DNA of 64,000 nucleotides, taken from the NCBI RefSeq assembly GCF_004519335.1, contig NZ_SOZD01000004.1, forward strand, positions 1-64,000, in the 5' to 3' direction. Positions 1 to 64,000 of the stretch are shown here, in pieces. Position numbers and translations under genes: made by a program. The stretch's first letter is position 1; each line of letters opens with the position of its first letter. This DNA is from Jiella endophytica (GTDB taxonomy: Bacteria; Pseudomonadota; Alphaproteobacteria; Rhizobiales; Rhizobiaceae). Under the pieces are notes generated by a model. That model was not told the DNA's origin, ran no database searches, and worked only from the letters and a program-made list of their open reading frames with translations.

Positions 1-159
1 TGGATCGACGGAAGGGACACCAAGCTGAGGTCCGGGCTCTCTCGCCCGAGGATGAGACGGTGTCCCCTCCATCTCCGCACCATCAACAATACCAGATGAT
101 GCGAGGCTGGAGTTACAAGGATGAGGGCGCTTGCGGACCAGGCACCGTGGCATCGCTGC

Positions 160-565
160 AGAAGTCGGCCCGTTCATGACCGGTATGCAGACCCCGTTCC
201 GGGAAAGAACAAGGGCCTATCCGAGTGATTTCCCAAGGCTCCAAGCCCTCGTCCAAGGGACGGTCGAAGCGCTGGCAGAACCCGGTCGGCTCCTCGGTCG
301 TCCGCGACTTTCCCGGCGCCATGGTCGGCCGCGCCGACAAGGGCTGATCATCACCACCTCGACCTTCACCAAGGACGCGCGCGCCGAGGCGACGAGAGAC
401 GGCGCGCCGGCCATCGATCTTGTGGATGGCGTGGAACTCTGCCGCCTGTCGAAGGAGACCCGGATCGTCGTCGTGGTGAGCATGGTGGAAAAGGTGTCGA
501 TCGAGGAGGGGGTCTTTTCCACGATAGGATCGACACGGCCAACGCCAGCGTCGGGGCCGCCCTGA
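160..565 (+). pseudogene. Remnant of Mrr-type restriction endonuclease, frameshifted
   Basis: Two reading frames together spell the C-terminal catalytic region of an Mrr-family (PD-(D/E)XK) type IV restriction enzyme. From 267 one frame reads KRWQNPVGSSVVRDFPGAMV and ends in RADKG followed by a stop. From 344 the next frame continues LIITTSTFTKDARAEATRDG and then APAIDLVDGVEL. Joined, they match the family's conserved QxKR(Y/W)...DF.GAM.GRADKG(L/F).ITT..FT..A..EATRDGAP.IDL(I/V)DG block. A single missing C near 343-344 explains the break. The upstream part, with the enzyme's N-terminal recognition domain, is not readable in any frame and may be rearranged. This is a dead gene fragment with no expected activity. 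Confidence 0.72.
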
Positions 566-570
566 TCGAC

Positions 571-890
571 TTCGTCATCCTCCGGCATGAGGCCAAGCAT
601 GAGGCCGTACTTGGCCCGATGGCCGATGGGCCGCCGGACGAGCCGACGACATACCCGCTTCGCCATCCTCGGCCCTGTGCCGAGGATCCGCTGCCGGCGA
701 AGCGATGGATCGGCGACGGTGACGGACCGCCGATGAGGCGGTGCCGGCTTTCCTGGTCAGAACCCGCGGGCGAGGCTTTCCGTGGCTGTGCCAACAAACG
801 ACGAACCGACGCCGACGACGCCCCTCCGCCACCGGATCGGATGCGGCCGCCGCAGTAGATCCTCGGCACAAGGCCGAGGATGACGCCGCG
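571..890. repeat. Direct repeat copy A with 220-bp MITE-like core
   Basis: This block is repeated almost base for base at 940-1246. Its core (664-883, 220 bp) is bounded by about 25-bp inverted ends, CATCCTCGG...CCGAGGATC on the left and its reverse complement on the right. Each end is itself a small palindrome. The core has no convincing coding content and looks like a miniature inverted-repeat element. Copy A lies directly behind the Mrr remnant. Confidence 0.75.
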
Positions 891-939
891 TTTGGCATGA
901 TCGCTGCTGCGTGGCCTGACAGGGCGCAGACCTCAACGC

Positions 940-1246
940 TTCGTCATCCTCCGGCATGAGGCCACACTTGGCCCGATGGCCGATGGGCCGCCGGACGAGC
1001 CGACGACATACCCGCTTCGTCATCCTCGGCCTTGTGCCGAGGATCCGCTGCCGGCGGAGCGATGGATCGGCGACGGTGACGGACCGCCGATGAGGCGATG
1101 CCGGCTTTCCTCCGCAGAACCCGCGGGCGAGGCTTTCGTGGCTGTGCCGACGAACGATGAACCGACGGCTATGGTGCCCTTCCGCCAGCGGATCGGATGC
1201 GGCCACCCGCAGTAGATCCCCGGCACAAGGCAGAGGATGACGCCGC
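940..1246. repeat. Direct repeat copy B with 220-bp MITE-like core
   Basis: Second copy of the block at 571-890, differing by scattered substitutions and a 13-bp-scale indel near the start. The core is at 1021-1240, again 220 bp, with the same palindromic inverted ends; its right end carries two substitutions. The ends resemble those of the element at 61674-61813 (CGTCATCC...CGG). Confidence 0.75.
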
Positions 1247-1854
1247 GGTGGAGGGAGAGAGGGCGCCTCGTCCTGCGACGCGAAAAGATATCTTCCCCCC
1301 TCCGCCCCTCGCCTATTATCCCCCGACCGCCGGCCCACGGAACGGGCACGAATGATCACCGGGATCGTTCGGGGGCCGGCGGGCGGGTCCGTCCGCATGC
1401 GCCTTCCGGAGGTGCGGCGGGGGGACGGAGCGAGCCGGGCCGGCCTTCCGTATCTGCGGGGAGGGTGGCACGCCGCCGTCCTGGAGGTCGTGCTCCTCCC
1501 GGCGGCTTCCCGAACTCCGGCGCGCCCGCCTTGCGGCGGGCAGACCGGGGGATGGTCCGGCGACGCGAGGGGAACGAGAGCCCTCGCGCGTTTCGGAAAA
1601 CCCGCGCGGGATGCCGGAGGCGGACCGCATGAAACACGCAATCGGAGGGTCTGCCTCCGGCATCCCGTCGCCCGCCGGACGGCGCCAGTCGCCACCCCCG
1701 TGTGGCGTGAACGATCAGACCCGGCCGCTTCGCGGCGCGGCAATGCCGACGCATGGCTTCGGGCCTTGCCGGCTTGCATCCCCCGCCCCCCTCGCCTAGA
1801 CAGCGGCCCTCACGCAAGACCACCGGCGAAAACCCCTGGCAGGACGGGCGGGCG
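1247..1854. other. GC-rich non-coding stretch with hairpin
   Basis: No credible gene is visible; the open frames here are short, arginine/proline-rich and overlap on both strands. A perfect 14-bp inverted repeat (1608-1621 with 1653-1666, GGGATGCCGGAGGC and its complement) could form a stem with a 31-base loop. The promoter of the following polyamine genes presumably lies here, but I see no clear one. Confidence 0.5.
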
Positions 1855-2952
1855 ATGCTTCAGACCCCCTATTATCTGATCGACGAAGCCAGGCTTCTCG
1901 CCAATATGCGCGTCATGGACACGGTGCGGCAGCAATCCGGGGCGAAGGTGCTCCTGGCGCTGAAGTGCTTCGCGTCCTGGGCGGTCTTCCCGATGATGGC
2001 TCAGCATATGGACGGGACGACCTCGTCGTCGCTCTATGAGGTGAAGCTCGGGCGGCGAAAGTTCGGCGGCGAGACCCACGCCTATTCGGTCGCCTATGCC
2101 GATCACGAGATCGGGGAGGTCGTCGCCAATGCCGACAAGATCATCTTCAACTCGATCTCGCAGCTGACCCGCTTCGAGGTCCAGAGCGCCGGCATCGCCC
2201 GGGGTCTGAGGCTGAACCCCGGCGTCTCGACCTCGTCCTTCGATCTCGCCGATCCCGCCCGGCCCTTCTCGCGCCTGGGCGAATGGGATGCCGAGAAGGT
2301 CGAGGCGGTGGTCGAAAAGATCTCCGGCTTCATGGTCCACAACAACTGCGAGAATGGCGATTTCTCCCGCTTCGACGAAATCCTGACGGAGGTCGAGGCG
2401 AGGTTCGGTCACCTGTTCCACCAGGTGAAATGGGTGAGCCTCGGCGGCGGCATCCACTTCACCGGCGAGAACTACCCGATCGACGCCTTCTGCCGGCGGC
2501 TGAAGGCCTTCGCCCGAAACTACGGCGTCGAGGTCTATCTCGAGCCCGGCGAGGCGGCGATCACCAGGACGACGACGCTGGAGGTGAGCGTCCTCGACCG
2601 GCTCTTCAATGGCCGCGAGCTGGCGATCGTCGACTCCTCGGTCGAGGCCCATATGCTGGACCTCCTGATCTACCGGGAAAGTGCCAAGATGTCGCCGAAT
2701 ACCGGCCCGTATGAGGTGATGGTCTGCGGCAAGTCCTGCCTTGCCGGCGACGTCTTCGGGACGTTTTCCTTCGCGGCACCCTTGGAAATCGGCGACCGCA
2801 TCTCCATTCAGGATGCAGCCGGCTACACCATGGTCAAGAAGAACTGGTTCAACGGGATGAAGATGCCGGCGATCGCGGTGAAGGGTCTCGACGGCGAGAT
2901 CCGCGTGGCGCGCGACTTCACCTATGACGATTTCGAGAAAAACCTCTCGTAA
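1855..2952 (+). CDS. nspC: Carboxynorspermidine decarboxylase
   Basis: A PLP-dependent, alanine-racemase-fold decarboxylase of 365 residues. It removes CO2 from carboxynorspermidine or carboxyspermidine to give norspermidine or spermidine, the last step of the alternative polyamine pathway. The PLP lysine sits in LLALKCFASW near residue 41. The C-terminal half has LEPGEA and the active-site VCGKSCLAGD, both typical of NspC. The start at ATG 1855 (MLQTPYYLIDE) fits the family N-terminus; an upstream in-frame start would add an unrelated tail. The dehydrogenase that makes its substrate follows 39 bp downstream, so the two form an operon. Confidence 0.92.
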   Translation: MLQTPYYLIDEARLLANMRVMDTVRQQSGAKVLLALKCFASWAVFPMMAQHMDGTTSSSLYEVKLGRRKFGGETHAYSVAYADHEIGEVVANADKIIFNSISQLTRFEVQSAGIARGLRLNPGVSTSSFDLADPARPFSRLGEWDAEKVEAVVEKISGFMVHNNCENGDFSRFDEILTEVEARFGHLFHQVKWVSLGGGIHFTGENYPIDAFCRRLKAFARNYGVEVYLEPGEAAITRTTTLEVSVLDRLFNGRELAIVDSSVEAHMLDLLIYRESAKMSPNTGPYEVMVCGKSCLAGDVFGTFSFAAPLEIGDRISIQDAAGYTMVKKNWFNGMKMPAIAVKGLDGEIRVARDFTYDDFEKNLS

Positions 2953-2991
2953 GGCCGGATGCGGCAACGACCTGAAGGGGAAAGACCTGAG

Positions 2992-4239
2992 ATGAAGAAG
3001 AACGTGTTGATCATCGGCGCCGGCGGCGTCGCGCAGGTGGCGGCGCATAAATGCGCCCAGGCCAACGACCGCTTCGGCGAGATCCACATCGCCTCGCGGA
3101 CGCTCGCGAAATGCGAGGCGATCGTCGCCTCGGTGCGCGACAAGGGCGCGATGAAGGTGAAGGACGGGGTGATCGCGGCGCATCAGCTCGACGCGCTGGA
3201 TGTTCCTGCCACCGTGGCGCTGATCCGCAAGGTCAAGGCCGAGATCGTCATCAATCTCGGCTCGGCCTTCGTCAACATGTCGGTGATGAGCGCCTGCATC
3301 GAGACCGGCGCCGCCTATATCGACACGGCGATCCACGAGGATCCGTTGAAGATCTGCGAGACGCCGCCCTGGTACGGCAATTACGAGTGGCGCCGGCGCG
3401 AGGAAGTCGAAAAGGCCGGGATCACCGCGATCCTCGGCGCGGGGTTCGATCCCGGCGTCGTCAATGCCTATGCGCGGCTTGCCGAGGACGACTATCTCGA
3501 CGAGATCACCTCGATCGACATCGTCGACGTCAATGCCGGATCGCACGGCAAGTGGTTCGCCACCAACTTCGACCCCGAGATCAATTTCCGCGAATTCACC
3601 GGCGTCGTCTATTCCTGGCAGAACGGTGCCTGGCAGACCAACCAGATGTTCGAGATCCCGCGCGAATGGGACCTGCCGGTGGTCGGCAAGCGGCCGACCT
3701 ACATGACCGGCCATGACGAGATCCATTCGCTTTCGGCCAGGTATCCGAAGGCCGACGTGCGCTTCTGGATGGGCTTCGGCGAGCGCTATGTGCAGGTGTT
3801 CACGGTGCTGAAGAATCTCGGCCTGTTGTCGGAACAGCCGGTCAAGACCGCCGAGGGGCAGAGCGTCGTGCCGCTCAAGGTGGTCAAGGCCTGCCTGCCG
3901 AACCCGGCGGAGCTCGCGCCGGAATACGAGGGCAAGACCTGCATCGGCGATCTGGTCAAGGGCAGGAAGGACGGCCGGGATGCGGAAGTCTTCATCTACA
4001 ACGTCGCCGACCACAAGGATGCCTTCGAGGAGGTCGGCAGCCAGGGGATCAGCTACACCGCCGGCGTGCCGCCGGTCGCCGCCGCGCTGCTGATCGCCGA
4101 CGGCACCTGGGACGTGAAGAAGATGGTCAATGTCGAGGACCTGCCGCCGAAGCCCTTCCTCGACCTTCTGGGCAGGATGGGCCTGCCGACGCAGGTGAAG
4201 GTGAACGGCGAGGCAGCCTCGCTCGACCTCGCGGCCTGA
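2992..4239 (+). CDS. Carboxynorspermidine synthase (saccharopine dehydrogenase family)
   Basis: A 415-residue NAD(P)-dependent enzyme of the saccharopine dehydrogenase (Lys1-like) family. With nspC immediately upstream it is best read as carboxy(nor)spermidine dehydrogenase/synthase. That enzyme condenses aspartate semialdehyde with a diamine and reduces the imine. The Rossmann fold opens the protein (VLIIGAGGVAQVAAHKC, glycine-rich loop at about residues 7-12), and GAGFDPGVVNAY is the family's second-domain motif. The start at ATG 2992 is preceded by AAGGGG. An earlier in-frame start at 2959 would add 11 residues but has no better ribosome site. The pair supplies spermidine or norspermidine for growth and possibly biofilm. 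Confidence 0.88.
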   Translation: MKKNVLIIGAGGVAQVAAHKCAQANDRFGEIHIASRTLAKCEAIVASVRDKGAMKVKDGVIAAHQLDALDVPATVALIRKVKAEIVINLGSAFVNMSVMSACIETGAAYIDTAIHEDPLKICETPPWYGNYEWRRREEVEKAGITAILGAGFDPGVVNAYARLAEDDYLDEITSIDIVDVNAGSHGKWFATNFDPEINFREFTGVVYSWQNGAWQTNQMFEIPREWDLPVVGKRPTYMTGHDEIHSLSARYPKADVRFWMGFGERYVQVFTVLKNLGLLSEQPVKTAEGQSVVPLKVVKACLPNPAELAPEYEGKTCIGDLVKGRKDGRDAEVFIYNVADHKDAFEEVGSQGISYTAGVPPVAAALLIADGTWDVKKMVNVEDLPPKPFLDLLGRMGLPTQVKVNGEAASLDLAA

Positions 4240-4255
4240 GGCGTCGACGCTTCGC

Positions 4256-4281
4256 CGTCCCGGGCTCGGCCCGGGATGACG
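4256..4281. repeat. Short palindromic intergenic repeat
   Basis: CGTCCCGGGCTCGGCCCGGGATGACG closely resembles the right end of the element at 61674-61813 (CCGGGTCAAGCCCGGGATGACG). It lies between the convergent polyamine operon and the minus-strand membrane gene, so its CCCGGG stem might also act as a terminator. Confidence 0.55.
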
Positions 4282-4308
4282 AGGCTGATCGGGCAGCGGG
4301 CTTCGGTC

Positions 4309-4695
4309 TCAGAACGGTTTGGCGACCATCAGGGCATAGGCGACGGCGACGAGGGCGAGCATGGCGATCGACAGGCCGATCGCCGTGCCCTTCTTGCCAT
4401 TGGCGAAAGCCCGGCGGCTTTTCGCGCCGCAGATGGGATAGAGCACCAGCACGGCGAGGCCGACCCAGGTGAAGGCGTGGCCGGCCCAGTCGGGATTGAA
4501 GCCGACGAGGACGAGGCCGATCAGCCCGACAAGGCTGGTGATCGCCACCGCGGCCACATAGACGACCTTGCGCAGGCCGCCGACCGTGGTCACGGCGCCG
4601 GACGGTGCGGCGAGCGTCACGCCCGTCCAGCCGAGCGAGGCGAGCAGCGCCAGCATGGCGAGGCCGCCATGGGCCTTGACCAGAATTTCGTACAT
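4309..4695 (-). CDS. Small four-helix membrane protein, function unknown
   Basis: A 128-residue hydrophobic protein with about four predicted membrane segments: residues 10-30, 42-62, 70-88 and 105-125. It is not matched to a named family with certainty; it resembles short inner-membrane proteins annotated as hypothetical in Hyphomicrobiales. The start at 4695 (MYEILVKAHGG) has AGGGA eight bases upstream. A longer in-frame start at 4737 would add 14 polar residues and lacks such a site. It stands alone, convergent with the polyamine operon. Confidence 0.7.
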   Translation of the reverse strand: MYEILVKAHGGLAMLALLASLGWTGVTLAAPSGAVTTVGGLRKVVYVAAVAITSLVGLIGLVLVGFNPDWAGHAFTWVGLAVLVLYPICGAKSRRAFANGKKGTAIGLSIAMLALVAVAYALMVAKPF

Positions 4696-4886
4696 GTCGT
4701 GTCCCTGTCGAGAATGAATCGCATTTCGTGACGGCATCCCATGCGGCGGCGGGCGGCCGCAAGAGCCACGCGGTCGAAAAGATCGTCACCGCATGTTGGC
4801 AAGTGAGGAGAGCCCGGCAGCCCCCCTCGATCCGTTGGTCACGGTCTCATAGTCATGGCGCCAGCTGGCTTTGCAGGTCTCAGCGC

Positions 4887-5345
4887 TCAAGGCTCGGCGG
4901 CCGCGATGAGCCCCACCAGCCTCGTGACCGTCTCGCGCAGTTCCTCGACCTCGCTTGCGTCGAGGTGCAGCCCGGCCCCGAGGGTCTTTGGAATGTTGCG
5001 GGCCTTTGCCTTCAGGGCCCGCCCGGCGCCGGTCAGATCGACCAGCACGCGCCGCTCGTCCGCCGCATCGCGCCGCCGCGTCACCAGCCCCGCCGCTTCC
5101 AGCCGCTTGACCAGCGGCGTCAGCGTGCCGCTGTCGAGATGCAGCCTTTCGCCGAGCCCGCCGACGCTCTCGGGCGAGGATTCCCAGAGCACCAGCATGA
5201 CCAGATATTGCGGATAGGTCAGCCCGAGCGGCGCCAGCGCCGGGCGATAGAGCCGGGTGATCAGGTTGGAGGCGGCGTAGAGCGGAAAGCAGACCTGCCG
5301 GTCGAGGGCGAGATCGTCGTCGCCGCCTTGCTCGTCTGCGCCCAT
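4887..5345 (-). CDS. ohrR: MarR-family organic hydroperoxide sensor OhrR
   Basis: A 152-residue winged-helix repressor. The reactive cysteine is Cys19 in LDRQVCFPLYAASN, the position and context of the peroxidatic Cys of OhrR. The DNA-binding region reads LTYPQYLVMLVLWE...LHLDSGTLTPLVKRLEAAGLV...DERRVLV. In the family, oxidation of this Cys by organic hydroperoxides releases DNA and derepresses ohr. It lies 18 bp downstream of ohr on the same strand, so the two are probably co-transcribed and autoregulated through the palindrome at 5842-5854. Confidence 0.9.
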   Translation of the reverse strand: MGADEQGGDDDLALDRQVCFPLYAASNLITRLYRPALAPLGLTYPQYLVMLVLWESSPESVGGLGERLHLDSGTLTPLVKRLEAAGLVTRRRDAADERRVLVDLTGAGRALKAKARNIPKTLGAGLHLDASEVEELRETVTRLVGLIAAAEP

Positions 5346-5363
5346 CGTCGCCCCCTGCCCCTG

Positions 5364-5789
5364 CTACTTCGTCGAAACCTTCAGCTTCACGTCGATATTG
5401 CCCTTCACCGCGTTCGAATAGGGGCAGATCTGGTGAGCGGCCGCGACGATGTCATTGGCGGTGCCCTGGTCGACGCCGGCGATCTCGATCTCGAGCGTCA
5501 CCGACAGCACGAAGCCGCCGCTGGAATTGGCCGACAGGCCGACCTCGCCGACGACGACGATATCCTCGTCGCGGATCTTCGTCTCGGACTTGCGGGTGGC
5601 GTGGATCACCGCATTCTCGAAACAGGCGGCATAGCCCGCGGCGAAGAGCTGCTCGGGATTGGTGGCGCCGCCCTTGCCGCCGAGTTCCTTCGGCATGGCG
5701 AGGTCGAGAGCGAGGATGCCGTCCTCGCTCTCGACCCGGCCGGACCGGCCACCGACGGCTTTGACCCGGGTGGTATAGGCTGCGCTCAT
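5364..5789 (-). CDS. ohr: Organic hydroperoxide resistance protein Ohr
   Basis: A 141-residue OsmC/Ohr-family thiol peroxidase that reduces organic and fatty-acid hydroperoxides, in the family using lipoylated proteins as electron donor. Both catalytic cysteines are present: Cys56 in GYAACFENAVIHA and Cys122 in HQICPYSNAVKGN. The length is normal. The start at 5789 (MSAAYTTRVKA) has AGGAGAAG just upstream, which decides against the longer frame starting at 5819. First gene of the ohr-ohrR pair. Confidence 0.95.
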   Translation of the reverse strand: MSAAYTTRVKAVGGRSGRVESEDGILALDLAMPKELGGKGGATNPEQLFAAGYAACFENAVIHATRKSETKIRDEDIVVVGEVGLSANSSGGFVLSVTLEIEIAGVDQGTANDIVAAAHQICPYSNAVKGNIDVKLKVSTK

Positions 5790-5841
5790 GGTTCTTCTCC
5801 TGGCTGGCCCGACCGCCATCGCGCGGGCTTTTTGATTTTAG

Positions 5842-5854
5842 GCAATTAAATTGC
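5842..5854. promoter_or_regulatory. Candidate OhrR operator palindrome
   Basis: GCAATT-A-AATTGC is a perfect 13-bp palindrome in an AT-rich patch about 53 bp before the ohr start codon. OhrR operators in other bacteria are CAATT/AATTG palindromes in the ohr promoter, so this is the obvious candidate site. The adjacent CGCAATAT may be part of a second half-site. Confidence 0.6.
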
Positions 5855-6076
5855 ACGCAATATATCTGCACGACCGTCGGCTCCGTCAAGGCCCGGCGCT
5901 CGTCGTTTGACGCCAACGCCGACGAACACGACTCGATCAGCAGAGCACGGTCGCTGCGAGAATGGCCCCACAAATCTTCTCCAGGGAGAGTGCACGCCGC
6001 CATCGACTCTTCCCTTGGCAGTCGGCAACCCTATTGACGTAAGGACCGGCCGGAGCGGCCGCCAACGGAGACAGGC

Positions 6077-7522
<1,446 letters not shown>

Positions 7523-7579
7523 GGGTGCCTTCGCCGGCGCGAGAGCCTATCCCTAAGGCCGGGCAAGCGCGACGTGGCG

Positions 7580-7607
7580 GCCCGGCCCGTCGATTGGAGG
7601 GCCGGGC
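7580..7607 (+). terminator. Hairpin behind the symporter gene
   Basis: GCCCGGCCC and GGGCCGGGC pair perfectly over 9 bp around a 10-base loop. There is no good T-run, so it is either a weak intrinsic terminator or a simple mRNA-end stem. Confidence 0.45.
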
Positions 7608-7732
7608 AGGCTGCGCTTTCCCGACTTTCTTCGATGGGCGGAAGCCCTCTTCGTCGCGGCGAGCCGGGTTTTCATTGCGCGCCGGCCTCTCTATGACCCT
7701 CCCTCACGCAACGAACGATCAGGGAGAGCAGG

Positions 7733-8653
7733 ATGGCAGAGGCGAAGCGGATCGACGGCAAGGCGGTGGCGGCGCGCATCATCGAGACCGTCAAGGCATC
7801 GACCGAGACGCTCAAGGCGAAGACCGGCACCGCGCCGGGCCTCGCCGTCGTCATCGTCGGCGAGGATCCGGCCAGCCAGGTCTATGTCGGCTCCAAGGCG
7901 AAGACCGCCAAGGAATGCGGCTTCACCTCGATCAAGCACGAGCTCGACGCCGAGACCAGCGAGGAGACGCTGCTGAAGGTCGTCCGGGATCTCAACGCCG
8001 ATCCCGCCGTCAACGGCATCCTCGTCCAGCTGCCGCTGCCCAAGCACATCGACGAGGCGAAGGTCATCCAGACGATCGACCCGGACAAGGACGTCGACGG
8101 GTTTCATCTGATCAATGTCGGCCGGCTTTCCACCGGCGCGCTTGCCGAAGCCTTCGTGCCCTGCACGCCCGCCGGCTCGATGCTCCTCGTCAGGGAGGTG
8201 CTTGGCGACGATCTCTCCGGCAAGAACGCCGTCATCGTCGGCCGCTCGAACATCGTCGGCAAGCCGATGGCGCAGCTGCTTCTCGCCGCCAATGCCACCG
8301 TCACCATCGCCCATTCGCGCACCAGGGACCTGCAGGCCGTGTGCCGCGGCGCGGACATCCTCGTCGCGGCGGTCGGCCGCCCGGAAATGCTGACCGGCGA
8401 CTACGTCAAGGACGGGGCGGTGGTGATCGATGTCGGCATCAACCGCATCGAGGCGCCGGAAAAGGGCCTGAAGGAAGACGGCACCCCGAAGACCCGGCTG
8501 GTCGGCGACGTGAACTATGCCGAGGCCTCCGAGAAGGCCGCGGCGATCACGCCGGTTCCGGGCGGCGTCGGGCCGATGACCATCGCCATGCTGATGGCCA
8601 ACACGCTGCGCTCGGCCTGCCGGGTCGCCGGCGCCGAGGCGCCGAAATTCTGA
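7733..8653 (+). CDS. folD: Bifunctional methylenetetrahydrofolate dehydrogenase/cyclohydrolase
   Basis: A 306-residue FolD that interconverts 5,10-methylene-THF, 5,10-methenyl-THF and 10-formyl-THF with NADP+ in the cytosol. Signatures: the substrate-side [16 protein letters not shown] with the catalytic Lys in the YVxxK context, [10 protein letters not shown], the NADP-binding [16 protein letters not shown], and the C-terminal [15 protein letters not shown]. The start at ATG 7733 follows GGGAGAGCAGG. It is a stand-alone gene, convergent with the next one. Confidence 0.97.
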
Positions 8654-8746
8654 GACGACGGTGAGAACGGGGCGGCCCTCGCCTCGTTATTCGTCGCGTG
8701 GGCCCGCAAGGGCCGGTCCCACGCTGACGCAAGGCGTCGCTCCTGC

Positions 8747-9445
8747 CTAAGAGGCGCGTTGATCGGCGCTCGCCGCCGGCTCCCTGCCCCAGTCGGCGTT
8801 CCTGCCCCGCCGGTTCTTCGCAAAGGCCGGCGGCGAGACGACGCTTCGGCCGGACCATGCCTCGACAAAGCCGCGAAAGGCCTCGTCGGCCTCCACCGAG
8901 GCAAAGCCGTCCCGATGGAGGACGATCGCCCGGCGCAGTTCGATCCAGAACAGATAGCGCTCCTCGTCCCTCTCGATGGCGCGGAAGGCTGACCAGGGGA
9001 AATGGCTCGAGACGACGTCGCCGCCGGGCGAAGCGGGCTCGTCCTCGAGCCTGATGCCGTCGCGAGAGACTTCGAGGACGAAGCGCTTGCCGAGGAGCCC
9101 CTGCCGCTTCAGCGTGCTTTCGAGAGCCCAGCGCATGGTGCGGGCGAACAGCCAGTGCACCGGCACCGCGAGCAAAGCGAGAACGACCAGTGTCACCACG
9201 ACGACGAGGCCGAAGCCGAAAACGTCGCCGGCCATGAGGCGATCGTAGCCCTGAAAGAGCGCAACGGCGAAGCCGATCAGCAGGAACACCGCGATGAAGC
9301 CCCGCCGCTCCTTCAGCCAGCGGTGGCCGTCGACCGCCATGTGATCGTCGAGGCTGAGGGTCATCGGCTGTCGGTACACAGGCTCGTCCCGTCCGGCACC
9401 CTGCCAGGGCATCCGTCGCGGCGCCGCCTCGCCGGTATCCGTCAT
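8747..9445 (-). CDS. YcxB-like membrane protein
   Basis: A 232-residue protein with two adjacent membrane segments (about residues 48-66 and 75-98), followed by a cytoplasmic domain of the YcxB-like type. In that domain the pattern RDGIRLEDEPASPGGDVVSSHFPW...YLFWIELRRAIVLHRDGF resembles the YcxB C-terminal consensus (PH-like fold). Function unknown. The N-terminal 40 residues are polar, and later in-frame Met codons (residues 12 and 28) are possible starts. The last 40 residues are arginine-rich and probably disordered. Confidence 0.7.
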   Translation of the reverse strand: MTDTGEAAPRRMPWQGAGRDEPVYRQPMTLSLDDHMAVDGHRWLKERRGFIAVFLLIGFAVALFQGYDRLMAGDVFGFGLVVVVTLVVLALLAVPVHWLFARTMRWALESTLKRQGLLGKRFVLEVSRDGIRLEDEPASPGGDVVSSHFPWSAFRAIERDEERYLFWIELRRAIVLHRDGFASVEADEAFRGFVEAWSGRSVVSPPAFAKNRRGRNADWGREPAASADQRAS

Positions 9446-9980
9446 CGCCGCTCGTCCCCTCCAACCTCGTCAGTCGGCCATACGATAGCGCGGCGACGGC
9501 GAAGCAGTAGGAGGTCGGCCATGGGGTGCACAGCCAGTTCGAGACTGAGAGAGGAATGGTGGAGGGGATCGAGGGGACGGTCCGGCCGCTGAGGCCGAAC
9601 CGTCCGAGTCGCCTCCCCGGCAACTCCCGCCGCGGCAACGCATTTGCTCGTTGCTCTCCGTGGGCTTCCACGATTTCGTCAATACTATGCCGAGCCGCCC
9701 TGCGGTAGTGACGGAAATCCTCGCTCCCAAGGATTTGGCAACTCTCGTTAAGAAACCTCTAATTCATCCACAGGCAATTGCCCGGCGCGGCCCCCGCCCG
9801 GTTCGGGCCAGAGCCGGCGGGTGCCATGACGACCATCGGTCGCCGGTCGAAGCGTTCGAATCGCACCAAGAGCCGCGCGTCCAACCGGACGCGGCATGGA
9901 CGCTCTCAGTCATTGGATCACCGCATCGCGCTTCTTCGAAAATCGATTCCGATCGTCGGGCCGACGCCGTCGCGGTCTTG
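9446..9980. other. Intergenic region with a dispersed repeat
   Basis: No gene supported. The stretch around 9720-9780 is AT-richer and may hold the promoter of the YcxB-like gene on the minus strand. The right half is occupied by the dispersed palindromic element at 9866-9967, which runs up to the mltB stop codon. Confidence 0.5.
9866..9967 (-). repeat. Dispersed palindromic element, copy 1
   Basis: Read on the minus strand it starts GCGTCGGCCCGACGATCGGA and has the CGATTTTCG then GCGATGCGGTGAT blocks. It ends in a hairpin formed by GCGTCC...GGACGC. The same order of blocks is seen at 12264, 28675 (minus), 38266 and, in shortened form, at 16890, 28479 and 34142. Always intergenic. It resembles the RIME/mosaic-type extragenic repeats of rhizobia. 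Confidence 0.7.
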
Positions 9981-11216
9981 TCAGAGCCTTGCCGCCAACG
10001 CCTTCGATGGCCAGCAGCTTTCCGGCAGGCCGAGGCGTCGCTCCGCCTCGCCGATCGAGCGGCGCGTCTTGAAGCCGGCGAGCCCGTCCACCGCGCCGAC
10101 ATCGGCGCCCTTCGCCACCAGCTTCTGCTGCATGCGGTAGACGTCGCCTCGGGTCAGCCGATCGGTCTTCTTCCAGCCGCCCTTCAGCGGCCCGGCGCCC
10201 TGGATGCGGTCGGCGACATGGCCGACGAAGAGGGCGTAGAGATCGGAATTGTTGTATTCCTTGATGACGTAGAAATTCGGCGTCGCAACGAAGCTCGGCC
10301 CGAGCCGGCCGGCGGGAAACAGAAGATGGCCCGAGCGGCCGCTCTCGCTCTCGGGAAACGGCCTGCCGCTCACCCGCTCGACCCCGGCCTTGACCAGATC
10401 GGCGATCCTGTAGGTCTTGTCCGGCCCCTCGCCCCGGCAGGAGACCGATGCCGGGATCATCGCCTCGAAGCCCCAGTCGCGTCCGGCCTGCCAGCCTGCG
10501 GCGTTCAGGTAGTTGGCGATCGAGGCGAGCGTGTCGGGGACCGAATTCCAGATGTCGCGGCGGCCGTCGCCATCGAAGTCGACGGCGTATTTCAGGAACT
10601 TCGAAGGCATGAACTGCGGCTGGCCGAGCGCGCCGGCCCAGGAGGACTTCATCTCGGAGACCTTCAGATGACCGTCGGCAACGATCTGCAGCGCCGCGAT
10701 CAGCTCGCCCCGGAACAGCTCCTTGCGGCGCGACAGCCACGCCTTGGTCGCCAGCACCTCGAAGGCGTTCATCGGGATCTTCGCCGCGCCGAAGGCCGAC
10801 TCCCGGCCCCAGATGGCGAGGATGATCGGCGCCGGCACGCCGTAGCGCTGCTCGATCTTTCCAAGCACGCCGGCATATCTCTGCCGGAGCTTCCGGGCGG
10901 TGGTGACATTGCCGGCGACCGCGCGCTCGGAGAGATAGTCGGCGCCGCTCTTGAACTCGGCCTGGAAATTGATTTCGGCGACGGTGTCCTTGCCGCCGGG
11001 CAGGATCAGGTCCGGCAGGCTGGTGTCCGGCGAAACGCCGGCAAAGGCCGCGTCGAAGACGGGCCGCGGCACCCCCGTTGCCTTCGCCTCAGGCCAGATC
11101 TCGCTTTCGAGAAAGGCCTTGAAGCCCTGGTCGAGCGAGGCCGCCCGGACGGGCTGAGCGGCGGCGAGCGCTGCAAGGAGGGCGACAGCGAGGGCGGCAA
11201 AGAGGCGGACGATCAT
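9981..11216 (-). CDS. Lytic murein transglycosylase, MltB family
   Basis: A 411-residue periplasmic lytic transglycosylase (SLT_2 fold) that cleaves the MurNAc-GlcNAc bond of peptidoglycan. The Sec signal peptide covers roughly the first 24 residues (ending QPVRA-A). The catalytic Glu is in IWGRESAFG near residue 130. GALGQPQFMPSKF and NFYVIKEYNNSDLYALFVGH are conserved substrate-groove motifs. The C-terminal 70 residues form a peptidoglycan-binding domain (DVYRMQQKLVAKGADVGAVDG). The start at 11216 gives the signal peptide; the frame stays open 23 codons further but without support. Confidence 0.92.
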   Translation of the reverse strand: MIVRLFAALAVALLAALAAAQPVRAASLDQGFKAFLESEIWPEAKATGVPRPVFDAAFAGVSPDTSLPDLILPGGKDTVAEINFQAEFKSGADYLSERAVAGNVTTARKLRQRYAGVLGKIEQRYGVPAPIILAIWGRESAFGAAKIPMNAFEVLATKAWLSRRKELFRGELIAALQIVADGHLKVSEMKSSWAGALGQPQFMPSKFLKYAVDFDGDGRRDIWNSVPDTLASIANYLNAAGWQAGRDWGFEAMIPASVSCRGEGPDKTYRIADLVKAGVERVSGRPFPESESGRSGHLLFPAGRLGPSFVATPNFYVIKEYNNSDLYALFVGHVADRIQGAGPLKGGWKKTDRLTRGDVYRMQQKLVAKGADVGAVDGLAGFKTRRSIGEAERRLGLPESCWPSKALAARL

Positions 11217-11250
11217 GGCGCCCTTGATAGACCAGCGGGGCCGACAACGA

Positions 11251-11280
11251 AATGGCCCGGCAGATCGCTGCCGGGCCATT
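11251..11280 (-). terminator. Strong hairpin after the 11314 lipoprotein gene
   Basis: AATGGCCCGGCAG and CTGCCGGGCCATT pair perfectly over 13 bp around an ATCG loop. On the minus strand it is followed by TCGTTGT and sits 34 bases past the stop of the upstream lipoprotein gene. It therefore probably separates that gene from mltB. Confidence 0.75.
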
Positions 11281-11313
11281 CTCAAGACGTCTGGAAGATC
11301 GGCGCCGCTTGCC

Positions 11314-11961
11314 TCAGGTGTTCATCTCGCGAAGCTCGGTGATGAATTCCTTCGGCAGATGCAGCGGGCTCGGCGTCTGGTAGCCCATGTGGCGGGCGAC
11401 GTCGGCAACGAAGGCGCTGCAGTTGTAGGTCACCGCGTTCCAAACCGGGCTGCGGGCCTGGAGCTTGTGGATGTAGGGGACGATCTCGTTGTACTGCGCG
11501 GCCGTCAGCGGAATGGTCCACTCGGCGAGGAGATAGGCCCGCTCGGTGTCGCCGTCGCTGGCGCCGGTCTCGGAGGGCACCGGAACGAGATGGCCGAGCA
11601 TGTAGGGAACGACGCTGGTCGAGGCCGGGTGCAGGCCCGCCACTTCGGTCATGCTGGGGATCAGCGTTCCGGTCGAATCGTAGGGCACGCGGCCGTTCGC
11701 ATCGAACTTGCCGAACACCACGAAGGTGTGACCGTAGCTCTCGGCGTTGCGGGCGCGGAACGAGATGAAATACGGCTTGGCGAGCTTCGACTGGCCGGCG
11801 GCGTCGGTCGGCGCGTAGGCGGTGGACTGGACGATGCCGTCAGCCGAATTGACCGGCGCGCCGGCCATGACGGTGTTGTTGCTGTTGGCTGTCGACGTGC
11901 ATCCGGCGACGGCGAGGCTCAGGAAAGCCGCAGCCGCGAGCCGAAGGAATGAGGGGAGCAT
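11314..11961 (-). CDS. Lipoprotein, function unknown
   Basis: A 215-residue protein with a clear lipoprotein signal: positive start MLPSFLRLAAAAF and a lipobox ending LAVAGC (Cys at about residue 20). The mature part contains FRARNAESYGHTFVVFGKFDANG and AVTYNCSAFVADVARHMGY. The second motif resembles the Cys and His arrangement of NlpC/P60-like or DUF4105-like permuted papain folds (YNCsxFv...H). That assignment is tentative. GGCGG precedes ATG 11961. Confidence 0.8.
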   Translation of the reverse strand: MLPSFLRLAAAAFLSLAVAGCTSTANSNNTVMAGAPVNSADGIVQSTAYAPTDAAGQSKLAKPYFISFRARNAESYGHTFVVFGKFDANGRVPYDSTGTLIPSMTEVAGLHPASTSVVPYMLGHLVPVPSETGASDGDTERAYLLAEWTIPLTAAQYNEIVPYIHKLQARSPVWNAVTYNCSAFVADVARHMGYQTPSPLHLPKEFITELREMNT

Positions 11962-12511
11962 TGTGCCGCCTTTCTCGAAAACGAAACGTGGTGCCCGAAC
12001 GGTTCTTGGCTCTATCAGGCAACAGTCATGCCGCATGCGGAGCGCTTTCCCGTCACCAGAAGCGCCGCGTGGCGTCATGTCACGCTGTCGATAATCTTGC
12101 CCAGTGGCCCGATTCGGACGTTTGCGCCAACCGCTCGAAGGCGACAGGCCAAAGTCGGACTCAAACGGACCCCGGACATCTTTGGTTTCAGTAGCGTCCG
12201 GCGATTGCGACGCTCTTCCGGCAGTGTTGCCTGGAAGCCTCATTCGTCGAAGCCGCGCCACTAGCATCGGCCTGAAAATCGGAGTCGATTTTCTCAAAAG
12301 CACGATGCGGTGATTCAAAAGCTTGGAGCGTCCTTTGTGCGTCCATCCGGACGCACGGCGCTCCAACCCAGCGCATCTCATCTTGCCGAAATTCCTCGGC
12401 GCCGTTGATCGGAGCGCCGTAAAAGCAGGCGGTTTCTCGGGGGATGGGCTGCAGTCTTGTCGGTTCTGTGACCGATCACCGATGGCCCGCGGGCCATCTG
12501 GCAGAATGGAA
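11962..12511. other. Intergenic region with a dispersed repeat
   Basis: No gene supported on either strand; the frame of the lipoprotein gene stays open upstream but codes for low-complexity, repeat-derived sequence. It contains the full-length dispersed palindromic element at 12264-12366 and a short palindrome, GATGGCCCGCGGGCCATC, at 12481-12498. Confidence 0.5.
12264..12366 (+). repeat. Dispersed palindromic element, copy 2 (full length)
   Basis: The clearest copy. GCATCGGCCTGAAAATCGGA and a CGATTTTC block are followed by GCACGATGCGGTGATTCAAA. Next comes a long hairpin: TTGGAGCG with CGCTCCAA outside and GTGCGTCC with GGACGCAC inside. Length 103 bp. Confidence 0.8.
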
Positions 12512-12538
12512 GGGGAAGGCCGCGAACGACCTTCCCCG
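12512..12538 (-). terminator. Hairpin after the small lipoprotein gene
   Basis: GGGGAAGG and CCTTCCCC pair around a 10-base GC-rich loop, 15 bases past the stop codon of the small lipoprotein gene on the minus strand. The trailing sequence TTCCATTCTG has only a weak T content. Confidence 0.55.
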
Positions 12539-12552
12539 ACGCCATGAAGGGA

Positions 12553-12696
12553 TTAGCCCTTGGTGACGTAAGCCGGCTCGGAGTAGGCCGGCTCGACCGG
12601 GGCCTTGCCCTTGCCCTTGCCGATGCCCTTGCCCATGCAGCCAGCGAAGGTTGCGAGAGCGAAGCACGCGACCGATGCGATGATGACTTTCTTCAT
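12553..12696 (-). CDS. Small 47-residue lipoprotein
   Basis: A short gene of 47 codons. It begins MKKVIIASVACFALATFAGC, a textbook lipoprotein signal with lipobox TFAGC. The mature part is a basic Gly-Lys stretch (MGKGIGKGKGKAP) followed by VEPAYSEPAYVTKG. AGGTAG lies 7 bases before the ATG, and a hairpin follows the stop. It is similar in size and style to entericidin-like or other cell-envelope micro-lipoproteins, but not a clear member of that family. Function unknown. Confidence 0.78.
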   Translation of the reverse strand: MKKVIIASVACFALATFAGCMGKGIGKGKGKAPVEPAYSEPAYVTKG

Positions 12697-13222
12697 AGTA
12701 GCTACCTATCAGTGTCTGTCGGTTGATGCCGCAGTTCAAATTCCCGACGCGAGTGCGGCCGGTGCGTTCGGAACCTGTTGCCAAAACACGCTAGCGGCAA
12801 GTGCTCAAAAGCCACAGTGCTCGCCGAACGTCTTGACGCTATCCTGATTGTCGTTAACAAATTGTATCGGGCCTGTTTACGAGCGTTAGCAAACCGCTGC
12901 TCCGCAGGCCTCTGCGGCTTCCGAGCCACAGCTGAACGGGCCACCGACGGGCGTTGCTGCCGTGCCGCAGAATGCAGAAATTCCGCGAGCCCAGCAGATG
13001 CTCGGTGACGGACATCCGGCCCGGCGACCGGTTCGATTTCAACTGTTTGGCTGATGACCGCCGCCAGGGCGGGCGACGGCTTTCGTGACTTCGGGTGAGT
13101 CGGCGGGGATCGGTCGCTGGCCATGCGTCACGCATGCTGGCGCGAGAAGACATCAGCGCCCTCGACCAAGCAACGGCCGGCCCTCATCTTTGGCCGAAAG
13201 GATGGATTGTTCTTCCCGAGCG
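12697..13222. other. Intergenic region, nothing recognised
   Basis: No credible gene. AT-richer patches near 12850-12880 may hold the promoter for the small lipoprotein gene on the minus strand. No repeat copy was seen. Confidence 0.45.
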
Positions 13223-13834
13223 TCACTGGGCGAGCGGCGCCGGCGGCGTCAGACCGGCGGGCGGCGGCGCGCCGGGGGCATTCTGGATCGCCACCTCCGA
13301 TTCGGTGACCAGCACCGAGCCCGGCGGGCCCTTGATCACCACCCTCGCCTCGCGAATCGCCTGGCGGTTCTGGGCGAGGATCGTCGGCCGTTCCGCCTCG
13401 ACGAGCACGGCGCCCGGCTGGCCGGTGGCGTCGGTGAAGGCGGCGGCGAGTTCCTCGCGGGTGGTCGCGCAGGTCTGATAGGCGTTCTCGGCAGCCGCGT
13501 CGTCGGAAAGCCCCGCCGTCACCTGCTTGACCGTTTCGTCGTAATTGCAGAAGGCGTCGGCCCGCAGCGTCACGTCCAGATGCCCGGTGACCGGCCCGTA
13601 GCTCTTCTGGATCACCGCTTTCCGGTTGTTGTAGTCGTTGAGATAGGTCTTGCGCATCGCCAGCCGGCACTGGGCGTAGACGAGCTCTCCCGGCCGCATC
13701 AGGAGGCTCTGGCAGTGGGCGTCGTCGGCCGGCTCCTCGAGGGCGATCGTGTCCTCGATACTGCTGCCGGTCACGCAGCCGGACAGGGCGCCCGTCAGGA
13801 CAAGAAGCATGCCGGCAAGAGCCATCAAGCGCAT
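13223..13834 (-). CDS. Lipoprotein, function unknown
   Basis: A 203-residue protein starting MRLMALAGMLLVLTGALSGC, a lipoprotein signal with the acylated Cys at residue 20. The mature region has several cysteines (in AHCQSLLM, AQCRLAMRK, AFCNYDE and QTCATTREEL), which suggests disulfides. It ends in a Pro/Ala-rich tail. Five upstream codons (from 13849) are in frame but unnecessary. A perfect palindrome CTTCCTTAAGGAAG lies at 13878-13891, about 44 bp upstream. No family recognised. Confidence 0.72.
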   Translation of the reverse strand: MRLMALAGMLLVLTGALSGCVTGSSIEDTIALEEPADDAHCQSLLMRPGELVYAQCRLAMRKTYLNDYNNRKAVIQKSYGPVTGHLDVTLRADAFCNYDETVKQVTAGLSDDAAAENAYQTCATTREELAAAFTDATGQPGAVLVEAERPTILAQNRQAIREARVVIKGPPGSVLVTESEVAIQNAPGAPPPAGLTPPAPLAQ

Positions 13835-14091
13835 CGTGATCAGTTCCAAAATCGGCCGCAGCTTCGGTGCCGGGGAGCTTCCTTAAGGAAGTCGCCGGCA
13901 TCGCGAACCTTGTTGCGGCCACCGTTCAAAAAATTGGCCCCGGATCGCCCGTCTCTGGGCTGACCCATCCCGGAGATCGCGCCGCGCCGCGTCGCCATGC
14001 CCTTCGGCCGAAGCGCGACCCCGTGGAGAAGTTTGCGGCAAAGGTGTGACGCAGCCGCCCGGCAAGGCGCCAAGGCCCCGAAAAATTCCGA

Positions 14092-14481
14092 CTATGGCGT
14101 CGGGATCACCTTGCGCACCTCCGCTTCCAGCGCTTCGGAGGTCTTCTTGGCGGCGCAGGTGCGTGTCGGGCTGATCGCCACCTGCTGGTCGAGATCGCTG
14201 CGCCCGAGCGGGCAGACGTCGTTGGCGATGTCAGGCTTCACCCGCACGGTCAGCGGAATGTCGGAGAGCTTGCGGGAGAGCTTCGAGGCGATCGAGTTCT
14301 TCACCTCCCAGTCGCCGAGCGACACCTCCACCAGCGCCGTCGCGGGGTCGGCCTCGATCGGATCCTCGGCCACAGAGCCGACCGTTTGCGCGGCCACCGG
14401 CCCAGTTAGCGCGGCGAGCGCAAGCATGGCGGCCATCCAGCTGCCCGTTGCCCGTGTCTTGCCGTCAAGCTGCGACGCCAT
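14092..14481 (-). CDS. Predicted secreted protein, function unknown
   Basis: A 129-residue protein with a likely Sec signal (WMAAMLALAALTGPVAAQ, cleavage after about residue 32). The soluble part is small and predicted mixed alpha/beta: LVEVSLGDWEVKNSIASKLS...LTVRVKPDIANDVCPLGRSDLDQQVA...TCAAKK. Two cysteines could pair. The signal peptide is preceded by a long charged stretch, so the true start may be an internal codon. No family recognised. Confidence 0.6.
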   Translation of the reverse strand: MASQLDGKTRATGSWMAAMLALAALTGPVAAQTVGSVAEDPIEADPATALVEVSLGDWEVKNSIASKLSRKLSDIPLTVRVKPDIANDVCPLGRSDLDQQVAISPTRTCAAKKTSEALEAEVRKVIPTP

Positions 14482-14835
14482 CGCGTTTTCGCTCCTACCT
14501 CGTTTCCGGCCCATGAAATCGTCGCACCCGCCGCGCCGTCCGACAGTTCGTACCCCGGCGTGGGGCGGATCCTCGGCCAAAGGCTGGCGCTCGCATCGGC
14601 AAAGTCAATCTTCCCCAGAGGAATGATCCGGGCGGCCAGCGGTGCGGCGCCTCAGACAATCTTATCGGGGGGATAAATGTTTTTCAGCGGGTTTGTTCCG
14701 ATCGAATTCTTCGATGATGCCATTGGATTTTGCCCGATCCAGCAAAAGTTCATGGCTGCCATGCCATTGTGCGCTGCAGCATCAGTCCGTATATCTCGGC
14801 GCATCGGAATAGAACGAAGTAACGAGGGGATCGTC
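14482..14835. other. Intergenic region, probable divergent promoter
   Basis: No gene supported. The 14655-14760 part is visibly AT-richer than its surroundings and contains a TTATC-gggggg-GATAA inverted repeat near 14663-14678. It is the likely promoter area for the secreted protein gene at 14836. Confidence 0.45.
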
Positions 14836-15180
14836 ATGACGAAATTTCTCACCACTGCTGCCATCCTCGCAGCGATCACGACCGGCGCCAGCGCCGCCGA
14901 CCTGAAGGCCGAGACGGGCCAGTCGATCAATCTCGGCAGTGTCAGCGGCGCCGCCTACTACACCGTCGAGGAGAACGGCCTGCGCCTCGTCGCGACCGTC
15001 GCCGACGGCGAGACCGGCGCGCCGATCCGCTTCGTCTCGACGCTGGAAGACGGCCAGGCCCTGACGATCGCCGTCCCGGCCGGCGAGGGTAAGAACCCCG
15101 AGGAGCTCACCTTCCGCCGGGATGGCGACCGCCTGACGGTCGACAATGGCGACGACCTGCGCGCCGCCCTCACCGACTGA
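14836..15180 (+). CDS. Small predicted periplasmic protein
   Basis: A 114-residue protein with a clear Sec signal: MTKFLTTAAILAAITTGASA, then ADLKAE. The mature part is acidic and beta-rich (SINLGSVSGAAYYTVEENGLRLVATVADGETGAPIRFVSTL...). Family not recognised; similar short secreted proteins are common as hypotheticals in Hyphomicrobiales. GAGGGG lies 8 bases before ATG 14836, and an intrinsic terminator follows at 15238-15270. Confidence 0.75.
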   Translation: MTKFLTTAAILAAITTGASAADLKAETGQSINLGSVSGAAYYTVEENGLRLVATVADGETGAPIRFVSTLEDGQALTIAVPAGEGKNPEELTFRRDGDRLTVDNGDDLRAALTD

Positions 15181-15237
15181 GGTATCGCCCCGGCACGCCG
15201 CCGATCGGCGGCTGGATGCGGCAAAGCGAATGACGAC

Positions 15238-15270
15238 AGGGCCGGTGCGCTAGAGGCGAGCCGGCCCTTT
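15238..15270 (+). terminator. Intrinsic terminator
   Basis: AGGGCCGG and CCGGCCCT form an 8-bp stem around a 15-base loop, followed by TTTC. It lies 58 bp past the stop of the small secreted protein gene and before pncA. Confidence 0.65.
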
Positions 15271-15342
15271 CGCATCCTTCCAAGGATCCGCATTCTCGCA
15301 AGGCGGCTTTTCCAAAGCCGGCATTGCTGGCATTCTCACTTG

Positions 15343-15981
15343 ATGACACAGCGTGACATCGGCGCCGGCGACGCCCTCATCATCGTCGACGTGCAGAACG
15401 ACTTCTGCGCCGGAGGCGCGCTCGCCGTGCCGGACGGCGACGCGGTCGTGCCGATCGTCAACCGGCTGGCGAGGCGCTTTCCCGTCGTCACCCTCACCCA
15501 GGACTGGCACACGCCCGGCCACATCTCCTTCGCCACCAGCCACGACCGCCAGCCATTCGAGACGATCGAGCTTGCCTACGGCACCCAGGTGCTCTGGCCG
15601 GACCACTGCGTCATGGGCTCCGAGGGCGCGGGCTTTCATCCGGATCTCGTCGTGCCGACGGCGCAGATGGTCGTACGCAAGGGGTTTCATCCCGAGGTCG
15701 ACAGCTATTCGGCCTTTCTCGAGGCCGACCACGAGACCCGCACCGGCCTTGCCGGCTATCTGAGGGAGCGCGGCGTCGGCCGCATCTTCGTCTGCGGCCT
15801 CGCCACCGACTTCTGCGTCGGCTGGACCGCCATGGACGGGCGCAAGGCCGGTTTCGAGGTCGCGGTGATCGAGGACGCCTGCCGCGCCATCGATCTCGAC
15901 GGCTCGCTTGGCCGGGCGTGGGACTCCATGGCCGGGCTCGGCGTAACCAGACTGAGTTCCACCGACATCCTCGCTTCGTGA
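15343..15981 (+). CDS. pncA: Nicotinamidase
   Basis: A 212-residue isochorismatase-fold amidase that hydrolyses nicotinamide to nicotinate for NAD+ salvage (also pyrazinamide in this family). The catalytic triad is visible: Asp in IIVDVQNDFC, Lys in VVRKGFHPE and Cys in ATDFCVGWTA. The metal site is Asp-x-His-x3-His in TQDWHTPGHISF. The start at ATG 15343 is one codon after an in-frame TTG. The sirtuin gene that follows after 14 bp releases nicotinamide, so the pair makes metabolic sense. Confidence 0.95.
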   Translation: MTQRDIGAGDALIIVDVQNDFCAGGALAVPDGDAVVPIVNRLARRFPVVTLTQDWHTPGHISFATSHDRQPFETIELAYGTQVLWPDHCVMGSEGAGFHPDLVVPTAQMVVRKGFHPEVDSYSAFLEADHETRTGLAGYLRERGVGRIFVCGLATDFCVGWTAMDGRKAGFEVAVIEDACRAIDLDGSLGRAWDSMAGLGVTRLSSTDILAS

Positions 15982-15995
15982 CGTCGGAGATTTCG

Positions 15996-16721
15996 ATGGG
16001 CAGCTTCGACGGCGTCCGATCGGTCTTCATCCTGACCGGCGCCGGGATCTCGGCCGAGTCGGGCGTCGAGACCTTTCGCGACAAGGACGGCATCTGGTCG
16101 AAGGTGCGGCTGGAGGACGTCGCGACGCCGGAAGGCTTCGCGCGTGATCCGGCCGCGGTGCACCGCTTCTACAATGCCCGCCGGGCGGCGCTCGCATCGG
16201 TGCGGCCGAACCCGGCCCACCATGCCCTCGCCCGGCTGGAAGAGGCACTTGCCGGGCGCCTCACGCTCGTCACCCAGAACATCGACGACCTGCATGAACA
16301 GGCCGGCGCGCGCGACGTCATCCACATGCATGGCGAACTCGCCCGGTCGCTCTGTGGCCATTGCGGCGCCAGGGGCGACGCGGCCGGCGACCTGTCGACG
16401 GCGCTTGTCTGCGCCGCCTGCGGCAACGCGGGTGGGCTGCGGCCGGACGTCGTCTGGTTCGGCGAAATCCCCTACCGGATAGAGGAGATCGCCGAACGGC
16501 TGGTTTCGGCCGACCTCTTCGTCTCGATCGGCACGTCCGGCGCGGTCTATCCGGCTGCCGGCTTCGTCGCCGAGGCGCGCTCCGCCGGCATCCGCACCCT
16601 CGAGCTCAATCTCGAACCCTCGGAGGGAAGCGTCTTCTTCGACGAGGCGCGCCACGGCCCGGCCTCGGTTCTCGTCCCGGCCTTCGTCGCGGAACTGCTC
16701 GCTTCGCCGGGCCTGCGGTGA
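15996..16721 (+). CDS. cobB: NAD-dependent protein deacylase, Sir2 family
   Basis: A 241-residue sirtuin that removes acetyl or longer acyl groups from protein lysines using NAD+, releasing nicotinamide. NAD-binding motifs are LTGAGISAESGVETFRDKDG and TQNIDDLHEQAG; the catalytic His is in VIHMHGEL. The zinc site is two CxxC pairs (CGHC and CAAC). FYNARR carries the Tyr-x2-Arg pair that marks class III (SIRT5-like) desuccinylases/demalonylases. GGAG precedes ATG 15996; 26 in-frame upstream codons overlap pncA and are not needed. It is in an operon with pncA. Confidence 0.93.
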   Translation: MGSFDGVRSVFILTGAGISAESGVETFRDKDGIWSKVRLEDVATPEGFARDPAAVHRFYNARRAALASVRPNPAHHALARLEEALAGRLTLVTQNIDDLHEQAGARDVIHMHGELARSLCGHCGARGDAAGDLSTALVCAACGNAGGLRPDVVWFGEIPYRIEEIAERLVSADLFVSIGTSGAVYPAAGFVAEARSAGIRTLELNLEPSEGSVFFDEARHGPASVLVPAFVAELLASPGLR

Positions 16722-17380
16722 GCTCCCCGCAACGCAGCTAGCCTCGCTCCAGATTCATGTGGCAGCGTCACAGCTTAAAGCGTTCTTCCGGTCGGAAAAC
16801 TGGCGGCGCTTTCAAGCGAAGATGTCCGGCCCGCACACAGCCATTCGGGAAGGCTGCAGCCTCCCGTCGCGATGCCCGAGCGACTGCCCGCATCGGCCCG
16901 CCAATCGGGATCGATCGTCGGAAAGCACGATGCGGTGATGCAATCGAGAGGACGGCGCGCGAAAATCGCCGCCCGACCCGGATGCGACAAGACACCGCCG
17001 CATCTGCGCCGCTTTGTCGTTCGAAGCTTATGCGAGCATGCGGCCCTGGCGCCGCACCCTTCAGGCGAAGGGACAAGGCGATCACGACGATGGTGAACGG
17101 CTGCGACCATCCGGCCGCTTGCGGCCCATCTCGCCGCAGCCCACTTGATTCAGGGACGGCACGGTGAAACTGTTTCGCAGTGCAGTATGACGGCCGGGAG
17201 ATTCGGCCAGCGCGGCGCATAGTGATCGAACCGGGCCGCGATTGCAAGAGGCGAAGCCTCCCTTTTGTGAAATTTAATGATTGTTTTCAAAGGTTTGGCG
17301 TGTAGCATGGCGTAGTCGGGACTGACGGGCATGCCCCGCGAGCGACGCTCGAAGCGTGCCATGGCGAATGGAGGTGGGTG
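16722..17380. other. Long leader region before prkA
   Basis: No gene supported. It contains a short copy of the dispersed palindromic element (16890-16950). The 17230-17330 part is AT-richer and probably carries the promoter of the prkA operon. I looked for sigma-54 and EcfG boxes and did not find a properly spaced pair. Confidence 0.5.
16890..16950 (+). repeat. Dispersed palindromic element, copy 3 (short)
   Basis: GCATCGGCCCGCCAATCGGG, a degenerate CGATCGTCGG block and GCACGATGCGGTGAT match the left half of the 12264-12366 copy. The right-hand hairpin is missing or decayed. Confidence 0.65.
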
Positions 17381-19318
17381 ATGAGCGCATTGTTCGACCA
17401 GTACGCCAGGACATACGAACAGCGGCGGGAAACCGTGATGTCGCTGTCGCAGTTTCTCGAAAAATGCCGGGATGATCCGATCCTCTATGCCGGGCCACAC
17501 GAACGGCTCTTGGCGGCGATCGGCGAGCCGGAGATGGTCGACACCTCGCTCGACTCGCGGCTCGGGCGGATCTTCCAGAACCGGACGATCCGCACCTACA
17601 AGGCGTTTCCGGACTTCTACGGCATGGAGGAGACGGTCGAGCGGATCGTCGCCTTCCTGCGCCAGGCCGCGCAGGGGCTCGAGGAACGCAAGCAGATCCT
17701 CTATCTCCTCGGCCCGGTCGGCGGCGGCAAGTCGTCCCTCGCCGAGCGCATCAAGTCGCTGATCGAGAACCAGCCGATCTACGTGCTGAAGGCCGGCGAC
17801 GAACTCTCACCCGTCTTCGAGAGCCCGCTCGTGCTCTTCGACCCCGAGACCATGGGCGAGACGCTGGAGGCCGAATACGGCATTCCCCGGCGCCGGCTCT
17901 CCGGGCTGATGAGCCCCTGGTGCGTCAAGCGGCTCGACGAGTTCGGCGGCGACATCTCGAAGTTCAAGGTCGCCAAGCTGATGCCCTCGCGGCTGAAGCA
18001 GATCGGCGTCGCCAAGACCGAGCCCGGCGACGAGAACAACCAGGACATCTCCTCGCTCGTCGGCAAGGTGGATATCCGCCGGCTGGAGACCTTCGCCCAG
18101 AACGACCCGGACGCCTATTCCTACTCCGGCGGCCTCAACCGGGCGAACCAGGGCGTGCTCGAATTCGTCGAGATGTTCAAGGCGCCGATCAAGATGCTGC
18201 ATCCGCTGCTGACGGCGACGCAGGAAGGCTCCTATGTCGGCTCGGAGAATATCGGCGCGATCCCGTTCACCGGCATGATCATGGCCCACTCCAACGAATC
18301 GGAGTGGAAGAGCTTCAAGAACAACAAGAACAACGAGGCCTTCATCGACCGCATCTATGTGATCAAGGTCCCCTACTGCCTCAGGGTCGACGAGGAGACC
18401 CGGATCTACGAGAAGCTCGTCTCGGGCTCCGAACTCGCCGAGGCGCCCTGCGCTCCCGACACGCTGGAGATGCTGGCGCGCTTCGCCGTGCTGTCGCGGC
18501 TGAAGCCGCACGAGAACTCCTCGCTCTATGCCAAGATGCGCGTCTACAACGGCGAGAGCCTGCGCGAGGTGGACCCGAAGGCCCGCACCATGCAGGAATA
18601 TCGCGACGCGGCCGGCGTCGACGAGGGCATGAACGGCATCTCGACGCGCTTCGCCTTCAAGGCGCTGTCGGCGACCTTCAACCACGACACCGAGGAGGTG
18701 GCGGCCGACCCGGTGCATCTGATGTACGTCCTCGAACAGGCGGTGCGCCGCGAGCAGTTCCCCGAGGACATCGAGAGCGACTATCTGGAGTTCATCAAGG
18801 CGGACCTTGCGCCGCGCTATGCCGAGTTCATCGGCAACGAGATCCAGAAGGCGTATCTCGAAAGCTATCACGACTACGGCCAGAACCTCTTCGACCGCTA
18901 CGTCTCCTATGCCGACGCCTGGATCGAGGACCAGGACTACAAGGATCCCGACACCGGCCAGCTGCTCGACCGCGACCTGCTCAATCAGGAGCTCACCAAG
19001 ATCGAGAAGCCGGCGGGCATCGCCAACCCCAAGGACTTCCGCAACGAGGTGGTGAAGTTCTCGCTGCGCTCGCGAGCGGCGAACCGGGGCCGCAATCCGT
19101 CCTGGACCAGCTACGAGAAAATCCGCGACGTCGTCGAGAAGCGGATGTTCAGCCAGGTGGAAGACCTCCTGCCGGTCATCTCATTCGGATCGAAGAAGGA
19201 TTCCGAGACGGAGAAGAAACACAACGAGTTCGTCGATCGGATGGTCGAGCGCGGGTTTACGCCGAGGCAGGTGCGGCGTCTCGTGGAATGGTATATGCGT
19301 GTGAGGCAGGCGAGCTGA
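17381..19318 (+). CDS. prkA: PrkA family serine protein kinase
   Basis: A 645-residue AAA+/kinase protein of the PrkA (YeaG) family. The P-loop is LGPVGGGKSSLAER near residue 110, inside the AAA_PrkA domain (FQNRTIRTYKAFPDFYGMEETVERIV). The C-terminal third is the kinase-like PrkA domain. In enterobacteria YeaG acts in sustained starvation and stress; homologues are also described as Lon-like proteases in Bacillus. GGAGGT lies 5-6 bases before ATG 17381 and is the best ribosome site in the region. It is the first gene of prkA-yeaH-ycgB, the usual conserved trio. Confidence 0.96.
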   Translation: MSALFDQYARTYEQRRETVMSLSQFLEKCRDDPILYAGPHERLLAAIGEPEMVDTSLDSRLGRIFQNRTIRTYKAFPDFYGMEETVERIVAFLRQAAQGLEERKQILYLLGPVGGGKSSLAERIKSLIENQPIYVLKAGDELSPVFESPLVLFDPETMGETLEAEYGIPRRRLSGLMSPWCVKRLDEFGGDISKFKVAKLMPSRLKQIGVAKTEPGDENNQDISSLVGKVDIRRLETFAQNDPDAYSYSGGLNRANQGVLEFVEMFKAPIKMLHPLLTATQEGSYVGSENIGAIPFTGMIMAHSNESEWKSFKNNKNNEAFIDRIYVIKVPYCLRVDEETRIYEKLVSGSELAEAPCAPDTLEMLARFAVLSRLKPHENSSLYAKMRVYNGESLREVDPKARTMQEYRDAAGVDEGMNGISTRFAFKALSATFNHDTEEVAADPVHLMYVLEQAVRREQFPEDIESDYLEFIKADLAPRYAEFIGNEIQKAYLESYHDYGQNLFDRYVSYADAWIEDQDYKDPDTGQLLDRDLLNQELTKIEKPAGIANPKDFRNEVVKFSLRSRAANRGRNPSWTSYEKIRDVVEKRMFSQVEDLLPVISFGSKKDSETEKKHNEFVDRMVERGFTPRQVRRLVEWYMRVRQAS

Positions 19319-19350
19319 GCGACTTCCTCACGCTTTCCACGGGATAAACC

Positions 19351-20652
19351 ATGCACATCATCGACCGTCGTCCCGACCCCGGGGGCAAGAGCCTCGCCAA
19401 CCGCCAACGCTTCATGCGGCGCGCCAGGGCGCTGGTGAAGCAGGCGGTGCGGGAAGCCTCCGGGTCGCGGAAGATCCGGGAGATCGACGGCGGCGGCGCC
19501 GTCACCATCCCGGCCGACGACGTCCACGAGCCGAGCTTCCACGCCGGCCGGGACGGCGGCATGCGCGACTATGTTTTGCCGGGCAACAAGAAATTCGTCT
19601 CCGGCGACCGCATCCAGCGGCCGCGGCAGGGCTCCGGCTCCGGCTCGGAGGGCAGCGCCGACGGCGAGGGCGAGGACAATTTCCGCTTCGTCCTGTCGCG
19701 GGACGAGTTCCTCGACCTCTTCCTCGAGGATCTGGAGCTGCCCAATCTCGCCAAGCGCCAGGTGATGGGCGACGCGGTGGAAAAACGTCATCCCGCCGGC
19801 TTCAAGACCTCCGGCCCGCCAGCGTCCCTGTCGGTCGGCCGAACGATGCGACGCAGCCTGTCCCGACGCATCGCGCTGAAACGGCCGAACCCGGTCGAGC
19901 TCGACAGGTTGCGCCGCGAACTCTTCGAACTCGAGACGTCGAGCGGCGACGGCGCCCGCATCGCCATGCTGCGGGCCGAGATCGAGCGCCAGGAGCGGCG
20001 CGCCAAGGTCATTCCCTTCATCGACCCCGTCGATCTTCGCTACCGGCGCATCGAGGTAACGCCCGAGCCGATCGCACGGGCGGCGATGTTCTGCCTGATG
20101 GACGTCTCGGCCTCCATGGACGAGCACATGAAGGACCTTGCCAAACGGTTCTTCTCGCTGCTCTATCTGTTCCTGACCCGGCGCTACAAGCAGGTCGAGA
20201 TCGTCTTCATCCGCCATACCCACGAGGCCAAGGAGGTGGACGAGGAGACCTTCTTCCACTCGCGCGAATCCGGCGGCACGGTGATCTCCTCGGCGCTGAT
20301 CGAGATGGCCAGGATCGCCAAGCAGCGCTTCCCGCCGGACCAGTGGAACATCTATGCCGCCCAGGCCTCGGACGGCGACAACCTTTCCTCGGACAATGCC
20401 CGCTCGGTGGCGCTCCTGCGCGAGACGATCCTGCCGATGGCGCAGTACTACGCCTATCTGCAGGTCGGGCGCGGCGACTTCGACCGCGAGGACGGCGTCT
20501 TCGCCCGCCAGGAAACGACATTGTGGCGGGCCTATCAGGAACTGGTGCGGCCGAACCTGCCGATGGCGATGCGCAAGGTGAACGACCGGCGCGACATCTA
20601 TCCGGTGTTCCGCGAACTCTTCGAGCGCCGCGACGAGCCGGCGGAGACCTGA
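19351..20652 (+). CDS. yeaH: YeaH/YhbH family protein (DUF444, vWA-like)
   Basis: A 433-residue cytoplasmic protein of the UPF0229 (YeaH/YhbH) family. The N-terminal half is basic with a Gly/Ser-rich linker (QGSGSGSEGSADGEGEDNF). The C-terminal half is a von Willebrand A-like domain with the MIDAS motif DVSASMDEH near residue 250. It always accompanies PrkA; its biochemical role is unproven, but it is thought to be a kinase partner or substrate. It starts 32 bp after prkA. Confidence 0.94.
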   Translation: MHIIDRRPDPGGKSLANRQRFMRRARALVKQAVREASGSRKIREIDGGGAVTIPADDVHEPSFHAGRDGGMRDYVLPGNKKFVSGDRIQRPRQGSGSGSEGSADGEGEDNFRFVLSRDEFLDLFLEDLELPNLAKRQVMGDAVEKRHPAGFKTSGPPASLSVGRTMRRSLSRRIALKRPNPVELDRLRRELFELETSSGDGARIAMLRAEIERQERRAKVIPFIDPVDLRYRRIEVTPEPIARAAMFCLMDVSASMDEHMKDLAKRFFSLLYLFLTRRYKQVEIVFIRHTHEAKEVDEETFFHSRESGGTVISSALIEMARIAKQRFPPDQWNIYAAQASDGDNLSSDNARSVALLRETILPMAQYYAYLQVGRGDFDREDGVFARQETTLWRAYQELVRPNLPMAMRKVNDRRDIYPVFRELFERRDEPAET

Positions 20653-20655
20653 GCG

Positions 20656-22218
20656 ATGGCGAGAATGGCAAAGAAGGCCGCCCCGGCGGCCCCCACCGGC
20701 GAGCCACTGTTCACCGGCCGCGACTGGGACTTTCCCCTGCTCTCGAAGGTCTATGGCGCGATCGAGGAGATCGCCGACAACGAGCTGAAGCTCGACATCT
20801 ATCCCAACCAGATCGAGGTGATCACCTCCGAGCAGATGCTCGACGCCTATGCCTCGACCGGCATGCCGCTGTTCTACAAGCACTGGTCCTTCGGCAAGCA
20901 CTTCGTCAGGAACGAGACGCTCTACCGCAAGGGCTGGCAGGGCCTCGCCTACGAGATCGTCATCAATTCGAGCCCCTGCATCGTCTACATCATGGAGGAG
21001 AACTCCGCGACGATGCAGACGCTGGTGCTGGCGCATGCCGCCTTCGGCCACAACCACTTCTTCAAGAACAACTACTGCTTCAAGCAGTGGACCGACGCGA
21101 CCAGCATCCTCGACTATCTCGCCTTCGCCAAGAACTACGTCGCGACCTGCGAGGACCGCTACGGCCAGGAGATGGTCGAGCAGGTGCTCGACGCCGCCCA
21201 CGCGCTGATGAGCCACGGCGTCCACCGCTATCCCGGCAAGCATGCGGTGGATCTGAAGTCCGAGCAGCGCCGGATGGAAGAGCGCAGGGCCTTCGCCGAG
21301 GAGCACTTCTCCGACCTCTGGCGCACGCTGCCGAAATCGCCGGACGGGCCGAAGCGCGACATGGATGCCGAGCGCCGTCGCCAGCTGCTCGGCCTGCCCG
21401 AGGAGAACATCCTCTACTTCCTCGAGAAGAACGCCCCGCGCCTCGCCGGCTGGCAGCGCGAGCTGATCCGCATCGTCCGCCAGATCGCCCAGTATTTCTA
21501 TCCGCAGCGCCAGACCAAGGTGATGAACGAGGGCTGCGCCACCTTCACCCACTACCGGCTGATGACCAGGCTGCACGAGCAGGGCAGGATCACCGACGGC
21601 GCCTATATGGAGTTCCTGCACTCCCATACCTCCGTCGTCTTCCAGCCGGAATATGACGACCAGCGCTATGGCGGCATCAACCCCTATGCGCTGGGCTTTG
21701 CGATGATGGAGGACATCGAGCGGATCGCCCTTACACCCACACAGGAGGACCGGGCCTTCTTCCCCGATTTTGCCGGCTGCGGCGACGCTTACGGCGTTCT
21801 GCGCAATGCGTGGGAAAACTATCGCGACGAGAGCTTCGTCCTGCAGTTCCTCTCGCCCAACGTCATCCGCAAGCAGAAGCTCTTCCGGCTGATCGACGAT
21901 TCCGAGGAAGACGACATCGTCGTCGCCTCGATCCACGACGAGCACGGCTACAAGGCGGTGCGCCAGTCCCTGTCGCGGCAGTTCGACGTCGGACGGCAGG
22001 ACCCGGACATCCAGGTGGCGGATGTCGATCTCGCCGGCGACCGCAAGCTGATCCTGCACCACAATGTCGTCGACGGCGTGACGCTGGACGGCAAGGATGC
22101 GGCGAAGGTGCTGCACCACCTCGCCAATCTCTGGGGCTACGACGTCAAGCTCCTGGAGATCGAGGACGGCCACACCGTCGCCGCCCATGACGGCTCGCCC
22201 TCCCGGGCGTTCCGCTGA
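20656..22218 (+). CDS. ycgB: SpoVR/YcgB family protein
   Basis: A 520-residue protein of the SpoVR family, of normal length. Conserved blocks: YPNQIEVITSEQMLDAYAS, MPLFYKHWSFGKHF, INSSPCIVYIMEENSATMQ, FGHNHFFKNNY and NEGCATFTHYRLM. In Bacillus SpoVR is needed for spore cortex; in Gram-negatives it belongs to the PrkA-YeaH-YcgB stress set. Function unknown in molecular terms. It starts 3 bp after yeaH, so the two are translationally coupled. Confidence 0.95.
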   Translation: MARMAKKAAPAAPTGEPLFTGRDWDFPLLSKVYGAIEEIADNELKLDIYPNQIEVITSEQMLDAYASTGMPLFYKHWSFGKHFVRNETLYRKGWQGLAYEIVINSSPCIVYIMEENSATMQTLVLAHAAFGHNHFFKNNYCFKQWTDATSILDYLAFAKNYVATCEDRYGQEMVEQVLDAAHALMSHGVHRYPGKHAVDLKSEQRRMEERRAFAEEHFSDLWRTLPKSPDGPKRDMDAERRRQLLGLPEENILYFLEKNAPRLAGWQRELIRIVRQIAQYFYPQRQTKVMNEGCATFTHYRLMTRLHEQGRITDGAYMEFLHSHTSVVFQPEYDDQRYGGINPYALGFAMMEDIERIALTPTQEDRAFFPDFAGCGDAYGVLRNAWENYRDESFVLQFLSPNVIRKQKLFRLIDDSEEDDIVVASIHDEHGYKAVRQSLSRQFDVGRQDPDIQVADVDLAGDRKLILHHNVVDGVTLDGKDAAKVLHHLANLWGYDVKLLEIEDGHTVAAHDGSPSRAFR

Positions 22219-22243
22219 GGGCGATGCGCAGTACGGCTTAGCC

Positions 22244-22282
22244 GGCCTTCGGTCGTGAAGGCCAACCGGTCGAATGACCGGT
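22244..22282. terminator. Two adjacent hairpins between convergent genes
   Basis: GGCCTTC/GAAGGCC (22244-22263) and ACCGGTC/GACCGGT (22265-22282) are perfect 7-bp stems. They lie between the ends of ycgB (plus) and the hydrolase gene (minus) and could stop transcription from both sides. No long T-run. Confidence 0.5.
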
Positions 22283-23199
22283 CACTCGCGGCCGTGGAGG
22301 AACCCCCGCACCACCGCCACCGTCGCCGCCGGCTGCTCCTCCATCAGCCAGTGGCCGGCGCCCTTGATGACCGCGCCCTTGACGTTCGAGGCCGCAAAAC
22401 CCGTGACCGCCGCCATCGTCGTTCCGAAGGACGCCTCGCCGCCGACGGCGAGCACCGGCATGGTCAGCTTGCCGGCAGCCATGAAGGCCTGGTTGTCGAC
22501 CGCATCCTGATCGAAGGCGGCGAACTGGGCAAATCCCGCATGCATCGCCCCCGGCAGGGCATAAAGCGCCGCATAGTGCTCGCGGGAGGCTTCGTCGAAA
22601 TTGGCAGGCTTCGCCGAAAACTCGTTCCAGAAACGGTCGAGATAGATCCGCTCGCGCCCGGCGACGAGGCGCTCCATGTCCGGCCCGCCGAAGCGGAAGT
22701 GCCAGAGCAGCGGGTTCTTCAGGATCTCGTCCCAGGGCCCGACCCCCGGCAGCGGCGCGTCCATCAGCACCAGCTTCGTCACCCGGTCGCGATGCTCCGC
22801 GGCGAAGGCATAGGCGACCATGTTGCCGATGTCGTGGGCGACGACCTCGACTTGGCCCACATCCAGCGCGTCGAGAAGGCCGGCGATGTCCTGCCCTTGG
22901 GTCTTCTTGTCGTAGCCGCCCTCGGGCCGCTGCGAGAGGCCGAGGCCGCGAAGGTCCGGCACGATCACCTTGTGATCCTTCGCCAGATCGGCCGCGAGCG
23001 GCGCCCACATGTCGCCGGTCTCGCCATAGCCGTGAAGGAGCACGACCGCCGGCCCTTCGCCGCCGATCCGCACATGCAGGCTGGTGCCGTTGGTGGCGAT
23101 GTCGCTGGTCGTGAAACTGCCCGGAAACGGCTGGACACCGGCCAGGGCCGGCGTCGCGGCGACGGCCATGAGCGCCATGACGGCGGATCGCAGATGCAT
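22282..23199 (-). CDS. Exported alpha/beta hydrolase (epoxide hydrolase/dehalogenase-like)
   Basis: A 305-residue alpha/beta hydrolase with a signal peptide (MHLRSAVMALMAVAATPALA), so probably periplasmic. VVLLHGYGETGDMW forms the oxyanion hole. The nucleophile elbow VVAHDIGNMVAYAF carries Asp rather than Ser, as in epoxide hydrolases and haloalkane dehalogenases. The catalytic His is in IKGAGHWLMEEQP. The substrate is unknown. GAGGAG precedes the start at 23199. It is divergently transcribed from a LysR regulator 113 bp away, which is the likely controller. Confidence 0.9.
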   Translation of the reverse strand: MHLRSAVMALMAVAATPALAGVQPFPGSFTTSDIATNGTSLHVRIGGEGPAVVLLHGYGETGDMWAPLAADLAKDHKVIVPDLRGLGLSQRPEGGYDKKTQGQDIAGLLDALDVGQVEVVAHDIGNMVAYAFAAEHRDRVTKLVLMDAPLPGVGPWDEILKNPLLWHFRFGGPDMERLVAGRERIYLDRFWNEFSAKPANFDEASREHYAALYALPGAMHAGFAQFAAFDQDAVDNQAFMAAGKLTMPVLAVGGEASFGTTMAAVTGFAASNVKGAVIKGAGHWLMEEQPAATVAVVRGFLHGRE

Positions 23200-23312
23200 G
23201 GCAATAACTCCTCTATCCGGGCCGCCCACGGCCGCTGGACAGGAAGATGATCGCGGATAATCTCGGGCACTAGCCGGCAGCTTCCGAAACCGGCTTCTGG
23301 AAACTCCGAACG

Positions 23313-24224
23313 ATGATGAAGTTCGACGGACTGGCCGCCTTCGTCGCCGTGGCGGAAGCGGGATCGATCAGCGCTGCGGCCCGGCGCCTCGGCCTGGCGA
23401 AGTCCGTGGTCAGCGAGCGGCTTGCCGAGCTCGAGCGCTCCGTCACCGCCCGTCTGGTCCAAAGGACCACCCGCAAGCTGTCCCTGACGCCGGACGGGAC
23501 CGTGTTCCTCGAGCGCGCCCGCACGATCCTGCGCGAAATGGAAGAGGCAACGGCCGAGATGACCGAGCGCCGCGGCTCGCTCACCGGGCCGCTGCGGATC
23601 GCCGCGCCGACCGGCTTCGGGACGCTTCACCTCAGCGCCGCTCTCCATGGCTTCCTCGCGGCCCATCCGGCGATCCGGATCGACCTCGAGCTCGACGACC
23701 GCTTCGTCGACGTCGCGGCAGACGGCTTCGACGCCGCGATCCGCCACGGGCCGATCCATGACGGCCGGCTGGTCGCAAGGCACCTCGCCTCGAGCCGCCG
23801 CCTGCTGGTCGCCTCGCCGGCCTATCTCGAGCGGATGGGGACGCCCGTTTCGCTGGACGATCTCGAGGCAGCCTCGGCGATCCTCTACAGCAACCGGGAT
23901 TCCGACTGGCGGTTTCGCGACGCGGGCCGGGACGTCGTCGCGCGGCCGAAGCCGTGCCTGCGGGTGAACAACGGCATCGTCATGCGCGACGCGGCGGTGG
24001 CCGGACTCGGCATCGCCTTGCTGCCGACCTTCTTCATCCACCAGCAGCTGGCGGCCGGCGCACTCCGGGCGATCGACATCGGCCTCGAAGCGGAAGGCGC
24101 GACGCTGCATCTCGCCTATCCGGCCAATCGCAGCCCCTCTGCCAAGATCGTCGCCCTGACCTTATGGCTGCGCCACGCATTCGGCGCGCCGCCCTATTGG
24201 GAAGCGGCGCTTGCGCCTCAATAG
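23313..24224 (+). CDS. LysR-family transcriptional regulator
   Basis: A 303-residue LysR regulator. The N-terminal winged HTH reads FVAVAEAGSISAAARRLGLAKSVVSERLAELERSV (about residues 9-43). The effector-binding domain starts near residue 90 (GPLRIAAPTGFG) and is of the CrgA/DsdC-like type. A second ATG follows directly at 23316. By position it probably controls the divergent hydrolase. Its last 7 bases overlap the end of the convergent octapeptide-repeat gene. Confidence 0.92.
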   Translation: MMKFDGLAAFVAVAEAGSISAAARRLGLAKSVVSERLAELERSVTARLVQRTTRKLSLTPDGTVFLERARTILREMEEATAEMTERRGSLTGPLRIAAPTGFGTLHLSAALHGFLAAHPAIRIDLELDDRFVDVAADGFDAAIRHGPIHDGRLVARHLASSRRLLVASPAYLERMGTPVSLDDLEAASAILYSNRDSDWRFRDAGRDVVARPKPCLRVNNGIVMRDAAVAGLGIALLPTFFIHQQLAAGALRAIDIGLEAEGATLHLAYPANRSPSAKIVALTLWLRHAFGAPPYWEAALAPQ

Positions 24225-27200
24225 GACCGGTAGGCCGACATGATCGCGGCGATCTGCAGGGTGTCGAGCGCCTGAACCTGGGCGTTGGTGACGGCCTGGA
24301 TCTGCTCGAGCCGCAGGCTGCGGATGTCGTCGGTCGAGAGGCCGGGCAGCGCCGCCGTGCTGATCGCCGCGATGTCGGCCGTCGAGAAGGTCGAGAGCTG
24401 GCTGGTGCTGAGCGCGGCGATCTGCGCCGAGCTGAGGCTCGCCACCTGGCTCGGGGTCAGGGCTTCGGCCTGCTCGGAGGAGAGGACGGCGATCATGTCG
24501 ACCGTCAGGCCGTTGACCGCCTTCGGGTCGATCGCGGCGATCTGCGTCGCCGAAAAGGCGGTGATCTTGTCGGTGCCGAAGGTCGCCACCTGCACCGCAT
24601 TGAAGGCGCCGATCTGCGCCGCAGTCAGCGCCTTGACCTGGAATGTGTCGAGCGCCCTCAGCTGGTAGTAGGACAGCGTCGCGACCTGCGAAGTCGTCAG
24701 CGCGGCGATCTGGTCGCTGCCGAGTGCCGCGATCTGGTCGGCCGAAAGCCCCGCGATCGAAGCCGGCTTGATTGCCGCAAGATCGCTGGCCGAGAAGGTC
24801 GCGAGATCGGCGGCGTCGAGGGCGGCGATCTGGGTGGCGGTAAGGGCGCCGATCTGGGTGGCGGAGAAGCCGTCGATCTGGGCCGAGGTCAGCGCCTCGA
24901 TCTGCGTCGGCGTCAGGCCGGCGATCGCAGTGCTGGCGATGGCGCCGATCTGCGCTGTGCTGAAGGCGGCGAGGCTGTCGCTGCGCAATGCGGCGATCTG
25001 GGTCGCGCTGAGCGCGGCGATCTGCCCGGTCGTCAGCGCCTCCGCCTGGGAGGGCGTCAGCGCGGCGATCTGGGTGGTCTGCAGGCCGGCGATCTGGGTG
25101 GTCTTCAGGGCCGCCACCTGATCGAGGCTGAGGGCCGCGATCGTCTCCGCCGGCAGCCCGGCCATCGCCGCCGGGGTCAACGATGCGAGGCTGGCGCCCG
25201 GCAGCGAGAGGAGCACGGCGGGGTCGATCCCCGCCACCTGCAACGCGCCAAGGGCGCCGAGCTGGGCCGTGGTGAGGCTTGCCACCTGGCTGGGGCCGAG
25301 GGCGCCGAGCTGCGTCGGCGTCATGCCGGCGACCGCCTTGGCGTCGAGGGCGGCGATCGCCTCGTTCGGCAGCGAGGCGATCTTCGTCTCGGAAAGGCCG
25401 GCCATCTGCGTGGCGGTGACGCCGCGCCATTGCGCCGCGGTCAGACCGCTCATCTGGGCCGCGGACAATGCCTCGATCTGGCCGGAGCCGAGGCCCGCGA
25501 CCTGCGCCGCCGTCAGCGCCGCGATCTGGTCGCCTGTCAGTGCCTCGACCGCTTCCGTCGAGAGGCCGGAGATCGCCGAGCCGGCAATCGCCGCGATGTC
25601 GGCGGCGGAGAAGGTTTCCAGCGCGCCGGGTCCGAGCGCCGCGAGCTGCGTCGCGGTCAGCGCCGCGATCTGGGTGGTGGTGAGGCTGTCGATCTGCCGG
25701 GCGCTCATCCCGGCGATCTGGTCCGGGGTAAGGCCGGCGATCGTCTTGGCGCTGAGAGCGGCGAGCTGCTCGCTCGAAAGCGCCGCAAGACGGTCGGCGG
25801 GCAGCGCGGCGACCTGCGATGCCGTTACGCTGCGGATCTGGGCGGTGGAAAGCCCGGCAATCTGCGTCGGCGTGAAGCCGGCGAACTGGGCCGGCTTCAG
25901 CCCGGCGATCTGGGTCGCCGAGAGCGCCTGAAGCTGCTCCAAGGGAAAGGTCGCGATCGTCTCGGCGGCAAGGCCGGTGATGGCGGCAGGGGTGATCGCC
26001 GCAATGTCGGCGGCCGAGAAGGTGGCGATGTCGGCGGCGCTCAGCGCCCCGACCTGCGCCGCGCTCAGCGCCGCGACCTGCGTCGGCGTCAGGGCTTCCG
26101 CCTGCAGGGTCGAGAGACCGGAGATCTGCGCCTCGGTGAAGCCCGAGACCGCCTTGGCGGCGATCGCCGCCATCTGGGTCGTCGAGAGCGCGGCGACGGC
26201 CTCGCTCGTGAAGGCGGCGACCTGCGTCGCCGTGAAGGCGCGGATCTGCGTCGTCGACAGGGCGGCGACCTGCGAGGGGCCGAGCGCTGCGGCCTGGGCC
26301 GGCTTCAGCGCGGCGATCTGCGCCGCAGTCAGCGCCGCGACCTGGGCCTCGCCGAGGCCGGCGATCGCCTCACCGGAGATCGCCGCGACGGCGCTCGCCG
26401 ACAGCGCGGCGAACTTCTCCGGCGAAAGCGCCGCCAGCTGGTCGTTGTCGAATGAGGTCAGTTGCTGCGGCTTCAGCGCGGCGACCTGCGCCGGCGTCAG
26501 CGCCTCGATCTGCACCGATGTCAGCGCCTCGATCTGGCCGCCGGTGAGCCCCTCGATCGCCTTGGCCGGGATGGCAGCCACCTGTTCCGGCGACAGGACG
26601 GACACGCCGTCGGCGGAGAGCGCCGCAAGCTGCGTCATGGTGAGCCCACGGACCTGCGCGGCCGTCAGCGTCTCGATCTGCGATGCCGAGAGCGCTCCCG
26701 CCTGGGCGGCCGACAGCGCGCCGATCTGCCCGGCCGTCAGCCCGGCCACCTGGTCGAGGCTGAGCGCCGAGACGATGTCCGGCGATAGGCCGGCGATCGC
26801 CTTGGTGCCGATCGCCGCGATGTCGGCGCGGGAGAATGTCTCGATCGCCGCCGGCGTGAAGGCGCCGATCTGCTGGACACCGAGCTTTCCCACCTGGGTG
26901 GTCGTCAGCGCCTCTGCCTGGGCCGGCGTCAGCGCGCCGATCTGGGCGGTGGTGAGCCCCGATACGGCGGTCGGCGTGATCGCAGCGATCTGCTCGCCGG
27001 ACCAGTCGCGGGTGGCCTCCAGAGAAAGCGCCGAGATCTGCGCCGCGCTCATTGCCCGGATCTGCAGCGGCGACAGGGCCGCACCCTGCGCCGGGGTCAG
27101 GGCGGCGACCTGGCTCGGTTTCAGCGCGGCTGTCTGCGCCGCGGTCAGGGCGCCGACCTGATCGAGGGAGAGCGCTGCGATGCTGAGCTGCGACAGGCCG

Positions 27201-28462
27201 GCGATGGCGCCCGGCGCGATCGCCGCGATCCTGGCCGGGGACAGCGCCGCGAGCTGCTCGGCGCTGAGCGCGGCCACCTGATTGAGGTTCAGCGCACCGA
27301 TCTGCGCCGTCGTCATCGCCCCGGTCTGGGCGACGGTGAGGCCGGCGATCTGCAGCGCCGAAAGGCCGGAGACCGCCTTCGGGGAGATCGCCGCGACCTG
27401 GGTCGGCGAGAGCGCGGCAAGGCCGTCCGTGCCAATGGCGGCAATCAGGGTCGCGTTGAAGGCGCCGATCTGCGCCGGCGTCAGCTCCTGCAGCTGGCCC
27501 TGCGTCAGGGCCTTCGCCTGGCTGGCCTTCAGCGCGGCGATCTGGCCCGCCGTGACGGCGCCGAGCTGCTCCGCGCTCAGGGCCGAAATGGCGGCGGCGG
27601 ACAGGCCGGCGACGGATTTCGGGCTGATCGCGCCGATGTCGGACGGCGAAAAGGCGGCGAGCTGGTCCGGAGTGAAGGCCGCGATCTGCTTGGAGCTGAG
27701 GACGGCGATCTGCTGCGGGCTGAGCGCTTCGGCCTGCTCGGGCTGCATCGCGGCGATCTGCGCACTGGAGATCCCGGTGATCGCCCGCGTGCCGATGGCG
27801 CCGATCTGGGGGCTCGTCAGCGTCGCGAAGTTGTCAGGCGACAGCGCGGCGATCTGGGTCGGGCCGAAGGCGCGGATCTGGCCCGTCGAAAGCGCCTTTA
27901 CCTGCTCGGCGGTGAGCGCCCGGATCTGGCTGGCCGTCAGGCTGGCGACCTGGCTCGCCGTCATCGCAGCAACCTGATCGGCGGTGAGGGAGGCGATCTT
28001 CTCGCCGGAAAGGCCCGGCAGCGCGCTGGGGCTGATCGCAGCGATGTCGGCGGGGGAAAACGTCGCGAGGTCGGCGATCGAAAGCGCCGCGATCTGGGTG
28101 CGGCCGAGGCCGGCGATCTGGGCGGGGGTCAGCGCCTCGGCCTGGTCGGCGCTGAGCCCGGCGATCTGCGCGCCGCTGAGCGCGGCGACCTGGGCGGTGC
28201 CGAGGCTGGCGATCTTGTCGGTGCCGAGCGCCGCCAGCTGCTCCGGCGTCAGCCCGCTGATCGCCTTGGCGGAGATCGCCGTCACCTGCGCCGCCGAGAA
28301 GCCAGCAATGCTTTCGGTTGGCAGGGCCGCGACCTGCGACGAGGACAGCGCCCCGAGTTCCGCCGTCGTCAGCGCCAGGAGATCCTCGACGCTCCACGTC
28401 GCCAGCGTCCGTGCGGGAACGGACTTGATTTGCAGGGTGCTTTGCGAGGAGATCGTCGTCAT
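24218..28462 (-). CDS. Giant octapeptide-repeat protein, unknown family
   Basis: A 1414-residue protein of which all but about 33 N-terminal residues are a continuous run of octapeptides. The consensus is (A/G)-(L/F/I)-(T/S)-x-x-Q-(I/V)-(A/x), as in ALTAAQIA, GLSADQIA and AFTPDQLA. I count about 170 octads with no insertions. Special octads of the type AI-x-x-x-A-(I/V)-x, always followed by G-(L/F/M/I), mark a higher order. The spacings run alternately 10 and 7 octads, giving nine units of 16-18 (mostly 17) octads. Octads TFSxADIA often precede the marker of the 7-type block. No Cys, His, membrane segment or signal peptide is seen. The T/S-x-x-Q pattern is a typical helix N-cap, so a solenoid of short helices is plausible. 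Role unknown; a secreted or surface scaffold or adhesin is possible. Start ATG 28462; a GTG at 28477 is also in frame. Confidence 0.85.
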   Translation of the reverse strand: MTTISSQSTLQIKSVPARTLATWSVEDLLALTTAELGALSSSQVAALPTESIAGFSAAQVTAISAKAISGLTPEQLAALGTDKIASLGTAQVAALSGAQIAGLSADQAEALTPAQIAGLGRTQIAALSIADLATFSPADIAAISPSALPGLSGEKIASLTADQVAAMTASQVASLTASQIRALTAEQVKALSTGQIRAFGPTQIAALSPDNFATLTSPQIGAIGTRAITGISSAQIAAMQPEQAEALSPQQIAVLSSKQIAAFTPDQLAAFSPSDIGAISPKSVAGLSAAAISALSAEQLGAVTAGQIAALKASQAKALTQGQLQELTPAQIGAFNATLIAAIGTDGLAALSPTQVAAISPKAVSGLSALQIAGLTVAQTGAMTTAQIGALNLNQVAALSAEQLAALSPARIAAIAPGAIAGLSQLSIAALSLDQVGALTAAQTAALKPSQVAALTPAQGAALSPLQIRAMSAAQISALSLEATRDWSGEQIAAITPTAVSGLTTAQIGALTPAQAEALTTTQVGKLGVQQIGAFTPAAIETFSRADIAAIGTKAIAGLSPDIVSALSLDQVAGLTAGQIGALSAAQAGALSASQIETLTAAQVRGLTMTQLAALSADGVSVLSPEQVAAIPAKAIEGLTGGQIEALTSVQIEALTPAQVAALKPQQLTSFDNDQLAALSPEKFAALSASAVAAISGEAIAGLGEAQVAALTAAQIAALKPAQAAALGPSQVAALSTTQIRAFTATQVAAFTSEAVAALSTTQMAAIAAKAVSGFTEAQISGLSTLQAEALTPTQVAALSAAQVGALSAADIATFSAADIAAITPAAITGLAAETIATFPLEQLQALSATQIAGLKPAQFAGFTPTQIAGLSTAQIRSVTASQVAALPADRLAALSSEQLAALSAKTIAGLTPDQIAGMSARQIDSLTTTQIAALTATQLAALGPGALETFSAADIAAIAGSAISGLSTEAVEALTGDQIAALTAAQVAGLGSGQIEALSAAQMSGLTAAQWRGVTATQMAGLSETKIASLPNEAIAALDAKAVAGMTPTQLGALGPSQVASLTTAQLGALGALQVAGIDPAVLLSLPGASLASLTPAAMAGLPAETIAALSLDQVAALKTTQIAGLQTTQIAALTPSQAEALTTGQIAALSATQIAALRSDSLAAFSTAQIGAIASTAIAGLTPTQIEALTSAQIDGFSATQIGALTATQIAALDAADLATFSASDLAAIKPASIAGLSADQIAALGSDQIAALTTSQVATLSYYQLRALDTFQVKALTAAQIGAFNAVQVATFGTDKITAFSATQIAAIDPKAVNGLTVDMIAVLSSEQAEALTPSQVASLSSAQIAALSTSQLSTFSTADIAAISTAALPGLSTDDIRSLRLEQIQAVTNAQVQALDTLQIAAIMSAYRSY

Positions 28463-28478
28463 TGCGCCTGGTCTCACG

Positions 28479-28552
28479 GCATCGGCCCGAAAACCGGGAT
28501 GATCTTCGGGGCAGCACGATGCGCAGAATCAAAGTGTCGGAGCCCTTGCGCC
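28479..28552 (+). repeat. Dispersed palindromic element, copy 4 (partial)
   Basis: GCATCGGCCCGAAAACCGGG, then ATCTTCGGG, then GCACGATGCGCAGAATCAAA match the left part of the full element. The terminal hairpin is degenerate. It starts 16 bases upstream of the repeat-protein ATG, so it may lie in that gene's leader. Confidence 0.65.
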
Positions 28553-28674
28553 GCCGAGAGGATGCGCGGAACTCCAACGGTTGCCGACTACGGCACCCGC
28601 CCGAAGTCCGACCTCCGGCGACGCCTGCATGCTGTATCGAAAAGCACCTTGCATCCGCTGGGGCGCAGGGCGGT

Positions 28675-28774
28675 CCAGAGCCTCGCGCGTCCAATCGGAC
28701 GCGCCAGGGACGATCTAATTCATTGAGTCCACATCGCTTCTCCCGAAAGCCGCCTGCGATTTCCGGGCCGATGC
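28675..28774 (-). repeat. Dispersed palindromic element, copy 5
   Basis: On the minus strand: GCATCGGCCCGGAAATCGCA, a TTTCGGGAGAAGCGATG block, then the hairpin GCGCGTCCGATTGGACGCGC. About 100 bp, the same block order as the 12264-12366 copy. Confidence 0.7.
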
Positions 28775-29202
28775 TTCGGGCGCTTTCAGCCGCGCAACAG
28801 CGGACGAAACCGCCACGACTGCGGATCCGGCTGCGCTTCCGACGGCGTCCTGCATTTCGGTATGATGCCAGCCGCCGGTCCGGTTCGATCAGCCCGGCGA
28901 ATGGTGCTCCGATGATGTGCCGACGATGGCTTGCCTCAACCTGTGGCGGTGTGGCCAAGCGACTGTGCCGCGGGCCTTCCGGCGCGCTGACGACCGAGGC
29001 GATGTCGCAGTGAAGGGGTGGGGAGAAAGCGGAGGGCGGAAAGTCGCACGAGCGCCGAGGCGGCGGCACGGACTCCGGCTGGTGTCGAGGCGGGCGCTGG
29101 ACGAGCGGTCAGGGATCTGCGGGCGCGAGAAGAGCGCACAGGATCAGGGCCGACCGCGGGTCGGGCCTGCCGGCCGGATGATATCCAAAGTCCCGACAAA
29201 CG

Positions 29203-29250
29203 AAGAGAGCCGTCACGGCCTGGAGGGGGATACGCCGTGACGACTCTCTT
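29203..29250. other. Long 17-bp-stem hairpin upstream of polA
   Basis: AAGAGAGCCGTCACGGC (29203-29219) pairs with GCCGTGACGACTCTCTT (29234-29250) with one mismatch around a 14-base purine-rich loop. It is followed by GCACTTTCC rather than a T-run. It might be a terminator, part of a small RNA or a protein-binding site. Confidence 0.55.
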
Positions 29251-29620
29251 GCACTTTCCTGACACCGGTCCTGGAGAGGGGGAAGAGGACCTCGGCGTCT
29301 CTGAGTTCGGCGCTAAAGCGGGGGACGTGCCTTGGCCGAATACGACGCTATGTGTCGCGCCGTCGCAATGATAATGCGACTGGCCGGCGCCAAAATCAAG
29401 CTCAGGGCAAGGCTCACCCTCTCACATCGACGTGAAGCGGGTGATTTGCCTGAACTCAACATGGATCGCGACGGGATGCAACGCCCCGCAGCCTCGCGAT
29501 CTCGCAGAAAACGGCCGTCGTGACTTTTTGGCAACGCCCGTCGCGGCTGCCTTGGGGGCCGCCCGCGACGGCGATCCGGCAGCGATGGACTCCCCGCGCG
29601 GCGCGCGATACCACCCGATC

Positions 29621-32557
29621 ATGAACAAAGGCGACCATCTCTTCCTCGTCGACGGCTCGGCCTACATCTTCCGGGCCTATCACGCGCTGCCGCCGCTGAC
29701 CCGCAAGTCCGACGGCATGCCGGTGGGCGCCGTCTCGGGCTTCTGCAACATGCTGTGGAAGCTGGTCGAGGAGTCCCGCGACACCTCGGTCGGCACAATC
29801 CCCACCCATTTCGCGGTGATCTTCGATCACTCCTCGACGACCTTCCGCAACGAGCTCTACGACCAGTACAAGGCCAACCGGACGGCGCCGCCGGAAGACC
29901 TGGTGCCGCAATTCGCGCTGATCCGCGAGGCGGTGCGCGCCTTCGACCTGCCCTGCATCGAGAAGCAGGGATTCGAGGCGGACGACCTGATCGCCACCTA
30001 TACCCGCCAGGCGGTGGCCGCCGGCGGCGACGTCACCATCGTCTCGTCGGACAAGGACCTGATGCAGCTCGTCGGGCCGGGGGTCATCCTCTACGACCAG
30101 ATGAAGGACAAGCGCCTCGGGCCCGAAGAGGTGAAGGAGAAGTTCGGCGTCTATCCGGAGAAGATGATCGACCTCCAGGCCCTCGTCGGCGACACCTCGG
30201 ACAATGTGCCGGGCGTGCCCGGGATCGGGCCGAAGACGGCGGCGCAGCTGCTCGACGACTATGGCGACCTCGAAACGCTGCTTGCGCGGGCCGGCGAGAT
30301 CAAGCAGGCGAAGCGGCGGGAGAATCTCCTGGAATTTGCCGAGCAGGCGCGGCTGTCGAAGCGGCTGGTGACCCTCGACTGCGAGACCCCGCTGGACACG
30401 CCCCTCGACGATCTCTTCCTGCACGAGCCGGACGGCGAGAAGCTGATCGCCTTCCTCAAGGCGATGGAGTTCACCACCCTCACCCGCCGCGTCGCGGCGA
30501 CCCTCGAGGTCTCGGCAAGCGCGGTCGAGACCGCCAAGGTCGAGGTCGAAGGTCCGGCCCGCGGCCCGGACCTCGACCCCGCCGCCGCGAACGGAGCGAT
30601 CGCCTCCAGCGAAGACGGCGCAGCGAGGCTGGCGATGACGCCCGCGGCGCTCGTCGAGGCACGGCGTGCGGAGGCCGCCGGCGCGAGCTTCGACCGCTCG
30701 GCCTATCTGACGATCCGCGACGAGGCGGCGCTTTCGGCCTTTCTCGCCGAGGCGCAGGAGACCGGCATCCTAGCCTTCGACACCGAGACCGATTCCCTCT
30801 CGGCGATGAACGGCAGGCTGGCCGGCGTCTCCTTCGCGGTGGCCCCGGGACGCGCCGGCTATGTGCCGCTCGGCCATGTCTCGCCGAATGGCGAGGCGGA
30901 CCTACTCTCCGACAAGTCGCTGGAAGACGAGATCGGCCCGCAGATCCCGCTCGAGCGGGCGATGGCGATCCTGAAGCCGGTGCTCGAGGATCCGGCGATC
31001 CTGAAGATCGGGCAGAACACCAAATACGACACGCTGGTGATGCTGCGCCACGGCATCGTCGTCGCGCCTTTCGACGACACGATGCTGATCTCCTATGCGC
31101 TGGACGCGTCCGCCTCGCTCGCCGGCCACGGCATGGACGAATTGTCGGAGCGCTTCCTCGGCCACAAGCCGATCGCCTTCAAGGATCTCTGCGGCTCGGG
31201 CCGCAATGCCAGGGCGATCTCCGCCTGCGAGATCGACAAGGTGACCGAATACGCCGCCGAGGACGCCGACGTGACCCTCAGGCTGTGGCGGGTGCTGAAG
31301 CCGCGCCTCGTCGCCGAGGGGCTCGCCTCGGTCTACGAGCGGCTGGAAAAGCCGCTGGTGCCGGTGCTGGCCCGGATGGAAGAGCGCGGCGTGATGGTCG
31401 ACCGGCAGATCCTGTCGCGGCTCTCCGGCCGTTTCGCCCAGAAGCAGGGGGCGCTCGAGGCCGACATCGCCGAGCTTGCCGGCGAGGAGTTCAACCCCGG
31501 CTCACCCAAGCAGCTCGGCGAGATCCTGTTCGGCAAGCTCGGCCTGCCCGGCGGCAAGAAGACCAAGAGCGGCCAGTGGTCGACCGACGTCAAGGTGCTG
31601 GAGGAACTCGCCGCCGAGGGCCATGCGCTGCCCTCGAAGATCGTCGAATGGCGCCAGCTGACCAAGCTGAAGGGCACCTATACCGACACGCTGCCCAACC
31701 ACATGGACGAGCGGGGGCGCATCCACACCTCCTATTCCATGGCCTCGACGACAACGGGACGGCTCTCCTCCTCCGAGCCGAACCTTCAGAACATCCCGGT
31801 CCGCACCGAGGAAGGCCGGGCGATCCGCACTGCCTTCGTCGCGCCGGAGGGAACCCTGCTGGTGTCTGCCGACTACAGCCAGATCGAACTGCGCATCCTA
31901 GCCCACATCGCCGACATCCCGCAGCTGAAACAGGCATTTCAGGAAGGCCTCGACATCCACGCCATGACCGCGTCGGAAATGTTCGGCGTACCCGTCGAAG
32001 GCATGCCCTCCGACGTGCGGCGGCGGGCGAAGGCGATCAATTTCGGCATCATCTACGGCATCTCGGCCTTCGGTCTCGCCAACCAGCTGGCGATCCCGCG
32101 CGAAGAGGCGGGCCTCTACATCAAGCGCTATTTCGAGCGCTTTCCCGGCATCCGCGACTACATGGACGAGACCAAGGCCTATGCGAAGCAGCACGGCTAC
32201 GTCGAGACGCTGTTCGGGCGCCGGGCGCATTATCCCGACATCCGGTCGCCGAACGCCGCGATGCGCGCCTTCAACGAGCGCGCCGCGATCAACGCGCCGA
32301 TCCAGGGCACCGCGGCGGACATCATCCGCCGGGCGATGATCCGCATGGAGGGCGCCCTCGCCGAGGCCGGGCTCTCGGCGAAGATGCTGCTGCAGGTCCA
32401 TGACGAACTGGTCTTCGAAGTGCCCGAGGACGAGGTCGAGGCGACCCTGCCGCTGGTCCGACGAGTGATGGCCGAGGCGCCGATGCCCCGCGTCGACCTT
32501 TCCGTGCCGCTCGAGGTCGATGCCAAGGCGGCGAATAATTGGGAAGCCGCCCACTGA
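29621..32557 (+). CDS. polA: DNA polymerase I
   Basis: A 978-residue family A polymerase for Okazaki-fragment processing and repair. The 5'-3' exonuclease domain occupies the first 290 residues (DGSAYIFRAYHALPPL, KQGFEADDLIATY, GDTSDNVPGVPGIGPKTA). The 3'-5' proofreading domain (about 350-560) keeps the DxE acidic pair in LAFDTETDSLS. The polymerase domain runs to the end, with SADYSQIELRILAH, RRRAKAINFGIIYGIS and LLQVHDELVFEVP. The start is placed at ATG 29621 (MNKGDHLFLVDG), matching family N-termini; no good Shine-Dalgarno is visible and an ATG at 29585 is in frame. Confidence 0.97.
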   Translation: MNKGDHLFLVDGSAYIFRAYHALPPLTRKSDGMPVGAVSGFCNMLWKLVEESRDTSVGTIPTHFAVIFDHSSTTFRNELYDQYKANRTAPPEDLVPQFALIREAVRAFDLPCIEKQGFEADDLIATYTRQAVAAGGDVTIVSSDKDLMQLVGPGVILYDQMKDKRLGPEEVKEKFGVYPEKMIDLQALVGDTSDNVPGVPGIGPKTAAQLLDDYGDLETLLARAGEIKQAKRRENLLEFAEQARLSKRLVTLDCETPLDTPLDDLFLHEPDGEKLIAFLKAMEFTTLTRRVAATLEVSASAVETAKVEVEGPARGPDLDPAAANGAIASSEDGAARLAMTPAALVEARRAEAAGASFDRSAYLTIRDEAALSAFLAEAQETGILAFDTETDSLSAMNGRLAGVSFAVAPGRAGYVPLGHVSPNGEADLLSDKSLEDEIGPQIPLERAMAILKPVLEDPAILKIGQNTKYDTLVMLRHGIVVAPFDDTMLISYALDASASLAGHGMDELSERFLGHKPIAFKDLCGSGRNARAISACEIDKVTEYAAEDADVTLRLWRVLKPRLVAEGLASVYERLEKPLVPVLARMEERGVMVDRQILSRLSGRFAQKQGALEADIAELAGEEFNPGSPKQLGEILFGKLGLPGGKKTKSGQWSTDVKVLEELAAEGHALPSKIVEWRQLTKLKGTYTDTLPNHMDERGRIHTSYSMASTTTGRLSSSEPNLQNIPVRTEEGRAIRTAFVAPEGTLLVSADYSQIELRILAHIADIPQLKQAFQEGLDIHAMTASEMFGVPVEGMPSDVRRRAKAINFGIIYGISAFGLANQLAIPREEAGLYIKRYFERFPGIRDYMDETKAYAKQHGYVETLFGRRAHYPDIRSPNAAMRAFNERAAINAPIQGTAADIIRRAMIRMEGALAEAGLSAKMLLQVHDELVFEVPEDEVEATLPLVRRVMAEAPMPRVDLSVPLEVDAKAANNWEAAH

Positions 32558-32866
32558 CTTTCGCCAGCCTTCTCGTCCCGCGAAAAGGACGGTCCGGTCA
32601 ATGACTTGCGCAAAGGGGCGCCGTGGCGCTTCCCGCCGGATCGAGCCAAGTCACTGCTTTTGCGAGGCTTTGCGACGGCGTGGAACCAAATGGTTACACT
32701 TGAATTGCATGGCTGCGATCCAAATCTAGTTCTGTCGATCGATAAAAATCCCCAATCGCGGGTTTGTCGGAAGCGCCGTCTGCGACGTTCGGCCGCTTCG
32801 GACGAGGCTCGCTATCGTTCGGCCAGCAGATCATTCTTGGTTACGACGCGCCGCCAGTGAGGACAG
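32558..32866. other. Intergenic region before the LOV kinase gene
   Basis: No gene supported. AT-rich patch at 32690-32760, probably the promoter area. A GGAACC occurs at 32679 but no CGTT follows at 16-17 bases, so it is not an EcfG promoter. Confidence 0.45.
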
Positions 32867-34123
32867 ATGGACAAGCGAGAGGACGAGAATTCGGCGATGC
32901 TGGGCGTTCCCTCGAACGTCACCACCGCCGCACTCGCAAAATTGCCGCTGGCGCTGGTGCTGACCAATCCGTATCTCGAAGACAACCCGATCATCTACGC
33001 CAACACCGCCTTCGAGCGCATCACCGGCTATGCCGCCGCGGCGACGGTCGGGCGCAACTGCCGTTTCCTTCAGGGTGACGACACCGATCCCGCCCATGCC
33101 CGGCAGATCGGCGAGGCGCTGCGTGAGGAACGGGACATCTCCCTCGACATCCTGAACTACCGCGCCGACGGCACCAAGTTCGTCAACCGGCTGATGATCA
33201 CGCCGCTCTACGACGAGAACAACCGCCTGCAGTGCTTCCTTGGCGTGCAGCGCGACATGAGCGACGGCGAGGACGCCAAGGCCTCGAAGACCAGCGGCCA
33301 GGATGCCCCGGTGGATTCGGTGCTCGGCGAGATCCAGCACCGGGTGAAGAACCATCTGTCGATGATCGTCGGCATGATCCGCATGCAGGCGCGGGTGAAG
33401 ACCAGCCAGGAGAGCTTCAGCGCCCTCGCCCGGCGGATCGAGAGCCTGCAGCTGCTCTATCAGGAGATGACCGAGGCAGGCGTCGCCTCCTCGCGCTCCG
33501 AACGGGTGCCGCTCGGCGCCTATGTCAGCCGCATCGCCGCCACCATCGGCCATCTCGACGGCCGCCGGTCGATCCGCATCAATGTCGATTGCGACGCCGT
33601 GGAGGTGAAGGTCGACCGTGCGGCGCGGATCGGCCTGTTGTTTTCCGAACTCCTCACCAACGCCCTGAAGCATGCCTTCCAGGGGCGCGAGGAAGGCCTT
33701 GTCGAGGCGCGGCTGAAGATGCTCTCCTCCGGCGTCATCCGGCTGACCGTCACCGACGACGGCATCGGCCTGCCGAAGGAAAGCAACTGGCCCTATGGCG
33801 GCCAGGCGCCGAAGCCGCTGAACCGGCGGGAGATCGAGACCATCACCGAGGATGCACGGCAGGCCGGCGCAAAGAAGAAGGACGTCAACGAGGCCCGTCA
33901 GCTTGCCGAGTCCATGGGAATGTCCCGCAGCGCGCCCGCCGAAGAGGGTAGCGAAATCACCGAGACCGGCGATCAGGCGGCACGCCGTCAGCGGGCGCGG
34001 GAAGTCGAGGGCGGCCTTGGCGGCCGGATCACCGTCTCGCTCGTGCGCGGCCTCGAGGCCGAGATCGACGTCAATTCCCACACCACTGGCACCACCGTCA
34101 CGGTCGACATTCCGCCCGAATGA
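32867..34123 (+). CDS. Blue-light LOV-domain histidine kinase (HWE/HisKA_2 type)
   Basis: A 418-residue soluble sensor kinase. The N-terminal LOV domain (about 25-130) has the flavin-adduct cysteine Cys65 in GRNCRFLQGDD. The dimerisation box has phospho-acceptor His158 in EIQHRVKNHL, the HisKA_2/HWE form. In the ATPase domain, Asn265 (ELLTNALKHAF) and the DDGIGLP box (297-303) are present. Unusually, about 80 charged residues (304-382) then intervene before GGLGGRITVSLVRG and the closing TTGTTVTVDIP. Related LOV kinases in Brucella and Caulobacter feed into adhesion or the general stress response. No response regulator is adjacent, so the partner is elsewhere. Confidence 0.92.
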   Translation: MDKREDENSAMLGVPSNVTTAALAKLPLALVLTNPYLEDNPIIYANTAFERITGYAAAATVGRNCRFLQGDDTDPAHARQIGEALREERDISLDILNYRADGTKFVNRLMITPLYDENNRLQCFLGVQRDMSDGEDAKASKTSGQDAPVDSVLGEIQHRVKNHLSMIVGMIRMQARVKTSQESFSALARRIESLQLLYQEMTEAGVASSRSERVPLGAYVSRIAATIGHLDGRRSIRINVDCDAVEVKVDRAARIGLLFSELLTNALKHAFQGREEGLVEARLKMLSSGVIRLTVTDDGIGLPKESNWPYGGQAPKPLNRREIETITEDARQAGAKKKDVNEARQLAESMGMSRSAPAEEGSEITETGDQAARRQRAREVEGGLGGRITVSLVRGLEAEIDVNSHTTGTTVTVDIPPE

Positions 34124-34141
34124 TGAAATGAGCGTCTGACG

Positions 34142-34213
34142 GCATCGGCCCGAAGATCGGAACCGGTTTTCGGAAAAGCCGATGCGCAGGTCCGGAGAGT
34201 TCGAGCGTGGTGT
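34142..34213 (+). repeat. Dispersed palindromic element, copy 6 (partial)
   Basis: GCATCGGCCCGAAGATCGGA, GGTTTTCGGAAAAGCCGATG and GCGCAGGTCCGGAG follow the left-half order of the full element. It starts 19 bases after the LOV kinase stop codon and is a plausible transcription end. Confidence 0.65.
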
Positions 34214-34276
34214 GCCTTCGTTCGGGAGCATGGCGCTCCGTGGCCAGGCGGCTCGGGCCGCATGGAGGGTGGTGAC

Positions 34277-34975
34277 GTGGGGATTGAAGACGCGAGGGAC
34301 AGGCTGATCGTCGGACTGGACGTGACCGGCCGCGCCGAGGCGGAGGCGATCGTCGTGTCCCTCGGCGAGACGGTCTCCTGGTACAAGATCGGCTTCCAGC
34401 TCGCTCTGTCGGGCGGCCTGCCGCTGGTCGGCGAGCTGGCGAGGGCCGGCAAACACGTCTTCCTCGACATGAAGCTCCTCGACATCTCCAACACCGTGGA
34501 AAAGGGCGTCGAGAGCGCCCTCGAACTCGGCGCCTCGATGCTGACGATCCACGCCTATCCGCATGCCATGCGCGCCGCGGTGAAGGCCGCTGCCGGCAGC
34601 CCCCTCACCCTTCTCGGCGTCACCGTCCTGACTTCGCTCGACGACGGCGACCTTGCCGAGAGCGGCTACGCGAAGAGCGTCGCCGAGCTCGTCGCCGAGC
34701 GTGTGGCCCAGGCCCGCGACATCGGCATGGGCGGCGTCGTCGCCTCGCCGGCAGAGGCCGCCGCGATCCGCCGCGCCATCGGCCCGGAGATGGCGATCGT
34801 CACCCCCGGCATCCGGCCCGAAGGCAGCGCCAGCGGCGACCAGAAGCGCGTCGCCACGCCCGCCGATGCACTCGGTGCCGGGGCCTCGCATCTCGTCGTC
34901 GGGCGGCCGATCGTCGGCGCCTCCGACCCCAAGGTGGCCGCCGAAGCGATCCTCGCCGAGATGGCGAAGGCCTGA
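34277..34975 (+). CDS. pyrF: Orotidine 5'-phosphate decarboxylase
   Basis: A 232-residue TIM-barrel enzyme making UMP from OMP, the last step of de novo pyrimidine synthesis. Motifs: [10 protein letters not shown] at the N-terminus, the catalytic Lys/Asp motif [38 protein letters not shown] and [14 protein letters not shown] 34277 is preferred as start because GGAGGG lies 7 bases upstream; ATG 34262 in the same frame overlaps that site and would add 5 residues. It is followed closely by two small genes. Confidence 0.95.
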
Positions 34976-35021
34976 CGGGCAGATATTTTTCAGCGTGAAC
35001 CGGCTAGAGGGAGGACACCAG

Positions 35022-35309
35022 ATGGCCAAGGGATACTGGATCGCGCGCGTCGACGTTCGCGATCCCGAGGGCTACAAGGACTATATCGAGACGGCGAAGC
35101 CGGCCTTCGAGGCGCATGGCGCGAAATTCATCGTGCGGGGCGGCGCCGTCACCACCCTCGAAGGCACCTCGCGGGGCCGCAACGTCATCATCGAGTTCGA
35201 CAGCGTCGAGACGGCGCGGGCCTGCTACGAAAGCCCCGACTACCAGAAGGCCAAGGCGATCCGCCAGAAGGTCTCGGAAGGCGACATCATCATCGTCGAA
35301 GGTCCGTGA
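35022..35309 (+). CDS. DUF1330 domain protein
   Basis: A 95-residue protein filling one DUF1330 domain (dimeric alpha/beta-barrel, ferredoxin-like). Pattern: GYWIARVDVRDPEGYKDYIE..KPAFEAHGAKFIVRGG...TLEGTSRGRNVIIEFDSVETARACYESPDYQKAKAIR. The reaction is unknown. GAGGGAGGA lies shortly before ATG 35022. The last bases overlap the start of the next gene (GTGA). Confidence 0.93.
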   Translation: MAKGYWIARVDVRDPEGYKDYIETAKPAFEAHGAKFIVRGGAVTTLEGTSRGRNVIIEFDSVETARACYESPDYQKAKAIRQKVSEGDIIIVEGP

Positions 35310-35869
35310 AGGCCCGCGGGAGCGGCACCCGTCACGCCGTTCCCGAGCCGCGGCCCGGCCGCAAGGCTTTCAGGGGCATGGCCCCGAAGGGCTACCGCAT
35401 CCGCATGATGGAGCCGGGCGAGGCCGAGGCGCTCCATCGCCTGCGTCAGGAGGCAGACGCCGGCCAGACCCGGCCGAGCCTTGCCGAATTCGTCGGTTTC
35501 CTGGTTTCCCACGAAATCTTCGTCGCCGCCGCGAAGAAGACCGGCGAGGTCGTCGGATATGCCGCCGCGCGGGACGCCGTCGAGCTCTACCTCGTCGTCG
35601 AAATCAAAGTCCGACCGTCGCTCGGCGACACGGCTGTCGCTCAGTCACTTCTCGACGTTGTGACGCAAAGGGCACGCTGGTTCCACCATCGGGCGATCGG
35701 CCTGTGGACCCCGCTCGACTCCGCAAACGATTCGTCATGTTATGGAAAACATGGCTTCATGAACGTTTCACGAAAGGATTTTCCGGTAGGTCTGCAAGAC
35801 GAGTTGGAGCCGGCGCCGGGCCATCCCGAGACCACCGCGAACCGGCAATTCCGCGTCAAATGGCTATGA
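35306..35869 (+). CDS. GNAT-like N-acetyltransferase
   Basis: A 187-residue protein with a GNAT-type fold. After a basic N-terminal 25 residues comes GYRIRMMEPGEAEALHRLRQEA, then FVAAAKKTGEVVGYAAARDAVELYLVVEIKVRPSLGDTAVAQSLLD and the C-terminal SANDSSCYGKHGFMNV (the A..FYxKxGF-like end of the domain). The acetyl-CoA pyrophosphate loop (Q/RxxGxG/A) is weak: RPSLGDTAVA. The substrate is unknown, and the degenerate loop makes activity uncertain. GTG 35306 overlaps the preceding stop, so the two are translationally coupled. Confidence 0.72.
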   Translation: MKARGSGTRHAVPEPRPGRKAFRGMAPKGYRIRMMEPGEAEALHRLRQEADAGQTRPSLAEFVGFLVSHEIFVAAAKKTGEVVGYAAARDAVELYLVVEIKVRPSLGDTAVAQSLLDVVTQRARWFHHRAIGLWTPLDSANDSSCYGKHGFMNVSRKDFPVGLQDELEPAPGHPETTANRQFRVKWL

Positions 35870-35942
35870 TCGCAGAACCCGCCGTTTATTTGTGCGTTGC
35901 AGCAAGAATCGCTATGTTTGACGAAACCGGAAGGCTGTCGCG

Positions 35943-38213
35943 ATGTTGTATCAGTTATATGAGTGGAATCACGCCGCGCTGACGCCGTTTCGCGCCGTAG
36001 CGGATGCCACCCGCCTGTTCTACCAGAACCCCTTGAATCCGCTGTCGCATACGACGGCAGGCCGCTCCTTCGCGGCCATGGCCGAACTCTTCGAGCGCAC
36101 GACGCGGGTCTATGGCAAGCCGGAATTCGGCCTCAACGAGACCACCATCCGCGGCCTGCGGGTCCCGGTCGTCGACAAGCCGATCTGGTCGAAGCCGTTC
36201 TGCGATCTCCTGCATTTCGAGCGCGCCCTGCCCAAGGGCCACGGCAAAGACCCGCGCATCCTCATCGTCGCGCCGATGTCCGGCCACTATGCGACGCTCC
36301 TGCGCGGCACGGTCGAGGCGCTGCTTCCCTATGCCGACGTCTACATCACCGACTGGAAGGATGCCCGCACGGTGTCGCTGTCGAAAGGCAGCTTCGATCT
36401 CGACAGCTATGTCGACTACGTGATCGAGATCCTGCAATTCCTCGGCCCCGACACCCATGTCATCGGCGTCTGCCAGCCGGCGGTTCCGGTGCTGATGGCG
36501 ACGGCGGTGATGGAGGCGGCGGAGGACCCCTGCGCCCCGGCGACCATGACGCTGATGGGCGGGCCGATCGACACCCGCATCAATCCGACGGCCGTCAACG
36601 ACCTCGCCAAGGAGCGGGGCATCGACTGGTTCCGCGACAACGTCATCATGTCGGTGCCCTTCCCCCATGCCGGCTTCATGCGGAAGGTCTATCCGGGTTT
36701 CCTGCAGCTCACCGGCTTCATGTCGATGAATCTCGACCGCCACGTCATCGCCCACAAGGATTTCTTCTGGCACCTCGTCAAGGACGACGGCGACAGCGCC
36801 GAGAAGCACCGCACCTTCTATGACGAGTACAACGCCGTGATGGACATGACGGCGGAATTCTATCTGCAGACCGTCGACGAGGTGTTCGTCAAGCACTCCC
36901 TGCCGAAGGGCGAGATCACCCATCACGGCAAGCGCGTCGACCTGACCGCGATCCGCCGCACCGGGCTGCTCACCGTCGAGGGCGAGAACGACGACATCTC
37001 CGGCGTCGGCCAGACTGAGGCGGCGCAGGATCTCTGCATCAACATCCCGGCGGACAAGCGCGTCCACTACGTGCAGGCCAAGGTCGGCCACTACGGCGTC
37101 TTCAACGGCTCGCGCTACCGCGCCGAGATCGCGCCGCGGATCATCGACTTCGCGCTCACCCACGGCACCACCCATTCCGGCGCCTCGGCACCGAAGAGCG
37201 AGACCTCGGCGGATCTGAAGCCGCGCCGCACCGGCGCCTATGCCGAGCGCATCGCCAAGGCCGGTACCCTCGGCCGCGGCAACGCGCCCTCCGGCGAGAG
37301 CGGCATCGGCGTCTCAGCGGCCTTCGGCGGTTTCGGTGGCTTCGGCTCGGCGATGAACGCCATGGCGGCGCCCGCCAAGGCGATGATGTCGACCGCCATG
37401 GAGGCGGCCAACCTCTCCTTCGGCTCGTTCGCTGGCAGCAACAATGCCGGCTTCTCGGCACCGGTCATCTCCCGCGAGCCGGCCCGGACACCGGCTTCGC
37501 CGATGGTGCCGAAGCCCGCGGCGAGCGAGGCGGCAAAGCCCGTCGCCGAGACGCCCGAGGATGCGAGCGTTCTGGAATTCGCCCCCGCTGGCAAGGAAGA
37601 GCCGGTGAGCCGGCCGACCGAGCCCGCCGTCAAGGCGGATGCAGCGGCGAAGCCTGCCAGGGACGCGACGCCGGAAAAGCCGGCCAAGGCGGACGCCGAA
37701 CCGGTCGACGCAAAGACAGCGGAAACGCCGGTCAAGGCGAAGTCGCCGGAGAAGCCTTCCGCGGCGAAGACGCCTGAGCCACCGGTCGAGGCGACGAAGC
37801 CTGCTTCCAAGGCCGCTCCTGCCGGAAAGACGGCTCCGGCCGCGCCGAAGCAGACGCCCGCCAAGGCCAGGCCGACGACGGCAAAGCCTGCGGCGGCCAA
37901 GCCCACTGCGGAAACCAAGCCGGTTTCGGCAGAAAAGCCCGTCGTGGGGGCAAAGCCTGCCGACGAGACCACGCCGGCGTCCGGCAAGGCAGCCGCAGCG
38001 ACGGCAGCGGCGCCAGCTGCCAAGACTGCGTCTCCCGCTGCTGGCGGCGCCCCTCGCGCGGCGAAGAAGGCTGCGGCCTCGAAGCGGACGGCGGAGCCCG
38101 CCAAGAGCGACGACGGCACCGACAGCGATCTCTTCTCCCCGCGCACGGCGCCGGCGCCTCGGGGCCGCTCGACGACGCGGTCGAAACCGGCGCGCGGCGC
38201 CCGCCGCCGCTGA
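35943..38213 (+). CDS. phaZ: Polyhydroxyalkanoate depolymerase with long H1-like tail
   Basis: A 756-residue protein. Residues 1-410 are an intracellular PHA (PHB) depolymerase, which mobilises storage granules. YQLYEWNHAALTPFRAVAD is the typical N-terminus, and the catalytic cysteine box is GVCQPAVPVL (Cys177). DWKDAR and KVGHYGVFNGSRYR complete the family pattern. Usual family length is about 400-430. Residues from about 420 on are unusual: a Gly/Ala-rich segment (GGFGGFGSAMNAMAA), then about 220 residues of Ala/Pro/Lys repeats (AKPAAAKPTAETKP-like), ending GRSTTRSKPARGARRR. This resembles histone H1/AlgP/PhaF-type DNA-binding tails. Confidence 0.9.
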   Translation: MLYQLYEWNHAALTPFRAVADATRLFYQNPLNPLSHTTAGRSFAAMAELFERTTRVYGKPEFGLNETTIRGLRVPVVDKPIWSKPFCDLLHFERALPKGHGKDPRILIVAPMSGHYATLLRGTVEALLPYADVYITDWKDARTVSLSKGSFDLDSYVDYVIEILQFLGPDTHVIGVCQPAVPVLMATAVMEAAEDPCAPATMTLMGGPIDTRINPTAVNDLAKERGIDWFRDNVIMSVPFPHAGFMRKVYPGFLQLTGFMSMNLDRHVIAHKDFFWHLVKDDGDSAEKHRTFYDEYNAVMDMTAEFYLQTVDEVFVKHSLPKGEITHHGKRVDLTAIRRTGLLTVEGENDDISGVGQTEAAQDLCINIPADKRVHYVQAKVGHYGVFNGSRYRAEIAPRIIDFALTHGTTHSGASAPKSETSADLKPRRTGAYAERIAKAGTLGRGNAPSGESGIGVSAAFGGFGGFGSAMNAMAAPAKAMMSTAMEAANLSFGSFAGSNNAGFSAPVISREPARTPASPMVPKPAASEAAKPVAETPEDASVLEFAPAGKEEPVSRPTEPAVKADAAAKPARDATPEKPAKADAEPVDAKTAETPVKAKSPEKPSAAKTPEPPVEATKPASKAAPAGKTAPAAPKQTPAKARPTTAKPAAAKPTAETKPVSAEKPVVGAKPADETTPASGKAAAATAAAPAAKTASPAAGGAPRAAKKAAASKRTAEPAKSDDGTDSDLFSPRTAPAPRGRSTTRSKPARGARRR

Positions 38214-38265
38214 CAGTGGCCCGATCGGCCGGGCCCGTTGCGGGCCGGCCGTCACAGCGCCTGCA

Positions 38266-38360
38266 GCATCGGCCCGAACATCGGAATCGAATGTCGGGCC
38301 GGTGCGTGGAATCAAAGAGATAGCGCGGCCTTTATGCGTCCATTCGGACGCATGGCACTC
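38266..38360 (+). repeat. Dispersed palindromic element, copy 7
   Basis: GCATCGGCCCGAACATCGGA, CGAATGTCGGG, then GTGCGTGGAATCAAAGAGAT and a hairpin TATGCGTCC..GGACGCATG. It lies between the convergent ends of phaZ and trmD, a typical place for such elements. Confidence 0.75.
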
Positions 38361-38365
38361 GAGCC

Positions 38366-39070
38366 TTACGTCGCGCCGCGGTCTTTGCTGGCCGTCAAGA
38401 GATCCGGCCGCCTGTCGCGGGTGATCCGCTCGGCCTCGGCCCGGCGCCAGCGCTCCACCGCGCCGTGATCGCCCGAAGTCAGCACCGGCGGGATCGTCCG
38501 CCCCTCCCATTCGGCGGGGCGGGTATAATGCGGGTGTTCGAGAAGGCGCGTCTCGAAGCTTTCGTGGACGCCGGACTGGTCGTTGCCCATCACCCCCGGA
38601 AGCAGCCGGATCACCGCGTCGAGCAGCACCATCGCGGCGATCTCGCCGCCGGACAGCACATAGTCGCCGATCGAGACCTCGATCAGCCCGCGACCTTCGA
38701 TGATCCGCTCGTCGACGCCCTCGAAACGGCCGCAGACGATCAGCGCCCCCTCCCCGGCCGCCAGATCGCGCACGAAGTCCTGCGTCAGCGGCCTGCCGCG
38801 CGGGCTCATCAGGAGGCGCGGCCGGGAATCGCCCTCGGGGGACGCCGCGTCAATCGCCTCGCCGAGAACGTCGGCCCGCAGCACCATGCCGGCACCGCCG
38901 CCGGCGGGCGTGTCGTCCACGGCCCGATGCCGGCCCTTGCCGAAATCGCGGATCTGTCGCGTCTCGAGGACGGCGTCGCCGCGCTCCAGCGCCTTGCCCG
39001 CCAGCGAAACGCCGAGCGGGCCCGGAAACATCTCCGGATAGAGGGTCAGGACGGTGGCGCGGAATGCCAT
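38366..39070 (-). CDS. trmD: tRNA (guanine-N1)-methyltransferase
   Basis: A 234-residue SPOUT methyltransferase that forms m1G37 in tRNAs, preventing frameshifts. The knotted SAM site is seen in [30 protein letters not shown] and [28 protein letters not shown]. The start [17 protein letters not shown] at 39070 is the family N-terminus; the frame is open further upstream but runs through the two preceding genes. It starts 5 bp after the monooxygenase-like gene. No rplS (L19), often the next gene, is present downstream. Confidence 0.97.
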
Positions 39071-39075
39071 TTTCG

Positions 39076-39378
39076 TCAGCCGAGCGGCTCGGCCTTGCCG
39101 GCCTCGATCAGCTTGAGGTCGCGCTTGAGGACGCTTACGCCCTTCAGCGCTTGATGCCAGGCGGCGATGTGGGCGGACTTGCCATGGGCGGCGAGCGCCT
39201 CGCGGCTCTCCCACTCCTCGTAGATCCTGACGAGGCCGGGCTCGATCAGGTCTTCGGCGAAGCTGTAGACGATGCAGCCGGCCTCGGCCCGGGTCGCGGC
39301 GAGGACGGCGGCGGCGGCCTCGCGGAGGCCTGCAAGATCCGCGGGGCTGAGCCGCAGGATGCCCGAAACGATGATCAT
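39076..39378 (-). CDS. ABM-domain (quinol monooxygenase-like) protein
   Basis: A 100-residue dimeric alpha/beta-barrel protein of the antibiotic biosynthesis monooxygenase (YgiN-like) type. Pattern: [65 protein letters not shown]. The His after REALAAH and the E-x-W motif are common in the family. The true substrate is unknown. It is inserted between rimM and trmD, with an ATGA overlap to the rimM stop and 5 bp to trmD, so it shares their mRNA. Confidence 0.88.
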
Positions 39379-40013
39379 GGCTGTTCCTCTTCGCTGTCCG
39401 ATCCGTCCGGTTCGCCGTCGCCCGGTTCCTCGTCTTCATCCTCGTCGACGGTGTCGGCAAGGCCCGCGGCGACCGGCTCGACGGTGAGCGTGCCGGCCTC
39501 GATATCGAGTTCCGGCACGGCGGCCTCGGAGAACGGGATCATCACGGTGGCCCCTCTTTCCGGGGCGAGTTCGAGAATGTCGCCGGCGCCGAAATCATGG
39601 ACCGCGACGACCGCGCCGATCGTCTCGCCCGTGACCGACAGCGCCATCAGCCCGACGAGGTCCTCCAGATAGAACTCGTCGTCCTCCTCAGTCTCCGGCA
39701 GAACCGAGCGATCGACGAAGAGCTCGGTGCCGTTCAGCCGCTCGGCGCCGTTGCGGTCGGTCACCTCGGCAAACCGCACGAGCAGCATGTTCTTCTGCGG
39801 CCTGGCGGAGGTCACCGTGTAGCGGTTGCCTTTGGCGTCGAAAAGCGGGCCGTAGCGGCCGAAGGCTTCCGGCTCCTCGGTGAAGGACTTCACCCGGCAC
39901 TCGCCCCTGATGCCATGGGCGCCGCCGACCACGGCGAGGATCACCGGCTGGCCGGCTTCGACGGGATTGGCGGCAGACCCGGCGGGGGCGCGGTCGGATG
40001 GTTTCGAAGGCAA
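39375..40013 (-). CDS. rimM: Ribosome maturation factor RimM
   Basis: A 30S assembly factor that binds S19; PRC-barrel at the C-terminus. [36 protein letters not shown] is the conserved N-terminal domain, and [13 protein letters not shown]...[18 protein letters not shown] the PRC barrel. It ends with an unusual, highly acidic tail ([22 protein letters not shown]). No ATG is available near the N-terminus, so TTG 40013 ([12 protein letters not shown]) is proposed, giving 212 residues; the exact start is uncertain. It is the first gene of rimM-ABM-trmD. Confidence 0.92.
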
Positions 40014-40155
40014 GGGCGTCGCGTTTCCAGGTCGTGATGGTCGAATGCGCGTCTGCGCCGGCCGCAGCCAATAGCCGGTTCGCGCCCGTCCGTCGACGGG
40101 GCCACTCACCTCGAAGGCAGTATTCCCAGCGGGAGAAAGCCAGCGGAGGGCGGCG

Positions 40156-41637
40156 TCAGGTCTCGTCCGGGCCGAGAACGGCCTCGCGGCGGTCGTGGCC
40201 GGAGGTCTCGTAGTGCTTGCGCTTTTCCTCGTACATCCGCTTGTCGGCGCGCTTGACCGTATCTTCCAGCCGCTCGGTGTCGAGAGAGGTCGCCTGGCCG
40301 AGCGAGAAGGAGAGCGTCGGCCCGGCATAGAACTGGTTGTTGACCTCGACGAGGCCCTCGATCTCGGCGATCATCTGGGCGCCTTCCGCCTCGCTTGTCG
40401 CCGGCATCAGCACGACGAACTCGTCGCCGCCGATGCGCGCCGCGCAATGGGGCTTCTGGACGCCCTCGCGCAGCACCTCACCGGCCCGGCGCAGCAGCGC
40501 GTCGCCCGCCGCGTGGCCGAGCGTATCGTTGACGATCTTCAGCCCGTTGAGGTCGGCGACGATCACCGTCACCGGCAGCGGCCCCTTGCGCTCCAGACGG
40601 TTGAGCTCGTCGGCGAAGAAGGAGCGGTTGTAGAGCTTGGTCAGGATGTCGTGCTTGCCGAGAAATTCGAGATAGGCCTCGGCCTTCTTGCGGGCGGTGA
40701 TGTCGGTCAGCGCCACCTGCACCAGCGACCAGTCCCGCTCGCGGCCGGGAAACACCGAGAACTGCATGTGGACGTGCAACTCCTCGCCCTCGAGGGAATA
40801 GTTCACCACCTCGCGCTGCTGGAACAGCCGGCCTTCCCACAGATCGATCAGCTGTTCGCGGAAATGCTGTTCCATGTCGTCGCGGAACACCTCGCCGAGA
40901 CGGCTGAGGAGATCGTTGCGGTTTTCGGCGCGGAAGAGCTCCAGCGTGTGGCGGTTGACGTCCAGAACCTTGATCTCGCTCATGCAGCGGAAGACGAATT
41001 CGGGATGAACATCCAGGAACGTGCGGAAGTCGGTGACGCCGCGCTCGCGCACCTCGTCCATCAGGTTCTTGACGACCGAGAAGTCCTCGACCCAGAGCGA
41101 GATCGGCGAATGTTCGAAGAGCCCCCTGGCGAAGGCCTCGCTGGAGGCGAGCAGGCGGCGGCTCTCCTCCATCTCGGTGACGTTCTCCGTCGACAGCAGC
41201 ACCCGGCTCCAGTCGTGTTCGAAGCCCGGCAGGATCCGCGCCTTCAGCTGCACGTCGAGACGCTTGCCGGAAAGCGTGTAGTTGACCGCCCGGCTCTCGA
41301 AGCCGTCGTCGCGCACCCAGAGCTGGCAGAGCTCGCCCATGTGCGAGGCCAGCATGTCGCGCGAAAAGACGACGTCGAGATTGGCGATCAGGTCGGCCGC
41401 ATCGTCGGCCTCGAAGAGCTCGACGGTCTTCTGGTTGACGGCGATCACCCGGATCGACAGCGCCGCCTCGCGCACCAGCGCCAGATTGGCCTGAAGATAG
41501 GCCTTCAGATCGCTCACCCCGGCGGCGCGCCAGCCGTCGAGCAGGATCTTCACCCGGCTGAAGTCTTCCAGCCAGAGTGGCAGCGGCGCCAGTTCGAACA
41601 TGTCGCCGATCGAATCTGCCTCGTATCGATTGTCCAT
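40156..41637 (-). CDS. Diguanylate cyclase with two tandem sensor domains
   Basis: A 493-residue soluble GGDEF protein. Residues about 10-135 and 150-275 are two copies of the same PAS-like domain: PLPLWLEDFSRVKILLDGWRAAGVSDL matches SPISLWVEDFSVVKNLMDEVRERGVTDF, and VIAVNQKTVELFEA matches VLDVNRHTLELFRA. The C-terminal GGDEF domain has the intact active site IGGDEFVVL (about residue 400), so it should make cyclic di-GMP. No RxxD inhibitory site was clearly seen. The start at ATG 41637 (MDNRYEADS) is supported by the domain boundary only. It splits the ffh-rpsP genes from rimM-trmD. Confidence 0.93.
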   Translation of the reverse strand: MDNRYEADSIGDMFELAPLPLWLEDFSRVKILLDGWRAAGVSDLKAYLQANLALVREAALSIRVIAVNQKTVELFEADDAADLIANLDVVFSRDMLASHMGELCQLWVRDDGFESRAVNYTLSGKRLDVQLKARILPGFEHDWSRVLLSTENVTEMEESRRLLASSEAFARGLFEHSPISLWVEDFSVVKNLMDEVRERGVTDFRTFLDVHPEFVFRCMSEIKVLDVNRHTLELFRAENRNDLLSRLGEVFRDDMEQHFREQLIDLWEGRLFQQREVVNYSLEGEELHVHMQFSVFPGRERDWSLVQVALTDITARKKAEAYLEFLGKHDILTKLYNRSFFADELNRLERKGPLPVTVIVADLNGLKIVNDTLGHAAGDALLRRAGEVLREGVQKPHCAARIGGDEFVVLMPATSEAEGAQMIAEIEGLVEVNNQFYAGPTLSFSLGQATSLDTERLEDTVKRADKRMYEEKRKHYETSGHDRREAVLGPDET

Positions 41638-41811
41638 GAGATCGTCGTCCGCCAGTAGGGCCCGCCCGGCCCATGTCGAAACACTATCGGTCAGCTCAGT
41701 AAGTTGCGTCGGTCGTCGCGGCCCGCTGCGATTCGCCGCAGGGGGATTATTTTGCGTATTCCTTACCGTCGAGTTGCGTGACAATAAATTTCGAAATCCA
41801 TGAATTCGCAA

Positions 41812-41844
41812 CAAAAAATGGGCGACGCCTGCGGCGCCGCCCAT
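41812..41844 (-). terminator. Intrinsic terminator of rpsP
   Basis: On the minus strand ATGGGCGGCGCC pairs with GGCGTCGCCCAT over 12 bp (one G-T) around a GCA loop and is followed directly by TTTTTTG. It sits 41 bases after the rpsP stop and separates ffh-rpsP from the diguanylate cyclase gene. Confidence 0.92.
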
Positions 41845-41885
41845 TCCTCAGGGTCACATCCCGCTCTTTGCGGGGGTCAAAACCG

Positions 41886-42305
41886 CTATTCGAAGGAGGC
41901 TTCCTCGGCGCTCGCCTCCTCGGCCGGCGCGTTCTTGGCGGCTTCCGCCTCGGCGGCGGCAGCGGCGGCGTCTTCCTCGCGCTGCTTCTTCTCGGCCTCG
42001 CGCTCCTGCGCCTTCTTGCCCGGCAGGCCCTTGGTCGGATTCTTGCGCTCGGGGCGGGTCGCGATGCCGGCCTTGTCGAGGAAGCGAAGCACGCGGTCGG
42101 TCGGCTGGGCGCCTTCCGAGAGCCAGTGCTTGATGCGCTCTTCCTTCAGCGTGACGCGCTCGGCGTCCTTCGGCAGCATCGGGTTCCAGGCGCCGATCTG
42201 CTCGATGAAGCGGCCGTCGCGGGGCGAACGGGCGTCGGCGACGACGATGTGGTAGTAGGGGCGCTTCTTCGAGCCGGCACGGGCCAGGCGCATCTTCAGG
42301 GGCAT
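41886..42305 (-). CDS. rpsP: 30S ribosomal protein S16
   Basis: A 139-residue S16, a primary 16S rRNA-binding protein. [38 protein letters not shown] is the classic N-terminus. The C-terminal 60 residues after [12 protein letters not shown] are an Ala/Glu/Lys-rich extension usual in alphaproteobacteria. GGAAG precedes the ATG at 42305. It lies 99 bp after ffh, with a strong terminator following. Confidence 0.98.
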
Positions 42306-42404
42306 GTCAGTCTTCCTTCTGGAGTTTGCTCGGTGCCGGCCTTCTTGAACCGCCGGCATCCGGATCGTTGGGTTCGTGGTTGCGTCTGGAGCCGATGGGC
42401 TCCG

Positions 42405-43970
42405 CTATTTCTTCTTTCCCGGCAATCCCGGAAGCCCCGGAAAGCCGCCCGGCATGCCGCCGCCGGGGCCGCCGAAGCCGGGGGGCAGGCCCTTCGGCAT
42501 GCCCGGCAGGCCGCCGGACTGGGCGGCCCTCGCCATGGCTTCGAGTTCCTTCGGGTCCATCTTCGACAGATCCGGCATGCCGCCCGGCATTCCACCAGGC
42601 ATGCCGCCGCCGGGAAGCCCCATCTTGCCGGCAAGGCCGCCCATCATCTGCTTCATCATGCCGCCTTTGCCGCCCTTGCCCATGGCCTTCATCATGTCGG
42701 CCATCTGGCGGTGCATCTTCAAAAGCTTGTTGATGTCGGCGGCATTGGTGCCGGAGCCGGCAGCGATGCGTTTCTTGCGCGAATGCTTGAGGATGTCGGG
42801 ATTGGCGCGCTCCTTGGCCGTCATCGAGGAGATGATGGCGAGCTGGCGCTTCAGCATCTTGTCGTCGAGGCCCGCGGCGGCCATCTGGCTCTTCATCTTG
42901 CCCATGCCGGGCATCAGACCCATCATGCCGCCCATGCCGCCCATCTTCTGCATCTGGCGGATCTGGTCGGAAAGGTCGTTCAGGTCGAACTTCCCCGACT
43001 GCATCTTCTTGGCCATCGCCGCGGCTTTTTCCGCGTCGATGTTTTCGGCAGCCTTTTCCACCAGCGAGACGATGTCGCCCATGCCGAGGATGCGGTCGGC
43101 GATGCGCGAAGGGTGGAAGTCCTCCAGCGCATCCATCTTCTCGCCGACGCCGATCAGCTTGATCGGCTTGCCGGTGACGGCGCGCATCGACAGCGCCGCG
43201 CCGCCGCGCCCGTCGCCGTCGACGCGGGTGAGCACGATGCCGGTGATGCCCACGCGCTCGTCGAAGGAGCGGGCGAGATTGACGGCGTCCTGACCAGTCA
43301 GACTGTCGGCGACGAGCAGGATCTCGTGGGGCTTGGTCTTCGCCTTGATGTCGGCCATCTCGACCATCAAGGGCTCGTCGATATGGGTGCGGCCGGCGGT
43401 ATCGAGGATGACGACGTCGTAGCCGCCGAGGCGACCGGCCTGCTCGGCGCGGCCGGCGATCTCGACCGGGCCCTGGCCGGCGATGATCGGCAGCGTCGAA
43501 ACGCCGGTCTGCTCGCCGAGCACCTTCAGCTGCTCCTGCGCGGCGGGACGCCGCGTATCGAGCGAGGCCATGAGCACTTTTTTGTTCTGGCGCTCGGTCA
43601 GCCGCTTGGCGATCTTGCCGGTGGTCGTCGTCTTACCGGAGCCCTGCAGGCCGACCATCATCACCACGACCGGCGCCGGGGCGTTGAGATCGATCGGGAC
43701 CTGGGTCTCGCCGAGGGTGGCGATCAGCTCGTCATGGACGATCTTGACGACCATCTGGCCGGGCTTGATCGACTTCAGGATCTCGGCGCCGACGGCCTTT
43801 TCGCGCACCCGGTCGGTGAAGGCCCGCACGACTTCCAGTGAGACGTCGGCCTCGAGCAGCGCACGGCGCACCTCGCGCAGCGCCGCCGAGACATCCTTCT
43901 CGGAGAGCGCGCCGCGGCCGGTGAGGCCGTTCAGGATGGACCCGAGGCGGTCCTGGAGCGAATCGAACAT
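42405..43970 (-). CDS. ffh: Signal recognition particle protein Ffh
   Basis: A 521-residue SRP54 GTPase that binds 4.5S RNA and signal peptides and docks with FtsY at the membrane. N domain first, then the G domain with MVGLQGSGKTTTTGKIA (G1), DTAGRTHID (G3) and TRVDGDGRGGAAL (G4). The M domain is methionine-rich (KMGGMGGMMGLMPGMGKMKSQ) and the C-terminus is Gly/Met/Pro-rich (PGGGMPGGMPGGMPD). The start at 43970 (MFDSLQDRLGSIL) has GGAAGGAAG upstream; the open frame beyond it covers the tandem repeats. Confidence 0.97.
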   Translation of the reverse strand: MFDSLQDRLGSILNGLTGRGALSEKDVSAALREVRRALLEADVSLEVVRAFTDRVREKAVGAEILKSIKPGQMVVKIVHDELIATLGETQVPIDLNAPAPVVVMMVGLQGSGKTTTTGKIAKRLTERQNKKVLMASLDTRRPAAQEQLKVLGEQTGVSTLPIIAGQGPVEIAGRAEQAGRLGGYDVVILDTAGRTHIDEPLMVEMADIKAKTKPHEILLVADSLTGQDAVNLARSFDERVGITGIVLTRVDGDGRGGAALSMRAVTGKPIKLIGVGEKMDALEDFHPSRIADRILGMGDIVSLVEKAAENIDAEKAAAMAKKMQSGKFDLNDLSDQIRQMQKMGGMGGMMGLMPGMGKMKSQMAAAGLDDKMLKRQLAIISSMTAKERANPDILKHSRKKRIAAGSGTNAADINKLLKMHRQMADMMKAMGKGGKGGMMKQMMGGLAGKMGLPGGGMPGGMPGGMPDLSKMDPKELEAMARAAQSGGLPGMPKGLPPGFGGPGGGMPGGFPGLPGLPGKKK

Positions 43971-43980
43971 CAAGCTTCCT

Positions 43981-44100
43981 TCCGTCCTTCCGATGCGATC
44001 CGGAAGGTGGGGCCGTCCTTCCGGTGTGACCCGAAAGGTGGTGCCCTCCTTCCGGTGCGACCCGAAAGGTGGTGCCATCCCTCCGGTCCAATCCGGCAGA
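43981..44100. repeat. 31-bp tandem repeat in the ffh leader
   Basis: Three clear units at 43981, 44012 and 44043 plus a degenerate fourth. Each reads about GCC(g/c)TCCTTCCGGTGTGACC followed by CGAAAGGTGGT. Within each unit CCTTCCGG faces (C)CGAAAGG, so each can fold into a small hairpin. They are directly in front of the ffh start codon on the minus strand. The short motif CCGAAAGGTGG recurs at 44159 and near 54799. Confidence 0.8.
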
Positions 44101-44562
44101 TCGCTGCGCCAGCCTCGTATTCCTCCGAAAGCTGGCCGGCCCGATCGACCGGTCTCGCCCCGAAAGGTGGGGCAGCGGCACGCCGCACGCAAACCCTTCT
44201 CCCGCGCCAAAAGCGGCGCAAAGCAGAAACGCATCCCCGGGCGAAACTCGCTGGGGGATGGTGACCTCCGGGCGGCTCGGTGGTCCTTTCAGGGATATCC
44301 TGTCAGGACGAGGGGCCCGGTCGGCGGGTCGCGGACGGCATGTCGCGGATTTGGGTCGGTTGAAACAGGATCGGGGCGCGGATGTCAAGGGCAACGCAGC
44401 TTTGCCAACCTCGCCTCGACGCCGAACTTCCTTTCAGCCTGCCCCCCGGCACCGGACCTGCAATGGAGTAATCCCGACAACGTTCCTGGCCATGACGGGA
44501 CGGTTACTAGCCTATCTCCGCACGATCATTTTTACTTTCAACGTTAAAATGCAGTCTATCCC

Positions 44563-44591
44563 CGTATCTTCCCAAACGGAAATACGATACG
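44563..44591. promoter_or_regulatory. Inverted repeat upstream of the haloperoxidase gene
   Basis: CGTATC (44563-44568) and GATACG (44586-44591) are perfect inverted copies; nested inside are TTCC and GGAA. The site lies 30-58 bp upstream of ATG 44621 in an AT-rich stretch and could be an operator. No regulator is encoded next to it. Confidence 0.4.
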
Positions 44592-44620
44592 GATGACAAC
44601 CTGTGAGATTGGAGGAAGCC

Positions 44621-47143
44621 ATGAACTACCAGAAGCCGATTCCGCAGCCCGACGGCGAAGGACGCGACACACAGGCGCCGGCGCGGCGCGGCGCGGCTCT
44701 CGCGCTCGCCCAGTCACTGCCGAAGCTCAAACCGGCCAGCAATGGCGAAGCGGAAGACTATGCCGGCATCTGGCCTACCAATTTCAGCAAGGGTCTGCCG
44801 CATGACGAGTTCGGCATCGTCGAGCCGATAGCCTTTCGGATATTTGCTGAAGCGCTGGCCGGCCAGTCGCCCCACGATCACGTGCCGATGGCGGCGATGA
44901 GCCACGACGCCATGGAGGGGATGATCCGGGGCATGGCGGTCGAAATGGCACAGTCCGCGCTCCAGTCTCTGAGAGGGGGCAGCGCGGCGGGGGCGCCGAA
45001 TTGGCAGACGGTTCCCACGAAGACGCGGCCGCTGGACTTCAACGTCCCGCTCGGTCCCGCCGCCTATCAACCGCAACCGAACTATTCGGAACCCCAAAAC
45101 CCCGCCGACGTCGCTGGCCCGAAAGGCCACTACTGGCCCAAAAGCTACGTGGAGGCACTGCAGGCCAGCGCCTCGAGCTTCGCCTTCGTCGCAGACTACC
45201 GATGCCGGTTTCGCAAGAGCCTCGACGGCAATTTTGCCGAGCCCGCCGCCCGGGGTTGGGAGAGCCCGCGCGCCGGCCACACCTACGTCCTGCGCGGTCC
45301 CGACCCGTCGGATACCGCCATGGCCCCAGCGCCGCGGCTCGGTAAGAGCGAACTCTGCGCCGAACTCGCCGAAGTCTACGCCATGGCGCTGCTTCGCGAT
45401 GTGCCGTTCGATGGAAGCAACTCGATCGGCGAAGGCGATGGGGTTTCGCCCAACGGAGTCCGAGTGCAGAATATCGTCGACGCGCTCGGGAAGCTGAGCT
45501 GGTTTAACGCGATGGGCGCCCCGGTTTCGTCTTTCCCGGAACGCCTGGAGCAAGGTTGGACGCTCACGCCGGAGGAGATGAGGCGCCGATATGCCCGGTT
45601 CTTCGACGCCGGTGCGGTGCCGCCTTCCAATGACGGACAGCGTCCGGTTCTCGCCCCCATCCTGCCTTCCACGGCTTTTCGCGGCTCGACGCCGGGATCG
45701 AAGGCCGGCCCCTATATCTCGCAATTTCTCCTGCAGGGCAACGCGAGCCGCGTCGGTGAGGGTCGCTACAAACCCAAGCACGGGTTCATCGAGTACGGCG
45801 CTCAGCGGGTCTGTCAGAAGGTCGACTCTCACGAGAGGGGCCGGGACCACATGACCCATTGGGACTGCTGGCTGGACGTCCAGAACGGCGCCAACTTCAA
45901 GGGTGCCGATCTGTTCGGCGGTGAGCCGCGCTTCATCACCACGCCGCGCGATCTCGTCACCTTCGTTCATTTCGACCAGCTCTATCAGGCCTATCTCAAC
46001 GCGGGCCTGTTGCTGTTGGCACTGGACTATCCCCTCGGAACCGGCTTTCCGAGCGGCAAGAACCATCCGACACGGGGTTCCTTTGCGACATTCGGGCCGG
46101 GCGACGTTCTCTCCCTCGTTGCGGGCGTGGCTTCCGAAGCACTGCGTGCGGTCCGCCGCCAGAAGTTTCAGGTGCATCTCAGGGCTCGGCCCGAGGCGAT
46201 CGCCGGTCTCCTAACCCTTCATGGAAATGGCGAAAGCCCCCGGCTAGGCCAAACGGCGCAAGCGGGGCTTGAGGCAATGCTCAAGGAACTGAAGAAGACA
46301 AATGCCGGTGGGTTGTCGCTGCTCGACCTCATCGCAGAACATAACAGCACGCAAAACCAGTCGCTTAAGCGCTCTCCAGCCGGGTCGAACGACGGCACAG
46401 CGGCGGCGGGCGAACTCAAGATCCGACTTCCGGCCCACGACAGCCCATTCGCCTCAAAGCTCGACGACGCTTCGGGCAATCCCGGCAAGAACTATCTTCT
46501 GCCGATGGCCTATCCCGAGGGCTCGCCGATGCACGCGTCCTACGGTGCTGGACATGCCACCGTTGCCGGCGCCTGCGTCACGGTCCTGAAAGCGTTTTTC
46601 GAAATGTTCCATGACCCCCGACCGGACGGCCCCGAGCGCAACCCTCTTGACCCGAGCTATTGGCCCTTCCCTTCAGGCGAGAAGCTGGCCCAGGACGATC
46701 GCTTCTGGACTCCGCGAACTTTGTGGGATGCCGGCATGAAGGAGGTCTTAATCGGGAACGGGGACACGCTGCAGGAGGTCGACAAGCCCGAATGGAATGC
46801 CGACAAGCTCACCGTGCAGGGCGAACTCAACAAGCTCGCCTCGAACATCTCGATCGGCCGGAACTGGGCCGGCGTCCACTATTATTCTGACTATTACGAC
46901 AGCCTCCGGCTGGGCGAGCGGGTCGCCGTCGGCATCCTGCGCGAGCAGCTGCTCACCTATCCCGAGCCGGTGACCATGCACTTCAACGGCTATGACGGCG
47001 AGCGCATCGTCCTCTCCTCGACCGGTGATCCCGCAGCAAGAGACGCGACCGTGACAATTTATGAGAAGAAAAACGCAAGCTGGTCATCCTGTGACTTCGC
47101 GAAATGGTGGGTGAAAAACCTGCCGCCAGAATGGGTCAGCTAA
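44621..47143 (+). CDS. Vanadium-dependent haloperoxidase homologue
   Basis: An 840-residue protein whose second half is a vanadium haloperoxidase (PAP2-like helical core). By spacing against the Ascophyllum bromoperoxidase the vanadate ligands are Lys515 and Arg523 (RRQKFQVHLRARPE), Gly644-His645 (YGAGHATVAG), Arg747 and His753 (GRNWAGVHYYSD). The bromoperoxidase-type His is also kept (His638 in SPMHASY). The Ser that normally precedes Gly-His is Ala643. No signal peptide is seen. The predicted activity is oxidation of bromide or iodide by H2O2, for example in quorum-signal destruction or defence, but the substitution makes this uncertain. GGAGG lies 5 bases before ATG 44621. A membrane protein gene follows after 67 bp. 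Confidence 0.85.
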   Translation: MNYQKPIPQPDGEGRDTQAPARRGAALALAQSLPKLKPASNGEAEDYAGIWPTNFSKGLPHDEFGIVEPIAFRIFAEALAGQSPHDHVPMAAMSHDAMEGMIRGMAVEMAQSALQSLRGGSAAGAPNWQTVPTKTRPLDFNVPLGPAAYQPQPNYSEPQNPADVAGPKGHYWPKSYVEALQASASSFAFVADYRCRFRKSLDGNFAEPAARGWESPRAGHTYVLRGPDPSDTAMAPAPRLGKSELCAELAEVYAMALLRDVPFDGSNSIGEGDGVSPNGVRVQNIVDALGKLSWFNAMGAPVSSFPERLEQGWTLTPEEMRRRYARFFDAGAVPPSNDGQRPVLAPILPSTAFRGSTPGSKAGPYISQFLLQGNASRVGEGRYKPKHGFIEYGAQRVCQKVDSHERGRDHMTHWDCWLDVQNGANFKGADLFGGEPRFITTPRDLVTFVHFDQLYQAYLNAGLLLLALDYPLGTGFPSGKNHPTRGSFATFGPGDVLSLVAGVASEALRAVRRQKFQVHLRARPEAIAGLLTLHGNGESPRLGQTAQAGLEAMLKELKKTNAGGLSLLDLIAEHNSTQNQSLKRSPAGSNDGTAAAGELKIRLPAHDSPFASKLDDASGNPGKNYLLPMAYPEGSPMHASYGAGHATVAGACVTVLKAFFEMFHDPRPDGPERNPLDPSYWPFPSGEKLAQDDRFWTPRTLWDAGMKEVLIGNGDTLQEVDKPEWNADKLTVQGELNKLASNISIGRNWAGVHYYSDYYDSLRLGERVAVGILREQLLTYPEPVTMHFNGYDGERIVLSSTGDPAARDATVTIYEKKNASWSSCDFAKWWVKNLPPEWVS

Positions 47144-47210
47144 GCAGTCGCCTTCATCGCTCGCGGCCCGGTGCCCGGCGGCATCGGGTCCCTCCCCCGG
47201 GGGCTCCGTC

Positions 47211-48308
47211 ATGAACGTCTTCGTCGACATCGCCATCGCCGTCATCTTCGTCTTCGCCACGATCGGACTGATGACGACGGCAATCGCTGAAGCAATCGCC
47301 TCCTTCATGAAGACCCGCGCCAAGACTTTGGCTGGGCAGCTCCGTGACCTCCTCGGGGACAGTGAGATCACGGAACGTTTCTACGGCAACGCCTTAATCC
47401 GGCTCGACCGGCAGGGTGAAGATCGAATGAGCAAGAAGATGTTCGAGGAGACCCATCCTTCGTACATCTCCCCGAAAGCATTTGCCCGCAGCCTGACTAT
47501 GGCGCTGTCGGACAAAAGCGTCGCAACCGGCATCATTCCTGACCCGGCAACCATCCTCACATCAATTTCTCAGTCAATTTCAGCACTGCCGCCCTCGTCG
47601 CTGAGGGATTTCGGCCGAGCTGCCCTCATCGATGCCCAAGGCTCGCTCGATCGCTTCGAAACCGCGCTTGCAGATCGCTACGACGAGACGATGATGCGGC
47701 TATCCGGCGAATTCAAGCGGCGCCAACAGTGTGTCACCTTCCTGATCGGATTTGCCCTCGCAGCAGCACTCAACATTGATGTCATCGCCTACGCCAAGCG
47801 ATTGCAGCTCGACGAGGAACTCCGCGAGAGAGCCGTTGCGACCGCCACAGCCTATGCCGAACTCTGTCAGGCATCGAACTGCGTCGGACAGGCGCCGGAG
47901 TTCGAACATCTTTCCGAGGACGCTAGCGAAGAGATCGCTGCCGGCGCCAAGGCACTCTCGGAAGACCTCAAGCGCCTCAACGCTCAACTCGGCGAGGCCG
48001 CGCTCGGCTGGAATGCTTGCAGCTGGCGAGCCTTTTGGGACGGATTAAACGTAACCTTGGCACGCGAAAATTGCCCGGCTCCCGCTGCAACTGCAGCGAA
48101 ATCCGGCGACGATCCTGGCGAAGGCCGCTTCGTGGCTTCCGTGGCCTCACTCTTTTCTTGGCTCATCGCCGCCTTTGCCGCCATTCTTGGCGCCCCCTTC
48201 TGGTTCGATATCTTGTCGAAATTTATCCGCCTGCGCGGCACCGGTGACAAACCCGGTGAAGCAACCGCCGAAAACCGGCAGACGGAACAAGGTCGTGGCG
48301 ATGCTTAA
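47211..48308 (+). CDS. Membrane protein of unknown function
   Basis: A 365-residue protein with a membrane segment at residues 3-28 (VFVDIAIAVIFVFATIGLMTTAIAEAI), one at about 173-192 and one at about 307-335. The long middle region is predicted coiled and helical. RLSGEFKRRQQ just before the second segment, together with PSYISPKAFA, resembles a widespread uncharacterised membrane family. I recall that family only as hypothetical proteins. It is probably in an operon with the haloperoxidase gene. Codon use here is less GC-biased than in neighbouring genes, suggesting transfer. Confidence 0.75.
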   Translation: MNVFVDIAIAVIFVFATIGLMTTAIAEAIASFMKTRAKTLAGQLRDLLGDSEITERFYGNALIRLDRQGEDRMSKKMFEETHPSYISPKAFARSLTMALSDKSVATGIIPDPATILTSISQSISALPPSSLRDFGRAALIDAQGSLDRFETALADRYDETMMRLSGEFKRRQQCVTFLIGFALAAALNIDVIAYAKRLQLDEELRERAVATATAYAELCQASNCVGQAPEFEHLSEDASEEIAAGAKALSEDLKRLNAQLGEAALGWNACSWRAFWDGLNVTLARENCPAPAATAAKSGDDPGEGRFVASVASLFSWLIAAFAAILGAPFWFDILSKFIRLRGTGDKPGEATAENRQTEQGRGDA

Positions 48309-48702
48309 GAAGTCTGCATGCTCGAGGACGGCCTCTGATCCGTCCCGCAACCGCAACCGGCTTTCAGCACGTTGTCTCCAGCGGTGGCGCATCTGGAGCG
48401 GCGCTGGGTGGAAACTTCGATCACTTGTGACCTGCGAATTTGAAGCGCCTTCCCGAACAGCCAAGTTCGAATGACTTCGAACGGCTGAACAAGAGCAAAC
48501 TCCTGTCATTCCGCGCCGCTGAACGAGTAAACTGAGCGCGAAAATTGCCCAGCGCAGATCTTCCAGCGGGCCGTATCAGTGCATTATAATGCAACCTGTC
48601 GGAGTCGCCTTGCGGCAGATCAAAGGCTGGTGGCGGCACCGGCGTTACGGTCGATTCGTAAATGAGCCTTCCTTTCTGGTCAGTTGCTCTTGCGAGGCCC
48701 CG
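48309..48702. other. Intergenic region, nothing recognised
   Basis: No gene supported. It has mixed composition with AT-richer patches at 48480-48600 that may contain the promoter of the cytochrome c peroxidase gene. Confidence 0.45.
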
Positions 48703-49761
48703 ATGCCCCGGAATCTCAGACATCTTCTCACCGTTACCGCACTCTCACTCGGCCTTGCAGGCCCGGTCCTAGCGGATGACCTTCTCGACGAGGCGAATGC
48801 GGTATTCAAACCGCTCCCCTCGACGATCCCGGCCGTCAGGGACAATCCGATCACCAAGGAGAAGATCGAGCTCGGCAAGGCGCTGTTCTTCGATCCGCGC
48901 ATGTCGGCTTCCGGCGTCTTTTCCTGCAATTCCTGCCACAACCTCGCGACGGGTGGCGACGACAATCTCGAGACCTCGATCGGCCACGGCTGGCAGAAGG
49001 GGCCGCGCAACGCCCCGACGGCGCTCAATGCCGTCTTCAACGAGGCGCAGTTCTGGGACGGCCGTGCCGAGGATCTGAAGGCGCAGGCGAAGGGCCCAGT
49101 CCAGGCCGGCGTCGAGATGGCCAACACGCCCGACAAGGTGATCGCCACGCTGAAGTCCATGCCGCAATATGTCGAGTGGTTCGACGCGGCATTTCCCGAG
49201 CAGGGCGATCCTGTGACCTTCGACAATTTCGCCAAGGCGATCGAAGCGTACGAGGCGACCCTGCTCACTCCCGCCCCGTTCGACGCCTATCTGAACGGCA
49301 ACGACGCGGCGCTTGGCGATCAGGAGAAGGCCGGGCTTGCAACCTTCATCGACAAGGGCTGCGCCTCCTGCCACAGCGGCATCAATGTCGGCGGCAACGG
49401 CTATTATCCGTTCGGGCTGATCGAGAAGCCGGGCGCCGAGGTGCTGCCGGAAAAGGACAAGGGCCGCTTCGCAGTGACCGCGACGGCGGACGATTCCTAC
49501 GTCTTCCGCGCCGCGCCGCTCCGCAACATCGCCCTGACCGCCCCCTACTTCCATTCCGGCAAGGTATGGGACCTGAAACAGGCGGTGGCCATCATGGGCA
49601 CCTCGCAGCTCGGCGAGCACCTCACCGATCAGGAGATCGACGATATCGTTGCCTTCCTCGGCTCGCTGACCGGCGAAGTGCCGCAGGTGATCTATCCGGT
49701 GCTGCCGGCCGAGACAGCCGGGACGCCACGTCCGACCGAAGACGTGATCCCCGGCAAATAG
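48703..49761 (+). CDS. Di-haem cytochrome c peroxidase (MauG/CcpA family)
   Basis: A 352-residue periplasmic enzyme. The Sec signal is residues 1-20 (LLTVTALSLGLAGPVLA). There are two covalent haem sites: FSCNSCHNL at about residue 68 and KGCASCHSG at about residue 221. ELGKALFFDPRMSASG, GWQKGPRNAPTALNAVFN, FWDGRAEDLKAQAKGPV and FRAAPLRNIALTAPYFHSG are hallmark motifs. It reduces H2O2 to water using cytochrome c electrons. The start at ATG 48703 gives a proper signal peptide; the frame is open 38 codons upstream without support. Confidence 0.95.
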   Translation: MPRNLRHLLTVTALSLGLAGPVLADDLLDEANAVFKPLPSTIPAVRDNPITKEKIELGKALFFDPRMSASGVFSCNSCHNLATGGDDNLETSIGHGWQKGPRNAPTALNAVFNEAQFWDGRAEDLKAQAKGPVQAGVEMANTPDKVIATLKSMPQYVEWFDAAFPEQGDPVTFDNFAKAIEAYEATLLTPAPFDAYLNGNDAALGDQEKAGLATFIDKGCASCHSGINVGGNGYYPFGLIEKPGAEVLPEKDKGRFAVTATADDSYVFRAAPLRNIALTAPYFHSGKVWDLKQAVAIMGTSQLGEHLTDQEIDDIVAFLGSLTGEVPQVIYPVLPAETAGTPRPTEDVIPGK

Positions 49762-50078
49762 CCATCGGCGAGCCACGCGTCGAAAGCCACCGGGGCGGCG
49801 AAAGCCCGCCGATGTGCGACGCGGGGCTTCACGCCAAAAAGCGACAATCGCTCACCACCGCTTCCTCTCCTCGGCCTCTCCTGTCGACTCCTTCACGCCG
49901 AGCCCAACGGCGGGTATCGCCAACCACGCGGCCTGCCGCCGCCCGGGCGACATTCCTTCAAACCGTCACCTTCCGGTCTTTACCGCGCCGCAACAAGCGC
50001 TAACCTCGCCTTAGGGAGGACCGGACATGCCGGCGCGATTTTGGCGTCGCCGGCGGGGCATGGAGGGGTCGATCCCGT
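49762..50078. other. Intergenic region, nothing recognised
   Basis: No gene supported. No repeat or clear promoter was recognised. Confidence 0.4.
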
Positions 50079-51239
50079 ATGAAGACTGTCGACGGTTTCT
50101 TCGAACGACTGAGCACCGCCCTCAACTGGCTGCCCGGCGAAGTCGTCGGCATCATCCTGATCATTGTCGCGGCGGGGATCGCCGTCGGCCTCCACGCGCT
50201 CGCCGTGCGGCTGATCCGGCCGATGCTCGGCCGGGGCAACGGCTACTGGCGCACGCTGCTCATCCGCACCCGTGGGCCGACCCGCCTCGCCTTCCTGATC
50301 ATCCTGATCAGCGCCGCAGTGAAGGCGGCGCCCTTCCGCGCCACCGACGAGGCGATCCTCACCCAGATGTTGGGCGTTGCCTTCATCTGCCTCGTCGGCT
50401 GGACGATCCTGCGGGCGCTGCAGATCTCCTCAGAGCTTCATCTCAGGCGCTACAAGCTCGACGTCGACGACAATCTCGCGGCACGCAAGCACGTCACCCA
50501 GATCCGCATTCTGCTCAGGGCCGCGAGCGTCCTGATCTTCATCCTCACCGCGGCGGCGGTGATGATGAGCTTCGAGAGCGTCCGCCAGTACGGCGTCTCG
50601 CTGCTCGCCGCGGGCGGCGCCGCCGGCATCGTCGTCGGCCTCGCCGCCCAGCCGGTGCTCTCGAACCTTCTTGCCGGCATCCAGATCGCCATCACCCAGC
50701 CGGTGCGCATCGAGGATGCGGTGGTGGTCGAGGGCGAATGGGGCTGGGTCGAGGAGATCACCATGACCTATGCCGTCGTAAGGCTCTGGGACTGGCGCCG
50801 TCTTGTGCTGCCGATCAAGTATTTCATCGAGCAGCCCTTCCAGAACTGGACCCGCGAGACCGGTGCGATCATCGGCTCGGTGATGATCTATCTCGACTAT
50901 ACCGCGCCGGTGGCGGCGATCCGGGCGAAGGCCGAGGAATTCGCCCGTGCCTCGCCGCTCTGGGACCGGCGGGTGGTCAACGTCCAGGTCTCGGACGCCA
51001 GGGCGGAGACGATCGAGTTGCGCATCCTCGTCTCGGCCAACACCTCGCCGAGGACTTGGGATCTGCGCTGCGAAGTGCGCGAGAAGGTCATCGACTGGCT
51101 GCAGCGCGAGCATCCCGGCTGCCTGCCGCGCCAGCGCATGGAGCTGACCGGCGGCCCCGCCGGAGACGAGGCGCCCTGGCGCAGGGTTCGCGCGAACGCC
51201 TCGCGTAGCGAGCCGGCAGAGCCGGTGCCGGCGGAATAG
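50079..51239 (+). CDS. MscS-family mechanosensitive ion channel
   Basis: A 386-residue inner-membrane channel with four or five hydrophobic helices in the first 190 residues. The pore-lining helix and beta domain are YGVSLLAAGGAAGIVVGLAAQPVLSNLLAGIQIAITQPVRIEDAVVVEGEWGWVEEI, typical of MscS. It would release solutes on osmotic downshock. The C-terminal domain is followed by a basic disordered tail. The start is ATG 50079 (MKTVDGFFERL). Confidence 0.94.
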   Translation: MKTVDGFFERLSTALNWLPGEVVGIILIIVAAGIAVGLHALAVRLIRPMLGRGNGYWRTLLIRTRGPTRLAFLIILISAAVKAAPFRATDEAILTQMLGVAFICLVGWTILRALQISSELHLRRYKLDVDDNLAARKHVTQIRILLRAASVLIFILTAAAVMMSFESVRQYGVSLLAAGGAAGIVVGLAAQPVLSNLLAGIQIAITQPVRIEDAVVVEGEWGWVEEITMTYAVVRLWDWRRLVLPIKYFIEQPFQNWTRETGAIIGSVMIYLDYTAPVAAIRAKAEEFARASPLWDRRVVNVQVSDARAETIELRILVSANTSPRTWDLRCEVREKVIDWLQREHPGCLPRQRMELTGGPAGDEAPWRRVRANASRSEPAEPVPAE

Positions 51240-51258
51240 CGGCCGGTTAGGCCCCGCC

Positions 51259-53061
51259 TCAGCCTCCCTGCCGCTCCCCGAACAGATCCCGCTGGTTCTT
51301 CTCGATCTCCTCGGCATAGCGCTTCCTGACGAAGCTTTCCGACAGAAGGCCGAGCACCTTGTCGCCCTCGCCGACGACGGCGAGTTCGTCGGCGCTCGCC
51401 GTGTCGAAGGCCTCCATCACCCGGGCGATGTCCATCTCGGGCCGCAGTGCCGTGTCGCCGAGCACCGCGAGATCGGAAACCGGCGCCGCGGTGTCGACGC
51501 TGTCGGCATAGGCCGTCGGGGTGACGACGATGCCGGCATAGCGGTCCTGGTCGTCGACGAGGACCACGCGTGAGGTGGAGCCGAGCGGAAAGCGCCGGCG
51601 GAACTCGGCGATGGTGAGGCTCGCCGGCGTCGCCCGGGTCTCGCGGCGCATCATCCGGCCTGCGGTCAGCGTCTTCACCCAGCCGACATCCCGCGCCGAG
51701 CGGATCGTCTCGCCTCTCAAGTGCAGCCGCCAGGTCGAGAAGGAATAGCCGAAGAGGACGCGCACCAGCGTGCTCGCGACCAACGAGCCAACGAGGACGA
51801 CGCCGGTCAGCGACAGGTTCTGGGTCGTCTCGAGGACGAGCATCGCCATGGTCAGCGGCCCGCCGATCACCGCGACGGCGAGCCCCGCCATGCCGACGAG
51901 CGCCGCATGGGGCGTCACGACAACGACATGGCCGGTGACGAAGAACAGCGCGTCGGCATAGAGCTGGCCGAACAGCGAGCCGACGAAGAGCGATGCGAAG
52001 AACAGCCCGCCCCGAAAGCCGAAGCTCAAGGAGACGATCGAGGCGGCGCATTTGGCCAGGATGACGGTGATGACGAAGAGCGTCGGCGCACCGCCGGAAA
52101 TGTCGAGATAGAGCGCCGAATGGCCGGAAGAGAGCGCCTGCGGCGTCAGGAAGGCGATCGGCATCAGCAGGGCGCCGCCGATCGCGGGCTTCGCCCATGG
52201 CGGCAGCTTCAGCCGCTTGGTCAGCGCCTCGACGTCGGAGATGAAGCGCATCAGGAAGATGCCGAGCCCGGCGCAGAGGGCGGCGAGCGCGACGTAGAGG
52301 AGATAGTGCGACAGATCGATCGGCCCGGAGCCGCCCGAGGCGATCAGATAGGGCGTCTCGCCGAGGCTGCGGGCGGTCAGCACCGCAGCGACGCAGGCCG
52401 CCGCCACCGGCGCGATGGTCGAGGGCGTATAGGCGCCCATGACGATCTCGAAGGCGTAGAAGGCGCCGGCGAGCGGCGTACCGAAGGCCGCAGCGATGCC
52501 CGCTCCGGCGCCGGCGCCGACCAGGGTGCGAAGGTCGGAGCGGCGCACCGCCAGCCAGCGCCCGGCAAAGGAGGCAAAGCCCGAGCCCATCTGCGCGTAG
52601 GCCGCCTCGAGCCCCACTGAGGCTCCGAAGCCGTTGGAGATCAGCGTCTGGCCGGAGACGATCAGGCTGTCTTTCATCGACATCTGTCCGCCATGCAGGG
52701 CATTCGCCTCCACCGCATCGACGAGGGCGCGGCGGCGGGCCCTGACGACGAGGGTGAACAGCGCCAGCGCGACGCCGCCCGCCGGCAAGGCGAGAAGCTG
52801 TGTCCAGGAAAGGTGTGGCTGGGTGCTCAGCCGGTCGGAGAGCGACAGACCGTAGAGCAGCGCCTGGATCGAATGGGCGGCGAGCTGCAGGCCGACCGTC
52901 AGCGCCCCGGCAATCGCCCCGAGGATCGCCGCAAGCGCGGTGAACCAGATCTCGTTCGAGCGGAACTGTCCGCGGGCAAATTCGGCAAGGCGCGACAGCC
53001 GGCCACCTTCGTCCGGAGCTCTGTCGCCGGCGGTGGAAACTGGTGTGTTGACGGAGGACAT
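51259..53061 (-). CDS. ClC-type chloride channel/transporter with CBS pair
   Basis: A 600-residue ClC-family membrane protein with about ten helices followed by a C-terminal CBS-domain pair (LTAGRMMRRETRATPASL... to VVGEGDKVLGLLSESFVRKRY). The anion filter region reads SNGFGASVGLEAAYAQMGSG: where most ClCs have GREGP this one has GLEAA, keeping the gating Glu but losing Arg and Pro. GGLFFASLFVGSLFG follows. It transports Cl- or another anion, perhaps coupled to H+. The start at 53061 (MSSVNTPVS) is likely, though no good ribosome site is seen and the frame extends upstream. Confidence 0.9.
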   Translation of the reverse strand: MSSVNTPVSTAGDRAPDEGGRLSRLAEFARGQFRSNEIWFTALAAILGAIAGALTVGLQLAAHSIQALLYGLSLSDRLSTQPHLSWTQLLALPAGGVALALFTLVVRARRRALVDAVEANALHGGQMSMKDSLIVSGQTLISNGFGASVGLEAAYAQMGSGFASFAGRWLAVRRSDLRTLVGAGAGAGIAAAFGTPLAGAFYAFEIVMGAYTPSTIAPVAAACVAAVLTARSLGETPYLIASGGSGPIDLSHYLLYVALAALCAGLGIFLMRFISDVEALTKRLKLPPWAKPAIGGALLMPIAFLTPQALSSGHSALYLDISGGAPTLFVITVILAKCAASIVSLSFGFRGGLFFASLFVGSLFGQLYADALFFVTGHVVVVTPHAALVGMAGLAVAVIGGPLTMAMLVLETTQNLSLTGVVLVGSLVASTLVRVLFGYSFSTWRLHLRGETIRSARDVGWVKTLTAGRMMRRETRATPASLTIAEFRRRFPLGSTSRVVLVDDQDRYAGIVVTPTAYADSVDTAAPVSDLAVLGDTALRPEMDIARVMEAFDTASADELAVVGEGDKVLGLLSESFVRKRYAEEIEKNQRDLFGERQGG

Positions 53062-53480
53062 CGGGAGGAGCGGCTTGGCTGGCGGAGGGAGCGCCGGGCG
53101 GGATCGCCGCCGGACGCAAGGGTTCTCTGCCACAGGCCTCGCCGGCTTGCCACCCGCCGCAGCGGGGCGGGGCAAAAATCCCGGGCAGTTCTCCCCCCGC
53201 GTGTCCTCGCGGCGGGCGATCCTGCGCGGAAGCAAGGCATGGCGGTCCTGCAATGCGAGACTGCCCTTGCGATTGCGAGATCACGCAATGGTTGATATGT
53301 TTTGAATATTATTCAGTGACGCGACGACGCGCGCATGACCTCAGAATGCGGGGACAGATCCAAAGAGGCGATTGACATTCCCTTACGGAATCGTGAGGCG
53401 ATGGGAAGACGGAGGTTCGACAGGCGGCAGCCGCCAGGCCTCGGCAGACGGGAACAAGCGCAAGGCACGATGGATCGCGG
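53062..53480. other. Divergent intergenic region
   Basis: No gene supported. An AT-rich stretch at 53285-53320 (ATATGTTTTGAATATTATTC) stands out sharply from the GC-rich surroundings and is the most likely promoter area for the LuxR-type gene and/or the ClC gene. Confidence 0.5.
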
Positions 53481-54587
53481 ATGAGCGAGACGGCGAACAG
53501 ACTGACCCGCGCCCTCGACGGCCTCTATGATGCGCTCGAGCACGAAAGCGACCTGCAGGAAACCACCCGCCTCGGCCTCGAGGCGACGGGAGCCGACCGC
53601 TTCAACCTGATCACCGCGGGCAGCGACGGCGCCGCCAGGCAGTTCACCCATCCGTTCGATCCGGAATCGGCACTCGAATATCTCACCGCCTATCTGCCCC
53701 GCGACGTGCGATTTCCGCGGCTTCTCGCCCGCCAGAGCGGCTTCGTGACGACACGGGACCTGATGACGGCGGAGGAGATCGCCCGCTGCCCGGTGCATCA
53801 GGAGTTCTATCGCCGCCATCCCGAATGCTGGAACATGTCGATGGTGTTCGGCCGCAGCGAAGGCGGCATCGTCGCGGTGACGGCCCATCACGGCCGCAAC
53901 CGCCCCGGCCTCGACCGCGACGGCGAGACGGCGCTGATGGTTCTCGCCAACCAGCTGGCGCGGATCGCTCATCTGAAGGACATCCTGCCGGCAGGCGGGA
54001 TCGGCCGCGACGGCGCGCTCGCGGCCTTCGACGGACTGCCGGATCCGATCGCCATTTTCGACGTCAATGGCCTCGTCATCCATCTCAACCCGCCCGCCCG
54101 CAGCATCATCAAGGCGCGCAACGGCCTTCGCCTCTCCGGCCGGCGCCTGCTCGCCACCCAGCCGGAGGTCAGCGACACGATCACCCGCGCCATCGGCCGG
54201 ACGGTCCGCGTCCTGTCCTATGCGGCCTACAGCCTGCCGAACCCCGTGCCGGTGCCGCGGCCGAACCATCCGACGCCGCTCTTCCTGCGCTTCTTTGCAG
54301 CCCCTTCCGGGGAGGGGCGCGGCCGCTACGGCATCGTCAAGATCGTCGATCCGCAGGAAAAGCGGCTGCCGGATGTCGCCTTCATCAGGAGTGCCACCGG
54401 CCTTTCCAATGGCGAGGCGACGCTCGCCATCGGCATCTATCAGGGCCAGACGGTGAAGGGTTTTGCCGAACAGGCCGGCCTGTCGGAACAGACCATCCGC
54501 AAGCGCCTGAAACACGTCTGCGAAAAGCTCGGCGTGCACCGCCAGTCGGAGATCGCCATGCGCATCGCCGCCCTTGCCAACGTCTGA
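53481..54587 (+). CDS. LuxR-type HTH transcriptional regulator
   Basis: A 368-residue regulator. The C-terminal HTH (about 300-365) reads LSNGEATLAIGIYQGQTVKGFAEQAGLSEQTIRKRLKHVCEKLGVHRQSEIAMRIAALA. The N-terminal 170 residues look like a GAF/autoinducer-type sensor (HPECWNMSMVFGRSEGGIVAVTAHH), followed by a PAS-like segment (PIAIFDVNGLVIHLNPPARSII). The ligand is unknown. No autoinducer synthase is adjacent. Start ATG 53481. Confidence 0.88.
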   Translation: MSETANRLTRALDGLYDALEHESDLQETTRLGLEATGADRFNLITAGSDGAARQFTHPFDPESALEYLTAYLPRDVRFPRLLARQSGFVTTRDLMTAEEIARCPVHQEFYRRHPECWNMSMVFGRSEGGIVAVTAHHGRNRPGLDRDGETALMVLANQLARIAHLKDILPAGGIGRDGALAAFDGLPDPIAIFDVNGLVIHLNPPARSIIKARNGLRLSGRRLLATQPEVSDTITRAIGRTVRVLSYAAYSLPNPVPVPRPNHPTPLFLRFFAAPSGEGRGRYGIVKIVDPQEKRLPDVAFIRSATGLSNGEATLAIGIYQGQTVKGFAEQAGLSEQTIRKRLKHVCEKLGVHRQSEIAMRIAALANV

Positions 54588-54956
54588 CCGGATCGCGTCG
54601 GCCGGGCCGTGCTCCTCACAGGACGAGACCTGCAAAGAGCGGAAATCGCTTTGGCCTTTCCATTGTTAAGGCAAGCGAGGAAAACCGATGCCCCCGTTTG
54701 GGGGCTGGTCAAAACCGCCGGCACGCGCATTCTGCGTGCACGCCAAAATACACGAGTTCAGCGAACTCTTTCGCTCGCTTCAACGCCCCAAAAGCGAGCC
54801 GAAAGGTGGGACCAGCGCGGCCGCGAGGCCGCGCTGGCTCGTTTTGGCACAGCTCTGCGACATTCGCGGCAGTTTTCCCCGCGCCAGCCATGGAAGATCA
54901 GACGACCGGCAATAGGTTGACCGCGAGCGCCCGACCGACCGCCCGGATCGCCGCCA
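54588..54956. other. Intergenic region with terminator-like hairpin
   Basis: No gene supported. It contains CCCCCGTTTGGGGGC near 54690, an echo of the ffh-leader motif (CCGAAAGGTGGG near 54799) and the hairpin at 54812-54837. Confidence 0.5.
54812..54837 (+). terminator. Perfect 11-bp hairpin
   Basis: CCAGCGCGGCC and GGCCGCGCTGG pair perfectly around GCGA, followed by CTCGTTTTGG. It could terminate transcription from the LuxR-type gene, although it lies 225 bp past its stop. Confidence 0.55.
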
Positions 54957-56084
54957 GTGGCGCTGACCGAAACACCGACCCGCCAGCCGGAGTTCGCGCC
55001 TGTCATGACCATCCTGTTTGCCGCACTCACCTTGTTGCTTCTTGCGGCGAGCGGCATCTCCTTTCTGCGGATTTCCCACGGCTTCGTTCGGGTCTTCTCC
55101 TTTCCCCGCCTGCAGATCCTCGGCCTCGCGCTGATCCTCGCGGTGCTCGCGCTGCTGCTGGTCGACAGCCCGGCCCGCGACTGGATCGCCGGCGGTCTGC
55201 TCGTCGTCGCCGGCATCCAGGCCGCCTGCATCGCCCAGTTCCTGCCGCTGCGGCGGGTGCAGTCGAAGCGCTACGAGGGTCGGCCGGATACGCCTGACCG
55301 GGTCTCGATCCTCTCCTACAATGTGAAGATGTCGAACCGGCGCTACCTCGACGCCGTCGAACTGGTGCAGCAGGAGCGCCCCGACATCGCCCTGTTCATG
55401 GAAGTCGACGACGGCTGGGCAAAGGCGCTGGAGGACCTCGGCGAGACGATGCCGCATGTCGTTTCCAAGCCGCTCGACAACAGTTACGGCATGATCCTCT
55501 ATTCGCAGCTGCCGCTCGCCGATGTCCGGGTCGCCAATCTGGTGATGGACGACGTGCCGTCGATCATCTGCGAGGTGGAGCTGCGAAGCGGCCGCAGCTT
55601 CCGCCTTTACGGCGTCCATCCCGAGCCGCCGGTGCCCTATGCCGATTCGGCGGGGCGCGACGCCGAACTCGTCAGGGTGGCGCGGCTCGTCGACGAGGAC
55701 GACCTGCCGGCGATCGTCTGCGGCGACCTCAACGACGTCGCCTGGTCGCACACCACACGGCACTTCCAGCGCATCTCGCGGCTGCTCGATCCGCGGGTCG
55801 GGCGCGGTTTCTACAACACCTTCGACGCGCGCTATCCGCTGCTCCGATGGCCGCTCGACCATCTCTTCCACAATGCCCGCTTCGACCTCATCAGCATGCG
55901 GCGGCTCCGCCATATCGGCTCGGACCATTTCCCGATGCTGTTCGCGCTGGCGCTCACCCGCGACGCCGAGGGGGCCGACTATCCGGCGGAGGCGAATGGC
56001 ACCGACAGGGAAGAGGCGCGCGCCATCGTCGAGGACGCCGAGGAGCTCGACCGCGAGGCGATCGGCAGCGACTGGGAGAAGTAG
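54957..56084 (+). CDS. Membrane-anchored EEP-family phosphodiesterase
   Basis: A 375-residue protein with three N-terminal membrane helices (about residues 17-36, 48-68 and 72-92), followed by an endonuclease/exonuclease/phosphatase domain. Metal and catalytic motifs: ILSYNVKMSNR, ALFMEVDD, YGVHPEPP, VCGDLNDVAWS and IGSDHFPM. The substrate could be DNA, phospholipid or phosphoester; it is not determinable here. GTG 54957 gives a 16-residue polar leader; ATG 55005 (MTILFAALTLL) is an equally plausible start directly at the first helix. Confidence 0.85.
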   Translation: MALTETPTRQPEFAPVMTILFAALTLLLLAASGISFLRISHGFVRVFSFPRLQILGLALILAVLALLLVDSPARDWIAGGLLVVAGIQAACIAQFLPLRRVQSKRYEGRPDTPDRVSILSYNVKMSNRRYLDAVELVQQERPDIALFMEVDDGWAKALEDLGETMPHVVSKPLDNSYGMILYSQLPLADVRVANLVMDDVPSIICEVELRSGRSFRLYGVHPEPPVPYADSAGRDAELVRVARLVDEDDLPAIVCGDLNDVAWSHTTRHFQRISRLLDPRVGRGFYNTFDARYPLLRWPLDHLFHNARFDLISMRRLRHIGSDHFPMLFALALTRDAEGADYPAEANGTDREEARAIVEDAEELDREAIGSDWEK

Positions 56085-56252
56085 GCGGCGGGCCGTCGGC
56101 GAGAGGATGCCGGAGCATCGCTGCCGGCACTTCGCCACTGTCCTGAGATCCGCCGCGCCCGGCAGGTCGGCGCCCGATCTGCGGTTTCGCAACAGACGCG
56201 CATCGCCCTGCCCATCCCGCAAGCAGAACTGCCCAATCCTTCCGCATCCGAG

Positions 56253-56278
56253 GGAACGATGACGGCTTCGATCCGTTT
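56253..56278 (+). promoter_or_regulatory. EcfG-type general stress promoter
   Basis: GGAAC (56253-56257), exactly 16 bases, then CGTTT (56274-56278) is a perfect match to the alphaproteobacterial sigma-EcfG consensus GGAAC-N16/17-CGTT. It lies 87 bp upstream of the start of the single-helix membrane protein gene. Confidence 0.75.
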
Positions 56279-56364
56279 GAGCCGCAAGGGACCATGCCGA
56301 TCGTCGACCGGCCTGCACTTGCATGAGCAGGTCGTCGCGGCAAACCACGAAGCGGAGAAACGAC

Positions 56365-56754
56365 ATGAGCAACACTGGCGGACGCGTTCCGGACCGTGAC
56401 CGGACGACCATCGTCAACAACGACCGCGGGCCCGGCGGCAGCGGTGGCTCCGGCTGGCTGATCGCCGGCATCATCATCGTCGTCGTGGTCGTCGGCGGCT
56501 ATTTCCTCTTCAACGGCAATATGGGCGGCACCAGCAACGAGGCCTCGACGACCCCGCCCGCCGCCACCGAAAGCGCCGCGAGCAACAATGCCGGCGCGAG
56601 CGACAGCAGCGGCGACGCGATGACCACCGGCAGCACCACCAACGACCCGGCTGCTCCGGCCGGCGGCAACGGCACGGCTGGCAATGCACCGGCGGGCGAT
56701 GCGGCCGGCGGCACGAATGCCGGCGGCGAGACCGCGCCCGCGACCAGCAACTGA
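56365..56754 (+). CDS. Single-helix membrane protein with low-complexity exoplasmic tail
   Basis: A 129-residue protein: a short polar N-terminus with VPDRDRTTIVNNDRGPGGSGG, one membrane helix (residues 31-49, WLIAGIIIVVVVVGGYFLF), then an 80-residue Ala/Gly/Ser/Thr/Asn-rich tail. Similar stress-induced small membrane proteins are common in Hyphomicrobiales; function unknown. GGAG lies 8 bases before ATG 56365 and an EcfG promoter is upstream, so stress regulation is inferred. It is followed after 20 bp by a LysM gene in the same orientation. Confidence 0.8.
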   Translation: MSNTGGRVPDRDRTTIVNNDRGPGGSGGSGWLIAGIIIVVVVVGGYFLFNGNMGGTSNEASTTPPAATESAASNNAGASDSSGDAMTTGSTTNDPAAPAGGNGTAGNAPAGDAAGGTNAGGETAPATSN

Positions 56755-56774
56755 CGGCGCAGCGGAGATTGGCC

Positions 56775-57455
56775 ATGCGGATCGGCGCAATCGCGCTCGC
56801 CGGCATCGTCGCGCTCAGCGGCACGGTGGCGGCGCAAGCGGAGAACAGCTGCGGCAAGGATGTCGAGGTGAAGCCGGGCGACACGCTCAGCACCATCGCA
56901 TCGCGTTGCGGCGTCAGCGAAGGGCTGATCCTGCGGGCCAATCCCCGCATCGACGGTTCGGCCGACCTTCGGGTCGGCCAGACCGTCAGCCTCACCGGGC
57001 CGATGGACAAGCTGAAATCGATGGCCTCGAATGCCGGCCAGGAGCTGTCGCAGGCGGCCGACAATGTCGGCTCGCAGGTCAAGTCTTCGGTGCAGGGTTT
57101 TCTGAACGACAATCCGCAGCTGCAGTCGAATATCCAGGATCTCGGATCCCGGCTCGTCCTCTCGAATGGCGAGGCACCGGCCGAGGTGACGCTCGATCCC
57201 GCACGGCCCACCCCCGGCCAGACGGTGACGGTATCGGCGACGGGACTGCCGAAGGATACGCCGGTGCTGATCGGCGGCGGCGATCCCGGCTCGGCCTTCG
57301 CCGAACTCGACAAGGCCCGCACGACGCCCGAGGGAACGCTGCAGGCAGCCGTGAAGCTGCCCGACGCAATCACCGGCGAGCGCTACCAGATTTCGGTGCG
57401 GGACGAGGATGGCGCGTGGAAAGCCGAAGCCCCGGCATTCGACGTCGCCCGCTGA
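56775..57455 (+). CDS. Secreted LysM-domain protein
   Basis: A 226-residue exported protein. The signal peptide ends VSGTVAAQA-like near residue 22. A LysM domain follows (KDVEVKPGDTLSTIASRCGVSEGLILRANPRID...LRVGQTVSL), which binds peptidoglycan or chitin-like glycans. The middle is helical (about 80-120), and the C-terminal part is Ig/bacterial-sandwich-like (AEVTLDPARPTPGQTVTVSATGLP). GGAG precedes ATG 56775. Probably in an operon with the EcfG-promoted gene; an intrinsic terminator follows at 57566. Confidence 0.88.
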   Translation: MRIGAIALAGIVALSGTVAAQAENSCGKDVEVKPGDTLSTIASRCGVSEGLILRANPRIDGSADLRVGQTVSLTGPMDKLKSMASNAGQELSQAADNVGSQVKSSVQGFLNDNPQLQSNIQDLGSRLVLSNGEAPAEVTLDPARPTPGQTVTVSATGLPKDTPVLIGGGDPGSAFAELDKARTTPEGTLQAAVKLPDAITGERYQISVRDEDGAWKAEAPAFDVAR

Positions 57456-57565
57456 CGGCCGGCCTGAAGAGGCATCCCGGCGGCGGGCGGCGACGGCGGC
57501 AAGCCAGGCCATCGTCGATGCCGGCCCGCAGCATGCTGCGGCGAGACCCATCGGAAGCGCAGACT

Positions 57566-57601
57566 GGCCCCGTCGCCCGGCTTGGGTGACGGGGCCTTTT
57601 T
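57566..57601 (+). terminator. Intrinsic terminator
   Basis: GGCCCCGTC and GACGGGGCC pair over 9 bp around a 13-base loop and are followed by TTTTT. It closes the transcript of the membrane protein/LysM genes. Confidence 0.9.
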
Positions 57602-57699
57602 CGTGAAGCCTTGAGGGAAGCCGCGCGCCACGGGCGGTAGCAATCGGCCGCGTTTCTTGCCATATAGGCCGCAAATCTCCGCATCCGGTCCGATAAGTC

Positions 57700-58602
57700 T
57701 TGGCGAACACCACTGCCCCCTTTGCCCGCATGAATGGCTGCGGCAACGAAATCCTCGTCGTCGACCTGCGTGAGACCTCCGCGCAGATCCGGCCCGAGGC
57801 TGCGCGCAGGCTCGGCGAAGGTGCCGAGACCCACTTCGACCAGATCATGGCGATCCACCGGCCGCGCACCCCCGGTACCGACGCCTATGTGCGGATCGTC
57901 AACCGTGACGGCTCCGACGCGCAGGCCTGCGGCAACGGCACCCGCTGCGTCGTCCAGGCGCTGTCGGCCGAGACCGGGCAGAAGCGCTTCACCTTCGAGA
58001 CGGTGGCGGGGCTGCTCCTTGCCGAGGAGCACGAGGACGGCTCGATCTCCGTCGACATGGGCAGGCCGCGCTTCAGCTGGGACGAGATCCCGCTCGCCGA
58101 GGAATTCCGCGACACGCGCGCGATCGAACTGCAGATCGGGCCGATCGACGCGCCGGTGCTGCATTCGCCCTCGGTGATGTCGATGGGCAACCCCCATGCG
58201 GTGTTCTGGGTGAAGGAGGACGTCGAAACCTTCGCCCTCGACCGCTTCGGCCCGATCCTGGAAAATCATCCGATCTTTCCCGAACGGGCGAACATCTCGA
58301 TCGCCAGGGTCACCTCGCCTTCCTCTCTGACCATGCGCACCTGGGAACGCGGCACCGGCCTCACCCGCGCCTGCGGCTCCGCAGCCTGCGCCGCTGCCGT
58401 CTCGGCCGCGCGCACCCGGCGCACCGGCCGCGAGGTGGCGGTGACCCAGCCGGGCGGCACGCTGTCGATCCTCTGGCGCGACGACGACCATGTGATCATG
58501 ACCGGCCCGGCCGAATGGGAATGGTCGGGCACACTCGATCCCGCGACCGGCGCCTTCGACCGCGACACGGCCGATAGCGGCGAGGAACGGGTGATCGGCT
58601 GA
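57700..58602 (+). CDS. dapF: Diaminopimelate epimerase
   Basis: A 300-residue PLP-independent epimerase that converts LL- to meso-diaminopimelate for peptidoglycan and lysine. Both active-site cysteines are present: [13 protein letters not shown] and [13 protein letters not shown]. The N-terminal motif is [16 protein letters not shown] (usually GLGNDF). TTG 57700 is proposed as start because it keeps the conserved residues before MNG; ATG 57730 would cut into them. Its stop overlaps the start of mtaB (TGATG). Confidence 0.95.
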
Positions 58603-59870
58603 TGGGCGTCGAGATCGTCTCTTTCGGCTGCCGGCTCAACACATACGAGTCGGCGGTGATGAAGCGCGAGGCCGAGGAAGCCGGCCTCGGCGAGGACGCG
58701 CGCGGCGCCATCGTCTTCAACACCTGCGCCGTCACGGCCGAGGCGGTGCGCCAGGCGCGCCAGCAGATCCGCAAGGCAAGGCGCGAGAACCCGGACGCGC
58801 GCATCGTCGTCACCGGCTGTGCGGCGCAGACCGAGCCGGGCCGCTTTGCCGAGATGGCCGAGGTCGACGCGGTGATCGGCAATGCCGAGAAGCTGACCGC
58901 CAAGAGCTATGCCAGGCTGCCGGATTTCGGCGTCGCCGCCGAGGAGAAGATCCGCGTCAACGACATCATGAGCGTCACCGAGACGGCCGGCCACATGATC
59001 GACGCGATCGAGGGCCGCTCGCGGGCGATCGTGCAGATCCAGAACGGCTGCGACCATCGCTGCACCTTCTGCATCATCCCCTATGGCCGCGGCAATTCCC
59101 GCTCGGTGCCGATGGGCGCCGTGGTCGAGCAGATGAAGCGGCTGGTCGATACGGGCTACAACGAGGTGGTGCTGTCCGGCGTCGACATGACCAGCTGGGG
59201 GGCCGACCTTCCCGGCACGCCGAAGCTCGGCGACCTCGTCCAGACAATCCTGCGCCATGTTCCCGATCTGAAGCGCCTGAGGCTCTCCTCGATCGATTCG
59301 ATCGAGGCGGATGCGGCGCTGATCGAGGCGGTGGCCTCGGAGCGGCGCTTCATGCCGCATCTGCATCTGTCGCTGCAGGCCGGCGACGACATGATCCTGA
59401 AGCGGATGAAGCGCCGGCACAGTCGCGCCGATTCCATCCGCTTCTGCGCCGATATCCGGGAAAGGCGGCCGGACATCGTCTTCGGCGCCGACATCATTGC
59501 GGGCTTTCCGACCGAGACCGAGGGGATGTTTCAAAACTCGCTGAAGATCGTCGAAGAATGCGGGCTGACCCTCCTCCACGTCTTTCCCTTCTCGCCCCGC
59601 GAGGGGACGCCGGCAGCGCGGATGCCGCAGCTCGAAAAGCCGGTGATCAAGGAGCGTGCCGCCAGGCTGCGGGCGCTCGGCGACGCTGCCCATGCGGCGC
59701 ATCTCGGCCGGCTGGTCGGCAGCCGGCAGAGCGTCCTCGTCGAGCGCGAAGGGCTTGGGCGGACGGAGGATTTCACCCTCGCCCGGCTCGATGGCGGCCT
59801 CCCCGGCGAGATCCTCGACACTATCATTACCGGGACGGCCGACGGCCTCCTGACCGCGCGGCCGGCCTGA
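58602..59870 (+). CDS. mtaB: tRNA t6A37 methylthiotransferase MtaB
   Basis: A 422-residue radical SAM methylthiotransferase that adds a methylthio group to t6A37 in tRNAs reading ANN codons. The N-terminal UPF0004 cluster cysteines are in SFGCRLNTYES, FNTCAVTAE and VVTGCAAQTEP. The radical SAM site is NGCDHRCTFCIIPYGRG. GADIIAGFPTETEGMF and a C-terminal TRAM-like segment follow. It overlaps dapF by 1 bp. Confidence 0.95.
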   Translation: MGVEIVSFGCRLNTYESAVMKREAEEAGLGEDARGAIVFNTCAVTAEAVRQARQQIRKARRENPDARIVVTGCAAQTEPGRFAEMAEVDAVIGNAEKLTAKSYARLPDFGVAAEEKIRVNDIMSVTETAGHMIDAIEGRSRAIVQIQNGCDHRCTFCIIPYGRGNSRSVPMGAVVEQMKRLVDTGYNEVVLSGVDMTSWGADLPGTPKLGDLVQTILRHVPDLKRLRLSSIDSIEADAALIEAVASERRFMPHLHLSLQAGDDMILKRMKRRHSRADSIRFCADIRERRPDIVFGADIIAGFPTETEGMFQNSLKIVEECGLTLLHVFPFSPREGTPAARMPQLEKPVIKERAARLRALGDAAHAAHLGRLVGSRQSVLVEREGLGRTEDFTLARLDGGLPGEILDTIITGTADGLLTARPA

Positions 59871-59924
59871 GGCGCCTGAAGCAGATCGCTTGAACCAGAC
59901 CGCGTGAAAGAGACAAGGACGGGC

Positions 59925-61621
59925 ATGGCTGAGAAACAGGGCTTCTTCCGGCGGATATTTTCCTTCGGGGCCGCAAGCGAGGAAGAGCGCACGCCGGAGC
60001 ATGGCGAGACGCCGCGCCCGAGCGACACCGAGGTCGGCCGGCCCGAGGCGCCCGATCCGGAAGTGAGGCCAGAGGCCGCGGCAAGCTCCGTCGCAGACAC
60101 CGAGGCAGGCGCCCCGGTCGATGACCAGGGCGGCATCACCCCTTTGAAGCCGACAGACGGCAGCGAGACGACGACGGAAGGCGAGCCGACCGGCGAGGCT
60201 CAAAAAAAAACTTCGCTGTCCAGGAGCCGCTGGAACTAGACCCGGCTGAGCTCGAGGCGCATCGCCGCGCCGCCGCCGAAGACGCGAGCGAAGACGACGA
60301 TGCCGACTTCGGCTTCCTCGAATCCGACGGGCCGATCGAAGAGACCAAAGGCGACTTTTCCTTCCTCGACGAGCAGGTGGCGCCGGTCGAAAGCGCGACC
60401 CGCGAGCCCTCCGCCGCCGCCGAGGCGATCGCGCCTGCCGTCGAGCCGGCCAGCGAGGCCGATCATGTCGGCGTCGAACCGGCAGAACTCGGCGAGGAGG
60501 AAGATCTCGACGAGGGCGGCGAGGCGGACTTTTCCTGGCTCGACGAAGAGCTGCCGCCGGAAGAGCCGGAGGACGAGCGGTCAGAGCCCCAGGCTCCAGC
60601 CGTCCCGGCAGCGCCGCCACGGGCGCCGTTGCCGGACAGTACCGGGTTTCGTCTGCGCGAAAGGCCGCCCGAGCCGGCTCCCGTCGCTCCCGCGCCGCGG
60701 GTCTCCTGGGCCGAGCGGCTGCGCCAGGGCCTGTCGCGATCGTCGAACCAGCTTTCCGGCTCGATCACCGCGCTCTTCACCAAGCGGCGGCTCGACGAAG
60801 ACACGCTACAGGACTTCGAGGACGTGCTGATCCAGGCCGATCTCGGCGTCGAGACGGCGATGCGGATCACCGATCGCCTGTCGGAAGGCCGTTTCGGCAA
60901 GGAGATCGCCGGCTCCGAGGTCCGCCGCATTCTCGCGGAGGAGATCGAGAAGACGCTGGCCCCCGTCGCCCAGCCGCTGGAACTCGACCTCGAAAAGAAG
61001 CCGCATGTCATTCTCGTCGTCGGCGTCAACGGCACCGGCAAGACGACGACCATCGGCAAGCTGACGGCCAAGCTCACCCGCGCCGGGCTGAAGGTGACGC
61101 TCTGCGCCGGCGACACGTTCCGTGCCGCCGCCGTCGAGCAGCTGAAGATCTGGGGCGAGCGCACCGGCTCCGAGGTGATCGCCAAGCAGATCGGCGCCGA
61201 CGCCGCGGGCCTTGCCTTCGAGGCCTATGACCGGGCGGTGGAGAACGACTCCGACGTCCTGATCATCGACACCGCCGGGCGGCTGCAGAACAAGGCCGAG
61301 CTGATGGCGGAGCTCGAAAAGATCAACCGCGTTCTTTCCAAACGCGAGCCCGACGCGCCGCACACCGTGCTGCAGACACTCGACGCCACCACCGGCCAGA
61401 ACGCCCTTTCCCAGGTCGAGATCTTCCGCAACGTCTCGGGCGTCAACGGGCTGGTGATGACCAAGCTCGACGGTACGGCGCGGGGCGGCATCCTCGTCGC
61501 GATTGCGGCGAAGCACCGGCTGCCGGTCTATTTCGTCGGCGTCGGCGAGGGGATCGACGACCTCGAGCCCTTCAGGGCGAAGGACTTCGCCAGCGCGATC
61601 GCCGGCGTGCCGCTGTCATGA
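59925..61621 (+). CDS. ftsY: SRP receptor FtsY, reading frame shifted at an A9 run
   Basis: The signal recognition particle receptor GTPase. The N-terminus MAEKQGFFRRIFSFG (59925, the usual membrane-targeting helix) runs in one frame to a stop at 60239. The rest (acidic A domain, then NG domain) is in the -1 frame. Reading through the A9 run at 60202-60210 with a -1 slip gives EAQKK-NFAVQEPLELDPAELEA and a full protein of about 565 residues. GTPase motifs: GVNGTGKTTTIGKL, DTAGRLQNK and TKLDGTARGG. ftsY is essential, so either the true run has ten A's or the cell corrects the frame by slippage. The acidic A domain is long. Confidence 0.93.
60202..60210 (+). other. A9 homopolymer, -1 slip site in ftsY
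   Basis: In the N-terminal frame the codons are CAA AAA AAA ACT. The heptamer A-AAA-AAA (60203-60209) is a classic -1 ribosomal slippery site and also a run long enough for RNA-polymerase slippage. A one-base insertion in the run restores the same frame. Confidence 0.8.
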
Positions 61622-61673
61622 GCGGGCTCCCGGCGTTATCGTCATAAAACCACCGGCAAATTCACCGACGGTC

Positions 61674-61813
61674 GTCATCCCGGCCTTGAGCCGGGCTCCA
61701 TTCCAAGCCATGTGAGCCTTGCGTCGGTTCCAGGGACCTTCGGTTTGCGCGGCCGAGTGGACGTTTTGCGGCGATTGGGAATGCACCCCGGGTCAAGCCC
61801 GGGATGACGAGGC
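61674..61813. repeat. 140-bp element with palindromic inverted ends
   Basis: The left end GTCATCCCGGCCTTGAGCCG and the right end CGGGTCAAGCCCGGGATGAC are inverted copies of each other, each with an internal palindrome. The inside has no coding content. The ends resemble those of the 220-bp elements at 664-883 and 1021-1240 and the solo end at 4256-4281. It lies between ftsY and ispZ. Confidence 0.7.
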
Positions 61814-61834
61814 TTTGAAGGCGAGACATCCGGA

Positions 61835-62539
61835 ATGACCGAACACATCATCGAAGAAGCCCCCAACAAGCCCGGCCGCAAGGCGATGAGCCCGCTGCTG
61901 AAGTTCGCGCTGGAGCTCGGCCCGCTGCTGGTCTTCTTCTTCGCCAATGCCCGGGCCGACGATCTCGTCTCGGCCTTCCCGGCGCTCCAGCAGCTCGGCG
62001 GGCCGCTCTTCGTCGCGACGGGGCTGTTCATGGCGGCGACGGTGATCGCCCTGACGGTCTCCTGGGCGATGACCCGCTCGCTGCCGATCATGCCACTGGT
62101 GTCGGGCTTTTTCGTCGTGGTCTTCGGCGCGCTGACGCTCTGGCTGCAGGACGAGACCTTCATCAAGATGAAGCCGACCATCGTCAACCTGCTCTTCGCC
62201 GCCGTCCTCCTCGGCGGCCTCTGCTTCGGCAAGTCGCTGCTCGGCTATGTCTTCGACCAGGCGTTTCGGCTCGACGACGAGGGCTGGCGCAAGCTGACCC
62301 TTCGCTGGGGCCTGTTCTTCATCTTCCTCGCCATTCTGAACGAGGGCGTCTGGCGCGGCGCCAACTATTGGTACGGCATCGACGCCCACTCGCCGAAGGA
62401 GCTCAAGGAGACGGCCGACTTCGTCTGGACCAACTTCAAGGTCTGGGGAACGATGCCGATCACCGTCGCCTTCATGCTGACCCAGCTGCCGCTGATCAAG
62501 CGCCACTCCATCGAGCCGATCGGGCTGAAGAAGGAGTAG
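61835..62539 (+). CDS. ispZ: Septation protein A (IspZ/YciB family)
   Basis: A 234-residue inner-membrane protein of the YciB/IspZ family, with five predicted helices and both hallmark segments: [18 protein letters not shown] near the start, and [18 protein letters not shown] with WVNFKVWG-like [20 protein letters not shown] near the end. In enterobacteria it supports cell-envelope synthesis and division. ATG 61835 follows the palindromic element by about 20 bp. Its position after ftsY is the normal Hyphomicrobiales order. Confidence 0.95.
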
Positions 62540-62668
62540 GCGGTCCTGAAGAACGGCCGGAAGGCCGGTGTTGCCGAGCTCTTGCGCAGCGCCTTCACAC
62601 CCGAAGGGCACAGCGCAGCGGAGTGAAGCGCTACCATCGCCGGCACTTCCGTCCAGCACCCTTCCCGT

Positions 62669-63550
62669 TTACCCCTCGCCAGTCGTCATCCGCCGATGGC
62701 GCTCGCGCAGCGCCGCGACCTCGCTGTCGGGCCGCTCGCCCGCGCAGCCGGCACAGGACACGCCCTCCTCGAATTCCGGCGCGGCGCGATCTTCCGCCGA
62801 CAAGGGTGCACCGCAGGCAAAGCAGGCCGTCCAGCCGGTCTCGGCCAGCCCATGGCCCAGCGCGACGCGGCCGTCGAAGACATAGCAGTCGCCCCGCCAG
62901 CGGCTTTCCGCCTCGGGTACCTTCTCGAGATAGGACAGAATCCCGCCCTTCAGCTGATAGACCTCGGCGAACCCCTTCTCCAGCATGAAGGCCGAGGCCT
63001 TCTCGCAGCGGATGCCGCCGGTGCAGAACATCGCCACCTTCGGGGTCTTTTCGGGGTCGAGCGTCTCCTCGACATAGCGCTTGAAGTCGGTGAACTGGTC
63101 GATGCCGGGATCGACGGCGCCCTCGAAGATGCCGACCCTGGTCTCGTAGCGGTTGCGGGTATCGACGAGGAGTATGTCGGGCTCGGCGATCAGGGCGTTC
63201 CAGTCCTCCGGCGCCACATGAATACCGGTCTTTGCCAGCGGATCGCCGGCCGCATCGCGCAGCGTGATGATCTCCGGGCGGATGCGCAGCTTCATCCGGG
63301 CGAAGGGCCAGTCGTCGGCAATCGAAAGACGCAGGTCTTCCGCAGTCAGGCCGAAGCGGCGGGTCAGCTCGTCGATAAAGGCCCGCATCGGCGCGGGCTC
63401 GCCGGCGACCGTACCGTTGACGCCCTCAGGGGCGAGCAGGATCGTGCCGCGCAACGCCCTCTCGCGGCAGAAGGCGAGAAGCTCGGCGCGCAGCGTCTCG
63501 AGCTCGGCGAGCGGCAGGAAGCGATAGAAGGCGGCGACGGTCAGCGACAT
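62669..63550 (-). CDS. trhO: tRNA uridine(34) hydroxylase TrhO (rhodanese family)
   Basis: A 293-residue protein of the YceA/TrhO family that hydroxylates U34 of tRNAs in an O2-dependent manner. The N-terminal ferredoxin-like part is SLTVAAFYRFLPL...LLAPEGVNGTVAG; the rhodanese domain has the active loop FCTGGIRCEKASAF. The C-terminus carries a four-cysteine, probably zinc-binding element (CFACGAPLS...CAGCAGE). The start MSLTVAAFY at 63550 fits the family; 28 upstream in-frame codons are not supported. Confidence 0.95.
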   Translation of the reverse strand: MSLTVAAFYRFLPLAELETLRAELLAFCRERALRGTILLAPEGVNGTVAGEPAPMRAFIDELTRRFGLTAEDLRLSIADDWPFARMKLRIRPEIITLRDAAGDPLAKTGIHVAPEDWNALIAEPDILLVDTRNRYETRVGIFEGAVDPGIDQFTDFKRYVEETLDPEKTPKVAMFCTGGIRCEKASAFMLEKGFAEVYQLKGGILSYLEKVPEAESRWRGDCYVFDGRVALGHGLAETGWTACFACGAPLSAEDRAAPEFEEGVSCAGCAGERPDSEVAALRERHRRMTTGEG

Positions 63551-63766
63551 GGCGGCGTGATAGCCCCGTCCCGCGGCGATCGCAACGCGCCGCTGGCAAG
63601 GCAGCGCGGCGCCTTGTGCGCAAGAGCCATGCATGCGCCTCGTCGCAGGCTTGCGGCCGCTTGCTTGCGCGATCGGCCAGCGGCGTTATGTAGGACGTTC
63701 AGCCGTCGGCGGGCCGTCGCGCCGGTCGGCGTTTCCTCCTGCCCGCCCGCCCCACTGGTCCAGCCC

Positions 63767-64000
63767 GTGCTCGATACGATCCTCGGCGCCCTCCTTCTCT
63801 TTACCGGGGTGGCCGTCATTTTCCGCGAATGGCTCGGCCTCGATGTCGCTGCAGCGCTTGCCGCACTCGGCCTCGTTGCCTTCCTGATCGTCGCAACGCC
63901 CTTCACGCCGTTCTCGCGCAAGGCCTTTGTCGCGATCGGGCTCGTGCTCGCCGGGCTCGTCGTCGGCTTCGTCGACGACTGGCCGGCGGTGCTCGAAAAG
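63767..64000 (+). CDS. Start of a small membrane protein, cut by the window end
   Basis: An open frame from GTG 63767 runs to the window edge (78 codons). It encodes VLDTILGALLLFTGVAVIFR, EWLGLDVAAALAALGLVAFL, IVATPFTPFSRKAF and VAIGLVLAGLVVGFVDDWPA. Three hydrophobic stretches are evident. Not recognised; the rest is missing. It is divergent from trhO. Confidence 0.6.
   Translation, partial: MLDTILGALLLFTGVAVIFREWLGLDVAAALAALGLVAFLIVATPFTPFSRKAFVAIGLVLAGLVVGFVDDWPAVLEK

What the first reader, a model, noticed from the sequence alone, without database searches (positions are those of the whole stretch)
24218..28462. 1414-residue protein built from about 170 octapeptides in a strict 10/7 higher-order pattern
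Seen: apart from about 33 N-terminal residues, the protein is an unbroken run of 8-residue units, (A/G)(L/F/I)(T/S)xxQ(I/V)x. Marker octads (AIxxxA(I/V)x followed by GL) fall at intervals of 10,10,7,10,7,10,7,10,8,9,7,10,7,10,7,10,7,10,7 octads. Leaving out the first interval, these are nine pairs summing to 17,17,17,18,16,17,17,17,17. The basic module is therefore 136 residues (408 bp), and even the one irregular pair keeps the total. No Cys or His is seen. Inference: T/S-x-x-Q is a helix N-cap signature, so this could be a novel solenoid of one-turn helices, perhaps a surface or secreted scaffold. I know of similar A-L-T-x-x-Q repeats in other alphaproteobacterial hypotheticals but of no described structure or function.
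Basis: partly seen in the sequence, partly recalled or inferred. Interest (0 to 1): 0.82.

Follow-up and report, generated by a model that had tools for sequence, protein, structure and literature searches.

The report
Octapeptide-repeat helical rod, ALTTAQ family
A 1,414-residue bacterial protein made almost only of eight-residue units is predicted to fold into a long, thin spiral rod of tiny helices; it belongs to a named but uncharacterised family whose relatives often sit beside genes for attaching sugars to proteins and, in some bacteria, for exporting them.

Summary
The gene lies on the minus strand and encodes 172 octads in unbroken register. The 10/7 pattern and 136-residue period are real: 43.9% identity at lag 17 octads, against at most 36.7% in 1,000 octad shuffles. 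AlphaFold2 gives confident models of both ends (mean pLDDT 94.3 and 94.5): each octad is one short helix plus a turn. The 10/7 rule fits a superhelix of about 3.40 octads (27.2 residues) per turn: 7, 10 and 17 octads are about 2, 3 and 5 turns. The same fundamental is best in 24 of 30 family proteins tested, the window's included. It is not a new family: Pfam PF20080, ALTTAQ repeat, E 8.7e-196; a similar solved protein, HeliScrew4 (9zem), exists. Added here: many relatives lie beside a TPR-GT41 (O-GlcNAc-transferase-like) glycosyltransferase, some also beside type I secretion genes. The window's own genus shows no such linkage, but its copy number is frozen: six species, the window's included, show no whole-octad gain or loss. 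Best reading: a fixed-length, probably exported rod. Fold is predicted; export and function are inferred.

The parts
24218..28462 (-). ALTTAQ-repeat gene, 1,414 aa plus stop codon
   Evidence: Translation; PF20080 E 8.7e-196; start MTTISSQ kept in five same-genus copies (L041-L045)
28376..28462 (-). N-terminal cap, residues 1-29, outside the strict octad pattern (residues 1-3 under pLDDT 50 in the model, helices from residue 9)
24248..28375 (-). 172 octads, residues 30-1405, each predicted to be one short helix (4-7, mostly 5-6 residues) plus a turn
   Evidence: residues 1-442 and 973-1414 modelled; the middle not modelled
27800..28207 (-). One 17-octad (136-residue, 408-bp) module, residues 86-221, as example of the 10/7 period
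26144..26575 (-). The irregular 8/9 pair of marker intervals, residues 630-773; the total of the two intervals is 17
24224..24262 (-). C-terminal cap: one 13-residue helix, residues 1401-1413
   Evidence: tail partly invariant in six same-genus proteins

Best explanation
The gene encodes a member of the ALTTAQ repeat family (PF20080) that folds into one continuous alpha-solenoid. Each octad makes a short helix started by a Ser/Thr N-cap. About 3.4 octads make one turn, so the protein has about 50 turns. From the usual 0.9-1.0 nm between turns of helical solenoids (recalled) it would be a rod of roughly 45-50 nm with an N-terminal cap and a longer C-terminal capping helix. Marker octads 7 and 10 apart fall on one stripe along the rod. 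Length is under selection: six species of the genus keep the same number of octads. By analogy with relatives encoded beside type I secretion and TPR-GT41 glycosyltransferase genes, the rod is most likely exported and acts at or outside the cell surface as a spacer, scaffold or adhesin stalk. Shown: repeat, period, family, colinearity, gene linkage in relatives. Predicted: fold. Inferred: turn number in space, export, function. The window protein probably belongs to a branch without a dedicated GT41 partner.
For: Pfam PF20080, 54 stretches. AlphaFold2 mean pLDDT 94.3 / pTM 0.82 for residues 1-442 and 94.5 / 0.81 for 973-1414, 54 helices in each. Fundamental of 3.396 octads in the window protein, H 60.2 against 24.9 at most in 40 shuffles; best period 3.37-3.45 in 24 of 30 family proteins. 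Of the eight possible fundamentals k/17 only 5/17 puts the four strongest powers into harmonics 1-4 (share 0.70; next 0.59). Lag 17 is among the seven strongest lags in 21 of 22 proteins. Six same-genus proteins, the others 56-65% identical to the window's, align end to end with one 3-aa and one 1-aa internal gap. TPR-GT41 orthologue at E up to 1e-100 in 20 of 31 further ALTTAQ genomes of the family, with a listed repeat match within 10 kb for 18 of those 20. Plasmids: 26 of 27 records seen to hold both genes have them within 10 kb, about 3.9 expected. Type I secretion genes beside repeat plus GT41. Protein is Cys-free and acidic, as is usual for type I cargo (recalled).
Against: In the window the gene has no GT41 or secretion gene among the neighbours tested (LysR, PolA and others), and no neighbour was found shared by all same-genus loci. 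The only GT41 match in the own genome at E up to 1e-20 lies about 200 kb away near flagellar genes. G008 has the repeat but no GT41 match; G003 and G004 of the genus have GT41 without the repeat. Type I secretion genes were named in only 3 of 14 annotated plasmid regions read, and those regions were picked, not drawn at random. The alignments behind the models are self-shifted copies plus one other locus (24 and 20 rows, some overlapping identically), which can inflate confidence. Six of 30 proteins give another best period. A phage protein of unknown function is the best match among viral models with an E-value like mesothelin's, so the structural neighbourhood is loose.
Confidence: 0.55

Rival explanations
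1. Exported O-glycoprotein: the window protein, like its GT41-linked relatives, is glycosylated on exposed Ser/Thr of the octads in the cytoplasm by a TPR-GT41 enzyme and then exported. (Overlaps with the best explanation, so the odds are not exclusive.)
For: GT41 beside at least one repeat gene in 7 of 10 ALTTAQ-positive genera, in family genomes and on plasmids. Octad position 3 (counted from 0, the residue after the N-cap) is Ser/Thr in 0.53-0.97 of octads in 16 GT41-linked proteins. The own genome has one TPR-GT41. Precedent: TPR-containing FlmG O-glycosylates flagellin in the cytoplasm in Caulobacter (PMC7591256, passages).
Against: In the seven same-genus proteins position 3 is Ser/Thr in only 0.23-0.37 of octads. 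No GT41 found beside the gene. The own GT41 sits near FlgEFG-type and FliI-type genes, so flagellin is its likelier substrate.
Confidence: 0.2
2. Intracellular scaffold: a cytoplasmic rod that binds other proteins along its repeated face, as HEAT/ARM solenoids do, with no export.
For: No obvious N-terminal signal sequence (by eye). No secretion gene among the window neighbours tested. Foldseek places it near mesothelin and helical-repeat proteins, many of them intracellular.
Against: Relatives beside type I secretion genes; type I cargo carries no N-terminal signal anyway (recalled). Patchy presence, 12 of 61 relatives and 6 of 289 class genomes, and different gene places within one genus fit an accessory exported product better.
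Confidence: 0.27
3. Low-complexity or out-of-frame translation artefact of a GC-rich stretch, not a real protein.
For: Long open frames exist on both strands here.
Against: Six same-genus proteins keep frame, length and octads (octad position 5, mostly Gln, invariant in 70% of octads); Pfam family; 9zem is a solved relative.
Confidence: 0.01
4. TAL-effector-like DNA-binding array (LTPxQV motifs look alike; resemblance recalled).
For: Superficial LTxxQV similarity only.
Against: Period 8, not 33-35 (the latter recalled); acidic, net about -38; no TAL family among Pfam hits.
Confidence: 0.01

Closest known systems
Pfam PF20080 ALTTAQ repeat
   Same: Same octads; 54 stretches, E 8.7e-196
   Different: It is a member. 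The Pfam model (38 positions) covers fewer than 5 octads and so cannot carry the 17-octad order.
HeliScrew4 (PDB 9zem), 120 aa, by its name perhaps a designed protein
   Same: About 14 consecutive octads of the same kind, phmmer E 2.9e-19 over 110 residues
   Different: Short. I could not read its structure or any paper on it (0 papers); it is not among the 50 Foldseek hits shown for either model (library to April 2026).
Mesothelin (7ued, 8cx3)
   Same: Best solved-structure hits for both models, Foldseek E 8.1e-6 and 9.2e-5, prob 1.00; right-handed solenoid of 24 short helices in nine layers (PMC10035497, passages)
   Different: TM-scores only 0.16-0.35, so local likeness; mixed ARM and HEAT repeats with disulfides; human. 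Kinship not shown.
FlmG flagellin O-glycosylation (Caulobacter)
   Same: TPR-plus-GT enzyme acting in the cytoplasm on an exported protein (PMC7591256, passages)
   Different: Substrate is flagellin, exported by the flagellar apparatus; the term GT41 does not occur in the paper's text
HMW1C/HMW1 adhesin glycosylation
   Same: GT41-type enzyme paired with an exoprotein (PMC3012730, search listing and start of abstract)
   Different: N-linked; two-partner secretion (same abstract); the substrate is not an octapeptide rod (recalled)

Membership tests
PF20080 ALTTAQ repeat | Match over the curated cut-off (26.4 bits) | tested here: met
   633.8 bits, 54 stretches; 39 matches in the own genome, all in this gene
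PF20080 ALTTAQ repeat | Fold of the family | tested here: inconclusive
   Confident prediction but no family structure at hand to compare; 9zem coordinates not available
Leucine-rich repeat | Curved solenoid with a strand in each 20-30-residue repeat (recalled) | tested here: not met
   No strand in either model; I read the LRR hits as due to periodic Leu
ARM/HEAT or mesothelin-type solenoid | 30-40-residue repeats of 2-3 helices (PMC10035497) | tested here: not met
   8-residue units with 4-7-residue helices; about 27 residues per turn. It resembles them in architecture only.
Type I secretion cargo | Export through an ABC/HlyD/TolC system | not testable with these tools
   Gene linkage in some relatives, none found in the window genus
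GT41 glycoprotein substrate | Sugar on Ser/Thr | not testable with these tools
   Linkage in relatives only

The most novel reading that the evidence does not exclude
ALTTAQ proteins are a class of exported molecular rods built on one superhelix of about 27.2 residues per turn. In one branch a dedicated O-GlcNAc-transferase-like enzyme decorates [ST][ST]xQ octads along the rod before type I export, making a sugar-coated surface fibre. In another branch, to which the window protein belongs, the acceptor residues have mostly become Pro/Ala, no dedicated enzyme partner is found and the rod has a frozen length of about 50 turns.
Probability: 0.35. Interest if true: 0.75.

Novelty: new member of a known kind. 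Interest (0 to 1): 0.55.

Why it matters
It gives a simple geometric reason (3.4 octads per turn) for a strange 10/7 pattern, and so a way to read an ALTTAQ sequence as stripes on a rod. It also gives an uncharacterised family, named 'ICE nucleation protein' or 'heme utilization protein' in some public records, a testable role: substrate of a linked GT41 enzyme and cargo of type I export. Cereibacter sphaeroides 2.4.1, a laboratory strain, carries repeat, GT41, ABC and HlyD genes side by side.

Tried and rejected
Phage origin: tblastn in phages gave 2 records (one phage deposited twice), 14% coverage, 22.5% identity; the four PHROGs families hit are of unknown function and have no stretch that passes alone. 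Foldseek against viral models: 6 of 404 matches at E up to 0.001, best an uncultured phage protein at 3.1e-6 with TM 0.18/0.14. Rejected as origin.

LRR or sigma-factor kinship: such families have no stretch that passes on its own. Rejected.

Conserved neighbourhood in the window genus: none shared by all; L041/L044 share flanks on both sides and L042/L046 share a histidine-kinase gene.

Type I secretion at the Rhizobiaceae GT41-linked loci: I first guessed that the two conserved neighbours were ABC transporter and HlyD; Pfam showed GT41 and UDP-galactopyranose mutase instead. An ABC query hits 13 of 13 genomes tried and does not discriminate.

UDP-galactopyranose mutase as a partner: 16 of 61 genomes have it; adjacent to the repeat only in G012, G020, G023, G026 and on some plasmids. 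Not general.

Ser/Thr content: position 3 is Ser/Thr in 0.79 on average in 16 linked proteins against 0.53 in 22 others (Mann-Whitney p 0.0018; overall Ser/Thr p 0.015). The position was chosen after the fact, relatedness is not corrected for, the GT41 status of several 'others' is unknown, one is a partly masked fragment, and several without an adjacent GT41 are as high as linked ones (for example L037 0.96 and 0.74, L040 0.80, L050 0.84, L071 0.68, L061 0.55, L064 0.57). So high Ser/Thr does not require a neighbouring GT41.

Spectral exceptions: of 32 proteins given, 2 with fewer than 60 octads were dropped; of 30, six have another best period: L040 (3.02), L069 and L076 (2.00), L070 (6.90), L074 (6.01), L077 (2.45). 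The value 2.00 is partly a counting artefact, because harmonics 1 and 3 coincide at frequency 0.5. In L070, L076 and L077 3.38-3.44 is next best. Several of the 30 come from one genome, and copies with register breaks entered with their commonest phase only, so they are not 30 independent tests.
Full report
What is there. The open frame at 24218-28462 on the minus strand encodes 1,414 residues. There is no Cys or His; Ala is 25%, Ser+Thr 19%, net charge about -38. From residue 30 to 1405 it is 172 octads without a register break. The consensus is (A/G)(L/F/I)(S/T)xxQ(I/V)(A/G); below I count octad positions from 0.

Is it more than chance. Shuffling whole octads keeps the 8-residue repeat and destroys higher order. 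Against 1,000 such shuffles the identity at lag 17 octads is 0.439 versus mean 0.333 and maximum 0.367. The spectrum over octads has peaks at 2/17, 7/17, 5/17 and 3/17 that the spectrum maximum of none of 300 shuffles reaches. The 17-octad module is therefore real. At DNA level it is degenerate: no 408-bp row in Tandem Repeats Finder, so I take it to be old.

Why 10 and 7. If 5/17 (one turn per 3.4 octads) is taken as the fundamental, its harmonics 1-4 fall, by aliasing, on 5/17, 7/17, 2/17 and 3/17, the four strongest powers (16.2, 18.6, 27.9, 14.0), and harmonics 5-8 are weaker (9.6, 8.8, 8.6, 6.2). They hold 0.70 of the power. For the other seven fundamentals k/17 the share of harmonics 1-4 is 0.39-0.59. 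A free fit of fundamental plus two harmonics gives 3.396 octads, 27.2 residues, for the window protein (H 60.2; maximum of 40 shuffles 24.9; next best period 8.511 with 42.9) and 3.37-3.45 octads in 24 of the 30 family proteins with at least 60 octads, the window's included (the six exceptions are in Tried and rejected). Where the lag pattern differs (27, 44 and 61 octads in several proteins, 24 in L055) these lags are again close to whole numbers of turns; not every strong lag is (52 in L055; 1, 2 and 3 in L040). So 7, 10 and 17 octads are about 2, 3 and 5 turns, and the markers make one stripe along a rod. This is inference from sequence; the tools gave me no model coordinates.

Fold. AlphaFold2 with alignments of self-shifted copies plus rows from locus L037 gave mean pLDDT 94.3 (pTM 0.82) for residues 1-442 and 94.5 (pTM 0.81) for residues 973-1414. 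Each model has 54 helices, about one per octad, of 4-7 and mostly 5-6 residues, and no strand; the C-terminus ends in a 13-residue helix. The middle third was not modelled. The best Foldseek matches to solved structures are mesothelin for both models, E 8.1e-6 and 9.2e-5, probability 1.00, but mesothelin TM-scores are only 0.16-0.35; other helical-repeat proteins follow. Among viral models the best match is an uncultured phage protein of unknown function, E 3.1e-6, TM 0.18/0.14. Mesothelin is described as a right-handed solenoid of 24 short helices in nine layers (PMC10035497, passages). I take this as likeness of architecture, not kinship. Profile search of the PDB also lists mesothelin, weakly (E 0.14).

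Family and prior knowledge. Pfam has the family as PF20080, ALTTAQ repeat: 633.8 bits, cut-off 26.4. NCBIfam has one match, far below its cut-off. The Protein Data Bank holds 9zem, HeliScrew4, matched over 110 residues at E 2.9e-19 and 6.9e-30 with a profile. Searches of the paper library for HeliScrew, ALTTAQ, PF20080 and related descriptions showed no paper on the family in their listings (the seven papers match only the string pf20080 and have unrelated titles). The library lacks most subscription journals and all preprints, and I read listings, not the papers, apart from passages of three, so this is not proof of absence. The Encyclopedia of Domains paper describes 'extruded repeats' as a broad class (PMC7618865, passages); whether ALTTAQ is among them I could not see.

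Distribution. ALTTAQ is present in 12 of 61 genomes of the relatives search (7 of 10 in the window's genus; 6 of 52 genera), 38 of 247 genomes of the family at E up to 1e-7 (21 of 106 genera) and 6 of 289 genomes drawn from the class, the own one included. On plasmids 57 records match the window protein.

Constraint in the genus. Of the seven positive genomes of the genus I aligned six proteins (the G001 copy is frame-broken, L041, and was left out). They align end to end: 1,411-1,417 aa for the five whole ones, the sixth (L046) cut at its start by the contig end; 56-65% identity to the window protein, one 3-residue and one 1-residue internal gap, and no whole octad gained or lost. Octad position 5, mostly Gln, is invariant in 70% of octads; positions 3 and 4 in 13-14%. 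Same-place identity to L042 and L045 (0.58, 0.60) exceeds identity after a 136-residue shift (0.43-0.47); the same ungapped comparison is not valid for the other three because of their gaps. The gene does not keep its place: LysR and PolA flank it in the window and neither is found beside it in L041-L046.

Linked genes in relatives. Outside the window's genus the repeat gene is often beside a TPR plus Glyco_transf_41 protein. Query: the 699-aa protein of L052. Among 61 genomes, 11 of 12 ALTTAQ-positive ones have a match at E up to 1e-20 against 9 of 49 negative ones; by genus 6 of 6 against 7 of 46 (one-sided Fisher p 8e-5 by genus, not tree-corrected). In the window's genus the matches found are 34-44% identical, not beside the repeat, and also occur without it (G003, G004). 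At least one repeat gene is adjacent to GT41 in each of the five other positive genera (G012, G020, G023, G026, G046); G023 and G026 have further repeat genes that are not. In the class sample G206, G287 and G231 are linked; G092 (GT41 elsewhere) and G181 (none) are not. Together 7 of 10 positive genera. In the family, 20 of 31 further positive genomes have a match at E up to 1e-100 (57-94% identity, one each), and for 18 of these 20 a listed repeat match lies within 10 kb on the same contig; for G481 and G497 the listed matches lie on other contigs, the list being cut. Eleven of 31 have none at that threshold. On plasmids, of 57 ALTTAQ records 27 are also among the 60 GT41 records listed (61 found, E up to 1e-40), and in 26 of 27 the best places of the two lie within 10 kb, 3.9 expected by chance; counting the Cereibacter records and the CCGE531/532 pair once each, 15 of 16 against 1.65. 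The exception is CP131057 (380 kb apart). Thirty ALTTAQ records, most Shinella among them, have no listed GT41 on the same replicon.

Export. Type I secretion genes lie in the same cassette in Cereibacter sphaeroides 2.4.1 plasmid pA (peptidase-domain ABC transporter and HlyD), Pseudomonas asturiensis pCC1524 (TolC, HlyD, ATPase), Pseudoroseomonas cervicalis pL11-A (ABC, HlyD), and in G206 (ABC and HlyD by Pfam; its contig length and positions equal those of NZ_CP025613, Niveispirillum cyanobacteriorum) and G287 (ABC by Pfam). Of 14 annotated plasmid regions read, 3 show them. The four Rhizobiaceae GT41-linked plasmid regions read do not.

What this says of the window protein. It belongs to the unlinked kind. 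Its genome has one TPR-GT41 match at E up to 1e-20, about 200 kb away, near FlgEFG-type and FliI-type genes and a nucleotidyl transferase, so flagellin is the likelier substrate, as in Caulobacter, where FlmG binds flagellins through its TPR part and modifies them in the cytoplasm (PMC7591256, passages). Octad position 3 is Ser/Thr in 0.53-0.97 of octads of 16 GT41-linked proteins but in 0.23-0.37 in the seven proteins of the window's genus. That fits the acceptor site having been lost, but the test was chosen after seeing the data, and several proteins without an adjacent GT41 are as Ser/Thr-rich as linked ones. I therefore claim for the window protein a fixed-length helical rod, probably exported, probably not the substrate of a dedicated GT41.

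Verdict. The family was already named and a relative solved. What is added is the 3.4-octad geometry, the frozen length, and the GT41 and type I secretion linkage in relatives.

Noticed in passing
Cereibacter sphaeroides 2.4.1 plasmid pA, L076 9952-20246: An ALTTAQ protein annotated 'ICE nucleation protein' lies divergent to an O-linked acetylglucosamine transferase, a peptidase-domain ABC transporter and HlyD: a putative glycosylation and export cassette in a laboratory strain.
   Followed up: partly
L069 9701-15613 and L076 9952-14637: Two secretion-linked ALTTAQ proteins show a very strong two-octad (16-residue) alternation that the window protein lacks.
   Followed up: no
G000 contig C23 about 220813-231616 (L075): A TPR-GT41 protein and a nucleotidyl transferase lie near FlgEFG-type and FliI-type genes, suggesting flagellin glycosylation in the window's organism.
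   Followed up: partly
window 17378-22215: PrkA, DUF444 and SpoVR genes in a row on the plus strand, a common bacterial trio (recalled as yeaG-yeaH-ycgB).
   Followed up: no
L041 8785-13036 (G001): The G001 copy is split by a frame change; G001 is the less complete genome (84%), so it may be an assembly error.
   Followed up: no
L082 13120-16572 (Spiroplasma plasmid psAtri5): A distant 25% identity match to the repeat in an insect endosymbiont; family membership not tested.
   Followed up: no
BFVD model A0A6J5QPU1: An uncultured phage protein of unknown function is the best structural match among viral models (E 3.1e-6, 18% identity); it may hold a related short-helix solenoid.
   Followed up: no
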